Of a stretch of DNA of 64,000 bases, positions 1 through 64,000 are shown piece after piece. Source of the DNA: Burkholderiaceae bacterium (GTDB taxonomy: Bacteria; Pseudomonadota; Gammaproteobacteria; Burkholderiales; Burkholderiaceae). Every line of letters begins with the position of its first letter. Positions within the stretch are counted from its first letter, which is position 1. The notes beneath the pieces are model-generated. The model worked only from the letters and a program-made list of their open reading frames with translations. It did not search any database and was not told the origin of the DNA. The position numbers and the translations under genes were made by a program. Where the stretch lies: the NCBI GenBank assembly GCA_021166835.1, contig JAJPEN010000002.1, positions 21,413 to 85,412 on the forward strand. Direction: 5' to 3'.

Positions 1-1011
1 CAGCGCGCGATCGAGCCTCGGATACACGCGACGCGCGTTGCCTTCGTAGATCGCCTTGCGCTCGGCCTCGCCGAGGATCGCCGACGCCTCGATGTAGCGC
101 TTCGTGTCGTCGTAATGATGACCGGTCTCCGGGTCGATGCCGCGCACCGCGCCGATCATCTCGCTGGCGAACAGGATGTTCTCGACAGGGATCACTTTCG
201 TCAGCAGGTCGATGCCCGGTTGGTGATAGACGCAGGTGTCGAAGAAGACGTTCTTCAGCAGGTGCTCGGACAGCAGCGGCTTCTTCAGCTCCTGCGCCAG
301 CCCACGGAAGCGCCCCCAGTGATAGGGAACCGCGCCGCCGCCGTGCGGAATGACGAACTTCAGCGTCGGGAAGTCGCGGAAGAGATCGGAGGTGAGGCAC
401 TGCATGAACGCGGTGGTGTCGGCGTTCAGGTAGTGCGCGCCCGTCGTGTGGAAGCACGCGTTGCAGCTCGTGCTCACGTGGATCATCGCCGGGATTTCGT
501 ACTCGACCATCTTCTCGTAGATCGGGTACCAGTGGCGGTCGGACAGCGGCGGCGAGGTCCAGTGCCCGCCCGAAGGATCGGGGTTCAGGTTGATCGCGAC
601 GAAGCCGTACTCCTTCACGCAGCGCTCGAGCTCGGGGATGCAGGTCTTCGGGTCGACGCCCGGCGACTGCGGCAGCATCGCCGCGCCGATGAAGCGCTCG
701 GGGAACAGGCCCGCCACTCGGTGGATCAGCTCGTTGCAGATCGCCGACCAGGTGGCGCTCGTCTCGAAGCCGCCGATGTGGTGCGCCATGAAACTCGCGC
801 GCGGCGAGAAGATCGTCAGGTCGCTGCCGCGCTCGTCCATCTTCGCGAGCTGGTTCTTCTCGATCGCCTCGCGCAACTCGTCGTCGCCGATGCGCAGCTC
901 GGAGGCCTTCGGCGCGGCGCTCCCATCCTTCAGCGCGGCGATCTGGCGATTACGCCATTCCTCGAGCGCCTTCGGCGCCGTGGTGAAGTGGCCGTGACAG
1001 TCGATGATCAT
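1..1011 (-). CDS. ligJ: 4-oxalomesaconate hydratase (amidohydrolase family), 3' end missing
   Basis: This enzyme hydrates 4-oxalomesaconate to 4-carboxy-4-hydroxy-2-oxoadipate in protocatechuate 4,5-cleavage and gallate catabolism in the cytoplasm. The product starts MIIDCHGHFTTAPKALEEW, with the metal-binding D-x-H-x-H pattern of the amidohydrolase-2 superfamily and the N-terminus typical of LigJ. A later HGGGAVPYHWGR stretch fits the active-site His region. About 337 codons are visible and the stop lies beyond the window edge; the family is about 340 residues, so little is missing. The ATG overlaps the galD stop in an ATGA, so the two are probably translationally coupled. A close relative such as 2-amino-3-carboxymuconate semialdehyde decarboxylase is less likely given the galD neighbour. 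Confidence 0.87.
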   Translation of the reverse strand, partial: MIIDCHGHFTTAPKALEEWRNRQIAALKDGSAAPKASELRIGDDELREAIEKNQLAKMDERGSDLTIFSPRASFMAHHIGGFETSATWSAICNELIHRVAGLFPERFIGAAMLPQSPGVDPKTCIPELERCVKEYGFVAINLNPDPSGGHWTSPPLSDRHWYPIYEKMVEYEIPAMIHVSTSCNACFHTTGAHYLNADTTAFMQCLTSDLFRDFPTLKFVIPHGGGAVPYHWGRFRGLAQELKKPLLSEHLLKNVFFDTCVYHQPGIDLLTKVIPVENILFASEMIGAVRGIDPETGHHYDDTKRYIEASAILGEAERKAIYEGNARRVYPRLDRAL

Positions 1012-2150
1012 CGATTCGCTCCTTCCTGCGCACTTTCCTGTGATCCCGCCCACACCGAAGCGGGAATCATCGCTTCGCCGCGCATCAGCAGCCGCGCGGT
1101 GCGCAGCAGCGCCGCGCGCACGACCTTCTGCGCGTCGTTCGGGTCCAGTTCCAGCTCGACGCTGAACTCCCCGCTCGGATGCTCGACCGACACCGTCTTG
1201 ACGCGGCCCTCGGGTAGTTGCGCGAGGCCGCGGGCAACCGTTGCGTCGAGCACGCAGGCGGTGGCCACCGTCACTGCGGCGAGCACGCCGATCGCGTCGT
1301 GGCAGACGTGCGGAATGAAGCAGCGCGTGGAAACCGCACCGCCGGCGCGCGGCGGGGCAACGAGGCACATCTTCGGGAAGTTCTTCGCCGAGACGTCGCC
1401 CAGCCCCATCACGTGTCCGGCGGCCAGGCGCAGCGCCTCGAGCTTCGCCTTCAGTTCGTCGTCGGCATTGAGCTGCGCGACGTCCTCGTAGCCGGTGCGC
1501 GCGAAGTCCGCCGCGCGCACGAGAACCATCGGCATTCCGTTGTCGATGCAGGTGGCCTCGACGGTACCGAGCCCCTCGACCTCGATCGAGTCGAGCGGAC
1601 GCCCGGTGGGCAGCAGCGCCGAGCAGACCGAGCCGGCGGTGTCGAGGAAGTTGATCGTGATCGGCGCCGCGGTGCCGGGCACGCCGTCGATGCGCGCGTC
1701 GCCCTCGTATTCGACGCGCCGGCCGGCCGGCGTCGTCGGCGTGCGTACGGTGATGTCGCACTGCATGTCGGTGTTGCGCGTAAGCACGCGCACCGTGGTC
1801 GTTTCTCCCTGCGCCTCGATGAGTCCGCTCTCGAGCGCGAAGGGCACGACGGCGGCGAGCATGTTGCCGCAGTTCGGGGTCGTGTCGACCGTGTCCTTGT
1901 CTGGCTGCAGTTGCGCGAAGAGGAAGTCGAGATCGACGCCGCGCGTGCGGCTGCGGCGCACGATGCCGACCTTGCTCGTCAGCGGATGCGCGCCGCCCAG
2001 GCCGTCGATCTGTCGCCGGTCTGGCGAGCCCATCACGGCGAGCAGCACGCGATCGCGCGTGGGGACGTCGGCGGGCAGGTCGTCCTCGACGAAGAACGGT
2101 CCGCGCGAGGTGCCGCCGCGCATAAAGCAGCACGGGATGGCGGTTTGCAT
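1008..2150 (-). CDS. galD: 4-oxalomesaconate tautomerase (PrpF family)
   Basis: A 380-residue member of the PrpF / diaminopimelate-epimerase-fold isomerases. It opens with MQTAIPCCFMRGGTSRGPFF, the usual GalD/PrpF start, where the cysteine and RGGTSRG segment line the active site; a second active-site-like segment, TPNCGNM, lies about residues 90-96. The enzyme interconverts keto and enol 4-oxalomesaconate and feeds the product of ligJ, whose start overlaps this stop. The ATG at 2150 was chosen because the family begins there; the frame stays open well upstream through the riboswitch region, which is a high-GC artefact. It is transcribed away from the B12 operon. Confidence 0.87.
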   Translation of the reverse strand: MQTAIPCCFMRGGTSRGPFFVEDDLPADVPTRDRVLLAVMGSPDRRQIDGLGGAHPLTSKVGIVRRSRTRGVDLDFLFAQLQPDKDTVDTTPNCGNMLAAVVPFALESGLIEAQGETTTVRVLTRNTDMQCDITVRTPTTPAGRRVEYEGDARIDGVPGTAAPITINFLDTAGSVCSALLPTGRPLDSIEVEGLGTVEATCIDNGMPMVLVRAADFARTGYEDVAQLNADDELKAKLEALRLAAGHVMGLGDVSAKNFPKMCLVAPPRAGGAVSTRCFIPHVCHDAIGVLAAVTVATACVLDATVARGLAQLPEGRVKTVSVEHPSGEFSVELELDPNDAQKVVRAALLRTARLLMRGEAMIPASVWAGSQESAQEGANR

Positions 2151-2322
2151 CGCGAGGCTCCGGAAGCGGGGGGAGGAGCTTCGATTCTCGCACGCAGGCT
2201 CTGCGAAGTTGCGCAGAACAGGGGGATACCAGCTATGCCGAAACGGCATGCCTCGCGGAGGAAGGCGAAGGCCACTCGCAGCCAGTCTTCGACCGGGCCG
2301 CGGCGAACCTCCCCAGGCAGCG

Positions 2323-2353
2323 TTGTTCTTTCCGCGAGCCTGTACGGTATAGT
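2323..2353 (+). promoter_or_regulatory. Candidate sigma-70 promoter of the B12 operon
   Basis: TTGTTC at 2323-2328 and TATAGT at 2348-2353 form a plausible -35/-10 pair with a 19-bp spacer. The expected transcription start, near 2360, coincides with the 5' boundary of the riboswitch, which supports the assignment. The spacer is longer than ideal. Confidence 0.45.
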
Positions 2354-2360
2354 TGCCCAG

Positions 2361-2567
2361 TTGGTGCTCGTCGGGGCGTTCCGCCACGACGGTTAAACGG
2401 GAATCAGGATGGAAACGGCCGCTGTGGCCCGCTCCTGACCTGAGCTGCCCCCGCAACGGTAAGCGGACGAGGCGTCTTCGCCTCCGCCTGTGCTTCCGGC
2501 CACTGGAGAAGCAGTTCTCCGGGAAGGCCGCACGGGTCGTTCCGCCAGCCCGGATACCGGCCAACGG
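2361..2567 (+). promoter_or_regulatory. Cobalamin riboswitch
   Basis: The hallmarks of the adenosylcobalamin aptamer occur in order: GGTGCTCG near 2363, TTAAACGGGAATCAGG near 2393, the conserved GCTGCCCCCGCAACGGTAAG near 2443-2462, a variable arm, GCCACTGG near 2499, GGGAAGGCCG near 2521, and the B12-box-like GCCAGCCCGGATACCGGCC near 2544. It lies about 90 nt before btuB on the same strand. By family knowledge, cobalamin binding represses the downstream uptake and salvage genes. Confidence 0.95.
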
Positions 2568-2572
2568 GTGAT

Positions 2573-2590
2573 GCGCGGCGAAAGCCGCGC
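2573..2590 (+). promoter_or_regulatory. Candidate expression-platform hairpin of the riboswitch
   Basis: GCGCGGC-GAAA-GCCGCGC is a perfect 7-bp stem with a GAAA tetraloop directly after the aptamer. No T-run follows, so it is not an intrinsic terminator; it may act by sequestering the ribosome site or by Rho-dependent control. The role is inferred. Confidence 0.4.
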
Positions 2591-2653
2591 GTCTTGTGGT
2601 GCACTCCCGCGGGGAAGCGGAGGGTGCGCGCTCCTTGTCGGGTTCCTTCTCCC

Positions 2654-4588
2654 ATGACTCCTCGGGCCCCCAACGGGCATGCGCTGTGCGTTGCGGCAGC
2701 CTGCCTGCGTTCGTCCGCTCCGTCGCCGTTCCCCGCTCTCCTCCTTTCCCGTTCCTCCCTGCTCGCCGCAGCACTGTCGGCCCTCGGCCTCGCCGCGGCA
2801 CCGTCCCGGGCCCAGTCGCCGCTTGCCGCGGCCCCCTCCCTCGACGCGGTCGTCGTCACCGCCACGCGCAGTGCAATGCGCGTCGACGAAGCGATCGCCG
2901 ACGTCACCGTGATCGATCGCGATGAAATCGAACGCAGCGAGGGCCAGTCGCTGATCGAGGTACTGGCGCGAGAACCCGGCATCCAGTTCAGCAGCAGCGG
3001 CGGCCTCGGCACGACGGGCTCGCTGTTCCTCCGCGGGCACGAACCGCGCCATACGCTGCTATTGATCGACGGCGTGCGCGTCGGCTCGGCTACTGCCGGC
3101 ATGCCGTCGATCGACAACCTGCCGCTGGACTCGATTGACCGGATCGAGATCGTGCGCGGACCGCTGTCGTCGCTGTACGGCAGCGACGCGGTAGGCGGCG
3201 TGATCCAGGTCTTCACGCGGCGCGGACAGGAAGGATTCCACCCGAACGCGCAGGCGGCCGTCGGCTCCCATCGCTACGGCCGCCTCGGCGGCGGCGCGGC
3301 CTTCGGCGACGGCCGCTTCGACGGCGCTGTCCAGGTGCAGACGCTCGACACCGACGGGTTCTCGGCGACCAATGCGCGCGTTCCGTTCGGCAACTTCAAC
3401 CCGGACCGCGACGGCTTCGAGCAGGATGCTGCCAACCTTCGCCTCGGCACGAAGCTCGGCGAGAGCTGGCGGCTCGAAGGCCTGCTGCTCGAATCGCGCG
3501 GCAAGGTGCAGTACGACGACGGCCCGGGCGTCGATTCGCGGGCCAGGCTGCGCACCGCGGTCCAGTCGCTGCAGGCAGGCGGACGCGTGCTCGACGGCTG
3601 GCACACGAAGCTGATCGCCGCGCACTCGGTCGACAGCTACGACACGGTGGCTACGGCAAACCCGTTCTACGACCTCGGCGTGATCGAAACCTCGCAGAAG
3701 CAGTTCACCTGGGAGAACACTTTCGCCACGCCGCTGGGAACGGCGCTCGCGCTGCTCGAGCGTCTGGACCAGGACGTCAGCCGCCCGGCAGCGCCGTTCG
3801 CACTCAGCGATCGCAGGATCGACGCGGTGGCGCTCGGGCTGTCGGGCTCGGCTGCCGACCACAGCTGGCAGGCGAGCGTGCGCAACGATCGCAACTCGCA
3901 GTTCGGCAACCAGACCACCGGCTCGCTCGGATGGGGTTATGCGTTCACGCCGGCCTGGAGCGTCGGTGCCTCGTACGGCACCAGCTTCGTCGCGCCGAGC
4001 TTCAACCAGCTGTATTACCCGGGATTCGGCAATCCGAACCTGAAGCCCGAGGAAGGCAAGGAGGCCGAACTGAGCCTCGCGTGGCGCTCCGGCGGCCACG
4101 CCGTGCGAGCGGCATGGTTCGACAGCCGCATCCGCAGCTTCATCTCCAGCGGGCCGGCGCCGGTGAACATTCCGCGCACCCGCATCGACGGCGTCACGCT
4201 GTCGTACGAAGGACGCTGGAGCGATTTCGTGTTCGGCGCCTCGCTCGATCGCATCGATCCGCGCAACGAGACCCGCGGAGCGAGCTTCGGCAGGCAGCTG
4301 CCGCGGCGCTCCAAAGTCGCGTTCAAGACCCACGCCGACTGGATCCGCGGTCCGTGGTCGCTCGGCGCCACCTGGGCGGCGTACTCCGATCGCTTCGACG
4401 ACGACGCGAACACGCGTCCGCTGCCGGGCTACGGCACGATCGATCTGCGCGCCGACTGGCGGTTCACCTGCGACTGGAGCGTCGGTGCGCGGTTGAACAA
4501 CGTCGGCGACAAGGCCTACGAGACCGTGTTCGGCTACGACCAGCCGCGGCGCGAGGCCTTCCTCGTCGTGCGCTACGAGCCGCGCTGA
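2654..4588 (+). CDS. btuB: TonB-dependent vitamin B12 receptor
   Basis: A 644-residue outer-membrane beta-barrel importer for cobalamin. It has a long N-terminal signal region (residues ~1-55, hydrophobic LLAAALSALGLAAAPSRAQS) and a TonB box, DAVVVTATR, at ~64-72. The plug domain follows, with LFLRGHEPRHTLLLIDGVRV and RIEIVRGPLSSLYGSDAVGG, and then a barrel ending in an aromatic-rich C-terminus. The ATG at 2654 follows the riboswitch; no strong SD is visible, so a nearby start is possible. It is the first gene of the B12 operon. The riboswitch indicates B12 as substrate rather than a siderophore. Confidence 0.94.
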   Translation: MTPRAPNGHALCVAAACLRSSAPSPFPALLLSRSSLLAAALSALGLAAAPSRAQSPLAAAPSLDAVVVTATRSAMRVDEAIADVTVIDRDEIERSEGQSLIEVLAREPGIQFSSSGGLGTTGSLFLRGHEPRHTLLLIDGVRVGSATAGMPSIDNLPLDSIDRIEIVRGPLSSLYGSDAVGGVIQVFTRRGQEGFHPNAQAAVGSHRYGRLGGGAAFGDGRFDGAVQVQTLDTDGFSATNARVPFGNFNPDRDGFEQDAANLRLGTKLGESWRLEGLLLESRGKVQYDDGPGVDSRARLRTAVQSLQAGGRVLDGWHTKLIAAHSVDSYDTVATANPFYDLGVIETSQKQFTWENTFATPLGTALALLERLDQDVSRPAAPFALSDRRIDAVALGLSGSAADHSWQASVRNDRNSQFGNQTTGSLGWGYAFTPAWSVGASYGTSFVAPSFNQLYYPGFGNPNLKPEEGKEAELSLAWRSGGHAVRAAWFDSRIRSFISSGPAPVNIPRTRIDGVTLSYEGRWSDFVFGASLDRIDPRNETRGASFGRQLPRRSKVAFKTHADWIRGPWSLGATWAAYSDRFDDDANTRPLPGYGTIDLRADWRFTCDWSVGARLNNVGDKAYETVFGYDQPRREAFLVVRYEPR

Positions 4589-4627
4589 AGCGCAGCGGCG
4601 CAGCGCGCACGGACGATCGACACCGCA

Positions 4628-5185
4628 ATGCACGAGCTGATCCTCGGCGGGCAGAAGAGCGGCAAGTCGCGCACGGCCGAAGCGCGCGCCGCGCAGTGGC
4701 TGGGTGTGGACGGCCATGAGGCGGTGCTGATCGCCACCGCGCTGGGCGCCGACGCCGAGATGCGCGAACGCATCGCCCGCCATCGCCGCGAGCGGGCGCT
4801 ACGCGTGCCGGGGCTGGCTACGGTCGAGGAGCCGCGCGACCTGTCGGCGGCGCTGCACCGCCGATGCGCGGCGCATCGCCTCGTCGTCGTCGACTGCCTC
4901 ACGCTGTGGCTCACCCAGCTCGCGATGCCGCCGTCCGGAGCGGGAGCCGATCCAGTCGAGCTGGCGGCGGAGATCGAGCAGCTGCTGCTCGCGCTGCGCG
5001 CGGCGGCGGGCCCGGTGGTGCTCGTCTCCAACGAGATCGGCTTCGGCGTGACGCCGCCGTCGGCCGGGACGCGCCGCTTCGTCGACGCGCTGGGCCGGCT
5101 GCATCAGGCGCTCGCCGAGGTCTGCGACCGCGTGACGCTGATGGTGGCCGGGTGCGAGCTGCGCGTGAAGGAGGCGCGGGCATGA
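4628..5185 (+). CDS. cobU: Bifunctional adenosylcobinamide kinase / guanylyltransferase
   Basis: A 185-residue protein (also called CobP) that phosphorylates adenosylcobinamide and then converts the phosphate to adenosylcobinamide-GDP. The N-terminus HELILGGQKSGKSRTAEARA holds the Walker A loop (GGQKSGKS, residues 7-14), and VVVDCLTLWLTQL is the Walker B-like segment. VLVSNEIGFGVTPP is a conserved CobU motif. It follows btuB by 39 nt and its stop overlaps btuF (ATGA). The step lies just downstream of the point where the damaged cbiB would act, so this enzyme can serve cobinamide salvage. Confidence 0.95.
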   Translation: MHELILGGQKSGKSRTAEARAAQWLGVDGHEAVLIATALGADAEMRERIARHRRERALRVPGLATVEEPRDLSAALHRRCAAHRLVVVDCLTLWLTQLAMPPSGAGADPVELAAEIEQLLLALRAAAGPVVLVSNEIGFGVTPPSAGTRRFVDALGRLHQALAEVCDRVTLMVAGCELRVKEARA

Positions 5186-6120
5186 AGCGGCGCGTGCACC
5201 GACGGCTGGGCGGTCGACGGCGGCGCGCCGTGCCGCGCGGCAATCGATGGCTGTGCGCCCTGCTGCTCGGCGCATCGCTGGCTGCGCAGGCGGCGGGCAT
5301 TGCGGTCCGCGACGATCGCGGCCAGGTAGTCGAGCTGCCGCGGCCGCCGATGCGGATCGTGTCGCTGCTGCCTTCGGCCACCGAGACGGTATGCGCGCTG
5401 CAGGCCTGCGAGCGGCTGGTCGGCGTCGATCGCTTCTCGGACTGGCCGGCGCAGGTGCGGGAGCTGCCGCGCGTCGGCGGCCTGGAGGACGCGCAGCTCG
5501 AGCGCGTCGTCGCATTGAAGCCCAACCTCGTGCTGGCCGGTCCTTTCGCCCGCGCGGTCGACCGGCTCGAGGCGCTGGGGGTCGCCGTGCTGGTGCTGGA
5601 AGCGAAGGACCTCTCTGACGTGCACCGCGTGCTCGAGGCGACCGCGCGCGCGCTCGGTTCACCGGGCGCCGGCGAGGGGCTGTGGCAAAGCCTGAACGAG
5701 CGCATCGATGCGGCTGCCGCGCGCGTGCCGGCGCAACTGCGCGGGCAGCGCGTGTATTTCGAGGTGGCGCCCGGCCCGTTCGCCGCCGGCGAGAGCTCCT
5801 TCGTCGGCCAGATCCTGGCCCGGCTGGCGCTGGGCAACATCGTGCCGGCCGCGCTCGGCCCGTTTCCGAAGCTCAATCCCGAGTTCGTCGTGCGTGCGCG
5901 TCCCGATTGGATCATGGCCTCCGAGCGCGATTTCGCGACGATGGCCGGGCGTCCGGGCTGGGAGCACCTCGAAGCGCTGCGCGGCGGACGGCACTGCGTG
6001 TTCTCCGAAGAGTTCTTCCCGCTGCTGCTGCGGCCCGGTCCGCGCCTGGGCGAAGGCGCCGAGGCGATCGCTGCCTGCCTCGCCGGAGCGGACGAGCGAC
6101 GAGGCAGTGATCGGCGATGA
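5182..6120 (+). CDS. btuF: Periplasmic cobalamin-binding protein of the B12 ABC importer
   Basis: A 312-residue BtuF-like protein with a signal peptide (basic start, then WLCALLLGASLAAQAAG). The cluster-A/BtuF fold follows, recognisable from RIVSLLPSATETVCAL and the GVDRFSDWP and VGGLEDAQLERVVALKPNLVLA segments. It delivers B12 to BtuCD. The start ATG overlaps the cobU stop, and btuC follows. Confidence 0.93.
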   Translation: MKRRVHRRLGGRRRRAVPRGNRWLCALLLGASLAAQAAGIAVRDDRGQVVELPRPPMRIVSLLPSATETVCALQACERLVGVDRFSDWPAQVRELPRVGGLEDAQLERVVALKPNLVLAGPFARAVDRLEALGVAVLVLEAKDLSDVHRVLEATARALGSPGAGEGLWQSLNERIDAAAARVPAQLRGQRVYFEVAPGPFAAGESSFVGQILARLALGNIVPAALGPFPKLNPEFVVRARPDWIMASERDFATMAGRPGWEHLEALRGGRHCVFSEEFFPLLLRPGPRLGEGAEAIAACLAGADERRGSDRR

Positions 6121-6148
6121 GCAGTCGCCACCCGACGAGGAAGCGGCG

Positions 6149-7219
6149 GTGAGGACGACGGCGATCTCCGGCGGCTCTCGTACGGTCCCGGTTCCGACGG
6201 CCGCCGCCGCGTGCGCGCGATCGGCTCGGAGGCCGCGCCGGACCGCCTGGCGGCTGGGCTGCGCACTCGCCGTCGCGGCGTTGCTGCTGGCGCTGTGCGG
6301 CCTGGCCGTCGGCAGCGAGGGCTGGTCCTTCGCCTGGGCCGGCGAATGGAATCTGGTGTGGTCGATCCGCGCACCACGCACGCTCGGTGCGCTGCTCGCC
6401 GGAGCGCTGCTCGGACTGGCCGGCGCCGTCGCGCAGGGACTGTTCCGCAATCCGCTGGCCGATCCGTACCTGCTCGGCTCGGCCGCCGGTGCCGGCCTGG
6501 GCGTGGTGCTCGTGCTGTCGGCCGCCGGCATCGCCGGGTCGGCGATGCCGGTTGCTGCCGCCGAGGGCCTCGCGCAACTCGGGCTGGTCGGCGCGGCCTT
6601 CGCCGGCGCGCTGGCCGGCGTGAGCCTGGCGCTGATCCTCGCGCGCGGCGCGGCGCGGCCGATGGTGCTGCTGCTGTCCGGCGTGGTGGTCGGCGTGCTG
6701 CTGGGAGCGCTGTCCGACCTGCTGATGCTGCTCTCGCCGCAGGCGCTGCGCGGCAGGCAGGTGTTCCTGCTCGGCACGACGGGCTTCCTCGGCTGGGGCG
6801 AGGCGGCGATCCTCGGCGTCACGCTGATGCTGTCGCTGCCGCTGGCCGCGGGCTTCGCGCGCGCGCTCGACGCGCTGGTGCTCGGCGAGAGCAGCGCGGC
6901 CAGCCTCGGCGTGCACCTGCCGCGCGTGCGGCTGCTGCTGGTCGCGGTGACGGCGCTGTGCACCGGCAGCGCGGTGGCCCAGACCGGCCTGGTGGCCTTC
7001 GTCGGGCTGGTGGCGCCGCACCTCGTGCGCCGCTGCGTCGTCGTCACGCATGGCGCACTGCTCGTACTGTCGGCGCTGACCGGCGGCGTGCTGCTGCAGG
7101 CCGCCGACGTCGCCGCGCGCATCGTCGTCGCGCCGCAGGAACTGCCGGTGGGCGTGCTGACCGCGGTGCTCGGCGGCGCCTACCTGCTGGCGCTGCTGCG
7201 CCGGGGGATGACGGCATGA
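6149..7219 (+). CDS. btuC: Cobalamin ABC transporter permease
   Basis: An inner-membrane permease of the FecCD/BtuC family, about 356 residues with up to ten hydrophobic segments. Family signatures are RAPRTLGALLAGALLGLAGA near the N-terminus, GLFRNPLADPYLLGSAAGAG, and GLVAFVGLVAPHLVRR late in the chain (the cytoplasmic loop touching BtuD). GTG at 6149 was chosen because GAGGAAG lies just upstream; GTG at 6107 would overlap btuF. Its stop overlaps btuD (ATGA). The N-terminal ~30 residues are poorly conserved, so the start is the weak point. Confidence 0.92.
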   Translation: MRTTAISGGSRTVPVPTAAAACARSARRPRRTAWRLGCALAVAALLLALCGLAVGSEGWSFAWAGEWNLVWSIRAPRTLGALLAGALLGLAGAVAQGLFRNPLADPYLLGSAAGAGLGVVLVLSAAGIAGSAMPVAAAEGLAQLGLVGAAFAGALAGVSLALILARGAARPMVLLLSGVVVGVLLGALSDLLMLLSPQALRGRQVFLLGTTGFLGWGEAAILGVTLMLSLPLAAGFARALDALVLGESSAASLGVHLPRVRLLLVAVTALCTGSAVAQTGLVAFVGLVAPHLVRRCVVVTHGALLVLSALTGGVLLQAADVAARIVVAPQELPVGVLTAVLGGAYLLALLRRGMTA

Positions 7220-8052
7220 CGCGCGCATTGTCCGAGGCAGGGACGGACGGCGCCGCGACCGCGTCCGCCGCGATCGTGCCCCCGCTCCAGGCCAGCGGGC
7301 TGGTCGTGCTGCGCGGTGCGTGCCGTGCGCTCGACGGCGTGTCGCTGTCGTTGCGCGCCGGCGAGTGGGCGGCCGTCGTGGGCCCCAACGGCGCGGGCAA
7401 GAGCACGCTGCTGTCGGTGCTCGCCGGCCTGCGCCGGCCCGATGCCGGTTCGGTTCGGCTGCACGGCACTTCGCTGCACGACTGGAATCCGCGCCGGCGT
7501 GCGCAGGAATTGGCCTGGCTGTCGCAACAGGGCGAAGCCGAAGGCGAGATTTCCGTGCGCGACGCGGTGCGCATCGGACGATTGCCGCGCCACGGGCTGT
7601 TCGGCGCGATCACCGCGCAGGACGAGGCGGCCGTCGAGGCGGCAATGGCCGAGACCGAATGCAGCGAGTACGCCGATCGCCGCCTGAGCGAGATCTCGGG
7701 CGGCGAACGCCAGCGCGCGCTGCTCGCGCGCGCGCTGACCGTGCGGGCGGCGGTGCTGCTGCTCGACGAACCCGCCGCCCATCTCGACGCGCCGCACCAG
7801 CGGGCGCTGGTGCGCAGCCTGAACGCGCGGGCGCGCGCCGGCGCGGCGGCCGCCGTCGTCATGCACGACCTGACGCTGGCGCTCGCCGCCGACCGGCTGC
7901 TGGTGATGTCCGGCGGCCGTCTGCAAGCGGACGGTCCGGCCGCCGACACGGGCGTGCGCAGCGCGCTGGTCGAGGTGTTCGGCGGCGCGTTCAGCATCGA
8001 GCGCATCGGCAGCGAGAGCGCCCCGCGCTGGGTGGTGCTGCCGGCCCTCTAG
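7216..8052 (+). CDS. btuD: Cobalamin ABC transporter ATP-binding protein
   Basis: A 278-residue ATPase that drives BtuCF. Walker A GPNGAGKST (~56-64), a Q-loop WLSQQG, signature SGGERQR, Walker B LLLDEPAAHLD and switch HD in VMHDL are all present. The N-terminal ~25 residues are an Ala-rich extension. It overlaps btuC by 4 nt and is followed by the short cobO-like remnant. Confidence 0.94.
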   Translation: MTRALSEAGTDGAATASAAIVPPLQASGLVVLRGACRALDGVSLSLRAGEWAAVVGPNGAGKSTLLSVLAGLRRPDAGSVRLHGTSLHDWNPRRRAQELAWLSQQGEAEGEISVRDAVRIGRLPRHGLFGAITAQDEAAVEAAMAETECSEYADRRLSEISGGERQRALLARALTVRAAVLLLDEPAAHLDAPHQRALVRSLNARARAGAAAAVVMHDLTLALAADRLLVMSGGRLQADGPAADTGVRSALVEVFGGAFSIERIGSESAPRWVVLPAL

Positions 8053-8088
8053 AAACGTCCACTGCATTGCGATCGCGAGGAAACCATC

Positions 8089-8184
8089 ATGAAGATCGAA
8101 GCCCCGACTACCGAACGCCGCTCGCCGTGTTCCGACGGCCAACGGCGCGGATTGGTGCCGGTGCAGCGCGGCATCGAGGATTGA
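8089..8184 (+). pseudogene. 31-codon micro-ORF, likely internally deleted remnant of cobO (corrinoid adenosyltransferase)
   Basis: An ATG with a well-placed GAGGAAA ribosome site opens 31 codons ending two bases before the next start. The first ~23 residues end in GQRRGLV, which resembles the start of CobO/BtuR just before its P-loop (…RRGLVIVNTGxGKGK). The last residues, VQRGIED, resemble the CobO C-terminus (…VKAQxGIEx). The whole ATP-binding body between them, some 150 or more residues, is absent. The position after btuD matches where cobO sits in related B12 operons. This is recognition by eye; a chance small ORF is possible. Confidence 0.5.
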
Positions 8185-8185
8185 C

Positions 8186-8911
8186 GTGCCGACCCGCATG
8201 CTGCCCGAAGCCGGCAGGACCGCCATCGCCTGGAGCGCCGGCAAGGACTGCTGCCTCGCGCTGCTGCGCCTTCGCGAGCGCGGCATCGACGTCCAGACCT
8301 TCGTCACGATGTGCGAGCCCGACGGCCGCAGCAAGGCGCACGCGCTGCCGGCCGGACTGGTGGCGGCGCAGGTCGCGGCCTTCGGCGGCCGCTGGCTGCC
8401 GGTGCGCGTGCCGCCCGGCGAATACGCCGCGACCTTCGACGCGACGCTGCGGACGCTGCGCGAGACCGGGTATACACGCATGGCCTTCGGCGACGTCGAC
8501 CTGCAGGCGCATCGCGACTGGATCGAGGCCGCCTGCGCGAAGGCCGGGCTGCAGCCGCTGTTTCCGCTGTGGAGCGAAGCGCGCGACGCGCTGGCGAAAG
8601 AGGTGATCGCGCGCGGCATCCGCGCGCGCGTGGTCGTCGTCGACACCCGCTGGCTCGATGCATCGTTCGCCGGTGCCGACTACGACGCCGCGCTGCTCGC
8701 GCGCCTGCCCGCCGGCGTCTGTCCCTGCGGGGAGGAGGGCGAATTCCACACCTTCGTGTTCGATGCGCCCGGCATGAGTGCGCCATTGCCGATCCGCGAT
8801 GGCGCGCGGCGCGAAGCGGCATCGTCGCCGCCCTTCGCACCCACGGTGCACGTGTTCCAGGAGTTCGTTCTCGACGCGCCGGCGGCGCACGCGGGGAACG
8901 CGTCGCCGTGA
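8186..8911 (+). CDS. DUF71/COG2102-family PP-loop ATPase, B12-associated subgroup
   Basis: A 241-residue protein with the PP-loop AWSAGKDCCLAL (residues ~15-26; the motif is usually SGGKDS) and later EEGEFHTFVFDAP, both typical of the DUF71/Dph6-like family. Relatives in archaea and eukaryotes make diphthamide; a bacterial subgroup clusters with B12 genes and has been predicted to act in B12 metabolism. The exact reaction is unknown to me. GTG at 8186 gives the full ORF; ATG at 8198 is an alternative. It sits between two apparent gene remnants, and its stop overlaps the next small ORF (GTGA). Confidence 0.8.
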   Translation: MPTRMLPEAGRTAIAWSAGKDCCLALLRLRERGIDVQTFVTMCEPDGRSKAHALPAGLVAAQVAAFGGRWLPVRVPPGEYAATFDATLRTLRETGYTRMAFGDVDLQAHRDWIEAACAKAGLQPLFPLWSEARDALAKEVIARGIRARVVVVDTRWLDASFAGADYDAALLARLPAGVCPCGEEGEFHTFVFDAPGMSAPLPIRDGARREAASSPPFAPTVHVFQEFVLDAPAAHAGNASP

Positions 8912-9033
8912 CGGCCGCGATCGCGATCCCCGCAGCGATGCGGGTGGCGATGACGCTCGACCGCATCGTCGGCCAGCCGCCGGCCGCGCTGCGCAAGGCC
9001 TGCCGCCGCTGCACAGGGGAGCCTGCACGATGA
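8908..9033 (+). pseudogene. 41-codon micro-ORF, likely gutted remnant of cbiB/cobD (cobinamide-phosphate synthase), possibly fused to a neighbour's tail
   Basis: A GTG overlapping the preceding stop opens 41 codons that run into the cobQ start (stop TGA overlaps the cobQ ATG). The segment MTLDRIVGQPPA resembles the N-terminus of CbiB-type proteins (…ALDxLLGEPPA…), and the first residues are Ala/Ile-rich like its first membrane helix. The remaining ~15 residues (ALRKACRRCTGEPAR) do not continue CbiB; they may be the tail of cbiB or of a threonine-phosphate decarboxylase gene. Overlaps at both ends fit a deletion within an operon. Confidence 0.4.
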
Positions 9034-10535
9034 CCGCCGCCGCGATCATGGTGCTCGGCTGCACCAGCGGCGCCGGCAAGAGCTGGCTCGCCACGGCACT
9101 GTGTCGCTGGTACGCCGATCGCGGGCTGCGCGTCGCGCCGTTCAAGGCGCAGAACATGAGCAACCATGCGCGCGTGGTTGCGCTGCCCGGCAACCCCGGC
9201 GAGGCCGGCGAGATCGGCAGCGCGCAGTACTTCCAGGCGCTCGCCGCGCGCACCACGCCGCAGGTGCGCATGAACCCCGTACTGCTCAAGCCCGAGTCGG
9301 ACACGCGCAGCCAGGTCGTCGTCATGGGCCGCGTCGATCACGCACTGGCGGGGGTGCCGTGGCGCGAGCGCAGCGCGCTGCTGTGGCAACACGCGGCCGA
9401 TGCGCTGGCCGGCCTGCGCGAGGACTTCGACCTGCTCGTCGTCGAAGGCGCGGGCTCGCCCGCCGAGATCAATCTCGCGGCGAGCGACTTCGTGAACACG
9501 CGCACCGCGCTGGCCGCCGATGCCGCATGCCTGCTGGTGGCCGACATCGATCGCGGCGGCGCCTTCGCGCACCTGTACGGCACCCATGCGCTGATGGACG
9601 CGGCCGTGCGCGAGCGCCTGCGCGGCTTCGTGCTGAACCGGTTTCGCGGCGATCCCGCGCTGCTCGCGCCGGCGCCGCAGCTGCTGCAGCAGCGCACCGG
9701 CGTGCCGACGGTGGCGGTGCTGCCGATGCTGCGCGATCACGGACTGCCCGAGGAGGACGCCGTACCCGACTCCGCCCCCGGAACCGGAGTGCGCATCGTC
9801 GTGCTCGCCGGCCCGCACGCGAGCAACCTCGACGAGTTCGAGCCGCTGCGCACCGCCGGCGCCTCGCTGGCCTTCTCGCGCGACGCGACCGCGGTCGCGC
9901 AGGCCGACTGGCTGGTGCTGCCGGGCAGCAAGCACAGCCGCGCCGATCTCGCGTGGCTGCGCGCGAGCGGCCTCGATGCATCGGTGCGCGCGCACGTCGC
10001 GCGCGGCAAGCCGCTGCTGGCGATCTGCGGCGGCCTGCAGATCGCCGGTGTGCGCATCGACGATCCGCTCGGCGTGGAGGGCGGCTCGAAGAGCGCGCCG
10101 CCGGGCTGCGACGACGGCCTCGGCCTGCTGCCGATCGCCACCCGCTTCGCGCCGGCCAAGACGCTCGCGCGCACGCGGGCATGCTTCGCCCGCCTCGATG
10201 GCCCGTGGGCCGCACTGTCGGGTCTCGAAGTCGACGGCTACGAGATCCACCACGGCGAGAGCGCACCGCTCGGCGACGCACTGCACGCCGAGGGCGCCGG
10301 TCAGCCCGCACTGCGCGTCGCGCTGAACGGCGCCGGCGGCGCATCGCCGCTCGGCTGGCAGCTCGGCCCGATCCTGGCCATCTACCTGCACGGCATCTTC
10401 GAGAACCCTGAGGTCGTGCGCGCGCTGTTCGGCCGCGGCGCGCGTCCGCTCGATGCGGTGTTCGACACGCTCGCCGAGCACGTCGACGCGCATTTCGATC
10501 CCGGCTTCCTGTTGTCGCTGATGGAGACCCGTTGA
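9030..10535 (+). CDS. cobQ: Cobyric acid synthase (glutamine-hydrolysing)
   Basis: A 501-residue amidotransferase that amidates adenosylcobyrinate a,c-diamide at positions b, d, e and g. The N-terminal P-loop-like VLGCTSGAGKSW is followed by PFKAQNMSNHA, a CobQ hallmark. The C-terminal GATase domain has the nucleophile in LLAICGGLQI (Cys ~333) and a late catalytic His in LHGIFEN (~454). The length is normal and the gene looks intact, which is puzzling because the genes feeding it (cobO-type) and draining it (cbiB) look lost here. Confidence 0.95.
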   Translation: MTAAAIMVLGCTSGAGKSWLATALCRWYADRGLRVAPFKAQNMSNHARVVALPGNPGEAGEIGSAQYFQALAARTTPQVRMNPVLLKPESDTRSQVVVMGRVDHALAGVPWRERSALLWQHAADALAGLREDFDLLVVEGAGSPAEINLAASDFVNTRTALAADAACLLVADIDRGGAFAHLYGTHALMDAAVRERLRGFVLNRFRGDPALLAPAPQLLQQRTGVPTVAVLPMLRDHGLPEEDAVPDSAPGTGVRIVVLAGPHASNLDEFEPLRTAGASLAFSRDATAVAQADWLVLPGSKHSRADLAWLRASGLDASVRAHVARGKPLLAICGGLQIAGVRIDDPLGVEGGSKSAPPGCDDGLGLLPIATRFAPAKTLARTRACFARLDGPWAALSGLEVDGYEIHHGESAPLGDALHAEGAGQPALRVALNGAGGASPLGWQLGPILAIYLHGIFENPEVVRALFGRGARPLDAVFDTLAEHVDAHFDPGFLLSLMETR

Positions 10536-11596
10536 TGAACGCAACCGTGCAGGACGGCCCGGCCGTGCTTCCCGCGATCGAGCCGATCACCGATCCCGCG
10601 CTGCAGGCGCGCATTGCGCATCGCATCGAGCGCAAGACGATGCCGCGCGGCGCGCTCGGCCGCGTCGAGAGCCTCGCGCTGCAGCTCGGACTGATCCTGC
10701 GCAGCGAAACGCCGCTGCTGCATGCGCCGCAAATGCTGGTGTTCGCCGCCGACCATGGAATCGCCGCGCAGGGCGTCTCGGCCTACCCACGGGACGTGAC
10801 CGCACAGATGGTCGAGAACATGCTGGCCGGCGGCGCCGCGATCAGCGTGTTCGCGCGGCAGATGGGGCTCGCGCTGACGGTGATCGACGCCGGCATCGCC
10901 GCCGACATCGCGCCGCGCGCCGGCCTGCTTTCGCGCCGCGTCGCACACGGCACGCGCGACGCGAGCGTCGAGCCGGCGATGAGCGACGCGCAGTGCGCGC
11001 AGGCGATCCGCGCCGGCATCGACGTGGTGCGCGACGCGCCGGGCAACGTCGTGCTCTTCGGCGAGATGGGCATCGGCAACACGTCCAGCGCCGCGCTGCT
11101 GCTGTCGCGCGTGGCGGGCGTGCCGCTGGCCGACGCGGTCGGTCGCGGCACCGGCCTGGACAACGCCGGACTCGCGCGCAAGCGCGCGGTGCTCGCGCGA
11201 ACGCTGGCGCGTCACGCCGATGCGATGCAGCCGCTGCAGGCGCTGGCGGCCTTCGGCGGCTTCGAGATCGCGATGATGGTCGGCGCGCTGCTGCAGGCCG
11301 CGCACGAGCGCCGCGTGATCGTGCTCGACGGCTTCGTGGTCGGCGCCGCGGCGCTGGTCGCGCAGGCGATCGCGCCGCCGATTCGCGGCTACTGCGTGTT
11401 CGCGCACCACGGCGCCGAACACGGGCACGCGGCGATGCTGGCGGCGATGCGCGCGCAGCCGCTGCTCGCGCTCGATCTTCGACTCGGCGAAGGTTCGGGC
11501 GCGGCGCTGGCCTGGCCGCTCGTCGACGCGGCGGCGCGCATGCTCGCCGAGATGGCGAGCTTCGAGTCGGCGGGAGTGTCGGATCGTGCGAACTGA
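10535..11596 (+). CDS. cobT: Nicotinate-nucleotide--dimethylbenzimidazole phosphoribosyltransferase
   Basis: A 353-residue CobT that activates dimethylbenzimidazole to alpha-ribazole-5'-phosphate. Characteristic stretches are KTMPRGALGRVESLALQLG, VFAADHGIAAQGVSAYP, GEMGIGNTSSAALL and, near the end, the catalytic-Glu segment LRLGEGSGAAL. ATG at 10535 overlaps the cobQ stop (TGATG); TTG at 10532 is also possible. Its stop lies inside the first unit of a 12-bp tandem repeat shared with the start of cobS. Confidence 0.95.
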   Translation: MNATVQDGPAVLPAIEPITDPALQARIAHRIERKTMPRGALGRVESLALQLGLILRSETPLLHAPQMLVFAADHGIAAQGVSAYPRDVTAQMVENMLAGGAAISVFARQMGLALTVIDAGIAADIAPRAGLLSRRVAHGTRDASVEPAMSDAQCAQAIRAGIDVVRDAPGNVVLFGEMGIGNTSSAALLLSRVAGVPLADAVGRGTGLDNAGLARKRAVLARTLARHADAMQPLQALAAFGGFEIAMMVGALLQAAHERRVIVLDGFVVGAAALVAQAIAPPIRGYCVFAHHGAEHGHAAMLAAMRAQPLLALDLRLGEGSGAALAWPLVDAAARMLAEMASFESAGVSDRAN

Positions 11597-11645
11597 GGTG
11601 CGAACTGAGACGCGAACCGGCATGCGAACCGGGATGCGAACCGAG
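11586..11645 (+). repeat. Five-copy 12-bp tandem repeat across the cobT/cobS junction
   Basis: Units of GTGCGAACTGAG and variants start at 11586, 11598, 11610, 11622 and 11634. The first two copies are identical; the others differ at a few bases. The repeat holds the cobT stop codon and, in the cobS frame, encodes RTE/RTG units. Four of the five units begin with a usable start codon (GTG, GTG, ATG, ATG). Confidence 0.9.
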
Positions 11646-12473
11646 CGATCGACGCGAAGGCCGCCCGGCGGCGGTGCGCTGCACGAGCTGCGGCTGCTCG
11701 GCATCGCGCTGCAGTTCCTCACGCGCGTGCCGGTGCGCGTCGGCCGCTTCGAGCCGTCGTGGCTCGCCGACAGCGCGCGCCATTTTCCGCTGGTGGGCGC
11801 GTTGGTAGGCGCCTTCGGCGCCGCCACGCTGTGGGGCGCAGCGACGCTGTGGCCGCTGCCGCTCGCGGTGACGTTGTCGATGGCAGCCACGGCCTGGATC
11901 ACCGGCGGCTTTCACGAGGACGGCCTGGCCGACACCTGCGACGGCCTGGGCGGCGCCGTCGATCGCGAGAAGGCGCTAGCGATCATGAAGGACTCGCGGC
12001 TGGGCACCTACGGCGCGCTCGGCCTGCTGTTCGTGCTCGGCCTGAAGGCGTGTGCATTGTGGACGCTGTCCACCGAGTCCGTCGCGCTCGCCGCCGGCGC
12101 GCTGGTGCTCGCGCATGGCGTCTCGCGCGCGGGCGCGGTCACCGTGATGGCCCTGCTGCCCTACGGCGGCGATCCCCGCCAGGCGAAGGCGCTGCCGATG
12201 GCGCAGCGCGCCGGCATGCAGCTGGCGCTGGCGGCGCTGGCGTGGATCGCGGCCTTCGTCGTCTCGGCGTGGCTGGCGATGCCGGATCGCTTCACCCCCG
12301 CGCGTATCGCGCTCGCGCTCGGCTGTGCGGCAGCGGTGGTGCTCGGCTGCGCGGCCTGGCTGCGCAGCCGGCTGGACGGTTACACGGGCGACACGCTCGG
12401 CGCCGTCCAGCAACTCAGCGAGCTGGCGATGTACCTGGCGCTCTGCGCACTGCCGGGCGCCGGCACGCCGTGA
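11586..12473 (+). CDS. cobS: Adenosylcobinamide-GDP ribazoletransferase (cobalamin synthase)
   Basis: A polytopic membrane enzyme joining adenosylcobinamide-GDP and alpha-ribazole (phosphate) to give adenosylcobalamin (phosphate). The core starts LHELRLLGIALQFLTRVPV and contains HEDGLADTCDGLGG with the catalytic acidic residues, then LGTYGALGL, as in CobS/CobV. The start is ambiguous: GTG 11586, GTG 11598, ATG 11622 and ATG 11634 are all in frame inside the 12-bp repeat, and the first ~25 residues are repeat-encoded. 295 residues from the first GTG; the family is usually ~250. Confidence 0.93.
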   Translation: MRTEVRTETRTGMRTGMRTERSTRRPPGGGALHELRLLGIALQFLTRVPVRVGRFEPSWLADSARHFPLVGALVGAFGAATLWGAATLWPLPLAVTLSMAATAWITGGFHEDGLADTCDGLGGAVDREKALAIMKDSRLGTYGALGLLFVLGLKACALWTLSTESVALAAGALVLAHGVSRAGAVTVMALLPYGGDPRQAKALPMAQRAGMQLALAALAWIAAFVVSAWLAMPDRFTPARIALALGCAAAVVLGCAAWLRSRLDGYTGDTLGAVQQLSELAMYLALCALPGAGTP

Positions 12474-13036
12474 GCGTCGACGCCGAGCTGCTCGTCTGGC
12501 GCCACCCCAGGCCGATCGACGCCGCCGGGCGCTGCATCGGCCGCACCGACCTGCGCGTCGATCCGCGGCGCGCGCGCCGGCTCGCCGACCGCGTCGCAGC
12601 CACCGCGCGGCGCGAACATCTCCCGCGCGAGATATGGACTTCGCCGCTGGCGCGTTGCGCCGACGTCGGTCGCGTGCTCGCACGTCGTCATCGCTTCGTT
12701 CACCGCATCGACCCCCGGCTCGCCGAACTCGACTTCGGCGCATGGGACGGCCTGACCTGGAGCGCGATCTCTCCGGCCGAGGTTGCCCGCTGGGAAGCCG
12801 ATTTCGCGCACGCTGCTCCGGGCGGCGGCGAGTCGTTGGCGGCACTGGCAGCGCGCGTGCGCGACTTCCTGCGCGACCGCGCGACGCTCCGTCGCGCCGG
12901 CGCCGTGCTCGTCGTAGGACATGCCGGATGGATCCAGGCCGCGCAGCTGAAGCCTGGGAACCTGCCCGGCGCCAGGCAGTGGCCGGCGCCGCTCCCCTAC
13001 GGTGGGTCGGTGCGGCTGCGGTTCGCCGGCGCATAG
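12470..13036 (+). CDS. cobC: Alpha-ribazole phosphatase (histidine phosphatase family)
   Basis: A 188-residue phosphoglycerate-mutase-like phosphatase. LVWRHPRPIDAAGRCIGRTD carries the catalytic RH at ~10-11; RHPRP in place of RHGE is common in betaproteobacterial CobC. IWTSPLARC, AELDFGAWDG and VVGHAGWIQA (second catalytic His) complete the fold. It would remove the 5'-phosphate of the nucleotide loop at the end of B12 assembly. The GTG overlaps the cobS stop (GTGA), and the gene closes the operon against a livF fragment. Confidence 0.88.
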   Translation: MSVDAELLVWRHPRPIDAAGRCIGRTDLRVDPRRARRLADRVAATARREHLPREIWTSPLARCADVGRVLARRHRFVHRIDPRLAELDFGAWDGLTWSAISPAEVARWEADFAHAAPGGGESLAALAARVRDFLRDRATLRRAGAVLVVGHAGWIQAAQLKPGNLPGARQWPAPLPYGGSVRLRFAGA

Positions 13037-13170
13037 AGTCCTCCCTGGGACTCGCGCCGCTGGTGATCAATCAGATCTTCGCTGTACTTTCACGCGTGCG
13101 GAGCGGCGGCACGACGATCCTGGCTGTGGAGCGGAATGCCGCCGCCTCGCTGACTATCGCAGATCGGGGC
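13036..13170 (+). pseudogene. Remnant of a LIV-type ABC transporter ATPase (livF-like) C-terminal part
   Basis: In the frame ATA-GAG from 13033, about 44 codons read SSLGLAPLVINQIFAVLSR and then GGTTILAVERNAAASLTIADR. This matches LivF ATPases from just after Walker B (DEPSLGLAP…) through the H-loop region (…ILLVEQNAxxALxxADRGY). There is no start, Walker A or signature; the match begins at the cobC stop and ends near 13170. It lies on the strand opposite to the intact liv genes and is not a copy of their livF, whose same region reads VGLAPKVVDEMF. Confidence 0.75.
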
Positions 13171-13198
13171 ATTATCGCCGCACTTCGCAGCAGCTTCC

Positions 13199-14347
13199 TC
13201 ACGGCTCGTACGTGTGGTAAGCGTTGCCCCGGATCTGGCGCATCACGACCTCTCTGGTCCGTGTAAACGCGTCGTGCACGTCCGGGCTGAAGTTCACCTT
13301 GGTCCCCGGAGTCCCGACGGCGGTAGGCCATTCATGCGTGGCTTCAGCCGCATCCCGAAGTCCCTCGCGCATCGGTCCCCCGCGCTCGAGCGCTTCGACG
13401 ATGAGACGCATGAGTTCCCACGTCTGCACGGAGAACCCCAGCTTTGCCTTGTCACCCATTACAGGCGTCAACTTTTCGACGATCGCCTTCACTTCCGGGC
13501 GGTTAAAGTCCACGGCATCGGGAAATATGAAGCCGTTGCCCGCGTCCCCAACGAGCCCCATGAAGCTGGGCGCCGCGAGAACGAAACTGCCGAGGGGTTG
13601 AGCCTTTACGCCAAGCTGCCGGTGCGTTTTCAGATAGTTGGCCAGGTCGGGGACCGAGGCGCCGGCGAGGAGGACGAAATCGGCTCCGCTGCGACGCACA
13701 TTGAGCGCTTGCGCCGTGACCTCCCCGGACCCAGGGGTCACCTGCTCGATTGCGACGACCGCCAGGCCCGCACGCTTGAGGGATTCGATGTACGCGTCGG
13801 ATACGAGAAGACCGGTTTCCGTCGCGTCCCGCACCACCGCTACCTTGGCGTCGGCGTTCTTCCGCTTGATGAAGTCCGCGATCGCCCGCCCGGCAATGCT
13901 GTCTCGCATGGCCATGCGAAAGTAATAGCGCTTGGGTGGAGTCGTGCTCAACCGTTCGGCGGTGTTCCCGCTGAAGATCGGGATGCGAAGCTCCTCCGCC
14001 CTGGCTTGGGCCGCAAGCCCCGTGGTGGAGCCGCTGATCGACAGGAGCGCCACGACTCCCTGTGAGGCGAGTTTCTCGACCTTTTGCGTGGCGATCGCCG
14101 GATTGAGCTCGTCGTCTTCGTACAGCATGCGGATCGGGCGGCCACGCACGCCGCCCTCGGCATTTTTCAGCTTGACGAAAGCTTCTATAGCGTCCTTTTG
14201 CAGCAGCGAGTAATACGACGCCTGCTTTGCCACGTCGAGGTGAGCGCCGATCAGGATCGGCTCCGGTGTCTGAGCGAAAACGCCCATCGAAGCCGTGGTT
14301 GCGGCGCAGGCGAGAAGAAACGTTCGTTTGCTTGCATGAATGGTCAT
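13199..14347 (-). CDS. livK: Branched-chain-amino-acid-type ABC transporter substrate-binding protein
   Basis: A 382-residue periplasmic binding protein of the LivJ/LivK family with a signal peptide (FLLACAATTASMGVFAQ). The mature part has ILIGAHLDVAKQASYYSL, GVRGRPIRMLYEDDELNP and ALLSISGSTTGLAAQ. The ATG is preceded by GGAGGAG. It is the last gene of a minus-strand liv operon. With a beta-keto acid cleavage enzyme at the head of the operon, the ligand may be an organic or aromatic acid rather than an amino acid. Confidence 0.86.
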   Translation of the reverse strand: MTIHASKRTFLLACAATTASMGVFAQTPEPILIGAHLDVAKQASYYSLLQKDAIEAFVKLKNAEGGVRGRPIRMLYEDDELNPAIATQKVEKLASQGVVALLSISGSTTGLAAQARAEELRIPIFSGNTAERLSTTPPKRYYFRMAMRDSIAGRAIADFIKRKNADAKVAVVRDATETGLLVSDAYIESLKRAGLAVVAIEQVTPGSGEVTAQALNVRRSGADFVLLAGASVPDLANYLKTHRQLGVKAQPLGSFVLAAPSFMGLVGDAGNGFIFPDAVDFNRPEVKAIVEKLTPVMGDKAKLGFSVQTWELMRLIVEALERGGPMREGLRDAAEATHEWPTAVGTPGTKVNFSPDVHDAFTRTREVVMRQIRGNAYHTYEP

Positions 14348-14404
14348 CGGAATCTCCTCCGGATTCGGTCTTTCACTGCGACAAGCAGAAAGCGAGGGCC
14401 TGCG

Positions 14405-15139
14405 TCACCCTCCGAGATAAAGCTTCTTCAACGCATTCGATTCCTTCAACTCGGAACTCGGAGCGTCCAGAGCGACGGTGCCTGAACGAAGCACGAGCGC
14501 ACGGTCGGCAAGATCGAGCGCCGGCGGTACGCGTTGCTCTGCGACGACTATGGTGAGGCCCTCGCTCTTGAGCCTGGCAAGAGCCGAAAACATCTCGTCG
14601 ACGACCTTCGGCGCAAGGCCGACGGTCGGTTCGTCGAGCAGCAGTACCTTCGGCCGGCCGATGAGCGCCCGGGCCACCGCAAGCATCTGCTGCTCGCCTC
14701 CCGAAAGCGTGCCGGCCACCTGGCGACGCCGCTGCGCGAGGCGTGGAAAGAGTTCGAGCGCGAGGCCCTCGGCCGCAGCACGATTCGCATAACGGCCCTG
14801 GCTGCGCAGGATGAAGGCTCCCGCCCGAAGGTTCTCCTCGACCGTGAGCGCACCGAAGAGGTGCCTGCCCTCGGGAACGAGAGCCAAGCCGAGACGAGCG
14901 ATCTTGTGAGCCGGGAGCTGCGTGATTTCCCGTTGCTCGAAAAGAACCTGCCCGGTGCGGCGCACGAGCGCTCCGACGAGGCTGCGAAGAAGCGTCGTTT
15001 TCCCGGAGCCGTTCGCGCCGAGCAGCGCAAGGCACGCACCTCGCGGGAGATTCCAGCTGGCGCCGTGCAACACTTCCACGGAGCCGTAGCTGGCTCCGAG
15101 TTCCCGAGCGGAAAGGATTGATTGCTCTTCACCGGCCAA
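14405..15139 (-). CDS. livF: LIV-type ABC transporter ATP-binding protein
   Basis: A 244-residue LivF ATPase. Walker A GANGSGKTT, signature LSGGEQQ, Walker B LLLDEPTVGLAP and the late VVAEQRVPPALDLADRA are present. No ATG or GTG fits: TTG at 15139 is preceded by GGAGG with a 6-nt gap and lies 11 nt inside the livG 3' end, which argues for it. A longer frame runs upstream into livG but has no supporting ribosome site. It pairs with livG to energise livH/livM. Confidence 0.88.
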   Translation of the reverse strand: MAGEEQSILSARELGASYGSVEVLHGASWNLPRGACLALLGANGSGKTTLLRSLVGALVRRTGQVLFEQREITQLPAHKIARLGLALVPEGRHLFGALTVEENLRAGAFILRSQGRYANRAAAEGLALELFPRLAQRRRQVAGTLSGGEQQMLAVARALIGRPKVLLLDEPTVGLAPKVVDEMFSALARLKSEGLTIVVAEQRVPPALDLADRALVLRSGTVALDAPSSELKESNALKKLYLGG

Positions 15140-15890
15140 GATACGCCTCCAGCACCGCCGGGTTTTCCTGCACGTCTCGGGGCTCCCCGGCCGCGATCGT
15201 GATGCCCCCGTCGAGGACGACAACCCGGTCGGCGAGCGCCATCACGAACGGCACGTTGTGCTCGACCACGAGTACCGTCATCCCCCTTTCGCGAGCACCG
15301 AGAATCGCCGTGCGTAACTGCCCGAGCTCGATCTCGCTCAGACCCGCCCCGGGCTCATCCAGAAGAAGCAGCCGCGGCTCTGCAGCCATCGCGCGCGCCA
15401 CGGCGACGAGCCGTTGCTGGCCGTATGAAAGGGTGTGCACGGGCCGGCCTGCCAGGTGCGCGATGCCGGCGAGATCGAGCGCTCGTTCGACTCCCGCGAT
15501 GGTGCAGCCCAGGCGTGCTCGAAAACCACGCGCGTGCACCAAGTTTTCCAGCCAGCCCATTCGCGAACCGCGCTCCGCGCCGACGAGCACGTTTTCGCCC
15601 ACCGAGAGGCTCGGAAAAAGATGAACGAGCTGGAACGTGCGGCCAAGGCCGAGCCGTGCAATCGCGTGTGCGGGAAGACCTGCGATCTCCCGGCCGAACA
15701 GCCGGATCGAACCCGAGGTCGGATTGGCTTCGCCCGCAATGAGATTGAACAGGGTCGACTTGCCGGCACCGTTGGGACCGATCAGCGCGCAGATTTCGCC
15801 TCCACTGATGGCGAAGGACACTTCGTTCACTGCGACGAGGCCGCCGAAGCGCTTGGTGACCCGATGCACCCGCAGTGCCGCCTCGCTCAC
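15129..15890 (-). CDS. livG: LIV-type ABC transporter ATP-binding protein
   Basis: A 253-residue LivG ATPase with Walker A GPNGAGKST (~37-45), GRTFQLVHLFPSLSVGENV, signature LSYGQQR, Walker B LLLDEPGAGLS and VEHNVPFVMALAD. The usual Gly-Gly of the signature is Tyr-Gly, as is common in LivG. The GTG at 15890 overlaps the livM stop (GTGA). Cytoplasmic partner of livF. Confidence 0.9.
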   Translation of the reverse strand: MSEAALRVHRVTKRFGGLVAVNEVSFAISGGEICALIGPNGAGKSTLFNLIAGEANPTSGSIRLFGREIAGLPAHAIARLGLGRTFQLVHLFPSLSVGENVLVGAERGSRMGWLENLVHARGFRARLGCTIAGVERALDLAGIAHLAGRPVHTLSYGQQRLVAVARAMAAEPRLLLLDEPGAGLSEIELGQLRTAILGARERGMTVLVVEHNVPFVMALADRVVVLDGGITIAAGEPRDVQENPAVLEAYLGR

Positions 15891-16858
15891 GTCCGGACCC
15901 CGTTTCTCGAGCGCGCGAAAGCAGCTTCCGCAAGGCCGGCGAGACCTTGCGGTGCGAACATCACGGCCATGAGGATCAGCACGCCGAGCACGAGGACCTG
16001 CTGGATGTTGGCAAAGCCCAATACCTGGGGGACGACCCCGAGCAGGAGAGTCGACGCCACGACACCCGCAACGCTACCCAGTCCACCGATGACGATGATG
16101 AACAGCCATGTGAACGTAAGCTCGACGTTGAAGAGGTGCGGATCGACGCTTCGGAAATGGAACGCGTGCAGCCAGCCGGCAAGGGCTGCGAGAGTCGACG
16201 ACAGGGTGAACGCGGAAAGACGCACGGCCTGCGCGTCGATGCCTGCCGCTTCGGCCGCTTGGGGTGAGTCCTTCGCGGCAAGCATTGCGCGCCCGAGCGG
16301 CGACCGGCGCAGGCTCACCAGACCTGCGATCACGCCGAGACATGAAAGCACCGCCACTGCCAGAAAGCGGGAACCGGTAATCGAAATGCCGAAGAGCTCC
16401 AGGGCCGGAAGGCCGTGGATGCCGTTGACGCCGCCCAGGATTCCGCCCGACTGGCGGACGAGCACCTCGGCGAAAAGCGAGAACGCGAGGCTCGCGGTAG
16501 CAAGGAAGTAGCCGTGCAACCGAAGCAGCGGGCGGCCGACCAGCGCCGCGACGCACGCGGCAGCCGCGAGCGATGCGATTCCGGCAGCCCACACAGGCCA
16601 TCCCGCGTGCAACGACATGAGCGCGGAGACGTAGGCACCCAGCCCGTAGAACGCCGCGTGCGACAGGCAGAATAGCCCCGCAGTACCGACGAGCAGATTC
16701 ATGCTGAGCGTGAGGATGAGAAGCACGCACGTGCTGAATACCAGCGATGCGTAGTAGGGGGCGTTCCCCACGACCGGCAGCGCAATCATGAGCGCGCCCG
16801 CAGCAAACAGCGTCACCAGAGATCGGGGTGACCAGGCAGAACGTCGGATCCCGGTCAC
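15887..16858 (-). CDS. livM: LIV-type ABC transporter permease
   Basis: A 323-residue inner-membrane permease with 8-10 hydrophobic segments. Motifs include NLLVGTAGLFCLSHAAFYGLGAY, GGVNGIHGLPAL, SPLGRAMLAAKDSPQAAEAAG (the EAA-like loop to the ATPases) and IIVIGGLGSVAGVVAST. The GTG at 16858 overlaps the livH stop (GTGA). The reading frame continues far upstream inside livH but only as a shadow. Confidence 0.89.
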   Translation of the reverse strand: MTGIRRSAWSPRSLVTLFAAGALMIALPVVGNAPYYASLVFSTCVLLILTLSMNLLVGTAGLFCLSHAAFYGLGAYVSALMSLHAGWPVWAAGIASLAAAACVAALVGRPLLRLHGYFLATASLAFSLFAEVLVRQSGGILGGVNGIHGLPALELFGISITGSRFLAVAVLSCLGVIAGLVSLRRSPLGRAMLAAKDSPQAAEAAGIDAQAVRLSAFTLSSTLAALAGWLHAFHFRSVDPHLFNVELTFTWLFIIVIGGLGSVAGVVASTLLLGVVPQVLGFANIQQVLVLGVLILMAVMFAPQGLAGLAEAAFARSRNGVRT

Positions 16859-17736
16859 GTCGTTTCCCGCCCGGGGCCGAGGAGTCCCTGCGGGCGCAGG
16901 GCGAGTACGAGAAGCAGGAAGGCAAAAGCGATGGCTTCGGAATACAGCGAGCTGAGGTAGTAGGAGCTCATCGCTTCGATGCTTCCGAGAAGGAGACCGC
17001 CCACGAGGCCTCCCAACGGCGTAGCGACCCCGCCCACGATGAGCGCGATGAAGCCCTTGATGCCGGGCAGGACGCCCATCATGTAGCCGGCCGCGAATAG
17101 AGGCCCCACGAGCCAGCCGGTTATGCCGGCGATGGCACCCGCGATCGCGAAGGCCGTGAGCCTTACATGCCCCGGGTCCATCCCGCAGAGCTGTGCGCCT
17201 AGCCGGTCGCTCGCCGTGACCTGGAGGCAGAAGCCATGCCAGGTAAAGCGGGTGAAGAGCAGGAAGGCACCGTATAGCGTCGCGGTAACCGCGAAGACGA
17301 ACAGCGTCTGCGCAGTGAACACGAGCGAGTCTCCGATCACGACGATGGCGCTTCCTGCCGGCGAGGGCAGCGGCGCATCCAGTCGCCCGTACCAGGAGCC
17401 GGTACCGAATCGGACCACGATCATGATGCCGAGCAACGCGACGACGAGCACGTCCTCGGGTGCCTTGCGCGCCTGCAACGGCGCGATGATGAGACGCTCG
17501 GCGAGTACAGACCCCAGGGCTGCGATCGCGATGGATGCGACGAGCACGAAAGGCAGCGGAACCCCCGTTCCGAGCAGCGCTGCACCGGACACCGCCGCGA
17601 GCATGAGCCACTCGCCTTGGGCGAAATTCAGAATGGAAGTGGCGCGGATGATGACGTAGTAGCCCAGGGCGACCGATGCATAGATGCAGCCGGTGCGCAG
17701 CCCGGCCACGAGGATCAGCAGCAGGTCATCCATCAT
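16855..17736 (-). CDS. livH: LIV-type ABC transporter permease
   Basis: A 293-residue inner-membrane permease. ASVALGYYVIIRATSILNFAQGEWLML is the typical LivH start, and VTASDRLGAQLCGMD is the cytoplasmic loop. IKGFIALIVGGVATPLGGLVGGLLLG and VLALRPQGLLG near the C-terminus are diagnostic. Two ATGs in tandem (17736, 17733) are both possible. It follows the BKACE gene by 43 nt on the same strand. Confidence 0.9.
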   Translation of the reverse strand: MMDDLLLILVAGLRTGCIYASVALGYYVIIRATSILNFAQGEWLMLAAVSGAALLGTGVPLPFVLVASIAIAALGSVLAERLIIAPLQARKAPEDVLVVALLGIMIVVRFGTGSWYGRLDAPLPSPAGSAIVVIGDSLVFTAQTLFVFAVTATLYGAFLLFTRFTWHGFCLQVTASDRLGAQLCGMDPGHVRLTAFAIAGAIAGITGWLVGPLFAAGYMMGVLPGIKGFIALIVGGVATPLGGLVGGLLLGSIEAMSSYYLSSLYSEAIAFAFLLLVLALRPQGLLGPGRETT

Positions 17737-17779
17737 CGAGCAGGCAGAGATGCACTCGCGTCGGCTGATCCCTGCCGGC

Positions 17780-18688
17780 TCATGCGCCGGCGCGGTTGCG
17801 GTTCAGCTGAAGAATCCTGCGCGCCTCTGCGGGAGTCGCGGGGCGCCGACCGTAGATCCTGGCGATCTCGACGACCTTTTCGACGAGCTCGTGATTGCGC
17901 CGTGCCGTGCGCCCGTCCGGCAGGTAGATCGTGTCCTCGAAGCCGACGCGTACGCACTCGAAGCCGAGCGCCAGAGCGAGAGTCACGGCCGGGAATGCCA
18001 TCCTGCCGGTGGCGCCGCCACTGCGGATCGCGTTCGGAAAGAGGCATCGCGCCTCCTCCTGCAGGAACATGAAGCTGCGGAAGTTGGGAACGAAGCCACC
18101 GAAAATGGGGGCGACGATCATTATGTGCTTCGCAGCCGGATCCACGCCTTCCTCGACGAGGATACGGTGCAGCCGGTGAAGCGCCGTCACGTGCGGCACC
18201 TCGAACTCGATGATCGAACCCCGGCCATAGACGATCCGTATCGTCTCTTTCAGGAAGCGCGCCGAGTTGGGAAATGACGACTCGCCCTCGTAGCCGCCGT
18301 CCGGGTTGAAGAAGTCGATCGATGCCGTGGCGGCGCCGTGGAAATCGGGCGGCGGATTCAGACGCATCAGGGCAAGCCGCTCCTCATCGTCCGGAAAGAC
18401 TCGCGCGCCCGTGGCCGGGTCGATCCGATCGCCGATGCCGTTCGTCGACTGCAGCAGGATGTCCGACTTCTCTCGGACGCGGCGGATGATGTCGCTATAG
18501 ACGCCGGGCTCGCCGGTGTTGTTGCCGTTCGCGTCCCTGCCGTGGAAGTGCAGGACACTCGCACCTGCTTGCGCACACAGCGCGGCCTCGCCGGCAATCT
18601 CCGCCGGCGTTATCGGCACGAAGACGTCCCCGCTGCTCTTACGGGCGCCGCCGTTGACGGCGACGATGATGACAAGTGGCTGCTCCAT
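17780..18688 (-). CDS. Beta-keto acid cleavage enzyme (BKACE, DUF849 family)
   Basis: A 302-residue TIM-barrel enzyme. BKACEs use zinc to condense a beta-keto acid with acetyl-CoA, giving acetoacetate and a new acyl-CoA. Seen here: ITPAEIAGEAALCAQAGAS, LHFHGRD (zinc ligands His47 and His49), NPDGGYEGES and PIFGGFVPN. AAGGGAG precedes the ATG at 18688. It heads the liv operon and is divergent from the LuxR gene. The substrate cannot be told from sequence; the linked transporter, FAH-like hydrolase and cupin suggest an organic acid degraded to acyl-CoA and acetoacetate. Confidence 0.85.
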   Translation of the reverse strand: MEQPLVIIVAVNGGARKSSGDVFVPITPAEIAGEAALCAQAGASVLHFHGRDANGNNTGEPGVYSDIIRRVREKSDILLQSTNGIGDRIDPATGARVFPDDEERLALMRLNPPPDFHGAATASIDFFNPDGGYEGESSFPNSARFLKETIRIVYGRGSIIEFEVPHVTALHRLHRILVEEGVDPAAKHIMIVAPIFGGFVPNFRSFMFLQEEARCLFPNAIRSGGATGRMAFPAVTLALALGFECVRVGFEDTIYLPDGRTARRNHELVEKVVEIARIYGRRPATPAEARRILQLNRNRAGA

Positions 18689-18834
18689 GTCGACTCCCTT
18701 CTCTCCTCGGTGTCGTGATCGGTAGCCGCGGGCCGCCGTGCCGAGTCGGCGCCGCTGCAAACCGCGCGGGCGAACAGTCGTATTTTCGATACGGATCGTC
18801 TCGACTCAAGTCCGGTCGTCATCTTTCGGGTCGC

Positions 18835-18854
18835 GTACCCTTCAAAAGGGGTAC
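18835..18854. promoter_or_regulatory. Inverted repeat in the BKACE/luxR divergent promoter region
   Basis: GTACCC at 18835-18840 and GGGTAC at 18849-18854 flank TTCAAAAG, giving a near-palindrome 24 nt before the luxR start and between the two divergent genes. It is a plausible operator for the LuxR-type product or another regulator. The assignment is positional inference only. Confidence 0.35.
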
Positions 18855-18877
18855 AAGAACGGAAATCGACGAGGCGG

Positions 18878-19711
18878 ATGATGGAAGTCTGGAACGTTGC
18901 AACCCGCTGTGACCTCAACGACGGTCAGTTGCCGATCTCGGCGACCGCGCATCTTCTGGGTGCGCTCACGGCTGCAGACCTGGCCGCGAGCCTTCGCGCA
19001 TTTCTCGACGCGCTCGCGCCGTTCGAATTCCTGACCTACGTGCGTTACGTACAAGGTCGCAACCGTGGCCCGGCGCCTCCGGAGCTGGTGGCCGGTCTCT
19101 CGGCGCCCGATCTGCTAAATGTCACCGCCCAGTGCTTCGCCATCTATCGTCAACGGTTCTGGCGCCACGATGAATGCACATCGATAGCGCAGCGCCTCGC
19201 GCACGACGACGGCTTCATCGCAATAGTTCGTTTCACTCCGGGCGACCTCGACGCGCCGCGCTGGCGTCGCGATGTGTATCGGCGCATGCACATCGACGAT
19301 CGTCTCTCGATTCTGTATGCGCCCGCGCCGGGAGCAGTATTCGGTTTGAACGCGTATCGCGGACGCCGCCGCGGCGTCTTCGGCCGTAACGAGATCGATC
19401 GCGTCGTCGCTGCAGCGCCCCTCGTGCGGGAAATTCATCGTCTGCGGCTGTCGGGTTTCACGGGCCGGTCCGCGTACGTGGATCGGCTGGAACGAGTAAC
19501 CCGGAGGCTGCGCGAGCGGTTTCCCGACCTGTCGACCCGGGAGACGGACGTCTGCGCTCGCATCGCTTGCGGCGTGACCGCACAGGGCATTGCTGCAGAG
19601 CTCGAGTTGAGCACATCGACGGTGACCACGCTGAGGAAGCGCGCATACGAAAAGCTCAGGCGGCGCAGGACCGCCCCGGGGCGAGCGCAACTCGCTGAAC
19701 TGGCCTGCTGA
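18878..19711 (+). CDS. LuxR-family transcriptional regulator
   Basis: A 277-residue protein. The last ~70 residues hold a LuxR helix-turn-helix: LSTRETDVCARIACGVTAQG followed by IAAELELSTSTVTTLRKRAYEKL. The N-terminal ~190 residues match no sensor domain I recognise; I see no receiver-domain phospho-acceptor pattern and no clear autoinducer-binding signature. It is divergent from the BKACE-liv operon and upstream of the FAH/cupin/Bug genes, so it probably controls one or both sets. ATGs at 18878 and 18881 are both possible. Confidence 0.82.
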   Translation: MMEVWNVATRCDLNDGQLPISATAHLLGALTAADLAASLRAFLDALAPFEFLTYVRYVQGRNRGPAPPELVAGLSAPDLLNVTAQCFAIYRQRFWRHDECTSIAQRLAHDDGFIAIVRFTPGDLDAPRWRRDVYRRMHIDDRLSILYAPAPGAVFGLNAYRGRRRGVFGRNEIDRVVAAAPLVREIHRLRLSGFTGRSAYVDRLERVTRRLRERFPDLSTRETDVCARIACGVTAQGIAAELELSTSTVTTLRKRAYEKLRRRRTAPGRAQLAELAC

Positions 19712-19820
19712 TAGCGCCGGGGTACGGACGACGCAACGAGCGTGGCGTCTTGCTATTCAAAAGCGGTGAGCAAGGTTACGATACGATCCGTTACGTCCTG
19801 TATTATCTGATGAGTAAGGA

Positions 19821-20819
19821 ATGAAGCTCGGCCGAATTGCAATGGAGGGTCCGGACGGCACCGTCGCGCGCCTGGTCCTGGTGGTTCCGGAGGAGCGCCG
19901 CGTCGTCGACCTCAAGCGGGCAACGACGGGCATCCTGGTCGCGGAAGGCGCGACTCACGAAGCGGCCACACGCGTTTCGGGCGCCTTGTTTCCGGGGAGC
20001 ATGTCGGCAGCCATCGCGCTCGGGCCGAGGTTCCTCGACGCGGCGCGCGAGATCGATCGATCTCGCCCCGACGAAGCGTCGATCACCTTCGACGACGTGC
20101 GTTGGCTCGCCGCGTGCGACCCATCCATCGTTCGCGATGGGCTCACATTCGTCGCTCATATTAGGGGCTTCCATCAAAAGATGGGCGCCACCCCGCCACC
20201 GGCGATTCTCGCAATGCCGGGCTACTTCAAGGGAACGCCGCACACCGTCATCGGCCACGATGCCGAAGTCCCCTGGCCCGGTTACATCGAGCGCATGGAC
20301 TACGAGCTCGAACTCGGCTACGTCGTGGGCCGCCGCGGAGCGAGCCTGCACCCCGAGCAGGCGCGCGACTATCTCTTCGGCATCACGATCTTCAATGATT
20401 TCAGCGCGCGGGACCGACAGAAAGAGGAGATGTCCATCCAGATGGGACCGACCAAGTCGAAGGATTTCGCGTACGGCGTCGGACCCTGGATCACGACCAT
20501 CGATGAATTCCCCGACCTCGATGCGATACCGATGGAGGTGCGCGTCAACGGAGAAACGTGGGCACGGGGTACGAGCGCCGACAAACTGTGGACGGTGGAA
20601 GAGCTCCTCGCGTGGACGAGCTTGGGCGAGCGTCTCGAGCCGGGAGACATCATCGGTTCGGGCACGATGGGCAGAGGCTCGTCATTGGAGCTCGACCGCA
20701 GGCTCTCGCCGGGCGACGTCATCGAGCTCGAGGTCGGTGGCGTCGGCACCTTGCGCAATCGACTCGGGCAGCCGCAGCAGGGACTGTGGTGGCCTCGAAC
20801 GCGCGAGCCCTTCATGTGA
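19821..20819 (+). CDS. Fumarylacetoacetate hydrolase family protein
   Basis: A 332-residue FAH-fold hydrolase or isomerase. The metal site is visible as YELELGYVVGR (two Glu) with a downstream Asp in ITIFNDFSARD, followed by KSKDFAYGVGPWI. GDIIGSGTMGRGSSLEL is the typical C-terminal strand. Relatives cleave C-C bonds in diketo acids or isomerise ring-cleavage products. The AAGGA touches the ATG directly, which is tight; M8 (19842) is a weaker alternative. First gene of a plus-strand run with the cupin and Bug genes. Confidence 0.87.
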   Translation: MKLGRIAMEGPDGTVARLVLVVPEERRVVDLKRATTGILVAEGATHEAATRVSGALFPGSMSAAIALGPRFLDAAREIDRSRPDEASITFDDVRWLAACDPSIVRDGLTFVAHIRGFHQKMGATPPPAILAMPGYFKGTPHTVIGHDAEVPWPGYIERMDYELELGYVVGRRGASLHPEQARDYLFGITIFNDFSARDRQKEEMSIQMGPTKSKDFAYGVGPWITTIDEFPDLDAIPMEVRVNGETWARGTSADKLWTVEELLAWTSLGERLEPGDIIGSGTMGRGSSLELDRRLSPGDVIELEVGGVGTLRNRLGQPQQGLWWPRTREPFM

Positions 20820-20838
20820 TCCCGCCACCGGCCACCCG

Positions 20839-21402
20839 ATGATCGACAAGACCGATAACGGCGTTCCGGCCGAATGCGCAGCGAGTATTCGACCCGTGCG
20901 GCGCATCGTCACCGGCGAGAACGCGCAGGGACGATCCATCTTCGTATCGGACGGACCTGCGCCGAACTGCATTGTGGAGGCGGGATTGCCGCCCGCGCAG
21001 GTCCTGTGGGCGACCGGAGAAGACTGCGCGCCGAGCGAGGATCCGGCACCGGCAGGCTTCAGGTTCGGTTTTCACTCGCGGGGCGGCTCGCTGCTGCGCA
21101 TCGTCGACTTTCCGCCTGATGAAGCCTGCGACACGAACCAGCTCGCACGATTCCTGGACGAGCACGGTGTGCGCGGAGCATCGAGCGCCCGGCACTTCTG
21201 GTTCCACAAGACGCCCTCGCTCGACTACGCGATCGTTCTCGAAGGCGAGATCTATGCATTGATGGACGACGACGAGACTCTGATGCGAGCAGGCGACGTG
21301 CTGATTCAGCGTGCCACCAGTCACAGCTGGTCCAACCGCTCCGGACGGAACTGTCGAATGGCGTTCGTGCTGCTCGACATCGTCGGTACAGGGGCGGGAT
21401 AA
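20839..21402 (+). CDS. Cupin-domain protein
   Basis: A 187-residue protein with one cupin barrel in its C-terminal half. TPSLDYAIVLEGEIYALMDD and MRAGDVLIQRATSHSW resemble cupin motifs 1 and 2. Motif 1 has an Asp where the first metal-binding His is usual (LDYAIVLEGE), while motif 2 keeps the His in ATSHSW, so metal binding may be weak. Such cupins often accompany FAH-like enzymes in aromatic or gentisate-type pathways. It starts 19 nt after the FAH gene; the function is not established. Confidence 0.78.
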   Translation: MIDKTDNGVPAECAASIRPVRRIVTGENAQGRSIFVSDGPAPNCIVEAGLPPAQVLWATGEDCAPSEDPAPAGFRFGFHSRGGSLLRIVDFPPDEACDTNQLARFLDEHGVRGASSARHFWFHKTPSLDYAIVLEGEIYALMDDDETLMRAGDVLIQRATSHSWSNRSGRNCRMAFVLLDIVGTGAG

Positions 21403-21421
21403 CGAAAAGAAGGAGACCGAC

Positions 21422-22387
21422 ATGCAACGCAGGCAAGTCCTTCAAGCCGCAGCAGTGCTCGCGGGAGCGGCGGCCATCCATGTACGGGCACAGTCCCACG
21501 TCGTCACCGTCGTCGTGGGGTTCAGCGCAGGAGCAGCGCCCGACGTGGCGCTCCGCTTTCTCGTGCCGCATCTTTCGCCCGAACTCGGGGGGCGCAATGT
21601 CATCGTCGACAATCGACCGGGAGCAGGCGGACAACTGGCCTTCGCCGCGCTCAGGCAGGCGTCTGCGGACGGAACCCTGTTCGCGTTCGTGCCGTCGAAC
21701 CTGCTGACGACCTTCCCGCTCATCTACAGCAAGTTGCCGTATGAAGCGGCCGATGTAACGCCGATCGCGACTGCCTGCACCTTCGACTTCAGCCTGGCTG
21801 TTGCAGCGGATCACCCTGCCCGCACCCTTGCGCAATTCGTCGACTGGTGCAAGGCCAATCCGAAAAAAGCGAGTCTCGGCAATCCGGGGCTCGGGACCCC
21901 GCACCACTTCTTCGGCTGGCTGTTCGGTCGTGATGCGGGCATCGAGATCGAGGCAGTGCCGTATCGCAGCACGCCGCAGATGGCGCAAGAGACCGCTTCC
22001 GGACAGGTTGCCGCATCGATCGCGGCTTCGCCACTCTTCATCGAGCTGGTTCGTGGCGGCAAGCTGCGGGTTCTGGCTACGACGGGCGAAGCCCGCACCA
22101 CGGCATTTCCGGACGTGCCCACGTTCATCGAGGCGGGCTACCCGGCGCTCAAGAGCGTCGAATGGTTCGGCTTCTTCGGCCGCGCCGGAACGCCCCAGCC
22201 CGTGCTCGATCAGCTGGCGAGTGCGGTTCGCACGGTTGTAGCGCGCGACGATGTCGCCGCGCAGCTGCGGGCCATGGGCTTCACGCCCGTGGTACACGAC
22301 GCCGCGTGGCTGGATCGCGTGATCAAGGCCGACTACGAGCGCTGGGCGGACGTCGTTCGCCGCACCGGATTCAAGGCGAGCTCGTAG
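21422..22387 (+). CDS. Bug/TctC-family tripartite tricarboxylate transporter binding protein
   Basis: A 321-residue periplasmic binding protein with a signal peptide (RRQVLQAAAVLAGAAAIHVRAQ). VTVVVGFSAGAAPDVALR and NVIVDNRPGAGGQLAFAAL are Bug-family motifs, and VWATPHH-type loops are replaced here by GNPGLGTPHHFFGWL. A clear AAGGAGA precedes the ATG. No TctA/TctB membrane genes are nearby, as is usual for orphan Bug proteins in Burkholderiales. Its 3' end overlaps the convergent TetR gene by 55 bp. Confidence 0.88.
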   Translation: MQRRQVLQAAAVLAGAAAIHVRAQSHVVTVVVGFSAGAAPDVALRFLVPHLSPELGGRNVIVDNRPGAGGQLAFAALRQASADGTLFAFVPSNLLTTFPLIYSKLPYEAADVTPIATACTFDFSLAVAADHPARTLAQFVDWCKANPKKASLGNPGLGTPHHFFGWLFGRDAGIEIEAVPYRSTPQMAQETASGQVAASIAASPLFIELVRGGKLRVLATTGEARTTAFPDVPTFIEAGYPALKSVEWFGFFGRAGTPQPVLDQLASAVRTVVARDDVAAQLRAMGFTPVVHDAAWLDRVIKADYERWADVVRRTGFKASS

Positions 22388-23061
22388 TGCGAACGGCGAA
22401 CGGATCGCCGAGAGGCGGGGGCAGGCGCCTTCGGAATGTTCAACTCGCGAAGGTCGGGAACCTCCGCACCGAGCAGCGCGAAGGTGAACTCCAGATGCTC
22501 ACGCGCAAACGCGTCATCCAGCGCTCCGAATCCCAGGAGCAGCCGCATATAGATCGGGGCGTATAGGACTTCGCCGAGGAGCTCGATGTTCGGCGGCGTC
22601 GGGATGGCAGCGCTGGCTCGCCAGCGTTCGAGCATCTCGCGCACCATTGCGCGCCGGCCGTAGTGAAAGCGCTCGCGCAGCTCGCGGAGTACGGCCGGAT
22701 CGGACTGGCCTTCCGCAATGATCTGGGCAACGATGCGCCCGGACCAGCCGGCGTACTCCCGGATCAACGAAACGATGTGGAAGGCGATCGCGTCGCTGGG
22801 CGGCAGATCGTGCCGCATCGGGGTCTTCATGACATGGTGCTCGACGAAGGCGTCGATCACGACCATTGCCTTCGAATCCCACCAGCGGTAGATCGTCGAC
22901 TTGCCCACGCCGGCTTCGCGGGCGATCGCCTCTATGCTGACCGTCTGCACCGTCTGCGTTTCGAGCAGCCGATACGTTGCAGCGAGGATTTGTGCTCGCG
23001 AGGCCTCGCTTCGCGGCCGTCCGGCGCGTCGAGTGGCGCGAGGTGAGGTCCTGTTGGTCAC
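22333..23061 (-). CDS. TetR/AcrR-family transcriptional regulator
   Basis: A 242-residue repressor-type protein. RAQILAATYRLLETQTVQTV and IAREAGVGKSTIYRWWDSKA form the N-terminal DNA-binding domain (residues ~23-67). The C-terminal ligand domain is unassigned. The final ~25 codons run into the convergent Bug gene, so its C-terminus (Arg/Ser-rich) may be non-essential. It probably regulates the neighbouring catabolic genes or itself. Confidence 0.87.
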   Translation of the reverse strand: MTNRTSPRATRRAGRPRSEASRAQILAATYRLLETQTVQTVSIEAIAREAGVGKSTIYRWWDSKAMVVIDAFVEHHVMKTPMRHDLPPSDAIAFHIVSLIREYAGWSGRIVAQIIAEGQSDPAVLRELRERFHYGRRAMVREMLERWRASAAIPTPPNIELLGEVLYAPIYMRLLLGFGALDDAFAREHLEFTFALLGAEVPDLRELNIPKAPAPASRRSVRRSHYELALNPVRRTTSAQRS

Positions 23062-23122
23062 GGAAAGGGCGAGCGTCCCACTGCGAAGACGTAGGGCCCG
23101 AGTTTACTCGACGGCGCATAGC

Positions 23123-25898
<2,776 letters not shown>

Positions 25899-25923
25899 CG
25901 CCTCGGCGTCGCGCATCGACGAC

Positions 25924-26535
25924 ATGAACGATTCGACGACGGTCGCACCGAAACAGGCGCGACCGAAACGGGGGGAACGACGTCTGCAGATCCTGCAGAC
26001 GCTCGCGGCGATGCTCCAGGAACCGGGCGGCGATCGCGTCACCACCGCCGCGCTCGCCGGCCGCCTTCAGGTTTCCGAAGCGGCGTTGTACCGGCACTTC
26101 GCCAGCAAGGCGCAGATGTTCGAGGGCCTGATCGAGTTCATCGAATCGACGATCTTCGGCCTCATCAACCAGATCACCACGCAGCACGCCGAAGACGGCG
26201 TGCGCCAGTTGCGCGACATCGTCGCGATGCTGCTCACCTTCGCCGAGAAGAACCCCGGCATGACTCGCGTGCTGATCGGCGACGCGCTGGTCACCGAGGA
26301 CGGCCGGCTGCAGGACCGCATCAACCAGCTGATCGATCGCCTCGAAGCGTCGCTGAAGCAGGCTTTCCGCGTCAGCGTCGCCCAGGGGCGCCTGCCGCAG
26401 GACACCGACGTGGCGGCGCGCGCCGGCATCGCGCTGGCCTACGTGCTCGGCCGCTGGCTGCGCTACGCGAAGAGCGGTTTTCGACGCCCGCCCGGCGAGC
26501 TGTTCGAGCAGCAGGCGCTGTTTCTCATCGCCTGA
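25924..26535 (+). CDS. slmA: Nucleoid occlusion factor SlmA (TetR family)
   Basis: A 203-residue DNA-binding protein that blocks FtsZ assembly over the chromosome in its studied homologues. KRGERRLQILQTLAAMLQEP and LAGRLQVSEAALYRHFASKA are the SlmA-type helix-turn-helix. FIESTIFGLINQI, ALVTEDGRLQDRINQL and RSGFRRPP-like KSGFRRPPGELFEQQ are family features. It follows the HAD gene by 25 nt, the order common in this group. Confidence 0.92.
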   Translation: MNDSTTVAPKQARPKRGERRLQILQTLAAMLQEPGGDRVTTAALAGRLQVSEAALYRHFASKAQMFEGLIEFIESTIFGLINQITTQHAEDGVRQLRDIVAMLLTFAEKNPGMTRVLIGDALVTEDGRLQDRINQLIDRLEASLKQAFRVSVAQGRLPQDTDVAARAGIALAYVLGRWLRYAKSGFRRPPGELFEQQALFLIA

Positions 26536-26543
26536 GACGCTCC

Positions 26544-26729
26544 GTGGACATCGTCTGGCTCGCCCTGGTCGGCATCGCGCTCTACTTCGTCGCCGACCGC
26601 ATCCTCGTCGTGATGGAGCGTCGCGCCGGCCATCCCTTCGAGCAGCGCTCGATCATCTTCTTCGGGCTGATTCTCGCCATGGCGCTGGTCGTCTTCGCGC
26701 TGATCCGCAGGTTCTTCGAGGTCGGCTGA
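26544..26729 (+). CDS. Small two-helix membrane protein, conserved hypothetical
   Basis: A 61-residue protein starting at GTG 26544, eight bases after slmA. Two hydrophobic segments (VWLALVGIALYFVADRILVV, then IIFFGLILAMALVVFALI) are separated by the basic linker ERRAGHPFEQRS. The topology suggests an inner-membrane hairpin. I know no function; the tight spacing behind slmA points to co-expression. Confidence 0.7.
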   Translation: MDIVWLALVGIALYFVADRILVVMERRAGHPFEQRSIIFFGLILAMALVVFALIRRFFEVG

Positions 26730-26969
26730 AAGCGACAGTGCCGGCCGGTGCGTGGTGCTCGCACCCGGCATGCGCTATCATCGCGTCCGTTGCGGCGATT
26801 GCGATTCGCGAATCACCGCCTCGCCGGCGCCGTCGCCAGTCTCTGCGCCGCATCTTCCCGGCATCCGCCGGTTCGAAGTTCCACCCCGATTCGTCTGCCC
26901 GCGACTGGCGTCGCAATGCCGATGCGCAATCCGCGCGTCGTGCCGACAGGCCGATGTCGCTGGAGTTCC

Positions 26970-28316
26970 ATGTCCTTTTCCGCATTGGGCTTGTCCGAAG
27001 CCCTCGTTCGCGCCGTCTCCGAGCTCGGTTACGACGCACCCACGCCGATCCAGGCGAAGGCGATTCCCGCCGTGCTCGCCGGCGGCGACCTGCTCGCCGG
27101 CGCGCAGACCGGCACCGGCAAGACCGCCGGCTTCGTGCTGCCGATCCTGCAGCGTCTCCTCTCGAGCCCGATCGCTGCGCGCGGTGCGCGGCCGATCCGC
27201 GCGCTGATCCTCACGCCCACGCGCGAGCTGGCCGCGCAGGTCGAGCAGAGCGTGGTCGCCTACGCGAAGCACACGCCGCTCACGTCCACCGTCGTGTTCG
27301 GCGGCGTGAACATCAACCCGCAGGCCGACCGCCTGCGCCGGGGCGTCGACATCCTCGTCGCGACGCCGGGCCGTCTGCTCGACCTCGCCGGCCAGCGCGC
27401 CGTCGACCTGTCGAAGGTCGAGGTGCTCGTGCTCGACGAGGCCGATCGCATGCTCGACATGGGCTTCATCCACGACATCCGTCGCGTGCTGAAGCTGCTG
27501 CCGCAGCGGCGGCAGAACCTGCTGTTCTCGGCCACCTTCTCCGACGAGATCCGCGCGCTTGCCGACACGCTGCTCGACCGGCCGGCGATGATCGAGGTCG
27601 CCCGGCGCAATGCGCCGGCCGAGAGCGTCGCGCAGCGCGTCCTGCCGGTGGACCGCGCGCGAAAGCGCGAGCTGCTCTCGCACCTGATCCGCGAGCACAA
27701 CTGGTTCCAGGTGCTCGTCTTCACGCGCACCAAGCACGGCGCGAACCGGCTCGCCGAGCAGCTGCAGAAGGACGGCATTCCCGCGCTCGCGATCCACGGC
27801 AACAAGAGCCAGAACGCGCGCACGCGCGCGCTGGCCGAGTTCAAGGCCGGCACGCTGCAGGCGCTGGTGGCCACCGACATCGCCGCGCGCGGCCTCGACA
27901 TCGTCGAGCTGCCGCACGTGGTGAACTTCGACCTGCCGAACGTCTCCGAGGACTACGTGCACCGCATCGGCCGCACCGGCCGCGCCGGGGCCGAAGGCGA
28001 GGCGGTGTCGCTGGTCTCGCCCGACGAGAGCGGGCTGCTGCGCGACATCGAGCGGCTGCTGCGGCGCGAGATCGCGCGCGAGACCATCCCCGGCTTCGAG
28101 CTCGATCCGAACGCGCGCAACGAACCGGAGGTCGACGACCGTCCCCCGCGCCCGCCGCGCGGCGGGCAGCGCCGTCCGTCGGCCGCGCCTCGCGGCGGCT
28201 CGCCGGCGCAACGACGCGGCGCAGCGCCGCAGCAGCCGCGCAGCCCGCATGGGGCGCCGGCCTCACGCGGCGTCGGTGCGGCGGTTCGCGGACGGGCCGC
28301 CCAGCGCGGGCGCTGA
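26970..28316 (+). CDS. rhlE: DEAD-box ATP-dependent RNA helicase RhlE
   Basis: A 448-residue helicase for RNA remodelling and ribosome assembly. The Q motif [19 protein letters not shown] leads; then AQTGTGKT (I), PTRELAAQV (Ia), [11 protein letters not shown] (II), FSATF (III) and [10 protein letters not shown] (VI). The C-terminal ~70 residues are Arg/Pro/Gly-rich, typical of RhlE tails. The ATG at 26970 matches the family start. A leader of up to ~190 nt precedes it, containing TATCAT (26776) and the palindrome GATTCGCGAATC (26803-26814). The last 54 bp overlap the convergent transporter gene. Confidence 0.94.
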
Positions 28317-29666
28317 TCCCGCGGCGGGCGCTGCCAGGCTCTCCTGGCGGCGCCCGACCCACCAGCTCACGGCCAGCCAGGCCGCGGACAACGGCACCGC
28401 CACCAGCGCGATGCCGGTGATGCCCAGGCCCGCCCAGGCGAGCGCGGCGTACGACCAGCTGCCGACCTGGTCGCCGGCGCGATAGACGACGGTGTCGATC
28501 GCGTTCTTCGCCTTGTACTTGTCCTCGCGCGACAGCACCGTGAAGAGCAGCTCGCGCGTCGGTCGCGCGAGTCCGAAGTTCAGCACGCGCCGCCCGAACT
28601 GGGCCGCGACGAGCACGGCGACGCTCGGCGCGAGCGCCAGCGCGCCGAAGCCTGCGACCGACAACGCCGGCAGGATCGACGCCGTGCGCGCGACGCCGAA
28701 GCGATGCAGCACGCGCCCGGTGACGAGCAGTTGCACGAGCAGCGTCGCGGCGTTCACCGCCAGGTCGATCGAGGCGAAGAAGCGGGTGCGCGCGGCGCGC
28801 TCGTGGAACTGCTGCGCGACGATCTCCGCCTGCAGGAAGTAGAGCAGCGTCGACGTGATCGAGAACAGCAGCATGTAGGCGCAGATCGCCAGCAGATACG
28901 GCGAGCGCAGGACGTGCGTGAGGCCGGCGTAGGCGCTGCCGCCGATCGACGCTTCGTCGGCGGGCGGGTTGCCGCGCCGGTCGTCGGCCCGAGCGTCGGC
29001 CCGGTTCCCGCCCTGGTTTGCGGCAGCGGCGCGATGTTCGCCCGCTGCACGCCGGTTCGCCGACTTCGCCGATCGCGACACCCCCAGGACGCAGGCGCAC
29101 GCGAGCCCCAGCAGCGCGGCCGACGCGAGCATCAGCCGGCTCTCGCCCAGCGAGCCGACGAGCGAGGCCGTGGACGACGAGCCGGCGATCGCGCCGATGG
29201 TCGCCCCCGCGGCGAGCAGTCCGAACAGGCGCTTGCCCTGTTCGCTGTCGAACACGTCGACCATCAGCGCCCAGAACAGCGACACGACGAACAGGTTGAA
29301 GACCGAGGTCCAGACGAAGAAGACGCGGCCGATCCACGGCTCGAGCGCCGCCGGCGTCGCTGCGAGCGCGACGGCGAAGGCGACCAGGTTCGCCGCGAAG
29401 AACAGGTACGCCGCCGGCAGGAAGCGCTCGCGCGGCATGCGTCGCACGAGCGCCGAAAAGGCCGGGTTGAGCGCGAGCATCGCGACGAGCGTGGCGGTGA
29501 ACAGCCACTGCAGGTTCTCGACGCCGCCGAGCACGCCCATCTCGTCGCGGATCGGGCGAATCACGTAATACGACGCCAGCAGCGAGAAGACGAGCAGCAG
29601 CGACCACGCAAGCGGCGCCCGCTCGCCGGGCCGCACGTCGACCAGACGGGAGAGCGCGCCGCTCAC
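28263..29666 (-). CDS. ATP:ADP-antiporter-type (NTT/TlcA-like) major facilitator transporter
   Basis: A 467-residue polytopic membrane protein. [23 protein letters not shown] near the N-terminus and the [21 protein letters not shown] segment followed by [14 protein letters not shown] are signatures of the nucleotide-transporter-like MFS branch. A hydrophilic Asn/Arg/Ala-rich loop of about 50 residues (near 205-255) interrupts the middle. True nucleotide exchange is known from intracellular bacteria and plastids; in free-living bacteria the substrate is unknown. It starts at GTG 29666 and its end overlaps rhlE. It lies 16 nt downstream of the aldo/keto reductase gene. Confidence 0.8.
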
Positions 29667-29682
29667 GCCCGATCGCCCGTCG

Positions 29683-30648
29683 TCAGAGCGCGTCGACGTA
29701 ACGTTCCATCCGGCGACGCTCGGCGGCGTCGGGCATCGGGCCGCGCGCCGCGGCGGCGTTGTCCAGCGCGTACTCGGGTTTCGCGGTGCCGGGAATCGCG
29801 CAGACCACGGCTTCGTGCGAGACGATGTATTTCAGGAAGAGCTGTGCCCAGGTCGTGCACCCGATGTCGGCGGCCCATTCGGGCAGCGCCTTGCCCTGTA
29901 CCGCGCGGAACAGCCGGCCGCGGCCGAAGGGCAGGTTGATCATTGCCGCCATTCCGCGCTCGTGCGCGAGCGGCAGGATGCGCTCGCCGGCGGCGCGGTT
30001 GTCGAGCGCGTAGTCGACCTGGATGAAATCGAGCCGCTCGTTTCGCATCACGCGTTCGAAGTCGGCGTATTGCGAGTCGAACGAGGTGGTGATGCCGACG
30101 TAGCGGATGCGTCCCTCGCCCTTCAGCTCGCGCAGCGTCTTCAGCTGCGTGTCGACGTCGCGCAGGTTGTGCACGGCGATGAGGTCGATCGGTGTCGTGC
30201 GCAGGCGGCGGAACGACTGCTCGATCTGCGCGCGTCCGGCCTGGCGTCCGTCGGCGCCGACCTTGGTCGCGAGGAACAGCCGTTCGCGCAGCCCGGCTGC
30301 CTCGACGATCTCGCCGACGACGGCTTCGGCGCGGCCGTACGAAGGCGCCGTGTCGACCACGCGGCCGCCCGCGCCGGCGAAGCGCTCGAGCGTCTCGCGC
30401 AGCATCGGCGATGCCTCGTCGTAGCGGCGCGCGGTGCCGAGCCCGACGACGGGGAGCAGTTCTCCGGTGGAGGGGACGGGCTTGCGCAGCGGTTGCGTGT
30501 CGGCGCCTTCGCCGAGCCGCTCGGCCGCCAACCGCTCTACCGGCAGCGCCTGCGGCACCACCGCCGCAGCCTGTGCGTGCGCGCGGCCGGCTCCCACCAG
30601 CGGAATCGACGCGGCAGCCAGAACCCATCGTCGGCGATCGCTTCGCAT
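29683..30648 (-). CDS. Exported aldo/keto reductase
   Basis: A 321-residue aldo/keto reductase preceded by a Tat-like leader (RSDRRRWVLAAASIPLVGAG then AHAQA). The barrel has VVGLGTARRYDEAS, VVDTAPSYGRAEAV with the catalytic Asp/Tyr, FLATKVGADGRQAGR (Lys) and DLIAVHNLRDVD (His). Export is unusual for this NADPH-dependent fold, but a Tat-exported AKR subgroup exists. The ATG at 30648 follows recQ by 19 nt. Confidence 0.85.
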   Translation of the reverse strand: MRSDRRRWVLAAASIPLVGAGRAHAQAAAVVPQALPVERLAAERLGEGADTQPLRKPVPSTGELLPVVGLGTARRYDEASPMLRETLERFAGAGGRVVDTAPSYGRAEAVVGEIVEAAGLRERLFLATKVGADGRQAGRAQIEQSFRRLRTTPIDLIAVHNLRDVDTQLKTLRELKGEGRIRYVGITTSFDSQYADFERVMRNERLDFIQVDYALDNRAAGERILPLAHERGMAAMINLPFGRGRLFRAVQGKALPEWAADIGCTTWAQLFLKYIVSHEAVVCAIPGTAKPEYALDNAAAARGPMPDAAERRRMERYVDAL

Positions 30649-30667
30649 CGGTCTTCTCCGTTGCGTC

Positions 30668-32581
<1,914 letters not shown>

Positions 32582-32645
32582 GCTGCGTCGAGTGTACCGG
32601 CGCAGCGCCGCGCGCGGGGCGGCAGGCCGTCTTACGGCGGGAGGC

Positions 32646-33422
32646 CTAGCGCTGGAGCGTCGTGCGGCGACTCTCCCGCGCCCCGCATACCGCGCACGAA
32701 GGATCGCGCGGCACCCGCACCTCGTGCCACTGCATCTTCAGCGCGTCGATCATCAGCAGCCGTCCCACCGCCGGCTCGCCGAAGCGGCCGACCAGCTTCA
32801 GCGCCTCGGCCGCCTGCATCGTGCCGACGATGCCGGTGAGCGGCGCGAACACGCCCATCGTCGCGCACAGCACCGGCTCGACTTCCTCGCCCTCGGGGAA
32901 CAGGCAGTGATAGCACGGCGAATCGGCGCGCCGCGTGTCGTACACCGCGACCTGCCCGTCGAAGCGGATCGCCGCGCCCGAGACGAGCGGTACGGCGTGC
33001 GCGACGCAGGCGCGGTTGATCGCCTGTCGCGTAGGGAAATTGTCGCAGCAGTCGAGCACGACGTCGGCGCGCGCCGCGAGCGCGTCGAGCGCCGCGTCGT
33101 CGAGCCGCTGCACGATCGGCTCGACCTCGATGCCCGGATTCAGGTCGAGCATCGTGCGCCGGCCCGACTGCGCCTTCGGCTCGCCGACGCGATCCTGCCG
33201 ATGCAGGATCTGCCGCTGCAGGTTGGTGAGGTCCACCGCGTCGTCGTCGACCAGCACGATGCGCCCGATGCCCGCCGCGGCGAGATACAGCCCCGCCGGC
33301 GAGCCCAGGCCGCCCGCGCCGACGACGAGCGCCGTGGCGTCGAGCAGCCGCTGCTGTGCCTCGACGCCGATCTCGTCGAGCAGGATGTGCCGGCTGTAGC
33401 GGAGCAGTTGTTCGTCGTTCAT
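32646..33422 (-). CDS. moeB: Molybdopterin-synthase adenylyltransferase (MoeB/ThiF/HesA family)
   Basis: A 258-residue E1-like enzyme that adenylates the C-terminal Gly-Gly of a sulfur carrier (MoaD or ThiS). LLRYSRHILLDEIGVEAQQR, the nucleotide loop VVGAGGLGSPAGLYLAAAG, DLTNLQRQILH and DNFPTRQAINRAC are diagnostic. Zinc Cys pairs are at CYHC and CAVC. MNDEQL is the normal family start, but the ATG has no SD: only the T-tract of the ctpA terminator lies upstream. ThiF is the alternative name. Confidence 0.9.
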   Translation of the reverse strand: MNDEQLLRYSRHILLDEIGVEAQQRLLDATALVVGAGGLGSPAGLYLAAAGIGRIVLVDDDAVDLTNLQRQILHRQDRVGEPKAQSGRRTMLDLNPGIEVEPIVQRLDDAALDALAARADVVLDCCDNFPTRQAINRACVAHAVPLVSGAAIRFDGQVAVYDTRRADSPCYHCLFPEGEEVEPVLCATMGVFAPLTGIVGTMQAAEALKLVGRFGEPAVGRLLMIDALKMQWHEVRVPRDPSCAVCGARESRRTTLQR

Positions 33423-33454
33423 CGAAAGAAAAAGGCCGCGCGATGCGCGGCCTT
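33423..33454 (-). terminator. Intrinsic terminator of ctpA abutting the moeB start
   Basis: On the minus strand AAGGCCGCGC-ATC-GCGCGGCCTT forms a 10-bp stem (33432-33454), followed at once by a TTTTTCTTT tract. The tract ends three bases before the moeB ATG, so the hairpin occupies the whole moeB leader. Confidence 0.8.
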
Positions 33455-33486
33455 CGATGATAGCGAGCCGGAGGCCGGCAGCGCGC

Positions 33487-34899
33487 TCAGCGTGCCGGCT
33501 CCTTCTGCGCCGGCGCCGCGGCAACCGCATCGTCCTTGCGGGCGACGACGACGTCGGCGCCCTTCAGGAAGTTCAGCGCCTGCTGCAGCTGGTAGTCGTC
33601 GTTCGAGCCGTATTCGATCGGCTTGCGATCCTTCTGCCCGGCGAATTCGGCCGGGTCGGGGATCGCCGAACGGACTTCGGTGTCCTTGTCGTTGCTCAGG
33701 TGCCGGTTCAGGTCGGCTTCGCGCAGGCGGAACGCGTTCAGGTCGCCGTCGGGCGTCTCCTCGACGACGTAGTCCGGCGTGATGCCCTTGGCCTGGATCG
33801 AGCGCCCGTTTGGCGTGTAATAGCGCGCCGTGGTGAGCTTGATCGCCGTGGTGCTCGACAGCGGCAGGATCGACTGCACCGAGCCCTTGCCGAAGGTCTG
33901 CGTGCCCAGCACGACCGCGCGCTTGTGGTCCTGCAGCGCGCCGGCGACGATCTCGGAGGCCGACGCCGACCCCGCGTTCACCAGCACGACCATCGGCGCG
34001 GTTTTCGCGGCGGCCGGCACCTTGGCGACGACGTCCTCGCGCATGCCGCGCAGGTAGTCCTCGGGGCTGGCGACGTACTTGCGCCGCGCGTCCTCGGTGC
34101 GTCCGTCGGTGGTGACGACGGTGGCTTTCGGCGGCAGGAACGCGGCCGACACGCCGACGGCGCCGTGCAGCAGGCCGCCCGGGTCGTTGCGCAGGTCGAG
34201 CACGATGCCCTTCAGCGAGTTCTTCGCCGACAGCGCGTCGAGCGCCTTGACCAGGTTCTCGACAGTGTGCTCCTGGAACTGCGTGACGCGGACGTAGCCG
34301 ACACCGTTGTCGAGCGCCTTCGACTTCACCGACTGCACGCGGATGACGTCGCGCACGATCGGGACGATCAGCGGCTGGTTCTCACCCTTGCGCGACAGCG
34401 TCAGCGTGATCGTCGTCTGCGGCTTGCCGCGCATCAGCTTCACCGCGTCGTTCAACGACAGACCCTTCGTGGGCTTGTCGTCGATGCGCACGATCAGGTC
34501 GCCCGCCTTGACGCCGGCGCGCGCCGCGGGCGTGTCTTCGATCGGGGCCACGACCTTGACGAAGCCGTCTTCGGTGCCGACCTCGATGCCCAGGCCGCCG
34601 AACTCGCCCTGCGTGCCGACCTGCAGCTCCTTGAACGCCTCGGCGTCCAGATAGGCGGAGTGCGGATCGAGGCCGGACAGCATGCCGCCGATCGCCTCGG
34701 TGATGAGCCGCTTGTCTTCGATCGGCTCGACGTAATTGGCCTTGATGGCGCCGAACACGTCGGTGAACTGGCGCAGCTCCTCGAGCGGCAGTGTCGCGGC
34801 AGGCTCGCGCTGCGCGACGGCCGTCAGCCCCAGGCTGATCAGCACGCCGGCAATGGCGCCGGCCGACAGGAGGCCTAGAGGCTTGAACGTACCCTTCAT
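33487..34899 (-). CDS. ctpA: Carboxy-terminal processing protease (S41 family)
   Basis: A 470-residue periplasmic serine protease with an N-terminal signal anchor (LLSAGAIAGVLISLGLTAVA). The PDZ domain is around GGLGIEVGTEDGFVKVVAPI and AGDLIVRIDD. The catalytic core has GIVLDLRNDPGGLL, VVLVNAGSASASEIVAGALQ (Ser of the Ser-Lys dyad) and GTQTFGKGSVQSI (Lys). ATG at 34899, about 140 nt after gpmA; AGTATA at 34971-34976 (TATACT on the minus strand) is a possible -10. Confidence 0.94.
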   Translation of the reverse strand: MKGTFKPLGLLSAGAIAGVLISLGLTAVAQREPAATLPLEELRQFTDVFGAIKANYVEPIEDKRLITEAIGGMLSGLDPHSAYLDAEAFKELQVGTQGEFGGLGIEVGTEDGFVKVVAPIEDTPAARAGVKAGDLIVRIDDKPTKGLSLNDAVKLMRGKPQTTITLTLSRKGENQPLIVPIVRDVIRVQSVKSKALDNGVGYVRVTQFQEHTVENLVKALDALSAKNSLKGIVLDLRNDPGGLLHGAVGVSAAFLPPKATVVTTDGRTEDARRKYVASPEDYLRGMREDVVAKVPAAAKTAPMVVLVNAGSASASEIVAGALQDHKRAVVLGTQTFGKGSVQSILPLSSTTAIKLTTARYYTPNGRSIQAKGITPDYVVEETPDGDLNAFRLREADLNRHLSNDKDTEVRSAIPDPAEFAGQKDRKPIEYGSNDDYQLQQALNFLKGADVVVARKDDAVAAAPAQKEPAR

Positions 34900-35041
34900 T
34901 GGATTCCCTTCGGGCAGAGCGACCGGCGCAAGAAACACGCACGCGAAAACGCCGTCTGCGACCGCGAACGAGTATAAACCGCACCCGTCTGGCAGCAGGC
35001 GATTTTTTGGGCGCGATCTCCCTCGGGAAAACGCTCCCGTT

Positions 35042-35791
35042 TCAGCGCGCCTTGCCCTGCGCGGCGACGGCGGCCATCGCCGCCTCGATCTCGGCGGCGT
35101 CGCCCAGGTAGCGACGGCCGATCGGGCGCAGCGCGTCGTCGAGTTCGTAGACGAGCGGGCGGCCGGTGGGGATGTTCAGCGAGACGATCTCTTCGTCGCT
35201 GATGCCGTCGAGGTGCTTCACCAGCGCGCGCAGCGAGTTGCCATGGGCGACGATCAGCACCTTGCGGCCGTTGCGCACGGCAGGGGCGATCGCCTCGTTC
35301 CAGTACGGCACCACGCGCGCGACGGTGTCGCGCAGGCATTCGGTGCGCGGGATCCAGTCGGGCGGCAGCGAAGCGTAGCGCGGATCGTTCTGCGCCAGCC
35401 GCGGGTCGCCGTCGGGCAGCGGATCGGGGGCGACGGCGTAGGCCCTGCGCCAGACGAGCACCTGCTCGTTGCCGAAGCGCGCGGCCGTCTCGGCCTTGTC
35501 CAGGCCCTGCAGGGCGCCGTAATGCCGTTCGTTCAGCCGCCAGTCGGGCACCACCGGGATCCACATGCGATCCATCGTGTCGAGGACGATCCACAGCGTG
35601 CGGATCGCCCGGCGCAGCACGGAGGTGAAGGCGAGGTCGAAATCGAAGCCTTCGGCCTTCAGCAGCTCGCCGGCGCGGCGCGCCTCCGCGCGGCCCGTAT
35701 CGGTGAGGTCGACGTCGGTCCAGCCGGTGAAGCGGTTCTCGAGGTTCCACTGGCTCTCGCCGTGGCGAAGGAGGACGATCCGGTGAGTCAT
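35042..35791 (-). CDS. gpmA: 2,3-bisphosphoglycerate-dependent phosphoglycerate mutase
   Basis: A 249-residue glycolytic enzyme. [20 protein letters not shown] carries the phospho-accepting His (RHGE), [12 protein letters not shown] and [20 protein letters not shown] are family blocks, and [16 protein letters not shown] holds the second His. The length is normal for dPGM. ATG at 35791, divergent from the rhodanese operon. Confidence 0.96.
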
Positions 35792-35828
35792 GGGGAGAGG
35801 TCGGGGCGGCCGGGGGAGACCGCTATTC

Positions 35829-35834
35829 TATAAT
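35829..35834 (+). promoter_or_regulatory. -10 element of the rhodanese-grxC-secB-gpsA operon
   Basis: A perfect TATAAT lies 37 bp before the rhodanese start. No convincing -35 hexamer is visible 16-18 bp upstream in the G-rich sequence, so it is assigned on the -10 alone. Confidence 0.55.
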
Positions 35835-35870
35835 CCGCGGTTTTCGGCTCGCGCGGCGCACCGGTCTTCC

Positions 35871-36275
35871 GTGGATTTCGTTCTCGACAACATCGCCCTC
35901 ATCGTGATCGCCGTCGTCTCGGGCGCGATGCTGCTGTGGCCCCTGATCACGCGCGGCACCTCGGGAGGCGCCTCGCTCGACACCTTGCGGGCTACCCGGC
36001 TGATCAACGATTCCGGCGCCGTCGTGCTCGACGTGCGCACGCCGGCCGAATTCGCCGCCGGTCACCTGCCGAATGCGCGCAACATTCCGCTGGCCGAACT
36101 GGACAAGCGCGCCGCCGAACTGCCGGCGAACAAGCCGGTGCTCGTCTGCTGCACGTCGGGGGTCACGTCGTCCCGGGCGGCCGGCGTGCTGCGCAAGGCG
36201 GGTCGAACGGAGGTTTTCAACCTTTCCGGAGGCCTCGACGGCTGGCGCCAGGCAGGGCTGCCGGTCGTCAAATAG
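35871..36275 (+). CDS. Membrane-anchored rhodanese-like protein
   Basis: A 134-residue protein. The N-terminal helix ([18 protein letters not shown]) anchors it and the rhodanese domain follows: [20 protein letters not shown], then the active-site loop [14 protein letters not shown] with Cys, and [16 protein letters not shown]. It probably handles sulfane sulfur on the cytoplasmic side. GTG at 35871 was chosen because it gives the family N-terminus. It heads the grxC-secB-gpsA operon typical of Burkholderiales. Confidence 0.88.
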
Positions 36276-36308
36276 GTTTGCGCGCATGGCGCGCGAAGGG
36301 AGATTTCG

Positions 36309-36569
36309 ATGAGCGCCAGGGTCGTGATGTACAGCACCGCCGTCTGTCCGTATTGCCAGCGAGCCGAGCAACTGCTGCGCGCGCGCGGCGTGGAGGACAT
36401 CGAGAAAGTGCGCATCGACCAGGATCCCGCGCAGCGCGACGCGATGATCGAACGCACCGGCCGGCGAACCGTGCCGCAGATCTTCATCGGCGAGCAGCAC
36501 GTCGGCGGCTACGACGACCTGGCTGCGCTCGACCGCGCCGGCAAGCTGGTGCCGATGCTGCAGGGCTGA
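36309..36569 (+). CDS. grxC: Glutaredoxin 3
   Basis: An 86-residue cytoplasmic thiol-disulfide oxidoreductase. The CPYC active site is at residues 13-16, the cis-Pro is in [19 protein letters not shown], and the glutathione-binding GG-D is present. GGGAG lies before the ATG. Second gene of the operon. Confidence 0.95.
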
Positions 36570-36647
36570 AGCGCCGACCGCGGCGAGCGCCGCGCTTCGC
36601 GGTTTTCCACCCCGCCGGCGACTGCGCCGGCCCTCGAAGGACCACTC

Positions 36648-37154
36648 ATGACCGATACGGCGCAAGCCCCCGCCTTCGCCATCCAGCGCGTCTACCTGAA
36701 GGATCTCTCGGTGGAGATCCCGCACGCGCCGCGCATCTTTCTCGAGACGCAGCAGCCGAGCGTCGAGATCCAGATGGACGTCGGCAGCGACCAGATAGCC
36801 GACGGCATCTACGAATCGACGGTCACGATCACGATCACGACGAAGGTCGGCGACAAGATCGCGTTCCTGGTCGAGGCCAAGCAGGGCGGCATCTTCGAGA
36901 TCCGCAACGTGCCCGACGAGCAGATGCCGCTGCTGGTGAACGTCGTCTGCCCGAACATCGTCTATCCGTACCTGCGCTCGAACGTCGCCGACACCGTGCA
37001 GCGCACGGGTTTTCCGCCGATCCACCTCGCCGAGATCAACTTCGAAGGCCTGTACCAGCAGCGGCTGCAGCAGCTGCAGGCCGACCAGGCGAAGGCCGGG
37101 CAGGGGGCGGGCAGCGCCGGCACGGGCAACGGATCGGGCGGCTCCGCCCACTGA
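36648..37154 (+). CDS. secB: Protein-export chaperone SecB
   Basis: A 168-residue tetrameric chaperone delivering preproteins to Sec[53 protein letters not shown] and [16 protein letters not shown] are near-invariant SecB blocks. A Gly/Ser-rich tail of about 20 residues ends the protein. The stop abuts the start of the next gene. Confidence 0.96.
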
Positions 37155-37673
37155 ATGCCGATGAGCGCGCGTCGGCAGGCTGCGCCGGGGCGTGCCGGCG
37201 GTCGTCGGCGGCGCAGCCCGATCGTCGTCGGGCTCGCGGCCTTCGTCGCGATCGTCCTCGCGCAGGCGGTCTTTCCGCAGTGGGCGCGGGCCGCCGAGTT
37301 CCGCGAGGTGACCAGCGCCGCCGGCGTGCTGTACGACGGTCCCTCCGAGCACGCGCGCAGGCTGTTCCTCGTGCCGCGCGGCACTCCGCTCGAGCTGGTC
37401 TCGTCGGTGGCCGGCTGGGTGAAGGTGCGCGATCTGTCGGGCGACGTCCTGTGGATCGAGCGCGGCGAGCTGGGCGCCGCGCGTCACGTCATCGCGAGCA
37501 CTCTTGCCGCGGTGCGGCGCGCGCCGCAGCGCAACGCGGAGCTGCTGCTGCAGGTCGAGCGCGGCGTGCTGCTCGAGGTCGTCGACGACGAGGCGCCGGC
37601 GGGCTGGCTGCACGTGCGGTATCCGGGCGCTGCGGCGGGCTACGTCGAGGCGATCGAGGTCTGGGGCCGGTAG
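37155..37673 (+). CDS. Secreted or anchored SH3-like domain protein
   Basis: A 172-residue protein with a basic start and a hydrophobic segment ([18 protein letters not shown]) ending in ARAAEF, a probable signal peptide. The mature part contains bacterial SH3-like repeats ([36 protein letters not shown]). It likely acts in the periplasm, perhaps on the cell wall. ATGs at 37155 and 37161 both follow the secB stop directly. It is commonly found between secB and gpsA in this order. Confidence 0.8.
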
Positions 37674-37675
37674 GG

Positions 37676-38686
37676 GTGCGCATCGCGATCTTCGGCGCCG
37701 GCGCCTGGGGAACGGCGCTCGCCTGCCACGCGGCTTCGTCGCACGAGGTGCTGCTGTGGGCCCGCGAGCCGTCGCTCGTGCAGGCGATCCGTCGCGAGCG
37801 GCGCAACGAGCGCTACCTGCCGGGTTTTGCGCTCGACCAGCGCATCGGCGCCGAAGCCGATCTCGACGCCGCCTGCCGCTGGCTGGGCGAGGCCGGCCCG
37901 TCGCTCGCCGTGATCGCCACGTCGGTTGCCGGACTGCGTCCGACGCTCGCTGCGCTCGATGGGCGGCTGTCCGGCGCCGGCTGTGCCGGGGCGGTGTGGC
38001 TGTGCAAGGGGCTCGAGGCCGACAGCGGGCTGCTGCCCCACGCGGTGGCGGCGCAGACGCTGCGATCGGTGCCGGGCGGCGTGCTCTCCGGACCCAGTTT
38101 CGCGCAGGAGGTGGCGGCCGGCCTGCCGGTGGCGCTGACCGTCGCCTCGCGCGATGCTTCGCTGCAGGCCGCGGTCGTGCAGGCTTTTCATCACGGCGCT
38201 GCCCGCATCTACCGAAGCGACGACGTCGTCGGCGTCGAGCTGGGCGGCGCGCTGAAGAACGTGATGGCGATCGCCGCCGGCATCTGCGACGGCCTCGCGC
38301 TCGGCCAGAACGCGCGGGCGGCGCTGATCACGCGCGGGCTGGCCGAGATCGCGCGGCTGGGCGCGGCGCTCGGCGCGCGTCCCGAGACGTTCATGGGACT
38401 CACCGGGCTGGGCGATCTCGTCCTCACCTGCACCGGCGATCTCTCGCGCAACCGGCGCGTCGGGCTCGCGCTGGCTTCGGGCGAGCCGCTGCCAGCGATC
38501 GTCGCGCGGCTCGGGCACGTTGCCGAGGGCGTCGCCTGCGCGGCGGCGGCCGATGCGCTCGCCGTCGCGCGCGGCGTCGCCATGCCGATCGTCGAAGCGG
38601 TGAACGCCGTATTGCACGGCGCGCTGGGGCCGCGCGAGGCGGTGGTCTCGCTGCTGTCGCGGGAACCGAAGGCGGAATCAGGCTAG
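37676..38686 (+). CDS. gpsA: Glycerol-3-phosphate dehydrogenase [NAD(P)+]
   Basis: A 336-residue enzyme making sn-glycerol-3-phosphate for phospholipids. The Rossmann motif [13 protein letters not shown] is at ~4-16, then [20 protein letters not shown], the catalytic-Lys segment [18 protein letters not shown] and [17 protein letters not shown]. The GTG start at 37676 lies two bases after the SH3 gene stop. Its TAG stop is part of the left arm of a perfect palindrome. Confidence 0.95.
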
Positions 38687-38732
38687 TACGCCGACCCGGA
38701 GGTATCGCAACACCTCCGGGTCGGCGTACTAG
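38683..38732. terminator. Perfect 21-bp palindrome, likely bidirectional terminator between convergent genes
   Basis: The arm 38683-38703 is exactly complementary to 38712-38732, with an 8-nt loop (ATCGCAAC). The gpsA stop TAG (38684-38686) is at the base of the left arm and the histidine kinase stop TAG (38731-38729) is at the base of the right arm. No T-run follows on either strand, so it is an unusually strong hairpin without the standard tract. Confidence 0.7.
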
Positions 38733-40045
38733 GCCCTCGTATATGTGCTCGGGAATGTGACGCGAAACGTCGTGCCCTTGCCCGCCTCCGTTTGCAGCTC
38801 GAGGCTCGCGTCGAGCAATTCGCAAAGCCGCTTGACAATCGACAATCCGATGCCTTCGCCAGCAGGTTCTCGGGCGTTTACCGATCGCGATGCCAAGGTC
38901 GGCGCGGCGACGGCATTCGCCGAGGATTCACCAGCCCTCCGTGCATCCGTTTCGATCGCCTGGGCGTCGCGCGTAGCCGCCTCGAGCGCGGCAGAAAGGG
39001 GCGCGGTGACCTGCGTTCCAAGCCCAGGGCCGGTATCCTGAACGCACATTACCCATCTTTTCGGGGCCTCCGTCGCTTCCTGCCACATCACTCTTACGCC
39101 GCCGCGCTCGGTGTAACGCAGCGCGTTGAGCAGCAGATTCTGTGCGATACGCCGGACTTTCACCTCATCCCCTTCGACAACCAGGCTCTTCGGTCCTTCG
39201 GTTTCCAGGAAGAGCTGCCGACCTGCGGCAGCAAGTTCGGCGTTGGCGCACAGGTCCGTGAGGAGCTTGCCGGCGTCGAACGGCCTGACTTCCCGGGTTT
39301 CGTGGCCGGCGTCGAGACGCGCCTGCATCGTGAGGTCGTTCAGCAAGGCATGCAGGGAGGCGACGCCACTTTCGAGCATGCGCAACCACTTCTCCAGGGC
39401 TGGCTCGCTCGAAGCCGTCATCTGCAGCGCGCTTGTCACATTGCGCACAACACCGAGGTTGCCGCGCAGGTCATGCGTTGCCTCCCGCCAGGCTTCGGCG
39501 CGTTGTTGTTCGAGTTCGGCGAGCTGAGCCAGCGCATTCTCGAGCGAGCGTACGCGGCCGGCCGCCTGTGCCCGCTGCAGCCGCACATACTGAGCCATGC
39601 TCTCGCTCATGCCTGCGACCGAGAATTCGGAAAACAGGCGCCACGCCGCCGACGAGGCAGCCGGATCGAGGCCCGGACGGGCTGTTACGTACGCCGTCAG
39701 TTCATCGGCGAGACATGCGTTCAAAGAAATCCACTCACGCATCACCTCCTGCTCGTTGTATCCCTGCTGCCACCGCTGGAGACCATGGCCTTCCGCGTTC
39801 TCCGTCTCCTCCTGTTGCGCCTCGAGCGACTCTCGAATGTACGTTGCTCGCAATTTGCGCTCGAGCGCGTCCAGCATGGCGGGGATATGGTCGTAGAACT
39901 GGGTCCGTGAGAGCGTCGCCGGGGTCGTGAGGTTCGGATCGTTCCGGGCTACGCGGGCCCAGGCAGCGAGGATCGCCGCACGCCGCGTACGCAGATGCTC
40001 GGCCAGGTCGGCGAGCTCGATTTCGATCTGCTCATCTGGATCCAT
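38729..40045 (-). CDS. Sensor histidine kinase with RsbRD-like N-terminal domain
   Basis: A 438-residue soluble kinase (no membrane helix seen). Residues ~10-155 resemble the RsbT co-antagonist (RsbRD) N-terminal domain (RRAAILAAWARVARNDPNLT…). A coiled segment leads to the H-box EATHDLRGNLGVV (His191). The ATPase domain has the N-box QNLLLNALRYT (~302-312), DTGPGLG (~337-343) and GEGIGLSIVKRL (~396). About 50 residues are inserted between the last two. ATG at 40045 was chosen for its AGGAG site; ATG 40090 belongs to a transposase remnant. Base composition is lower in GC than neighbours. No response regulator is adjacent. Confidence 0.85.
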   Translation of the reverse strand: MDPDEQIEIELADLAEHLRTRRAAILAAWARVARNDPNLTTPATLSRTQFYDHIPAMLDALERKLRATYIRESLEAQQEETENAEGHGLQRWQQGYNEQEVMREWISLNACLADELTAYVTARPGLDPAASSAAWRLFSEFSVAGMSESMAQYVRLQRAQAAGRVRSLENALAQLAELEQQRAEAWREATHDLRGNLGVVRNVTSALQMTASSEPALEKWLRMLESGVASLHALLNDLTMQARLDAGHETREVRPFDAGKLLTDLCANAELAAAGRQLFLETEGPKSLVVEGDEVKVRRIAQNLLLNALRYTERGGVRVMWQEATEAPKRWVMCVQDTGPGLGTQVTAPLSAALEAATRDAQAIETDARRAGESSANAVAAPTLASRSVNAREPAGEGIGLSIVKRLCELLDASLELQTEAGKGTTFRVTFPSTYTRA

Positions 40046-40172
40046 CGCAAACTCCTGAACGCTCCTGCTGTATTTTTTCCTCGTGTCCATCGGGTCGACG
40101 TAATCGAGTACCGAGTGGCGCCTGTGCTGATTGTAGAAGCGCTCGATGTAATCGAAGATGTCGGCGGGCGCG
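40046..40172 (-). pseudogene. C-terminal remnant of an IS3-family transposase
   Basis: Minus-strand codons read PADIFDYIERFYNQHRRHSV and then LDYVDPM, the conserved end of IS3-type DDE transposases (…FDYIExFYNxxRRHSxLGYxSPxxFE). Only about 40 codons remain; no catalytic DDE residues and no terminal repeat were found. The frame continues without a stop into the histidine kinase gene, whose apparent longer N-terminus is this remnant. Confidence 0.75.
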
Positions 40173-40220
40173 TCGTCATCGGACGCGGCGGATATTTCCA
40201 GGCTCGCGACGGGCTGCTCG

Positions 40221-40304
40221 GGCTTGCGCCGAACCGCTCGGGGCTCGCGCCGAACCTCTCGGGGCTTGCGACGGACCGTTCGGGCTCGCCCGGAACCGGG
40301 GCGG
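40221..40304 (+). repeat. 21-bp tandem repeat next to the transposase remnant
   Basis: Units starting at 40221, 40242 and 40263, with a shorter, more divergent one at 40284, share the pattern GGGCTTGCGCCGAACCGCTCG-like with a few substitutions. The minus-strand reading would give PERFGAS repeats but no supported gene covers it. It fills the gap between the remnant and trmL. Confidence 0.8.
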
Positions 40305-40331
40305 TCTCGCGGCCGATCCGCGCGGGCCTCG

Positions 40332-40796
40332 TCAAAGCGCCCCTTCGAAACCGAACTGCCGCCAGGCCTCGAACACCGCCACCGCCACCGCGTTCGACAG
40401 ATTCAGGCTGCGGTTGTCCGGGCGCATCGGCAGCCGCAGCCTGTGCTCGGGCGCGAAGCCGTCGAGAACTTCCGGCGGCAACCCGCTCGATTCGCTGCCG
40501 AACACCAGGCAGTCGCCGTGTTCGAAGCGCGTCTCGTAGGGCGAGCGGCGACCCGAGGTGGTGAACGCGAACAGCCGCGCCGGCTGCATCTGTTCGGCGA
40601 AGTCGCTCCACGAGCGGTGCACGCGCATCGCCGCGTGTTCGCGGTAATCGAGGCCCGCGCGGCGCAGCTTCGCCGCATCGAGCGCGAATCCGAGCGGCTC
40701 GACCAGGTGCAGCCGTGCGCCGGTGTTCGCGCACAGGCGGATCACGTTGCCGGTGTTCGGCGCAATCTCGGGATGGACGAGGACGACGTGGATCAT
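40332..40796 (-). CDS. trmL: tRNA (cytidine(34)-2'-O)-methyltransferase
   Basis: A 154-residue SPOUT methyltransferase modifying the wobble base of leucine tRNAs. IHVVLVHPEIAPNTGNVIRL is the family start; then LVEPLGFALDAAKLRRAGLDY, DCLVFGSESSGLPPEVL and the knotted motif LRLPMRPDNRSLNLSNAVAV. The length is standard. The ATG overlaps the comF stop (ATGA). Confidence 0.94.
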   Translation of the reverse strand: MIHVVLVHPEIAPNTGNVIRLCANTGARLHLVEPLGFALDAAKLRRAGLDYREHAAMRVHRSWSDFAEQMQPARLFAFTTSGRRSPYETRFEHGDCLVFGSESSGLPPEVLDGFAPEHRLRLPMRPDNRSLNLSNAVAVAVFEAWRQFGFEGAL

Positions 40797-41530
40797 CGAT
40801 CGGGTGTGCGGGCGACGACGCAGTTGATCACGGATGCCGCTCCCGCGTGCAGCAGCGCCTCGGCGGCGGCCTCGAGTGTCGCACCGGTCGTCATCACGTC
40901 GTCGACGACGACCACGGCGCGGCCGTCGAGCCGTATCGGCGCGTCGAAGGCGCCGTGCAGCGCCGCGCGCCGTTCGCGCGCATGCAGCGTGGAGGCGGGC
41001 GCGCTCTCGCGCCGCCGCGCGAGCAGCCGGTGCTCCAGCGCAAGCGCGCGGCTGCGCGCGAATGCGCGGGCGATCTCGAGCGACTGATTGAAGCCGCGCG
41101 CGGCCAGGCGTCGCGCCGCGAGCGGAACCGCGGTGACGACGACGCAAGACCGCAAACCCGCGGGCAGCGAATCGAGCGCTTCGTCGGCCCGGCGGGCGAG
41201 GCGGCGACCCAGCGGTCGCGCGATCGACGCATCGCGGCCGAACTTCAGCGCGTGCACGACGCGGTCGAGCGGCGCGGCGTAATCGGCGAGCACGACCGTG
41301 CGCGCGCAGGGCGGCGGCGCCGCGAGGCAGTCGCCGCATTCGCATTCGGGATGCGCGGCGACCGGAATCCCGCAGCGGATGCAGCGAGGCGCGCGCGAGC
41401 CCGGCAGGTCGTCTTCGCAGGCGGCGCACAGGCCGGTGGGCTCGTCGCTGCCGCAGACGATGCAGCTCGCCGGCAGGCAGGCATCGGCGAGCGCCGCAAC
41501 GCGGCGGGAGACGACGTGCAATGCGCGCAC
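40793..41530 (-). CDS. comF: ComF-family phosphoribosyltransferase-like protein
   Basis: A 245-residue protein with an N-terminal zinc ribbon (CLPASCIVCG…CAAC, then CIRCG and CECGDC). A PRTase domain follows, with the signature VVVVDDVMTTGATLEAAAEAL and RGFNQSLEIARAFA. ComF proteins assist DNA uptake or act on free DNA ends, and the enzymatic role is unclear. ATG at 41530, divergent from bioC. Confidence 0.9.
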   Translation of the reverse strand: MRALHVVSRRVAALADACLPASCIVCGSDEPTGLCAACEDDLPGSRAPRCIRCGIPVAAHPECECGDCLAAPPPCARTVVLADYAAPLDRVVHALKFGRDASIARPLGRRLARRADEALDSLPAGLRSCVVVTAVPLAARRLAARGFNQSLEIARAFARSRALALEHRLLARRRESAPASTLHARERRAALHGAFDAPIRLDGRAVVVVDDVMTTGATLEAAAEALLHAGAASVINCVVARTPDR

Positions 41531-41582
41531 CGAAGAGCCTTGCGTCGAAGCCGGAATGTGCGCATTGAACCCGACCGCCGCC

Positions 41583-41588
41583 TATACT
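41583..41588 (+). promoter_or_regulatory. Candidate -10 element very close to bioC
   Basis: TATACT ends seven bases before the bioC ATG (41596). If used, transcription would start at or next to the A of the ATG, giving a leaderless message. No good -35 is apparent. Confidence 0.35.
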
Positions 41589-41595
41589 GGGTTCG

Positions 41596-42492
41596 ATGCT
41601 TAGCCCACCCGACATAGACCCTGCGGCGGTACGACGACAGTTCTCGCGCCGCGCGCGGCAGGCGCCGCGCGCCGATTTCCTGTTGCGCGAAGTCGAATCG
41701 AGAATGCTCGAGCGCCTGCCGCTGGTGCGGCTCGCACCGAAGCGCATCGTCGACGTCGGCTGCGGCCGCGGCGAGGGCCTGCTCGCGCTGAAGCGCCAGT
41801 ATCCCGAGGCCGCGCTCGTCGGCGTCGATGCCTCGCTCGGCGCCATTCGGCGCGCCCGCGAGTCGCTCGCGGCGCCGTCGCGCGGATTCTTCGCGCGCAT
41901 GCTGCGTGCGGACGCCGACCCGATCGCCGCGCTGGTCGCCGGCGACGCGCATGCGCTGCCGCTGAAGAACGGCAGCGCCGATCTCGTCTGGTCGAATCTC
42001 GCGCTGCACTGGTTCGAATCGCCGCAGAGCGCGATCGACGAGTGGTATCGCGTGATGCGGCCCGGCGCGCTGCTCGATTTCTCCTTCTTCGGCGTGGACA
42101 CCTTCGCCGAACTGCGCGCGCTCGGCGCGCGCACGATGTCCTTTCACGACATGCACGACATCGGCGACGTGCTGATGGAAGCGGGCTTCTCCGAGCCGGT
42201 GATGGACATGCAGCGCCTGACGCTGTCGTGGAAGACGCCGCAGGCCCTGCTCGACGACGTGCGCGCGCTCGGCGGAAACGCGTTGCGCGGCCGTTTCCGC
42301 GGCCTGCTCGGGCGCCGCTCGCGCGACGAATGGCTGCGCGCCATCGAGTCGTTGCGCGGCGGCGACGGCCTGATCCGCTGCACGGTCGAGATCGTCTTCG
42401 GCCACGCCTGGTGTCCGCAGCGCAAACGCCGCAGCGACGGCCTGGCGTCGATCGAATTCCAGCCGCGCCGTCGCGATGCCGAAGCAGGATGA
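41596..42492 (+). CDS. bioC: Malonyl-ACP O-methyltransferase-like SAM-dependent methyltransferase
   Basis: A 298-residue class I methyltransferase. FSRRARQAPRADFLLREVES, SAM motif I IVDVGCGRGEGLLAL, LVGVDASLGAIRRAR and SADLVWSNLALHWFESPQSA match BioC, which caps malonyl-ACP to start biotin synthesis. It is longer than E. coli BioC by about 45 residues because of an insertion near 85-110 and a C-terminal Arg-rich tail. No other bio genes are nearby, so a related methyltransferase cannot be excluded. Confidence 0.82.
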   Translation: MLSPPDIDPAAVRRQFSRRARQAPRADFLLREVESRMLERLPLVRLAPKRIVDVGCGRGEGLLALKRQYPEAALVGVDASLGAIRRARESLAAPSRGFFARMLRADADPIAALVAGDAHALPLKNGSADLVWSNLALHWFESPQSAIDEWYRVMRPGALLDFSFFGVDTFAELRALGARTMSFHDMHDIGDVLMEAGFSEPVMDMQRLTLSWKTPQALLDDVRALGGNALRGRFRGLLGRRSRDEWLRAIESLRGGDGLIRCTVEIVFGHAWCPQRKRRSDGLASIEFQPRRRDAEAG

Positions 42493-42493
42493 T

Positions 42494-42522
42494 TTGCCGG
42501 CCTGCGGGCCGACTCCTATAAT
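42494..42522 (+). promoter_or_regulatory. Promoter of the cytochrome oxidase operon
   Basis: TTGCCG (42494-42499), a 17-bp spacer and a perfect TATAAT (42517-42522) lie 46 bp before the DUF2244 gene that heads the cta cluster. Confidence 0.65.
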
Positions 42523-42567
42523 GCGGGCCGCCAAGGGGCGCCATGATCCTGATTAAGGAAACGGCGC

Positions 42568-43059
42568 ATGGGTTACCGCTGGTCGTATATCGTCGACTCC
42601 GGTCGACACCAATGGTTGCTCAGGCGCAACTGCGCATTGCGCCCCTGGCAACTCGCTGCGTGGTTCTCCACCGTCTCGCTCGCCGCACTGGCGATCGCTG
42701 CGGTCTGCGCCGCAGGCGGGGCCTGGATCGTGATTCCGTTCGCCATCGCAGAGGCGATCGCGGTGGCCGCGGCCTTCATGGTCTACGCGCGCCACGCGGC
42801 CGACTATGAGCGGATCGAGGCGACGAGCGACGGGCTGGTGGTCGAGTGCGGCCACGGCTCGCGCGTCGACCGCTTCGAGCACGGCGGGCGCCCGGTGCGC
42901 GTCGAGTACGACGCGAAGGCGCGCGAACCGATCCGGCTCGTCGCCGGCGCAGAGACGATCGCGATCGGCCGGTACGTGCCGGACGATTGCAAGACGGTGC
43001 TGGTCCAGCAGTTGAGGGGGGCGCTCGGCGCAGGGCAATGGGCCCGGGGCGGCGGGTGA
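42568..43059 (+). CDS. DUF2244-family membrane protein
   Basis: A 163-residue protein with two adjacent hydrophobic segments (WFSTVSLAALAIAAVCAAGG; AIAVAAAFMVYARHAADYERI) and a cytoplasmic C-terminal domain containing GLVVECGHGSRVDRFE. The family start WSYIVDSGRHQWLLRRNCAL is recognisable. It commonly precedes ctaC in betaproteobacteria and probably aids oxidase assembly; the role is not established. Confidence 0.85.
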   Translation: MGYRWSYIVDSGRHQWLLRRNCALRPWQLAAWFSTVSLAALAIAAVCAAGGAWIVIPFAIAEAIAVAAAFMVYARHAADYERIEATSDGLVVECGHGSRVDRFEHGGRPVRVEYDAKAREPIRLVAGAETIAIGRYVPDDCKTVLVQQLRGALGAGQWARGGG

Positions 43060-43089
43060 AGAACGAAGAACGGGAGACGGAGCGTACGG

Positions 43090-44271
43090 ATGAGACTCGA
43101 ACGTGCCGCAGGCATTCTGGCCTCGGGCTGGCTCGGCGCAGCGTCGTCGGTTGCATTCGCGATCGAAGACCTGCCCGGCGGGCCGAAACGCTGGGGCCTG
43201 AACCTGCAGGATCCGGTCACACAGGTCGCGGCCGACCTGCACTGGATCCACTGGTTCGTGATGTGGGTCTGCGTGGCGATCTTCGTCGTCGTGTTCGGCG
43301 TGATGATCTGGTCGATCATCCATCACCGGAAGGCGAAGGGGCACCGCGCCGCCGACTTCCATGAGAGCACCGCGATCGAGATCGCCTGGACGATCGTCCC
43401 GTTCCTGATCGTCGTCGCGTTGTCCATTCCGGCCACGAAGATGGTGGTCGAGCAGAAGGACACGGCCAACGCCGACGTCACGGTGAAGGCCACCGGCTAC
43501 CAGTGGCGCTGGGGCTACGACTACCTGAACGGCGAAGGCGAGGGCATCTCGTTCCTGTCCACGCTGAAGACGCCGCGCGACCAGATCGACGACCGCCTGT
43601 TCCCCGGCGCCAAGGAGCGGCGCGAGGCGAACAACGCGTACCTGCTCGAGGTCGACAACCCGCTCGTCGTGCCGGTGAACAAGAAGGTGCGCGTCGTCAT
43701 CACCGCCAACGACGTCATCCACGCGTGGATGGTGCCGTCCTTCGGCGTCAAGCAGGACGCGATTCCCGGCTTCGTTCGCGACAGCTGGTTCCGCGCCGAG
43801 AAGGTGGGCGTCTATCGCGGGCAATGCGCCGAGCTTTGCGGCAAGGATCACGCGTTCATGCCGATCGTCGTCGACGTGCGCTCTCAGGAAGACTACGCGA
43901 AGTGGGTCGACGAGAAGAAGGCCGAGATGCGGGCGAAGGCCGAGGATCCGAACAAGGTCTGGGACGTCGCCGACCTGCAGGCGCGCGGCCAGGAAGTGTT
44001 CGCATCCAATTGCGTCGCGTGTCACCAGGTCAACGGCAAGGGCGTTCCCGGCGCCTTCCCGGCGCTGGCCGGATCGAAGGTGGTCCTCGGCGATCCGCAC
44101 GGGCAGATCGACGTCGTGCTGCATGGACGGCCGGGCACCGCGATGGCGTCGTTCAAGCAGCTGTCCGACACGGATCTCGCGGCGGTGATCACCTACACGC
44201 GCCACGCCTGGGGCAACGAAGCGAAGGACGGGCTCGTGCAGCCCGCCGAGATCGCCTCCGCGCGGAAATGA
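43090..44271 (+). CDS. ctaC: Cytochrome c oxidase subunit II with fused cytochrome c domain
   Basis: A 393-residue inner-membrane subunit. A signal segment and two helices ([36 protein letters not shown]) precede the cupredoxin domain. The CuA site is [16 protein letters not shown] (two Cys, His and Met), with a further His in VIHAWMVPS. The C-terminal ~100 residues form a class I cytochrome c domain with [11 protein letters not shown] and an axial Met around GTAMASF. This makes a caa3-like entry path for electrons. First structural oxidase gene of the operon. Confidence 0.96.
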
Positions 44272-44368
44272 CGCGCACCGGCGCAGCGCACGGCAACGAA
44301 CGAAAGGAACGGCGGGCCGCCACGGGCGGCGCGCCGAACGGAACGCAGCGAGTCAGGAGTACGAAGAA

Positions 44369-45961
44369 ATGAGTGCAGTCCTCGGTCAGCACGGCGGCGC
44401 GGCACACGACCACTCGCACGAGCATCCGCACGGCTGGCGCCGGTGGCTGTTCGCGACGAACCACAAGGACATCGGGACGATGTACCTGGTGTTCTCGTTC
44501 ACCATGTTCCTGGTGGGCGGGATCAACGCGCTGCTGCTGCGCACCGAGCTGTTCGAGCCCGGCCTGCAGATCGTCGAGCCCGAGTTCTTCAACCAGCTCA
44601 CCACGATGCACGGGCTGCTGATGATCTTCGGCGCGATCATGCCCGCCTTCGTCGGCTTCGCGAACTGGCAGGTGCCGCTGATGATCGGCGCCTCCGACAT
44701 GGCCTTCGCCCGGATGAACAACTTCAGCTTCTGGCTGCTGCCGGTCGGAGCGCTGCTGCTGATCAGCTCCTACTTCGTTCCCGGCGGGGCGAACGCCGCG
44801 GGCTGGACGATGTACGCGCCGCTGTCGGTGCAGATGGGCCCGGGGATGGACCTCGCGATCTTCGCCATCCACATCCTGGGCGCCAGCTCGATCATGGGCG
44901 CGATCAACATCATCACCACCATCCTGAACATGCGCGCGCCCGGCATGACGCTGATGAAGATGCCGATGTTCTGCTGGGGATGGCTGATCACCGCCTACCT
45001 GCTGCTGGTGGTCATGCCGGTGCTGGCGGGCGCCGTCACGATGGTGCTCTTCGACCGGCACTTCGGCACGTCGTTCTTCAACGCGGCCGGCGGCGGCGAC
45101 CCGGTGATGTTCCAGCACGTGTTCTGGTTCTTCGGCCACCCCGAGGTCTACATCATGATCCTGCCCGCCTTCGGGATCATCAGCGAGGTGATTCCCACCT
45201 TCGCGCGCAAGAAGCTGTTCGGCTACGCCTCGATGGTCTACGCGATGGCGGCGATCGCGATCCTGTCGTGCATCGTCTGGGCGCACCACATGTTCACCAC
45301 CGGCATGCCGGTCACCGGGCAGCTGTTCTTCATGTACGCGACGATGCTGATCGCGGTGCCCACCGGGGTGAAGGTCTTCAACTGGACGGCGACGATGTGG
45401 CGCGGCTCGATGAGCTTCGAGACGCCGATGCTGTGGGCGGTGGGCTTCATCTTCGTGTTCGTCATCGGCGGCTTCACCGGCGTCATCGTCGCGCTGGCCC
45501 CGCTCGACCTGCAGCTGCACGACACCTACTACGTGGTGGCGCACTTCCACTACGTGCTGGTGGCCGGGTCGCTGTTCGCGATGTTCGCCGGCGCCTACTA
45601 CTGGCTGCCGAAATGGACCGGCCGCATGTACGACGAGAAGCTCGGCAAGTGGCATTTCTGGCTGTCGATGTTCTTCTTCAACCTCACGTTCTTCCCGATG
45701 CACTTCCTCGGGCTGGCCGGCATGCCGCGCCGCTATGCCGACTACCCGATGCAGTTCGCCGACTTCAACGCGATCATCACGGTGGGCGCGTTCGGCTTCG
45801 GCATCTCGCAGCTGATCCTGCCGTGGGTGGTGATCAAGTGCCTGCGCGGCCAGGGCGAGAAGGCGACGGACCGCGTCTGGGAGGGTTCGCACGGCCTCGA
45901 ATGGACGGTGCCCAGCCCCGCGCCCTTCCACACCTTCGAGACCCCGCCGGTGCTGAAGTGA
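44369..45961 (+). CDS. ctaD: Cytochrome c oxidase subunit I
   Basis: A 530-residue, 12-helix catalytic subunit carrying haem a and the a3-CuB centre. [52 protein letters not shown] (CuB His and the cross-linked Tyr), [13 protein letters not shown] [14 protein letters not shown], and [15 protein letters not shown] (haem ligands) are all present. A His-rich N-terminal tail is normal for this group. The stop overlaps the GTG of the next small gene. Confidence 0.97.
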
Positions 45962-46059
45962 GCGCGCGCGGCAACCTGCGCACGGCGTTGATCCTGGCGT
46001 CGATCGCGATCGCGTTGTTCGTCGGCGTGATCGTCGATCGCTGGCTGAACGGAGGCTGA
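45958..46059 (+). CDS. Cytochrome oxidase small assembly protein (33 residues)
   Basis: A GTG overlapping the ctaD stop (GTGA) opens 34 codons: a basic start ([11 protein letters not shown]) and one helix ([20 protein letters not shown]) ending GG. Such single-helix proteins between ctaD and ctaG are a recurrent feature of Burkholderiales. It is too short for routine gene calling. The role is inferred from position. Confidence 0.75.
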
Positions 46060-46060
46060 G

Positions 46061-46723
46061 CTGAAGCAGCACGAGGAAGGCGGGCAGCCGCGGGAGGGCG
46101 ATCAACCGCAGGGGCAAGCGCGTGCCGGCGGCGGAACCCCGCCGTCGGCAGCGGGCCGCGCGAACCTGCGAATGGTGGGCAATCTCGCCATCGTCTGCGC
46201 CGTGATGTTCGCGTTCGGCTTCGCACTGATTCCGCTGTACGACGCGTTCTGCGAAGTCACCGGAATCAACAACCTGGTGAAGGCCGACCGCGGTGCGGCA
46301 TCGTTCGCGCGCAACACGCAGGTGGACCTCACGCGCAAGGTCGTCGTCGAGTTCGACGCCAACGGCCGCGGCGCCTGGCGCTTCAAGCCCGAGGTGAACG
46401 CGCTCGAGGTGCACCCGGGCGAACTGGTCACCGTCGTCTACGACCTCGTCAACACGCGCGACGTCGAGACGGTCGGGCAGGCCGTGCCCAGCTACGCGCC
46501 GCAGCAGTCGGCGCCGTATTTCCGCAAGCTCGAGTGCTTCTGCTTCGAGCAGCAGGCGCTCGGCGCGCACGAGCAGAAGAAGTTCCCGGTCGTCTTCGTC
46601 ATCGACCCGAAGCTGCCGAAGGACGTGAACACGATCACGCTGTCGTACACGTTCTTCGAAGTGGCCGGCCGGGGCGGCAAGACGGCCGGCGTCCCGGCAG
46701 CGGGCGGTGGTCGTGACGGGTAG
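46061..46723 (+). CDS. ctaG: Cytochrome c oxidase assembly protein CtaG/Cox11
   Basis: This protein inserts copper into CuB of subunit I. One N-terminal helix (IVCAVMFAFGFALIPLYDAF) precedes a periplasmic immunoglobulin-like domain with the copper-binding LECFCFEQQ and VDLTRKVVVEFDANGRGAW. The first ATG (46172) would begin inside the conserved N-terminal part (RxMVGNL) and leave almost no cytoplasmic tail. The 37 codons upstream show coding-type GC-rich third positions, and CTG at 46061 has GGAGG five bases upstream; an in-frame stop lies at 46046. I therefore place the start at CTG; ATG 46172 is the conservative option. Confidence 0.92.
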   Translation: MKQHEEGGQPREGDQPQGQARAGGGTPPSAAGRANLRMVGNLAIVCAVMFAFGFALIPLYDAFCEVTGINNLVKADRGAASFARNTQVDLTRKVVVEFDANGRGAWRFKPEVNALEVHPGELVTVVYDLVNTRDVETVGQAVPSYAPQQSAPYFRKLECFCFEQQALGAHEQKKFPVVFVIDPKLPKDVNTITLSYTFFEVAGRGGKTAGVPAAGGGRDG

Positions 46724-46964
46724 CGGGGGAGAGGGGGCGATTTCGCGGGACGGCCGGGAAGACGAGGGGCAGCGCGCGGCAGGCGCGAGGGGCTTCGCCG
46801 ATGCGCTGCGGGCGGTGGCCTGGGCCTTCTTCGGCGTGCGCAAGCGGCGCTCCTTCGAGCGCGACGTGCACCTGAACCCGGTGCACGTGGTGCTGGTCGG
46901 CCTGCTGCTCGCGGCCGTGTTCGTCGGGGTGCTGGTGATGCTCGCCCGCTTCGCCGCGGGTTGA
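46707..46964 (+). CDS. DUF2970-family small membrane protein
   Basis: An 85-residue protein with a hydrophilic Gly/Arg-rich start and a conserved core ALRAVAWAFFGVRKRRSFER followed by one helix (VHVVLVGLLLAAVFVGVLV). It overlaps the ctaG 3' end by 17 bp and precedes ctaE, the standard place for DUF2970. GTG 46707 or 46713 can start it. The function is unknown, presumably oxidase-linked. Confidence 0.8.
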   Translation: MVVTGSGGEGAISRDGREDEGQRAAGARGFADALRAVAWAFFGVRKRRSFERDVHLNPVHVVLVGLLLAAVFVGVLVMLARFAAG

Positions 46965-46996
46965 TGGGAACAACGGATCTTCACGGGAGACAGGAC

Positions 46997-47863
46997 ATGG
47001 CTTCGGGTGCGCACACGCAGGCGCCTTACTACTTCATCCCCCATCCGTCGAAATGGCCCGCGGTGGGCGCGCTCGCGCTTATCTTCTTCGGCTTCGGGCT
47101 GGCGAGCTGGTTCAACGGCGCGTCCTTTGGCCCGTACCTGTTCTGGATCTTCGTGGCGATCATGATCTACATGCTCGTCGGCTGGTTCAGCACCGTGGCG
47201 CGCGAGTCCGAGCGCGGCCTGTACAGCGACCGCGTCGACGTGTCGTTCCGCTGGTCGATGAGCTGGTTCATCTTCTCCGAAGTGATGTTCTTCGGCGCCT
47301 TCTTCGGCGCGCTGTTCTACGCGCGGACGATCTCGATGCCCTGGCTGGGCGACCTCGACCACAAGATGGTGCTGTGGCCCGATTTCCAGGCGGTGTGGCC
47401 CAACGCGGGGCCCGCCGGCACGGTCGAACCCTTCCGCACGATCGGGCCGTGGCCGATTCCGACGATCAACACCGCGCTGCTGCTCAGCTCGGGCGTGACG
47501 CTGACCATCGCGCACCATGCGCTGAAGGAGGCGCGCCGGGCGTCGACCATCTTCTGGCTGGCGGTCACGGTCCTGCTGGGCTTCACCTTCCTCGGCTTCC
47601 AGGTCTACGAGTACGCGCATGCGTACGAAGAGCTGAACCTGAAGCTCACTTCGGGCATCTTCGGCTCGACCTTCTTCATCCTGACGGGCTTCCACGGTTT
47701 CCACGTGTGCGTGGGGGCGATCGCATTGAGTGCGGTGCTGTTCCGCACGATCAAGGGGCATTTCACGCCGGAGCACCACTTCGCGTTCGAGGGGGCGGCG
47801 TGGTATTGGCACTTCGTGGACGTGGTCTGGCTCGGGCTCTACGTCGTCGTGTACTGGTTGTAG
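46997..47863 (+). CDS. ctaE: Cytochrome c oxidase subunit III
   Basis: A 288-residue, seven-helix subunit. YYFIPHPSKWPAVGALALIF, WSMSWFIFSEVMFFGAFFGA, FYARTISMPWLG, GFHGFHVCVGAIAL and a C-terminal WYWHFVDVVWLGLYVVVYWL are characteristic. ATG at 46997 follows GGGAGA. Its end is followed by the nested inverted-repeat region, which separates it from the rest of the assembly genes. Confidence 0.96.
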   Translation: MASGAHTQAPYYFIPHPSKWPAVGALALIFFGFGLASWFNGASFGPYLFWIFVAIMIYMLVGWFSTVARESERGLYSDRVDVSFRWSMSWFIFSEVMFFGAFFGALFYARTISMPWLGDLDHKMVLWPDFQAVWPNAGPAGTVEPFRTIGPWPIPTINTALLLSSGVTLTIAHHALKEARRASTIFWLAVTVLLGFTFLGFQVYEYAHAYEELNLKLTSGIFGSTFFILTGFHGFHVCVGAIALSAVLFRTIKGHFTPEHHFAFEGAAWYWHFVDVVWLGLYVVVYWL

Positions 47864-47885
47864 CGGGGTTTCTCTGTTCGCGCCG

Positions 47886-48179
47886 GGTCGCCGGGCTTCG
47901 GGCCGCCGAGGGGCGCACGGGCCGCGGCCAAGGCGGCCGGGCCGAAGCGCCGGCGGGCGGCGATGTCGCGGCCCCCGCTTCGCGGGGGCTTCCCTCGCCT
48001 TCCTCGTCAGCGGCGGGAGGCCGGCAAACTCGGCCCCTGCGGGGCCTCAGACATGCCGGCCTCCTGATCGCCGCTTCCTTCGGAAGCGCTCGGCGCGCCA
48101 AAAGCCGCCCGCCGGCGCTTCGGCCCGGCCGCCTTGGCCGCAGCCCGTGCGCCCCTCGGCGGCCCGAAACCCGGCGACC
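47886..48179. repeat. Nested inverted-repeat element 1 (76-bp arms around a 142-bp core)
   Basis: Arm 47886-47961 and arm 48104-48179 are inverted copies of each other with 2 mismatches in 76 bp. The core between them (47962-48103) is found again, inverted, in element 2. The core holds three hairpins: GCCCCCGC-TTC-GCGGGGGC (47971-47989), a long imperfect stem at 48010-48074, and GCTTCC-TTC-GGAAGC (48073-48087). No gene is supported in it. It begins 22 bp after the ctaE stop. Confidence 0.9.
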
Positions 48180-48317
48180 CTCACGGCCAAGGTGTTCGGC
48201 CGCCGCAGCCAGCAGCCGACTCCTCCCGAATGCTTTTTATTCTTTGAACACGATCGGCGTCCCGCTCGACGCCGAGGCGCGGCGCACGAAGCGATTCGAA
48301 CACCGCGACATCGAGGG

Positions 48318-48517
48318 GCGAGCGTGGGGGACGGCAGTGCGGGCGGCTTTGTCGCGCCGAGCGCTTCCGAAGGAAGCGGCGAAAAAGGAGGCCGGCATGT
48401 TTGAGGCCCCGCAGGGGCCGAGTTTGCCGGCCTCCCGCCGCTGACGAGGAAGACGAGGGAAGCCCCGCGAAGCGGGGCCGCGACATCGCCGCCCGCACTG
48501 CCGTCCCCCACGCTCGC
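48318..48517. repeat. Nested inverted-repeat element 2 (perfect 30-bp arms around an inverted copy of the same core)
   Basis: Arm 48318-48347 and arm 48488-48517 are perfect inverted copies (30 of 30). The core (48348-48487, 140 bp) is the reverse complement of the element 1 core at roughly 93 percent identity. The GC hairpin has lost one base from each side, keeping the pairing. The arms share only their innermost nine bases (GCGGGCGGC) with those of element 1. The 138 bp between the elements (48180-48317) hold nothing I recognise. Confidence 0.9.
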
Positions 48518-48557
48518 ACCGGCGAACACAGAGACAGGCGCTTCGCGCGACGAAACC

Positions 48558-48767
48558 TCAGCGACCGACCGGCACGCCGGTCGGGTGGATCCACCCCATA
48601 TACTGCGCGAACAGGATGAACGCGAACAGCGCCACCGAAAACCCCACGCGAAAGCCCAGCGCCCGCATCGTGTTGCGCGTGCGCCCGCGGTCACGCACGA
48701 GGAAGAACAGCGCGGACGCGAGGCTTCCGATGATCAGTACGAAGGCGAAGGCGACGATCCATTTCAC
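48558..48767 (-). CDS. DUF2909-family twin-helix membrane protein
   Basis: A 69-residue protein with two helices (WIVAFAFVLIIGSLASALFF; VGFSVALFAFILFAQYMGWI) joined by a basic loop (RDRGRTRNTMRALG). This is the DUF2909 pattern found beside SURF1 in Burkholderiales. It is on the opposite strand to the oxidase genes and has ATG at 48767. Probable oxidase assembly accessory; the function is not demonstrated. Confidence 0.82.
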   Translation of the reverse strand: MKWIVAFAFVLIIGSLASALFFLVRDRGRTRNTMRALGFRVGFSVALFAFILFAQYMGWIHPTGVPVGR

Positions 48768-48868
48768 GGAAGAAGGCTCCGAGGGCCGACCTTCGATTCT
48801 AGTTCCGCCACCGGCTGCGGGTCTGCTCCGAGCGGGCCCGTGCTGACGAAGCGGGGTTCGACGCCGGC

Positions 48869-49693
48869 GTGACCAGCGGCCCGAGGAATTCGCGTGCCCG
48901 TTTTCGCGCCTGGGCGCCGACGCTCGCGGCGCTCGTCGTCGTCGTGCTCACCGTCTCGCTCGGCAACTGGCAGCTGCGGCGCGCCGACGAGAAGCGCGCA
49001 CTGCAGGCGCAGCGCGACGCTGCCGAGCGCGACGCGCCGATCGACCTGAGCGCTTCGGGCAACGACGCCGACGCGCTCGACGGGCGCCGCGTTCGGGTTC
49101 GCGGGCGCTTCGTGTCAAAATTCGAGGTCTTCATCGACAATCGGACCCACCGGGGCGTCGCCGGCTTTCACGTGCTCTCGCCATTGCGCCTCGCCGGTTC
49201 CGATTCGCATGTGCTGGTGCTGCGCGGGTGGGTGGCTTCCGATCCGCGCGAGCGTTGGCGCGTTCCGCGGGTGCCGACTCCCGAGGGTGAGGTGCAGGTC
49301 GAGGGCATCGCGCAGCGCGAGCTGACGCATACGCTGGAGCTGGGCCGCACGCCCGAGCCCGGGCCCGACGACCGCATCTGGCTCAATGTCGATCTCGATC
49401 GGTATCGTCGCTGGTCGGAGCTCGCGGTTCGGCAGCCGATCGTGCGCGAGCTGGCGCCGCCGCAGACCTCCGCCGGCGACTTCGACGACGGGCTCGTGCG
49501 CGACTGGCCGCAGCCGGGAGGCGACGTCGAGAAGCACGTCGCCTATGCGTTCCAGTGGTACTCGATGGCAGCGCTCGCCGCCGGGCTGTGGATCTGGTTC
49601 GTGGCGCTCGCGCGCTGGCGCAGGCGTTCACGCGACGGCGACGGGCACGGCGACAGGGACAGCGGCAGGGACAGCGACGCGTTGCGCAGATGA
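48869..49693 (+). CDS. SURF1-family cytochrome oxidase assembly protein
   Basis: A 274-residue SURF1 (Shy1) protein thought to help haem a insertion into subunit I. An N-terminal helix (TLAALVVVVLTVSLGNWQL with the family's GxWQxxR) and a C-terminal helix (WYSMAALAAGLWIWFVAL) flank a periplasmic domain with VRGRFVSKFEVFIDNR and VLVLRGWVASD. The tail is an Arg/Asp/Gly repeat. GTG at 48869; the stop overlaps the next ATG. Confidence 0.92.
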   Translation: MTSGPRNSRARFRAWAPTLAALVVVVLTVSLGNWQLRRADEKRALQAQRDAAERDAPIDLSASGNDADALDGRRVRVRGRFVSKFEVFIDNRTHRGVAGFHVLSPLRLAGSDSHVLVLRGWVASDPRERWRVPRVPTPEGEVQVEGIAQRELTHTLELGRTPEPGPDDRIWLNVDLDRYRRWSELAVRQPIVRELAPPQTSAGDFDDGLVRDWPQPGGDVEKHVAYAFQWYSMAALAAGLWIWFVALARWRRRSRDGDGHGDRDSGRDSDALRR

Positions 49694-50379
49694 CGGGCAG
49701 GAACAGGCAGGTGACGGATTCGACGGTTTCACACCAACGCACGCAGGATCGAAACGCAGGCGAAGGGCGCACGGGCCACCGGCACGGGGATGCACCGCGC
49801 GCAGGCGAAGGGCGCGGCCGCAGCCGGCTCAAGCTGCTCCTGCTGTTCCTCGTGCTCGCCTCGCCGATCGCCGCGTCGTACTACACCTACTACGTGCTGC
49901 GGCCGGACGGGCGCACGAATTACGGGACGCTCGTCGAGCAGCGGCCGGTCGACGCGCTCGGCGGAGCGCCGGTGGTCGGCGACGTGCGAACGCTCGGCGA
50001 GCTGCGCGGTCGCTGGGTGATGCTCGTCGTCGCGCCTTCGGACTGCGACGATGGCTGCCGCCGGCGCCTGTACCATGTGCGTCAGGTACGCTTGACCGCA
50101 GGCAAGGAACGCGACCGCGTCCTGCGCGTATGGTTGCTGCCGGATGCGGGAACGCCGGACCCGGGCCTGCTCGCCGAGCACGAAGGGCTGCTCGTCATCC
50201 GCGCGCCCGCGCCGGCGATCGCGACGAGCCTGCCGGCCACCGAGACGACCTCCGTTTCGGACCACATCTGGTTGATCGATCCGCTGGGGCACCTGATGAT
50301 GCGCTTTCCGCGCGATGCCGATCCCAGCCGGATCAAGAAGGACCTCGCAAAAGTGTTGCGGGCCTCCGGGATCGGATGA
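49690..50379 (+). CDS. Membrane-anchored SCO/thioredoxin-like oxidase assembly protein
   Basis: A 229-residue protein: a hydrophilic basic start, one helix (LKLLLLFLVLASPIAASYYT) and a thioredoxin-like domain with GRWVMLVVAPSDCDDGCRRR. The CDDGC pair resembles the SCO CxxxC copper site, but the usual distal His is not evident. DHIWLIDPLGHLMMRFP is the family's C-terminal block. It is found between SURF1 and ctaA in Burkholderiales; a role in copper or thiol handling is inferred. Confidence 0.82.
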   Translation: MTGRNRQVTDSTVSHQRTQDRNAGEGRTGHRHGDAPRAGEGRGRSRLKLLLLFLVLASPIAASYYTYYVLRPDGRTNYGTLVEQRPVDALGGAPVVGDVRTLGELRGRWVMLVVAPSDCDDGCRRRLYHVRQVRLTAGKERDRVLRVWLLPDAGTPDPGLLAEHEGLLVIRAPAPAIATSLPATETTSVSDHIWLIDPLGHLMMRFPRDADPSRIKKDLAKVLRASGIG

Positions 50380-50425
50380 CGCGCCCGTTGTCGCGTCAGG
50401 AAGCAAGAGAGCAAGAGTCCAGAAG

Positions 50426-51484
50426 ATGAGCGCAACGATCGAGAGTTCTTCCCTGCTGCGCGAACGCCCCCGCGGGCGCACGGCGTTGCGCTACCGGCGG
50501 ATGATCGGCTTCACGCTCGTGCTGACCTTCGCGCTGATCATGCTCGGCGCCTACGTGCGGCTGACCGACGCGGGGCTCGGCTGTCCCGACTGGCCCGGCT
50601 GCTACGGCACGCTCAGCCCCTTCCATGCGCAGGACGAGATCGCCAGGGCGGTCGCCGCGCAGGGCGGAGAGCAGGGGCCCGTGTCGATGGGCAAGGCCTG
50701 GCGCGAGATGATCCACCGCTATTTCGCCAAGCTGCTCGGGCTGCTGGTGATCGCCATCGCGGTCGTCGCGTGGCGCAAGCGCGAGGAGCTGCGCCAGTCG
50801 CCCGCGCTGCCGATCGCGCTGGTCGGCGTCGTCGTGCTGCAGGGCATCTTCGGCATGTGGACGGTCACGCTGCTGCTCAAGCCGGCGATCGTCACCGGCC
50901 ACCTGATCGGCGGGCTGCTCACGCTGTCGCTGCTGCTGTGGCTGTGGCTGCGCCAGACCGAAGTTCCGCGCTACGTCGATGCCGAGCCGGTGGCGGCACT
51001 GTACGCGCCCGCGCTGCTCGGCGTCGCGTTGCTCGCCGCGCAGATCTTCCTCGGCGGCTGGACGAGCACGAACTACGCGGCGCTCGCCTGCACCGATCTG
51101 CCCACCTGCCGCGGCCAGTGGTGGCCCGAGATGGACTTCGCCAACGCCTTCCATTTCGTGCGCGAGCTGGGTCGCACCGGCGACGGCGCACTGCTGTCGC
51201 AGCAGGCGCTCACCGCGATCCACGTGATGCATCGGCTCGGCGCGGTGATCGTGGCGCTGTACGTCGGCTGGCTCGCCTGGCGCGTTCGCGGCACCGACGG
51301 CGTGCGCGCGCTGGGCACCGCGGTGCTCGTCGTGCTCGTCGCGCAGTGGCTGCTCGGCCTGTCCAACGTGTATTTCAGCCTGCCGCTGCCGGTGGCGGTG
51401 ATGCACAACGGCGGCGCGGCGCTGCTGCTCGGCCTGCTCGTCGCGCTGCTCTTCCGCGCGCGCCAGGCGCGCGCGAGCGTCTGA
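50426..51484 (+). CDS. ctaA: Haem A synthase (COX15/CtaA)
   Basis: A 352-residue, eight-helix enzyme oxidising the C8 methyl of haem O to make haem [28 protein letters not shown] is the hallmark, [15 protein letters not shown] and [15 protein letters not shown] carry haem-ligand His residues, and [14 protein letters not shown] is the last block. ATG at 50426, downstream of the SCO-like gene. Confidence 0.95.
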
Positions 51485-51504
51485 GGAAACGGGGCTCCGA
51501 CGCG

Positions 51505-52398
51505 ATGGACATGCCCGCTGTCAGGCCGTCGGGCTGGCGACTGGCCGTTTCGCAATACGTCACGGTGACGAAGCCGCGCATCGTGCTGCTGGCGGCCTTC
51601 TGCGCGCTGATCGGCATGCTGCTGGCGAGCCGCGAACAGGTGCACTGGCAGATCCTGCTGTTCGGCACGCTGGGCATCTCGCTGCTCGCCGGCGCGGGCT
51701 TCGCGTTCAACTGCCTGATCGAGCGCCACATCGACGCGCGCATGGCGCGCACGCGCGGCCGGCCTTCGGCCAGCGGCGAGGTCGGCGTGCCGGGTCACAC
51801 GCTGTTCGCCACCGTGCTGGCCGTGCTCGGCGCCTTCGTGCTGTACGTGTTCGTCAATCCGCTGACGATGTGGCTCACGCTGGCCACCTTCGTCGGCTAC
51901 GCGGGCATCTACACCGTGCTGCTCAAGCCGTCCACGCCGCAGAACATCGTGATCGGCGGCGCCTCGGGCGCGATGCCGCCGGTGCTCGGCTGGGCAGCGG
52001 TGACCAACGAGGTGAGCGCCGCGCCGCTCGTGCTGTTCCTGATCATCTTCGTCTGGACGCCGCCGCATTTCTGGTCGCTCGCGCTCTACCGCATCGACGA
52101 CTACCGCAAGTCCGGGCTGCCGATGCTGCCGGTCACGCACGGCCCGGAGTTCACCCGGCTGAACATCCTGCTCTATACGGTGCTGCTGGTCGTCGCGTCG
52201 GTGCTGCCGTTCCTGATCCAGATGAGCGGCCTGCTCTACCTCGCGTGCGCGCTCGTGCTCGACGCCATCTTCCTCGCCTACGCGTGGCGGATGTGGCGCA
52301 ATTACTCCGACGAACTCGCGCGGCGCACCTTCGGCTATTCGATCTTCTATCTGTCCGCGCTGTTCGGCGCGCTGCTCGTCGACCACTTCATGAATTGA
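51505..52398 (+). CDS. ctaB: Protohaem IX farnesyltransferase (haem O synthase)
   Basis: A 297-residue polytopic prenyltransferase converting haem B to haem [21 protein letters not shown], the first Asp-rich-type motif [39 protein letters not shown] and [20 protein letters not shown] are diagnostic. ATG at 51505 (another at 51511). Works directly before CtaA in the pathway. Confidence 0.96.
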
Positions 52399-52418
52399 TC
52401 GAGGAGGATCCGATCCCG

Positions 52419-53042
52419 ATGACGACTCTCGACGCGCTTGCGCCGCTGTCCGGGCGCTGGACGCGCCGCGCCGCAATGGCCGTGATGCTCTCGGGCGCCC
52501 TCTGGCTGGCCGGCTGCCAGTCGAAGCCCGAGTTCCGCAACACCGACGTCACCGGCGCCGATTTCGCGCAGGACTTCCATCTCACCGGCCATGACGGCAA
52601 GCAGTACTCGCTCGCCGACTTCCGCGGCAAGGCGGTCGTGATCTTCTTCGGCTACACGCAGTGCCCCGACGTCTGCCCGACGACGATGTCGGAGCTGGCC
52701 GAGGTGATGAAGCTGCTCGGCCCGGACGCCGATCGTGTGCAGGTGCTGTTCGTCACCGTAGACCCGGAGCGCGACACGCCGCAGCTGCTCGCCAGCTACG
52801 TGCCGGCCTTCGATCCGCGTTTCCTCGGCCTGTACGGCGACGAGCAGGCCACCGAACGCACGGCGAAGGCGTTCCGCGTCTTCTACCAGAAGGTGCCGGG
52901 CAAGACGCCGGGCAGCTACACGGTGGACCACACGGCCGGCAGCTACGTCTACGACCCGCAAGGCAGGCTGCGGCTGTTCGTCAAGCACGGCGCCGGGCCG
53001 GAGCCGATCGCGCAGGACCTGAGAACGCTGCTGGCGGGCTGA
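52419..53042 (+). CDS. SCO1/SenC copper-delivery lipoprotein
   Basis: A 207-residue lipoprotein: the leader ends LSGALWLAGC with the lipobox Cys. The thioredoxin fold has the copper site FGYTQCPDVCPTTMSE (CxxxC) and the distal His in SYTVDHTAGSYVYDP. It matures the CuA centre of subunit II. GAGGAGG lies about 13 nt before the ATG. Last gene of the oxidase cluster; a 13-bp repeat follows. Confidence 0.93.
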   Translation: MTTLDALAPLSGRWTRRAAMAVMLSGALWLAGCQSKPEFRNTDVTGADFAQDFHLTGHDGKQYSLADFRGKAVVIFFGYTQCPDVCPTTMSELAEVMKLLGPDADRVQVLFVTVDPERDTPQLLASYVPAFDPRFLGLYGDEQATERTAKAFRVFYQKVPGKTPGSYTVDHTAGSYVYDPQGRLRLFVKHGAGPEPIAQDLRTLLAG

Positions 53043-53057
53043 GCGGCCCGCTCGGGT

Positions 53058-53135
53058 GCTCCGCTCAGTCGTTCCGCTCAGCTGCCGGGCTCAGTTGCTG
53101 CGCTCAGTTGTTCCGCTCAAGCGCTGCGCTCGCTG
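53058..53135. repeat. Degenerate 13-bp tandem repeat at the sco/eamA junction
   Basis: Six units on the pattern GTTCCGCTCAGTT start at 53058, 53071, 53084, 53097, 53110 and 53123. Units 2 and 5 agree at 10 of 13 positions; others differ more. The repeat contains the EamA stop codon (53117-53119), so it supplies the last EamA codons. Confidence 0.8.
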
Positions 53136-54013
53136 CCGGCGGCCACGCCCGCCCGCTGCGTCAGCGCGGCCAGCACCGTCGCCGCGAGGATCATCGCTCC
53201 CCCAGCCAGCGTGCGCGCGCTCAGCGTCTCTCCGCCGATCGCCACCGACGACAGCGCCGCGAACAGCACCTCGCTGAGCATCACGATCGCGGTCACGCCC
53301 GCCGGCACGCGCGCCACGCCGTACTGCAGCGCGAAGTTGCCGGCGAGGAGCGCCAGCGCCAGCGCGATCGTGCCCGCGATCCACAGCCAGTGCGGCGCGG
53401 GCGGAAAGGCCATCGTTCCGCCGAGCGACATCACCCAGGCCATCGTCACGGCGACGACGAAGCCGCCGACGAACATCGCGAGCGCGCGCACGTCGTCGGG
53501 CGCGTCGCGGTTGCGCCGGACGAGCACGTTGACGAAGGCGAAGCACAGGCCGCCGGCCAGGCCGAGCCAGTCGGCGAGCGACGAGGGCAGCGGAAAGCCC
53601 GCGCCCGGCTGCCACAGGACGATCGCGGCGCCGCCGAGCGCGAGCGCCATCCGCGCGAGCGCCGCGCCCGTGATCGCTTCGTCGAGCAGCCAGCGCGCGA
53701 GCAGCAGCGACCACACCGGCATCAGGTAGAAGAGCAGGACGACGCGGACGACTTCGCCGATCATCACGCCCCAGTTGAAGGCGACGTTGGTCGCGCCGGC
53801 GGCGAGCACGAGCCACAGCAGCGCGGGTCGCCGCAGCAGTCCGCGCCAGGCGAGCGGGCGCCAGATGCTGATGACGATGGTCGAGAAGAGGAAGGCGAAG
53901 CCGGTCGCCCAGACGCTGTGCAGGCCGAGCGCGTTCAGCTGCCGGAACGGCCACCACGAAACGCCCCAGACGAAGGCGTTGAACAGCAGGCAGGCGAGGG
54001 CTGCGGCGGGCAC
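53117..54013 (-). CDS. EamA/DMT-family membrane transporter
   Basis: A 298-residue protein with ten predicted helices and two EamA repeats (FNAFVWGVSWWPFRQLNALG; LGLAGGLCFAFVNVLVRRNR). RVVLLFYLMPVWSLLLARWL is the typical end of repeat 1. The substrate is unknown. It starts at GTG 54013, 18 nt after rpoH, so it may be co-transcribed with the heat-shock sigma gene. Confidence 0.87.
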   Translation of the reverse strand: MPAAALACLLFNAFVWGVSWWPFRQLNALGLHSVWATGFAFLFSTIVISIWRPLAWRGLLRRPALLWLVLAAGATNVAFNWGVMIGEVVRVVLLFYLMPVWSLLLARWLLDEAITGAALARMALALGGAAIVLWQPGAGFPLPSSLADWLGLAGGLCFAFVNVLVRRNRDAPDDVRALAMFVGGFVVAVTMAWVMSLGGTMAFPPAPHWLWIAGTIALALALLAGNFALQYGVARVPAGVTAIVMLSEVLFAALSSVAIGGETLSARTLAGGAMILAATVLAALTQRAGVAAGSERSA

Positions 54014-54031
54014 GGAGCGCAGCCCGCCGCC

Positions 54032-54925
54032 TCAAACGTACTCGGCCAGCGCTCCTTTCATCTTCTGCAGCGCCTTCGCCTCGATCTGGCGGATGCGCTC
54101 GGCCGAGACGCCGAACTCGTCGGCGAGCTGGTGCAGCGTGAGCGTTCCGCCCTCGGACTCGTCCTTCAGCCAGCGCGTCTCGATGATGCGCCGGCTGCGC
54201 GCATCGAGCGCGGCCAGCGCACTGGCGATGCCCTCGCTCTGCAGCCGGTCGCGGTCGCGCGACTCGAGCACCTGCGTGGGCTCGGCCTGCGGCGCCGCGA
54301 GCCAGGCGATCGGCGAGTAGCTCTCCTCGCCGTCGTCGAGGGACGGATCGAGCGCGACGTCCTGGCCGCCCAGGCGCGTCTCCATTTCGACGACGTCCTT
54401 CTCGCGCACGTTCAGGTCGCGCGCGATCGCGTCGACCTCGGCAGCCGTGAGCGCCTGCGGGCCCGATTTGCGCGAGCGCAGATTGAAGAACAGCTTGCGC
54501 TGCGCTTTCGTGGTGGCGACTTTCACCGTGCGCCAGTTCTTCAGGATGTACTCGTGAATTTCGGCGCGGATCCAGTGCAGCGCGAACGAGACGAGACGCA
54601 CGCCGCGATCGGGGTCGAAGCGCTTGACCGCCTTCATCAGGCCGATGTTGCCTTCCTGGATCAGGTCGGCATGCGGCAGCCCGTAGCCCAGGTACTGGCG
54701 CGCGATCGACACGACGAGCCGAAGGTGCGACAGCACCATCTCGCGTGCGGCGTCGAGATCGCCGGTCTCCCGGTACCGGCGGGACAATTCGGATTCCCGC
54801 TCGGCGCTGAGCATCGGCAGGCGGTGAACCGCGGCAATATAGGCATCGAGATTCCCGACCGCCGGCAGCGCCATCATCGCGTTGGGCGAAGCGGGCACGA
54901 GAGCGGTGGAATTTCCCTTCGTCAT
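54032..54925 (-). CDS. rpoH: RNA polymerase sigma-32 (heat-shock) factor
   Basis: A 297-residue group 3 sigma factor. Region 2 includes HLRLVVSIARQYLGYGLPHA then DLIQEGNIGLMKAVKRFDP, and the RpoH box QRKLFFNLR is present. Region 4 has TLHQLADEFGVSAERIRQIE. AAGGAGG sits before the ATG at 54925, and a CIRCE-like operator lies 29 nt upstream, suggesting HrcA repression in addition to the usual sigma-32 controls. Confidence 0.96.
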   Translation of the reverse strand: MTKGNSTALVPASPNAMMALPAVGNLDAYIAAVHRLPMLSAERESELSRRYRETGDLDAAREMVLSHLRLVVSIARQYLGYGLPHADLIQEGNIGLMKAVKRFDPDRGVRLVSFALHWIRAEIHEYILKNWRTVKVATTKAQRKLFFNLRSRKSGPQALTAAEVDAIARDLNVREKDVVEMETRLGGQDVALDPSLDDGEESYSPIAWLAAPQAEPTQVLESRDRDRLQSEGIASALAALDARSRRIIETRWLKDESEGGTLTLHQLADEFGVSAERIRQIEAKALQKMKGALAEYV

Positions 54926-54953
54926 CCGGATACCTCCTTACTGAAAAGAGAGA

Positions 54954-54980
54954 TTAGCACTCTCGGGTCGAGAGTGCCAG
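54954..54980 (-). promoter_or_regulatory. CIRCE-like HrcA operator before rpoH
   Basis: TTAGCACTC, nine bases, then GAGTGCCAG. The consensus is TTAGCACTC-N9-GAGTGCTAA, so the left half is perfect and only the two final bases of the right half differ. It lies 29 nt upstream of the rpoH start. HrcA control of rpoH is established in some betaproteobacteria. Confidence 0.85.
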
Positions 54981-55026
54981 CGCCAGACGATCATCAGACA
55001 GGATGGACAGCTTTCGAGGATTTACG

Positions 55027-55671
55027 ATGCTCCAGCTCTATACCTTTTTCCGCAGTTCGGCTTCGTTTCGCGTGCGCATCGCCTTGAATCTGAAGGGTTT
55101 GCCGTGGGAACCGAAGGTCGTCTGGCTCCCTTCGAACGAGCAATGCGGCGACCCGTTCCGCGCGGTAAATCCGCAGGGATTCGTTCCGCTGCTGGTCGAT
55201 GGCGAGCAGCGGCTCGCCCAGTCGCTGGCGATCATCGAGTATCTGGACGAAACGAAGCCGGGGCCCCGGTTGCTGCCCGGCGATGCGCTGGGGCGCGCCC
55301 GCGTGCGCTCGCTGTCGCTGCTGGTGGCTGCCGAGATCCATCCGTTGAACAACCTGCGCGTGCTGAACCACCTGCGCGACGCGCTGGGGCTCGACGCCGA
55401 GGCGATCGCCCGCTGGTACCGCCACTGGTGCGACGAGGGGCTCGCCGCGCTCGAGCGCGAACTGGCCGATCCGCGTACCGGCCGCTTCTGTCACGGCGAC
55501 GCGCCGACGATGGCCGACGTGTGCCTGGTGCCGCAGGTTTTCAACGCGCGGCGTTTCGAGACGAAGGTCGAGCGCTACGAGCGGACGATGCGCATCTTCG
55601 ACGAGTGCATGAAGCTCGAGGCGTTCCGCAGGGCCCAGCCGTCCGAGCAGGCCGAGGCGTCGCGCGGCTGA
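55027..55671 (+). CDS. maiA: Maleylacetoacetate isomerase (zeta-class GST)
   Basis: A 214-residue enzyme of tyrosine/homogentisate degradation using glutathione. LYTFFRSSASFRVRIALNLK contains the SSxS(C)-type active-site serines of the zeta class. NPQGFVPLLVDGEQRLAQSL, EIHPLNNLRVLNHL and CHGDAPTMADVCLVPQVFNA are diagnostic. ATG at 55027 has GAGG upstream; ATG 55003 would add eight unconserved residues. Divergent from rpoH and followed by a minisatellite. Confidence 0.93.
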   Translation: MLQLYTFFRSSASFRVRIALNLKGLPWEPKVVWLPSNEQCGDPFRAVNPQGFVPLLVDGEQRLAQSLAIIEYLDETKPGPRLLPGDALGRARVRSLSLLVAAEIHPLNNLRVLNHLRDALGLDAEAIARWYRHWCDEGLAALERELADPRTGRFCHGDAPTMADVCLVPQVFNARRFETKVERYERTMRIFDECMKLEAFRRAQPSEQAEASRG

Positions 55672-55701
55672 GGCTCCTCCCCCTTCCGGCCGACCCTTCC
55701 A

Positions 55702-55787
55702 GCTGCCCCTTTCGGCTGCCCCCTTCGGCTGCCCCCTTCGGCTGCCCCCTTCGGCTGCCCCCTTCGGCTGCCCCCTTCGGCTGCCCG
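55702..55787 (+). repeat. 13-bp tandem minisatellite downstream of maiA
   Basis: GCTGCCCCCTTCG occurs five times without change from 55715 to 55779, preceded by one unit with a single substitution (55702) and followed by a partial unit. The 3' flank (CCGAAGGG) is complementary to part of the unit. The perfect units imply recent expansion. The 256 bp between maiA and the next gene hold nothing else recognised. Confidence 0.95.
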
Positions 55788-55927
55788 ACCGAAGGGTGGC
55801 CTACCCCGACCGGCGGATGGCGCTCGCCAGTCGCCCCGGCATACGATGGGGCACCGCTGCCGACGCTGTTTCGTGCTGTTTCGCATCGCGCGGCCCGGCT
55901 TCCTGACCGCCATTGCAAGGTGCCCCG

Positions 55928-56638
55928 ATGCCTGCCGAAGTTGCCGCTTCCGCTGCCGTGACCGTCCGCGTGGCGCGCAGCGAAGACGATCGCGCCCGCG
56001 TGTTCGCGCTGCGCGCCCGCGGCCGCTACGGAGCAGCGGGGCCGTTCTCCGATGCCTGGGATCGCCTGCCCAACGCCACGCTGCTGCTCGCGGAGTCGCG
56101 CTTCGACGGCGAGGCGCTAGGCACGCTGCGCATCCTCACGGGTGACCGGGGCCCGATGATGGTCGACGGCCTGCTCGAGTTGCCGGCATCGCTGAAGAGC
56201 CGGTCGCTGGCCGAGGGCTCGCGACTGGTGGTCTGCGAAGGTCCGCACGAGTCGCAGGTGCGACGGATGCTGTGGAAGGCTTTCCACCTCTACTGCCTGG
56301 CGGCGCAGGTGCAGACCATGCTGGTCGCCGCCCGCGAGGCGGCGGCGCGCGAGTACGAGTCGCTCGGTTTCACCGACGTCCTGCCCGACGGAGCGCTGTT
56401 CGCTCCGCGCGGTCGCGATCTCGCTACTCACCGGCTGATGTGCCTGGGCGTGTTCGAGGCCCGCGAGGCGCTGAGGCACAGCGGGCATCCGCTGCACGAG
56501 TTCTTCTTCGTCGAGCGGCATCCGGAGATCGACCTGCTCGGTCCCCTCGGCGCCAAGGCGGCGCGCAGTCCGATGCCGCGGGTGCCGTTCGACCCGTCGC
56601 GCAGGGTCGCGGGGCTGTCCGAGGTGGTGGTCGTCTAG
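55928..56638 (+). CDS. FeeM-like N-acyl amino acid synthase / GNAT-fold acyltransferase
   Basis: A 236-residue protein. VTVRVARSEDDRARVFALRA, GRYGAAGPFSDAWD and LGTLRILTG fit the N-terminal GNAT fold of FeeM-type acyltransferases, which transfer acyl chains from acyl-ACP to amino acids or similar acceptors. The middle (EGSRLVVCEG) and LVAAREAAAREYESLGFTDV fit the C-terminal half. The ATG at 55928 has AAGGTG upstream. It is solitary, convergent with ftsY. Identification is tentative; the acceptor is unknown. Confidence 0.6.
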   Translation: MPAEVAASAAVTVRVARSEDDRARVFALRARGRYGAAGPFSDAWDRLPNATLLLAESRFDGEALGTLRILTGDRGPMMVDGLLELPASLKSRSLAEGSRLVVCEGPHESQVRRMLWKAFHLYCLAAQVQTMLVAAREAAAREYESLGFTDVLPDGALFAPRGRDLATHRLMCLGVFEAREALRHSGHPLHEFFFVERHPEIDLLGPLGAKAARSPMPRVPFDPSRRVAGLSEVVVV

Positions 56639-56692
56639 CGTCCTGGTCACGCTGCGATCGTCGACCGGCTCCGGTGCGATCGCGGCCGCTCT

Positions 56693-58189
56693 TCAGTCGA
56701 GCAGCGCCCCGGCGAACTCCTCGGCCGAGAAGGCCTGCAGGTCGTCGATCTTTTCCCCGACGCCGATGAAATAGACCGGAATCGGCCGCTCGCGCCGAGT
56801 GAACGCCAGCGCGGCGAGCGCGCCCCCTTTCGCGGTGCCGTCGAGCTTCGTGACGATCAGGCCGCTGAGCGGCACCGCCTCGTCGAAGGCCTTCACCTGC
56901 GCGAGCATGTTCTGTCCGGTGTTGCCGTCGAGCACGAGTAGGGTCTCGTGCGGCGCGCCTTCCATCGCCTTGGCCACGACACGACGGATCTTGCGCAGCT
57001 CTTCCATCAGGTGCGTCTGGGTGGGCAGCCGACCCGCGGTGTCGATGATGACGATGCCGGTGCGGCGCGCGCGGCCCGCGTGCACGGCGTCGAAGGCGAC
57101 GGCAGCCGGATCGCCGCCCTGCTGCGCGATGACGTCGACCCGGTTGCGCGAGCCCCACTCGGCGAGCTGCTCGCGGGCCGCGGCGCGGAAGGTGTCGCCG
57201 GCGGCGAGCAGGATCGACTTGCCTTCGCGCTGCAGATGGTGCGCGAGCTTGCCGATCGAGGTCGTCTTGCCGGCGCCGTTCACGCCGGCGATCATCATCA
57301 CCAGAGGCTCGGCCGCGTCGATGTCCATCGGCTTCTCGAGCGGCATCAGCAGATCGACGATCAATGCGCGCAGCGCGAGCCGCACCTGCTCGGCGCCGGC
57401 CAGCCGCTCGCGGCGAACGCGCTCCTGCAGGCGCTGCATCAGCCACTGCGTGGTCGCCACGCCGGCATCGCTGGCGATCAGCGCTGTTTCCAGCTCGTCG
57501 AAGAGCGCATCGTCGACCTGCACGTTCGAGAACAGGCCGGCGAGGTTGCCGCGCGTGCGCGACATTCCCTCGCGCAGCCGCTTCACCCAGGTGTTCCGCT
57601 CGGCCTGCGTCAGCGTGACGATCGCGTCGCCCGAGGGAAGGACGATCGCTTCCGGGCGGGCCAGCACGTCGGCCGTATAGAGGCTGCCGTAGAAGGCGGT
57701 CGGAGCGGGTTCGGCGGGTGCTTCGGCGGCCGCCTCGTGGACGGGCTCCGCCGCCGCCTCCCCGGAGGGCTCGCCGGCGCTGAGTGCCGCGGCTGCAGCC
57801 TCGGCCGACTCGGTCCTGTTCTCCGGCTCCGGTGCAGCGGCTTCGGCGGCCTCGGCGGGCGGCGATTCCGGTTCCGGCGCGGCCGGCTTCGGTTCCGGCG
57901 CGGCCGGTTGCGGTGCCGGTGCGGGCGGTTGCGGTTCCGGTGCGGGCGGTTGCGGTTCCGGTGCGGCCGGCTTCGGTTCCGGCCCGCTCGGCTGCGGTTC
58001 CGGCGCGGCCGGCTGGAGCACCTCCGCCGGATAGAGCATTTCCGGCGGATACAGGCTCTGCGCGGGCAGTCCGAGGCTCGGGGGCGCGGCTGCGGCCGTC
58101 GGCGGAGCGGTGCCGGACGATGCCGGATCGTCGGGGGAAGGGGGGGATTCGGCCTGTGAGGGCCTCTTTCGACGCAGGAATCCGAACAT
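56693..58189 (-). CDS. ftsY: Signal recognition particle receptor FtsY
   Basis: A 498-residue SRP receptor GTPase. The start (MFGFLRRKRPSQ) is followed by an acidic, Pro/Glu/Ala-rich A domain built partly of seven-residue repeats (PEPQPPA/PEPKPAA). The NG domain has G1 GVNGAGKTTSIGKLAHHL, DTFRAAAREQL, G3 DTAGRLPTQ, G4 VTKLDGTAKGG and the closing FIGVGEKIDDLQAF. It brings ribosome-nascent-chain complexes to the Sec translocon. Divergent from the M16 peptidase pair, as in many proteobacteria. Confidence 0.96.
   Translation of the reverse strand: MFGFLRRKRPSQAESPPSPDDPASSGTAPPTAAAAPPSLGLPAQSLYPPEMLYPAEVLQPAAPEPQPSGPEPKPAAPEPQPPAPEPQPPAPAPQPAAPEPKPAAPEPESPPAEAAEAAAPEPENRTESAEAAAAALSAGEPSGEAAAEPVHEAAAEAPAEPAPTAFYGSLYTADVLARPEAIVLPSGDAIVTLTQAERNTWVKRLREGMSRTRGNLAGLFSNVQVDDALFDELETALIASDAGVATTQWLMQRLQERVRRERLAGAEQVRLALRALIVDLLMPLEKPMDIDAAEPLVMMIAGVNGAGKTTSIGKLAHHLQREGKSILLAAGDTFRAAAREQLAEWGSRNRVDVIAQQGGDPAAVAFDAVHAGRARRTGIVIIDTAGRLPTQTHLMEELRKIRRVVAKAMEGAPHETLLVLDGNTGQNMLAQVKAFDEAVPLSGLIVTKLDGTAKGGALAALAFTRRERPIPVYFIGVGEKIDDLQAFSAEEFAGALLD
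57864..58010 (-). repeat. In-frame 21-bp tandem repeat in the ftsY A domain
   Basis: Seven 21-bp units from 57864 to 58010 encode variants of a PEPxPxA heptad on the minus strand. Units differ by a few substitutions. The repeat lengthens the poorly conserved linker and leaves the GTPase intact. Confidence 0.85.
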
Positions 58190-58224
58190 GGCTACACTCG
58201 GCGTCGATTCTACCTGCCCCGCCC

Positions 58225-59681
58225 ATGCCGCTTTCCCCGCTCCAGCGGATCGCTCCGCTGCTCGTCGCGCTCGCCACCGCCTGCGCGCTGGCGTCGCCGG
58301 CGCAGGCCCAGTCGGCTCCCGCGCCCAGCGCCGCGCCGCCCCCGGCGCCTGCCGACGACGCCCGGCACACCTTCGAGCGCACGCTGCCCAACGGAATGAA
58401 GGTGATCGTGCGCGAGGACCATCGCGCGCCCACCGTCGTGCACCTCGTGCTCTACCGCGTCGGCTCGGTGGACGAAGCGAAGGGGCGCACGGGCATCTCG
58501 CACGTCCTCGAGCACATGATGTTCAAGGGCACCGAGCGGCATCCCACCGGCGAGTTCTCGCGCCTGGTCGCGCAGCTCGGCGGACGCGAGAACGCGTTCA
58601 CCACGAGCGACTACACCGGCTATTTCCAGCAGATCGGCAGGGAGCACCTGGCCGAGATGATGAAGCTCGAGGCCGACCGCATGTCGAACCTCGTGCTCGC
58701 GCAGAAGGAGTTCGACCAGGAATTGCGCGTCGTGATGGAGGAGCGCCGGCTGCGCACCGAAGATCGCGCGCAGGCGCTGGTCTACGAGCAGTTCCGCGCG
58801 CAGGCCTTCGTCGCCTCGCCGGTGCGCCATCCGGTGATCGGCTGGTTCAGCGACCTGCGGGCGCTCACCGTCGACGAGCTGCGCGACTGGTACGCGCAGT
58901 GGTACACGCCGTCGAACGCGATCGTCGTCGTGGTCGGCGACGTCTCCGCCGACGAGGTTTGGCGGCAGGCCGAAGCCACCTACGGACAGGTGAAGGCGCA
59001 CGCGCTGCCGCAGCGCGCGCCGCTCGACGAGCCCGAGCAGCGAGGTCTGCGCCGCGCCTGGGTGAAGGCGCCCGCCGAGAACCCCTACGTGACGATGGGC
59101 TTCCACGTGCCGCGCCTGGACGACGTCGAGCGCGACACCGAGCCGTACGCGCTCGAGGTGCTCGCCGCGGTGCTCGACGCCGACGAGAACGGGCGCCTGA
59201 CGCGCAACATCGTGCGCGGCTCGCGCGTGGCGAACCAGGTGGGCGCGGGCTACGACTCGATCACGCGCGGGCCGACGCTCTTCGTGCTCGACGGCACGCC
59301 CGCCGAGGGCCATACCACGGCCGACGTCGAGCAGGCGTTGCGCGAGGAGATCGCGAAGATCGCCCGCGACGGCGTCGCCGCCGACGAACTCGAGCGCATC
59401 AAGACGCAGTACGTCGCCGGCGAGATCTACAAGCGCGATTCGATCATGGCGCAGGCGATGGAGATCGGCAGCCTGGAGATCACCGGCTTCACGCATCGCG
59501 ACGCCGACCGGATTCTCGCGCGCATCGCTGCCGTCACCAGTGACGAGGTGCAGGCGGTCGCGAAGAAATACTTTTCCTCCGACGACACGCTGACCATCGC
59601 CACGCTGCTGCCGCAGCCGCTGCCCGAGGGGGACCGCGGCGCCGCGCCGCAGCCCGGCGGCGCGAACGGAGGGCCGATCCG

Positions 59682-59685
<4 letters not shown>
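58225..59685 (+). CDS. M16-family zinc peptidase (processing-peptidase-like, catalytic)
   Basis: A 486-residue periplasmic peptidase with a signal peptide (LLVALATACALASPAQAQ). The inverted zinc motif is in GISHVLEHMMFKGTERHP (HxxEH, with the distal Glu downstream at EELR-like segments). ERTLPNGMKVIVREDHRAPTV is the usual start of the fold. It is paired with a second M16 gene lacking the zinc site, as in PqqL/YmxG-type heterodimers. The ATG at 58225 gives the signal peptide; the stop overlaps the next ATG. Confidence 0.9.
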
Positions 59686-63993
<4,308 letters not shown>

Positions 63994-64000
63994 CGGCGGT

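What the first reader, a model, noticed from the sequence alone, without database searches (positions are those of the whole stretch)
47886..48517. Two nested inverted-repeat elements: a shared inverted core inside unrelated, self-matching flanks
Core B (142 bp, 47962-48103) recurs inverted at 48348-48487 (~93% identical). Each copy is bracketed by its own inverted repeat: 76-bp arms with 2 mismatches in copy 1, and perfect 30-bp arms in copy 2. The two arm sequences are unrelated except for the innermost nine bases (GCGGGCGGC). Thus the core seems to be a unit of about 160 bp with 9-bp ends, while the DNA just outside it has been duplicated in inverted orientation each time. Ordinary transposition leaves short direct duplications, so this may be a fold-back element, a palindrome-targeting insertion or a hairpin-templated duplication. 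I do not recognise a described family.
Basis: partly seen in the sequence, partly recalled or inferred. Interest (0 to 1): 0.82.

Follow-up and report, generated by a model that had tools for sequence, protein, structure and literature searches.

The report
Hairpin repeats with rewritten arms
Just behind genes in a group of bacteria sit large DNA hairpins whose centre stays alike while the long stem around it is replaced on both sides at once, which suggests that one side of the stem is copied from the other.

Summary
In detail: two inverted heads, 94% alike, one on a 77-bp stem, one on a perfect 30-bp stem. It is not isolated. Model R1, built from 21 heads, matches 20 of 74 genomes of the family and 30 of 399 of the order. 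Rfam gave no credible match. The head is a three-way junction whose helices covary. Of copies with called neighbours, 73 of 85 follow a same-strand gene and 56 of 82 lie between convergent genes.

The stem is the striking part: arm sequences differ from copy to copy. At 19 of 26 orthologous sites the arms are no more alike than unrelated ones, although flanks and heads align (64). Arms pair almost only by Watson-Crick rules (3079 pairs, 8 G-U; RNase P control 7.2% G-U; 66, 80). In 11 of 73 copies the far arm reaches into an inverted copy of the gene's end (shuffled: 16 of 730; 81, 90). Nine-bp ends and a Y1/RAYT link are not supported. Copying explains the pairing, not the speed of change; function is inferred.

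The parts
46997..47863 (+). coxC-like gene (cytochrome c oxidase subunit III; name recalled, no family search run), upstream neighbour of copy 1
   Evidence: ORF, own gene caller; homologues
47885..47961 (+). copy 1, gene-proximal (5') arm of the basal stem
   Evidence: I2; starts 22 nt after the stop codon
47962..48103 (+). copy 1, head (type A): three-way junction with P2 hairpin, long P3/P4 and apical hairpin
   Evidence: R1 match 47961-48105, 129 bits, (this copy is in the model); fold
48027..48053 (+). copy 1, conserved AACTC / hairpin / CTCAGACA apical part
48104..48180 (+). copy 1, distal (3') arm, inverted copy of 47885-47961 with 2 mismatches
48181..48304 (.). DNA between the two elements
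48305..48315 (-). copy 2, outer motif CTCGATGTCGC on the distal side of the stem (minus strand)
   Evidence: motif class in 27 of 57 copies; CTCGATGT kept in G075
48318..48347 (-). copy 2, distal arm (perfect partner of 48488-48517)
48348..48487 (-). copy 2, head (type A), inverted relative to copy 1
   Evidence: R1 match 48345-48487, 108 bits, (this copy is in the model); fold
48488..48517 (-). copy 2, gene-proximal arm
48558..48767 (-). small convergent gene, upstream of copy 2 on the minus strand; protein not examined
   Evidence: own gene caller; its end aligns in G075

Best explanation
A dispersed family of large hairpin elements that stand just behind stop codons, mostly between convergent genes. 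Each has a conserved multi-helix head on a long basal stem. The stem is not a fixed part of the sequence: its arms are made and renewed at the DNA level by copying the gene-proximal arm backwards onto the distal side (hairpin-primed template switching during replication). The hairpin therefore stays closed while its sequence changes, it can take in the end of the gene, and it can flip or be deleted. Shown: conserved head with covariation, arms that differ from copy to copy, arms rewritten together at most orthologous sites compared, scarcity of G-U in arms, inverted copies of gene ends, position behind genes. Inferred: template switching as the route, gene-to-distal direction as the rule, and a job at transcript ends (insulation or 3'-end protection of convergent genes; about 50% likely; a classical U-tract terminator is unlikely). 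Not explained: why arms change faster than third codon positions.
For: Head covariation: 25 of 47 pairs with changes on both sides, 115 such cells against 33.6 in shuffles, 0 of 500. Arms: 58 distinct of 59 copies, median 36.5 pairs, up to 142. Of 30 orthologous pairs 26 were scored; left out were three with an arm cut by a contig end and one with heads of different type. In 19 of 26 the arm identity (24 nt, without the first 9 nt next to the head) is at or below 69%, the 95th percentile for non-orthologous arms, at 8.8-23.4% third-codon divergence and 71-100% head identity. Window copy 2 against G075: head 97%, arm 52%; counted without gaps and with the inner bases, 16 of 23. Pair types in arms of 86 copies (of 89 listed; duplicates and stems under 20 dropped; first 10 pairs skipped, cut at the first break): 3079 Watson-Crick, 8 G-U, 38 A-C, 24 other. 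RNase P RNA of 18 genomes of the same family: 1913, 153, 9, 38. Distal arm reaching into an inverted copy of the CDS end by 6 nt or more: 11 of 73 copies, nine loci, against 16 of 730 runs with a shuffled distal flank. Same arms (88%) under head type B in one species and A in the other, L234/L179. In-place inversions L241/L259, L236/L184, L180/L248. Position.
Against: In the G070-G072 clade with the window and G075 the contiguous stem has a narrow length range (5-95% range 30-40, median 33) and a shared motif follows its distal arm in 27 of 57 copies (13.9% background), which looks like selected architecture. Copying homogenises arms but makes no new sequence, so the speed of change needs a further cause. 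Mispairs in arms are 38 A-C to 8 G-U on the gene strand, an asymmetry the model does not predict. Seven of 26 orthologous pairs keep recognisable arms (74-88%). In A heads G-U outnumbers A-C 39 to 0, as in an RNA. The exact three letters of the stop codon are kept in only 5 of the 11 gene-end copies, and two of the 11 are weak matches (28/36, 12/16). Distant copies in the order mostly lack the long stem (24 of 26 with 10 pairs or fewer). No RNA or mutation data.
Confidence: 0.62

Rival explanations
1. Structured 3'-UTR RNA: the stem is kept by selection on the transcript, base by base, with compensatory changes.
For: Strand-specific position behind genes (73 of 85); conserved loops and covariation in the head; in A heads six paired columns show G-U and none A-C; narrow stem length in one clade.
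Against: Arms show 0.25% G-U against 7.2% in RNase P of the same family, with A-C more common than G-U; stems of 100-142 pairs in some genomes; gene-end copies; arms rewritten while third codon positions differ by about 9-23%.
Confidence: 0.17
2. Mobile head: the head moves between sites and settles in the loop of existing hairpins, so heads are shared and stems are not.
For: Near-identical B heads on unrelated stems and genome-specific apical hairpins; same stem with different head types; at the coxC junction R1 finds nothing in the 12 relatives' loci searched, and 11 relatives with a called next gene have short gaps.
Against: 30 orthologous pairs with aligned flanks were found among the loci fetched, so many sites are old; of the absences examined two were deletion remnants and one is ambiguous. 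Of the 14 gaps that flags as long-stemmed without an element, 13 do hold an R1 match (coordinates for L176), so hairpins without a head are rare there. No Y1 link; other transposases were not searched.
Confidence: 0.12
3. REP/REPIN-type element spread by a RAYT (Y1) transposase.
For: Extragenic, palindromic, in inverted pairs, close to ORF ends as described for REPs (PMC3733652, passages).
Against: Y1_Tnp in 2 of 20 R1-positive genomes, G058 and G080; size and branched head.
Confidence: 0.04
4. Assembly or library artefact that made false palindromes.
For: Several contigs of G072 end in or next to copies (C58, C122, C152, C255), and G075 C169 ends 240 bp behind its copy.
Against: Copies lie in contigs of 3.25 and 3.7 Mb (G071, G086) and keep a fixed relation to stop codons in many genomes.
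Confidence: 0.02

Closest known systems
REP / BIME / REPIN elements (GTAG and CGTC superfamilies; PMC3733652, passages read)
   Same: Dispersed extragenic palindromes, often in dimers, close behind ORF ends and between convergent ORFs
   Different: Here 200-400 bp with a branched head; arms differ from copy to copy and reach 142 pairs; no RAYT link found
MRSC-65-2 motif (PMC11109978, section 13 read)
   Same: Long stem with strong covariation, dozens of copies per genome; its authors allow that the structure matters as DNA
   Different: Described as a single long stem with UYCCGG repeats, sometimes near a transposase gene; no branched head or gene-end copying is described in that section. Not compared by sequence
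Template-switch mutations in RNA genes (PMC8794818, abstract and discussion read)
   Same: Inverted copies that perfect hairpin stems, loop inversions, excess of G-C and U-A over C-G and A-U read from the 5' base (left arms here: G 1502, C 1071, T 322, A 184)
   Different: There mostly short stems and modest numbers of events; here a repeat family with long stems renewed at most sites compared
Structured RNA families of Rfam 15
   Same: Covarying helices, conserved loops
   Different: No credible match for 47400-49000 or for 12 of the 26 distant loci; arms nearly lack G-U
Intrinsic terminators
   Same: Hairpin just behind the stop codon; the same junction in G071 holds a plain 19-bp, loop-4 stem
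   Different: Far larger and branched; a run of 4 or more T within 15 nt behind the distal arm in 1 of 87 copies

Membership tests
REP/REPIN | Short hairpin of 20-40 bp | tested here: not met
   Head of about 130-160 bp plus stem
REP/REPIN | GTAG or CGTC tag at one end | not tested
   No tag search run; CTCGTC is seen inside most type-A heads of A1, not at an end
REP/REPIN | RAYT/Y1 transposase in the genome | tested here: not met
   2 of 20 R1-positive genomes; drafts may be incomplete; the window's own genome is not held
REP/REPIN | Extragenic, behind ORFs, often as inverted pairs | tested here: met
   pairs
MITE / insertion sequence derivative | Conserved terminal inverted repeats | tested here: not met
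   Arms unrelated between copies; a partly shared outer motif exists in one clade
MITE / insertion sequence derivative | Short direct target duplications and clean empty sites | tested here: inconclusive
   Two absences were deletion remnants, one is ambiguous; no systematic search for duplications
Structured RNA element | Helices conserved with compensatory changes | tested here: met
   Heads, (structure taken from the same sequences)
Structured RNA element | G-U wobble accepted in helices | tested here: inconclusive
   Not in the arms (0.25% against 7.2% in RNase P); heads 4.9% (A) and 3.0% (B), in six and three columns
Structured RNA element | Transcribed and folded in the cell | not testable with these tools
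   No expression data
Intrinsic terminator | T-run directly behind the hairpin | tested here: not met
   1 of 87 copies
Template-switch product | Distal arm is an inverted copy of the proximal flank | tested here: met
   Gene-end copies in 11 of 73 copies, 16 of 730 in shuffles
Template-switch product | Single event seen between close strains with one parental arm kept | not tested
   Nearest pairs compared differ at 7.0-8.8% of third codon positions

The most novel reading that the evidence does not exclude
A self-templating class of genetic element: what is inherited is a head that keeps a hairpin open to copying, while the stem is remade from the DNA next to it. Stem length would be limited by hairpin nucleases: in genomes with a weak SbcD-like match 0 of 56 stems have 50 or more contiguous pairs, in those without one 15 of 29. 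That contrast is confounded by kinship and by draft genomes.
Probability: 0.35. Interest if true: 0.88.

Novelty: new variant of a known kind. Interest (0 to 1): 0.76.

Why it matters
How long stems stay perfectly paired while their sequence changes is an old question. This family gives tens of natural replicates per genome in G070 and G071 in which both arms change together, some with the direction of copying marked by a gene end. That makes hairpin-templated copying measurable from sequence alone. Some of these genomes also carry interrupted palindromes of a size that SbcCD attacks in E. coli (recalled).

Tried and rejected
A 27-base word of the core in the genome and viral collections: no hit. 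The element against phages and plasmids: no match at E 1e-5. The idea that the arms are merely flanks of an insert in a shared target was dropped after the ortholog comparison and the outer motif. The idea of a plus-strand RNA stem was dropped for the arms after the wobble count; a first count (26 plus-strand wobbles, 52 minus-strand, 93 transversions) included outer internal loops and the head boundary. Apparent empty sites in L243 and L229 kept parts of an arm or head; the site in L176 holds a tandem repeat and stays ambiguous. Rfam's hits MIR1437, mir-341 and Antizyme_FSE are far below their gathering scores and taken as chance. Opposite head orientation in two more ortholog pairs (L181/L247, L147/L148) was not counted as inversion, because those loci hold or may have held two elements. 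Genes come from a small codon-usage caller of mine trained on five window genes, not from an annotation. The list that marked elements lacked some copies.

Literature: six exact sequence words, and one more, are in no held paper; searches on REP/RAYT, structured RNA, template switching, GC-rich intergenic regions, SbcCD and repeat families listed nothing that I recognised as this family. Read: PMC8794818 (abstract, discussion), PMC11109978 (passages, section 13), PMC3733652 (passages). All other papers were seen as search listings only.

Full report
What is there. Copy 1 (47885-48180, plus strand) is a 142-bp head between 77-bp arms with two mismatches; copy 2 (48318-48517, minus strand) is a 140-bp head between perfect 30-bp arms; the 160-bp units are 94.4% identical. 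Other inverted repeats of 22 nt or more listed for the 64 kb are at most 46 nt and 71-85% complementary. Folding z-scores are -18.9 and -11.3. The pair lies between a coxC-like gene ending at 47863 and a small convergent gene ending at 48558.

Other copies. No genome is held for the window. A coxC scan of one-per-species genomes gave a way in; BLASTN of the head in the 74 held genomes of that family hit 14. G071 has 14 long and 6 partial matches. An alignment of 21 heads gave model R1. At E 0.01 it matches 20 of 74 genomes of the family, G081 only by a short piece and G058 only weakly, with 29 places in G071 and 31 in G070, pieces included. At E 0.001 it matches 30 of 399 genomes of the order and 13 of 369 of the class, family members included. 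Only 42, 7 and 8 candidates per genome were scored, so counts are lower bounds. Three head types were seen: A (the window), B and C. Rfam 15 has no credible match for the window region or for 12 of the 26 distant loci.

The head is a real structure. In A1, 95.0% of 928 cells pair; 25 of 47 pairs change on both sides; 115 cells do so against 33.6 in shuffles (0 of 500). Slid controls fall to 39-51% paired, but the structure was derived from the same sequences, which favours it there.

Arms differ from copy to copy. In G071 the copies read have long stems of unrelated sequence. Over 58 copies the median is 36.5 pairs. In other genomes stems reach 111 (L143), 122 (L144), 124 (L146) and 142 pairs (L154, with a 3-nt gap that makes it count as 32 contiguous pairs). 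In G070-G072, G075 and the window the contiguous stem is 30-40 bp (5-95% range, median 33; copy 1 of the window is an exception with 77), and a distal motif like CTGGATGTC follows in 27 of 57 copies against 13.9% of random 23-mers.

Arms are rewritten together. Flanking genes identify orthologous sites. Of 30 pairs compared, 26 were scored. In 19 of 26 the arm identity does not exceed the 95th percentile (69%) of non-orthologous arms, while heads are 71-100% identical and third codon positions differ by 8.8-23.4%. In G070/G072 'c' the heads are identical over 116 bases and the arms are 54% alike. Window copy 2 against G075 shows the same at 8.8% third-codon divergence; the few bases next to the head are better kept (16 of 23 without gaps). 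Seven pairs keep recognisable arms. In one of them (L234/L179) the arms are 88% alike but the heads are of types B and A. Heads and arms thus can change independently.

Signs of DNA-level copying. (a) Arms of 86 copies hold 3079 Watson-Crick pairs, 8 G-U, 38 A-C and 24 other. RNase P RNA, found in 19 of 20 genomes asked and aligned from 18 (one short match dropped), gives 1913, 153, 9 and 38. Selection on an RNA stem should tolerate G-U; the arms do not show it. Heads are mixed: A heads 39 G-U to 0 A-C, in six columns; B heads 40 to 5, with 38 of the 40 in one column. (b) In 11 of 73 copies with a same-strand upstream gene, nine loci, the distal arm reaches 6 nt or more into an inverted copy of that gene's last bases: 24/25 in L177, 30/32 in L134, 15/15 in L266, 13/13 in L239; the weakest are 28/36 in L183 and 12/16 in L234. 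The copied stretch spans the stop codon; its three letters are unchanged in 5 of 11 (L151, L187, L231, L239, L266). With the distal flank shuffled, 16 of 730 runs reach as far, all in 5 copies. A coding end is unlikely to derive from the arm, so here copying most likely ran from gene to far side. (c) Left-arm bases are skewed, G 1502 to C 1071 and T 322 to A 184, with G above C in 73 of 86 copies and below in 6; the 40 nt behind 75 other stop codons show 1196 to 1130 and 352 to 322. An excess of G-C and U-A pairs is what Monttinen and Loytynoja expect if stems are corrected from the 5' base (PMC8794818, discussion). (d) Heads are flipped in place at three orthologous sites, and two sites have lost most of a head by deletion; both are known habits of palindromes (recalled).

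Position. Of 87 copies, 73 of 85 with a called upstream gene follow a same-strand gene. Of 82 with both neighbours called, 56 are between convergent genes, 14 and 10 in tandem contexts, 2 divergent. Other adjacent gene pairs in the same loci are 20 convergent, 49 divergent and 144 tandem. The median distance from stop codon to stem is 23 nt (n = 73). No stem scoring 20 or more was found in 45 divergent gaps. A T-run of four or more follows the distal arm in 1 of 87 copies, so these are not classical intrinsic terminators. At the coxC junction 11 relatives with a called next gene have gaps of 69-213 bp and stems of at most 19 bp, against 694 bp in the window; R1 is silent in the 12 coxC loci searched.

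Permissive background. A SbcD match above the curated cut-off was found in 1 of 74 genomes, G068, which has no R1 match; 29 more have weaker matches. Contiguous stems of 50 pairs or more: 0 of 56 in genomes with such a weak match (G070, G071, G072, G077), 15 of 29 in genomes without (Mann-Whitney p 0.0005; window not counted). Copies are not independent, genomes are related and many are drafts; it is a lead only.

Distant forms. In the order the head often follows a short A/T-rich hairpin (ACTTTCTTTG...CAAAGAAAGT) instead of the long stem; 24 of 26 loci have 10 stem pairs or fewer. That hairpin, with the head not tested there, also occurs on replicons of Variovorax, Caballeronia, Paraburkholderia, Chitinibacter, Iodobacter, Pasteurella and Ilyobacter.

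Reading. I take this as an old dispersed family of gene-end hairpins whose stems are renewed by hairpin-templated copying. The pairing, the gene-end copies and the flips follow from that. The pace of change does not, and needs a mutation hot spot or copying from further afield. The job of the elements is open; position and strand argue for a role at transcript ends.

Noticed in passing
arms of 86 copies: Mispairs in arms are 38 A-C against 8 G-U on the gene strand (p 9e-6), as if G-to-A changes on that strand survived more often than C-to-T. No explanation found.
   Followed up: partly
L168-L174, L186, L100, L182: A third head type (C) with a motif like CGCTTGGTCGCGCGG; it shares mainly the apical AACTC/CTCRGACA part with type A. 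Stems of its own were seen by eye, not counted.
   Followed up: partly
L199-L223; plasmid hits: A short hairpin ACTTTCTTTGCTTCGCCAAAGAAAGT followed by AACCAAAGAAAGGCGACCC stands before many heads across the order and recurs in Pasteurella and Ilyobacter replicons.
   Followed up: partly
L264, L265 (G086): The two members of an inverted pair share much of the junction sequence but differ in the apical hairpin, as if homogenised with each other.
   Followed up: no
window 38683-38732: Perfect 21-bp stem with an 8-nt loop, terminator-like, unrelated to the element.
   Followed up: no
window 55677-55793 and 57840-58036: Tandem repeats: 13-bp units (CTGCCCCCTTCGG) and 21-bp units.
   Followed up: no
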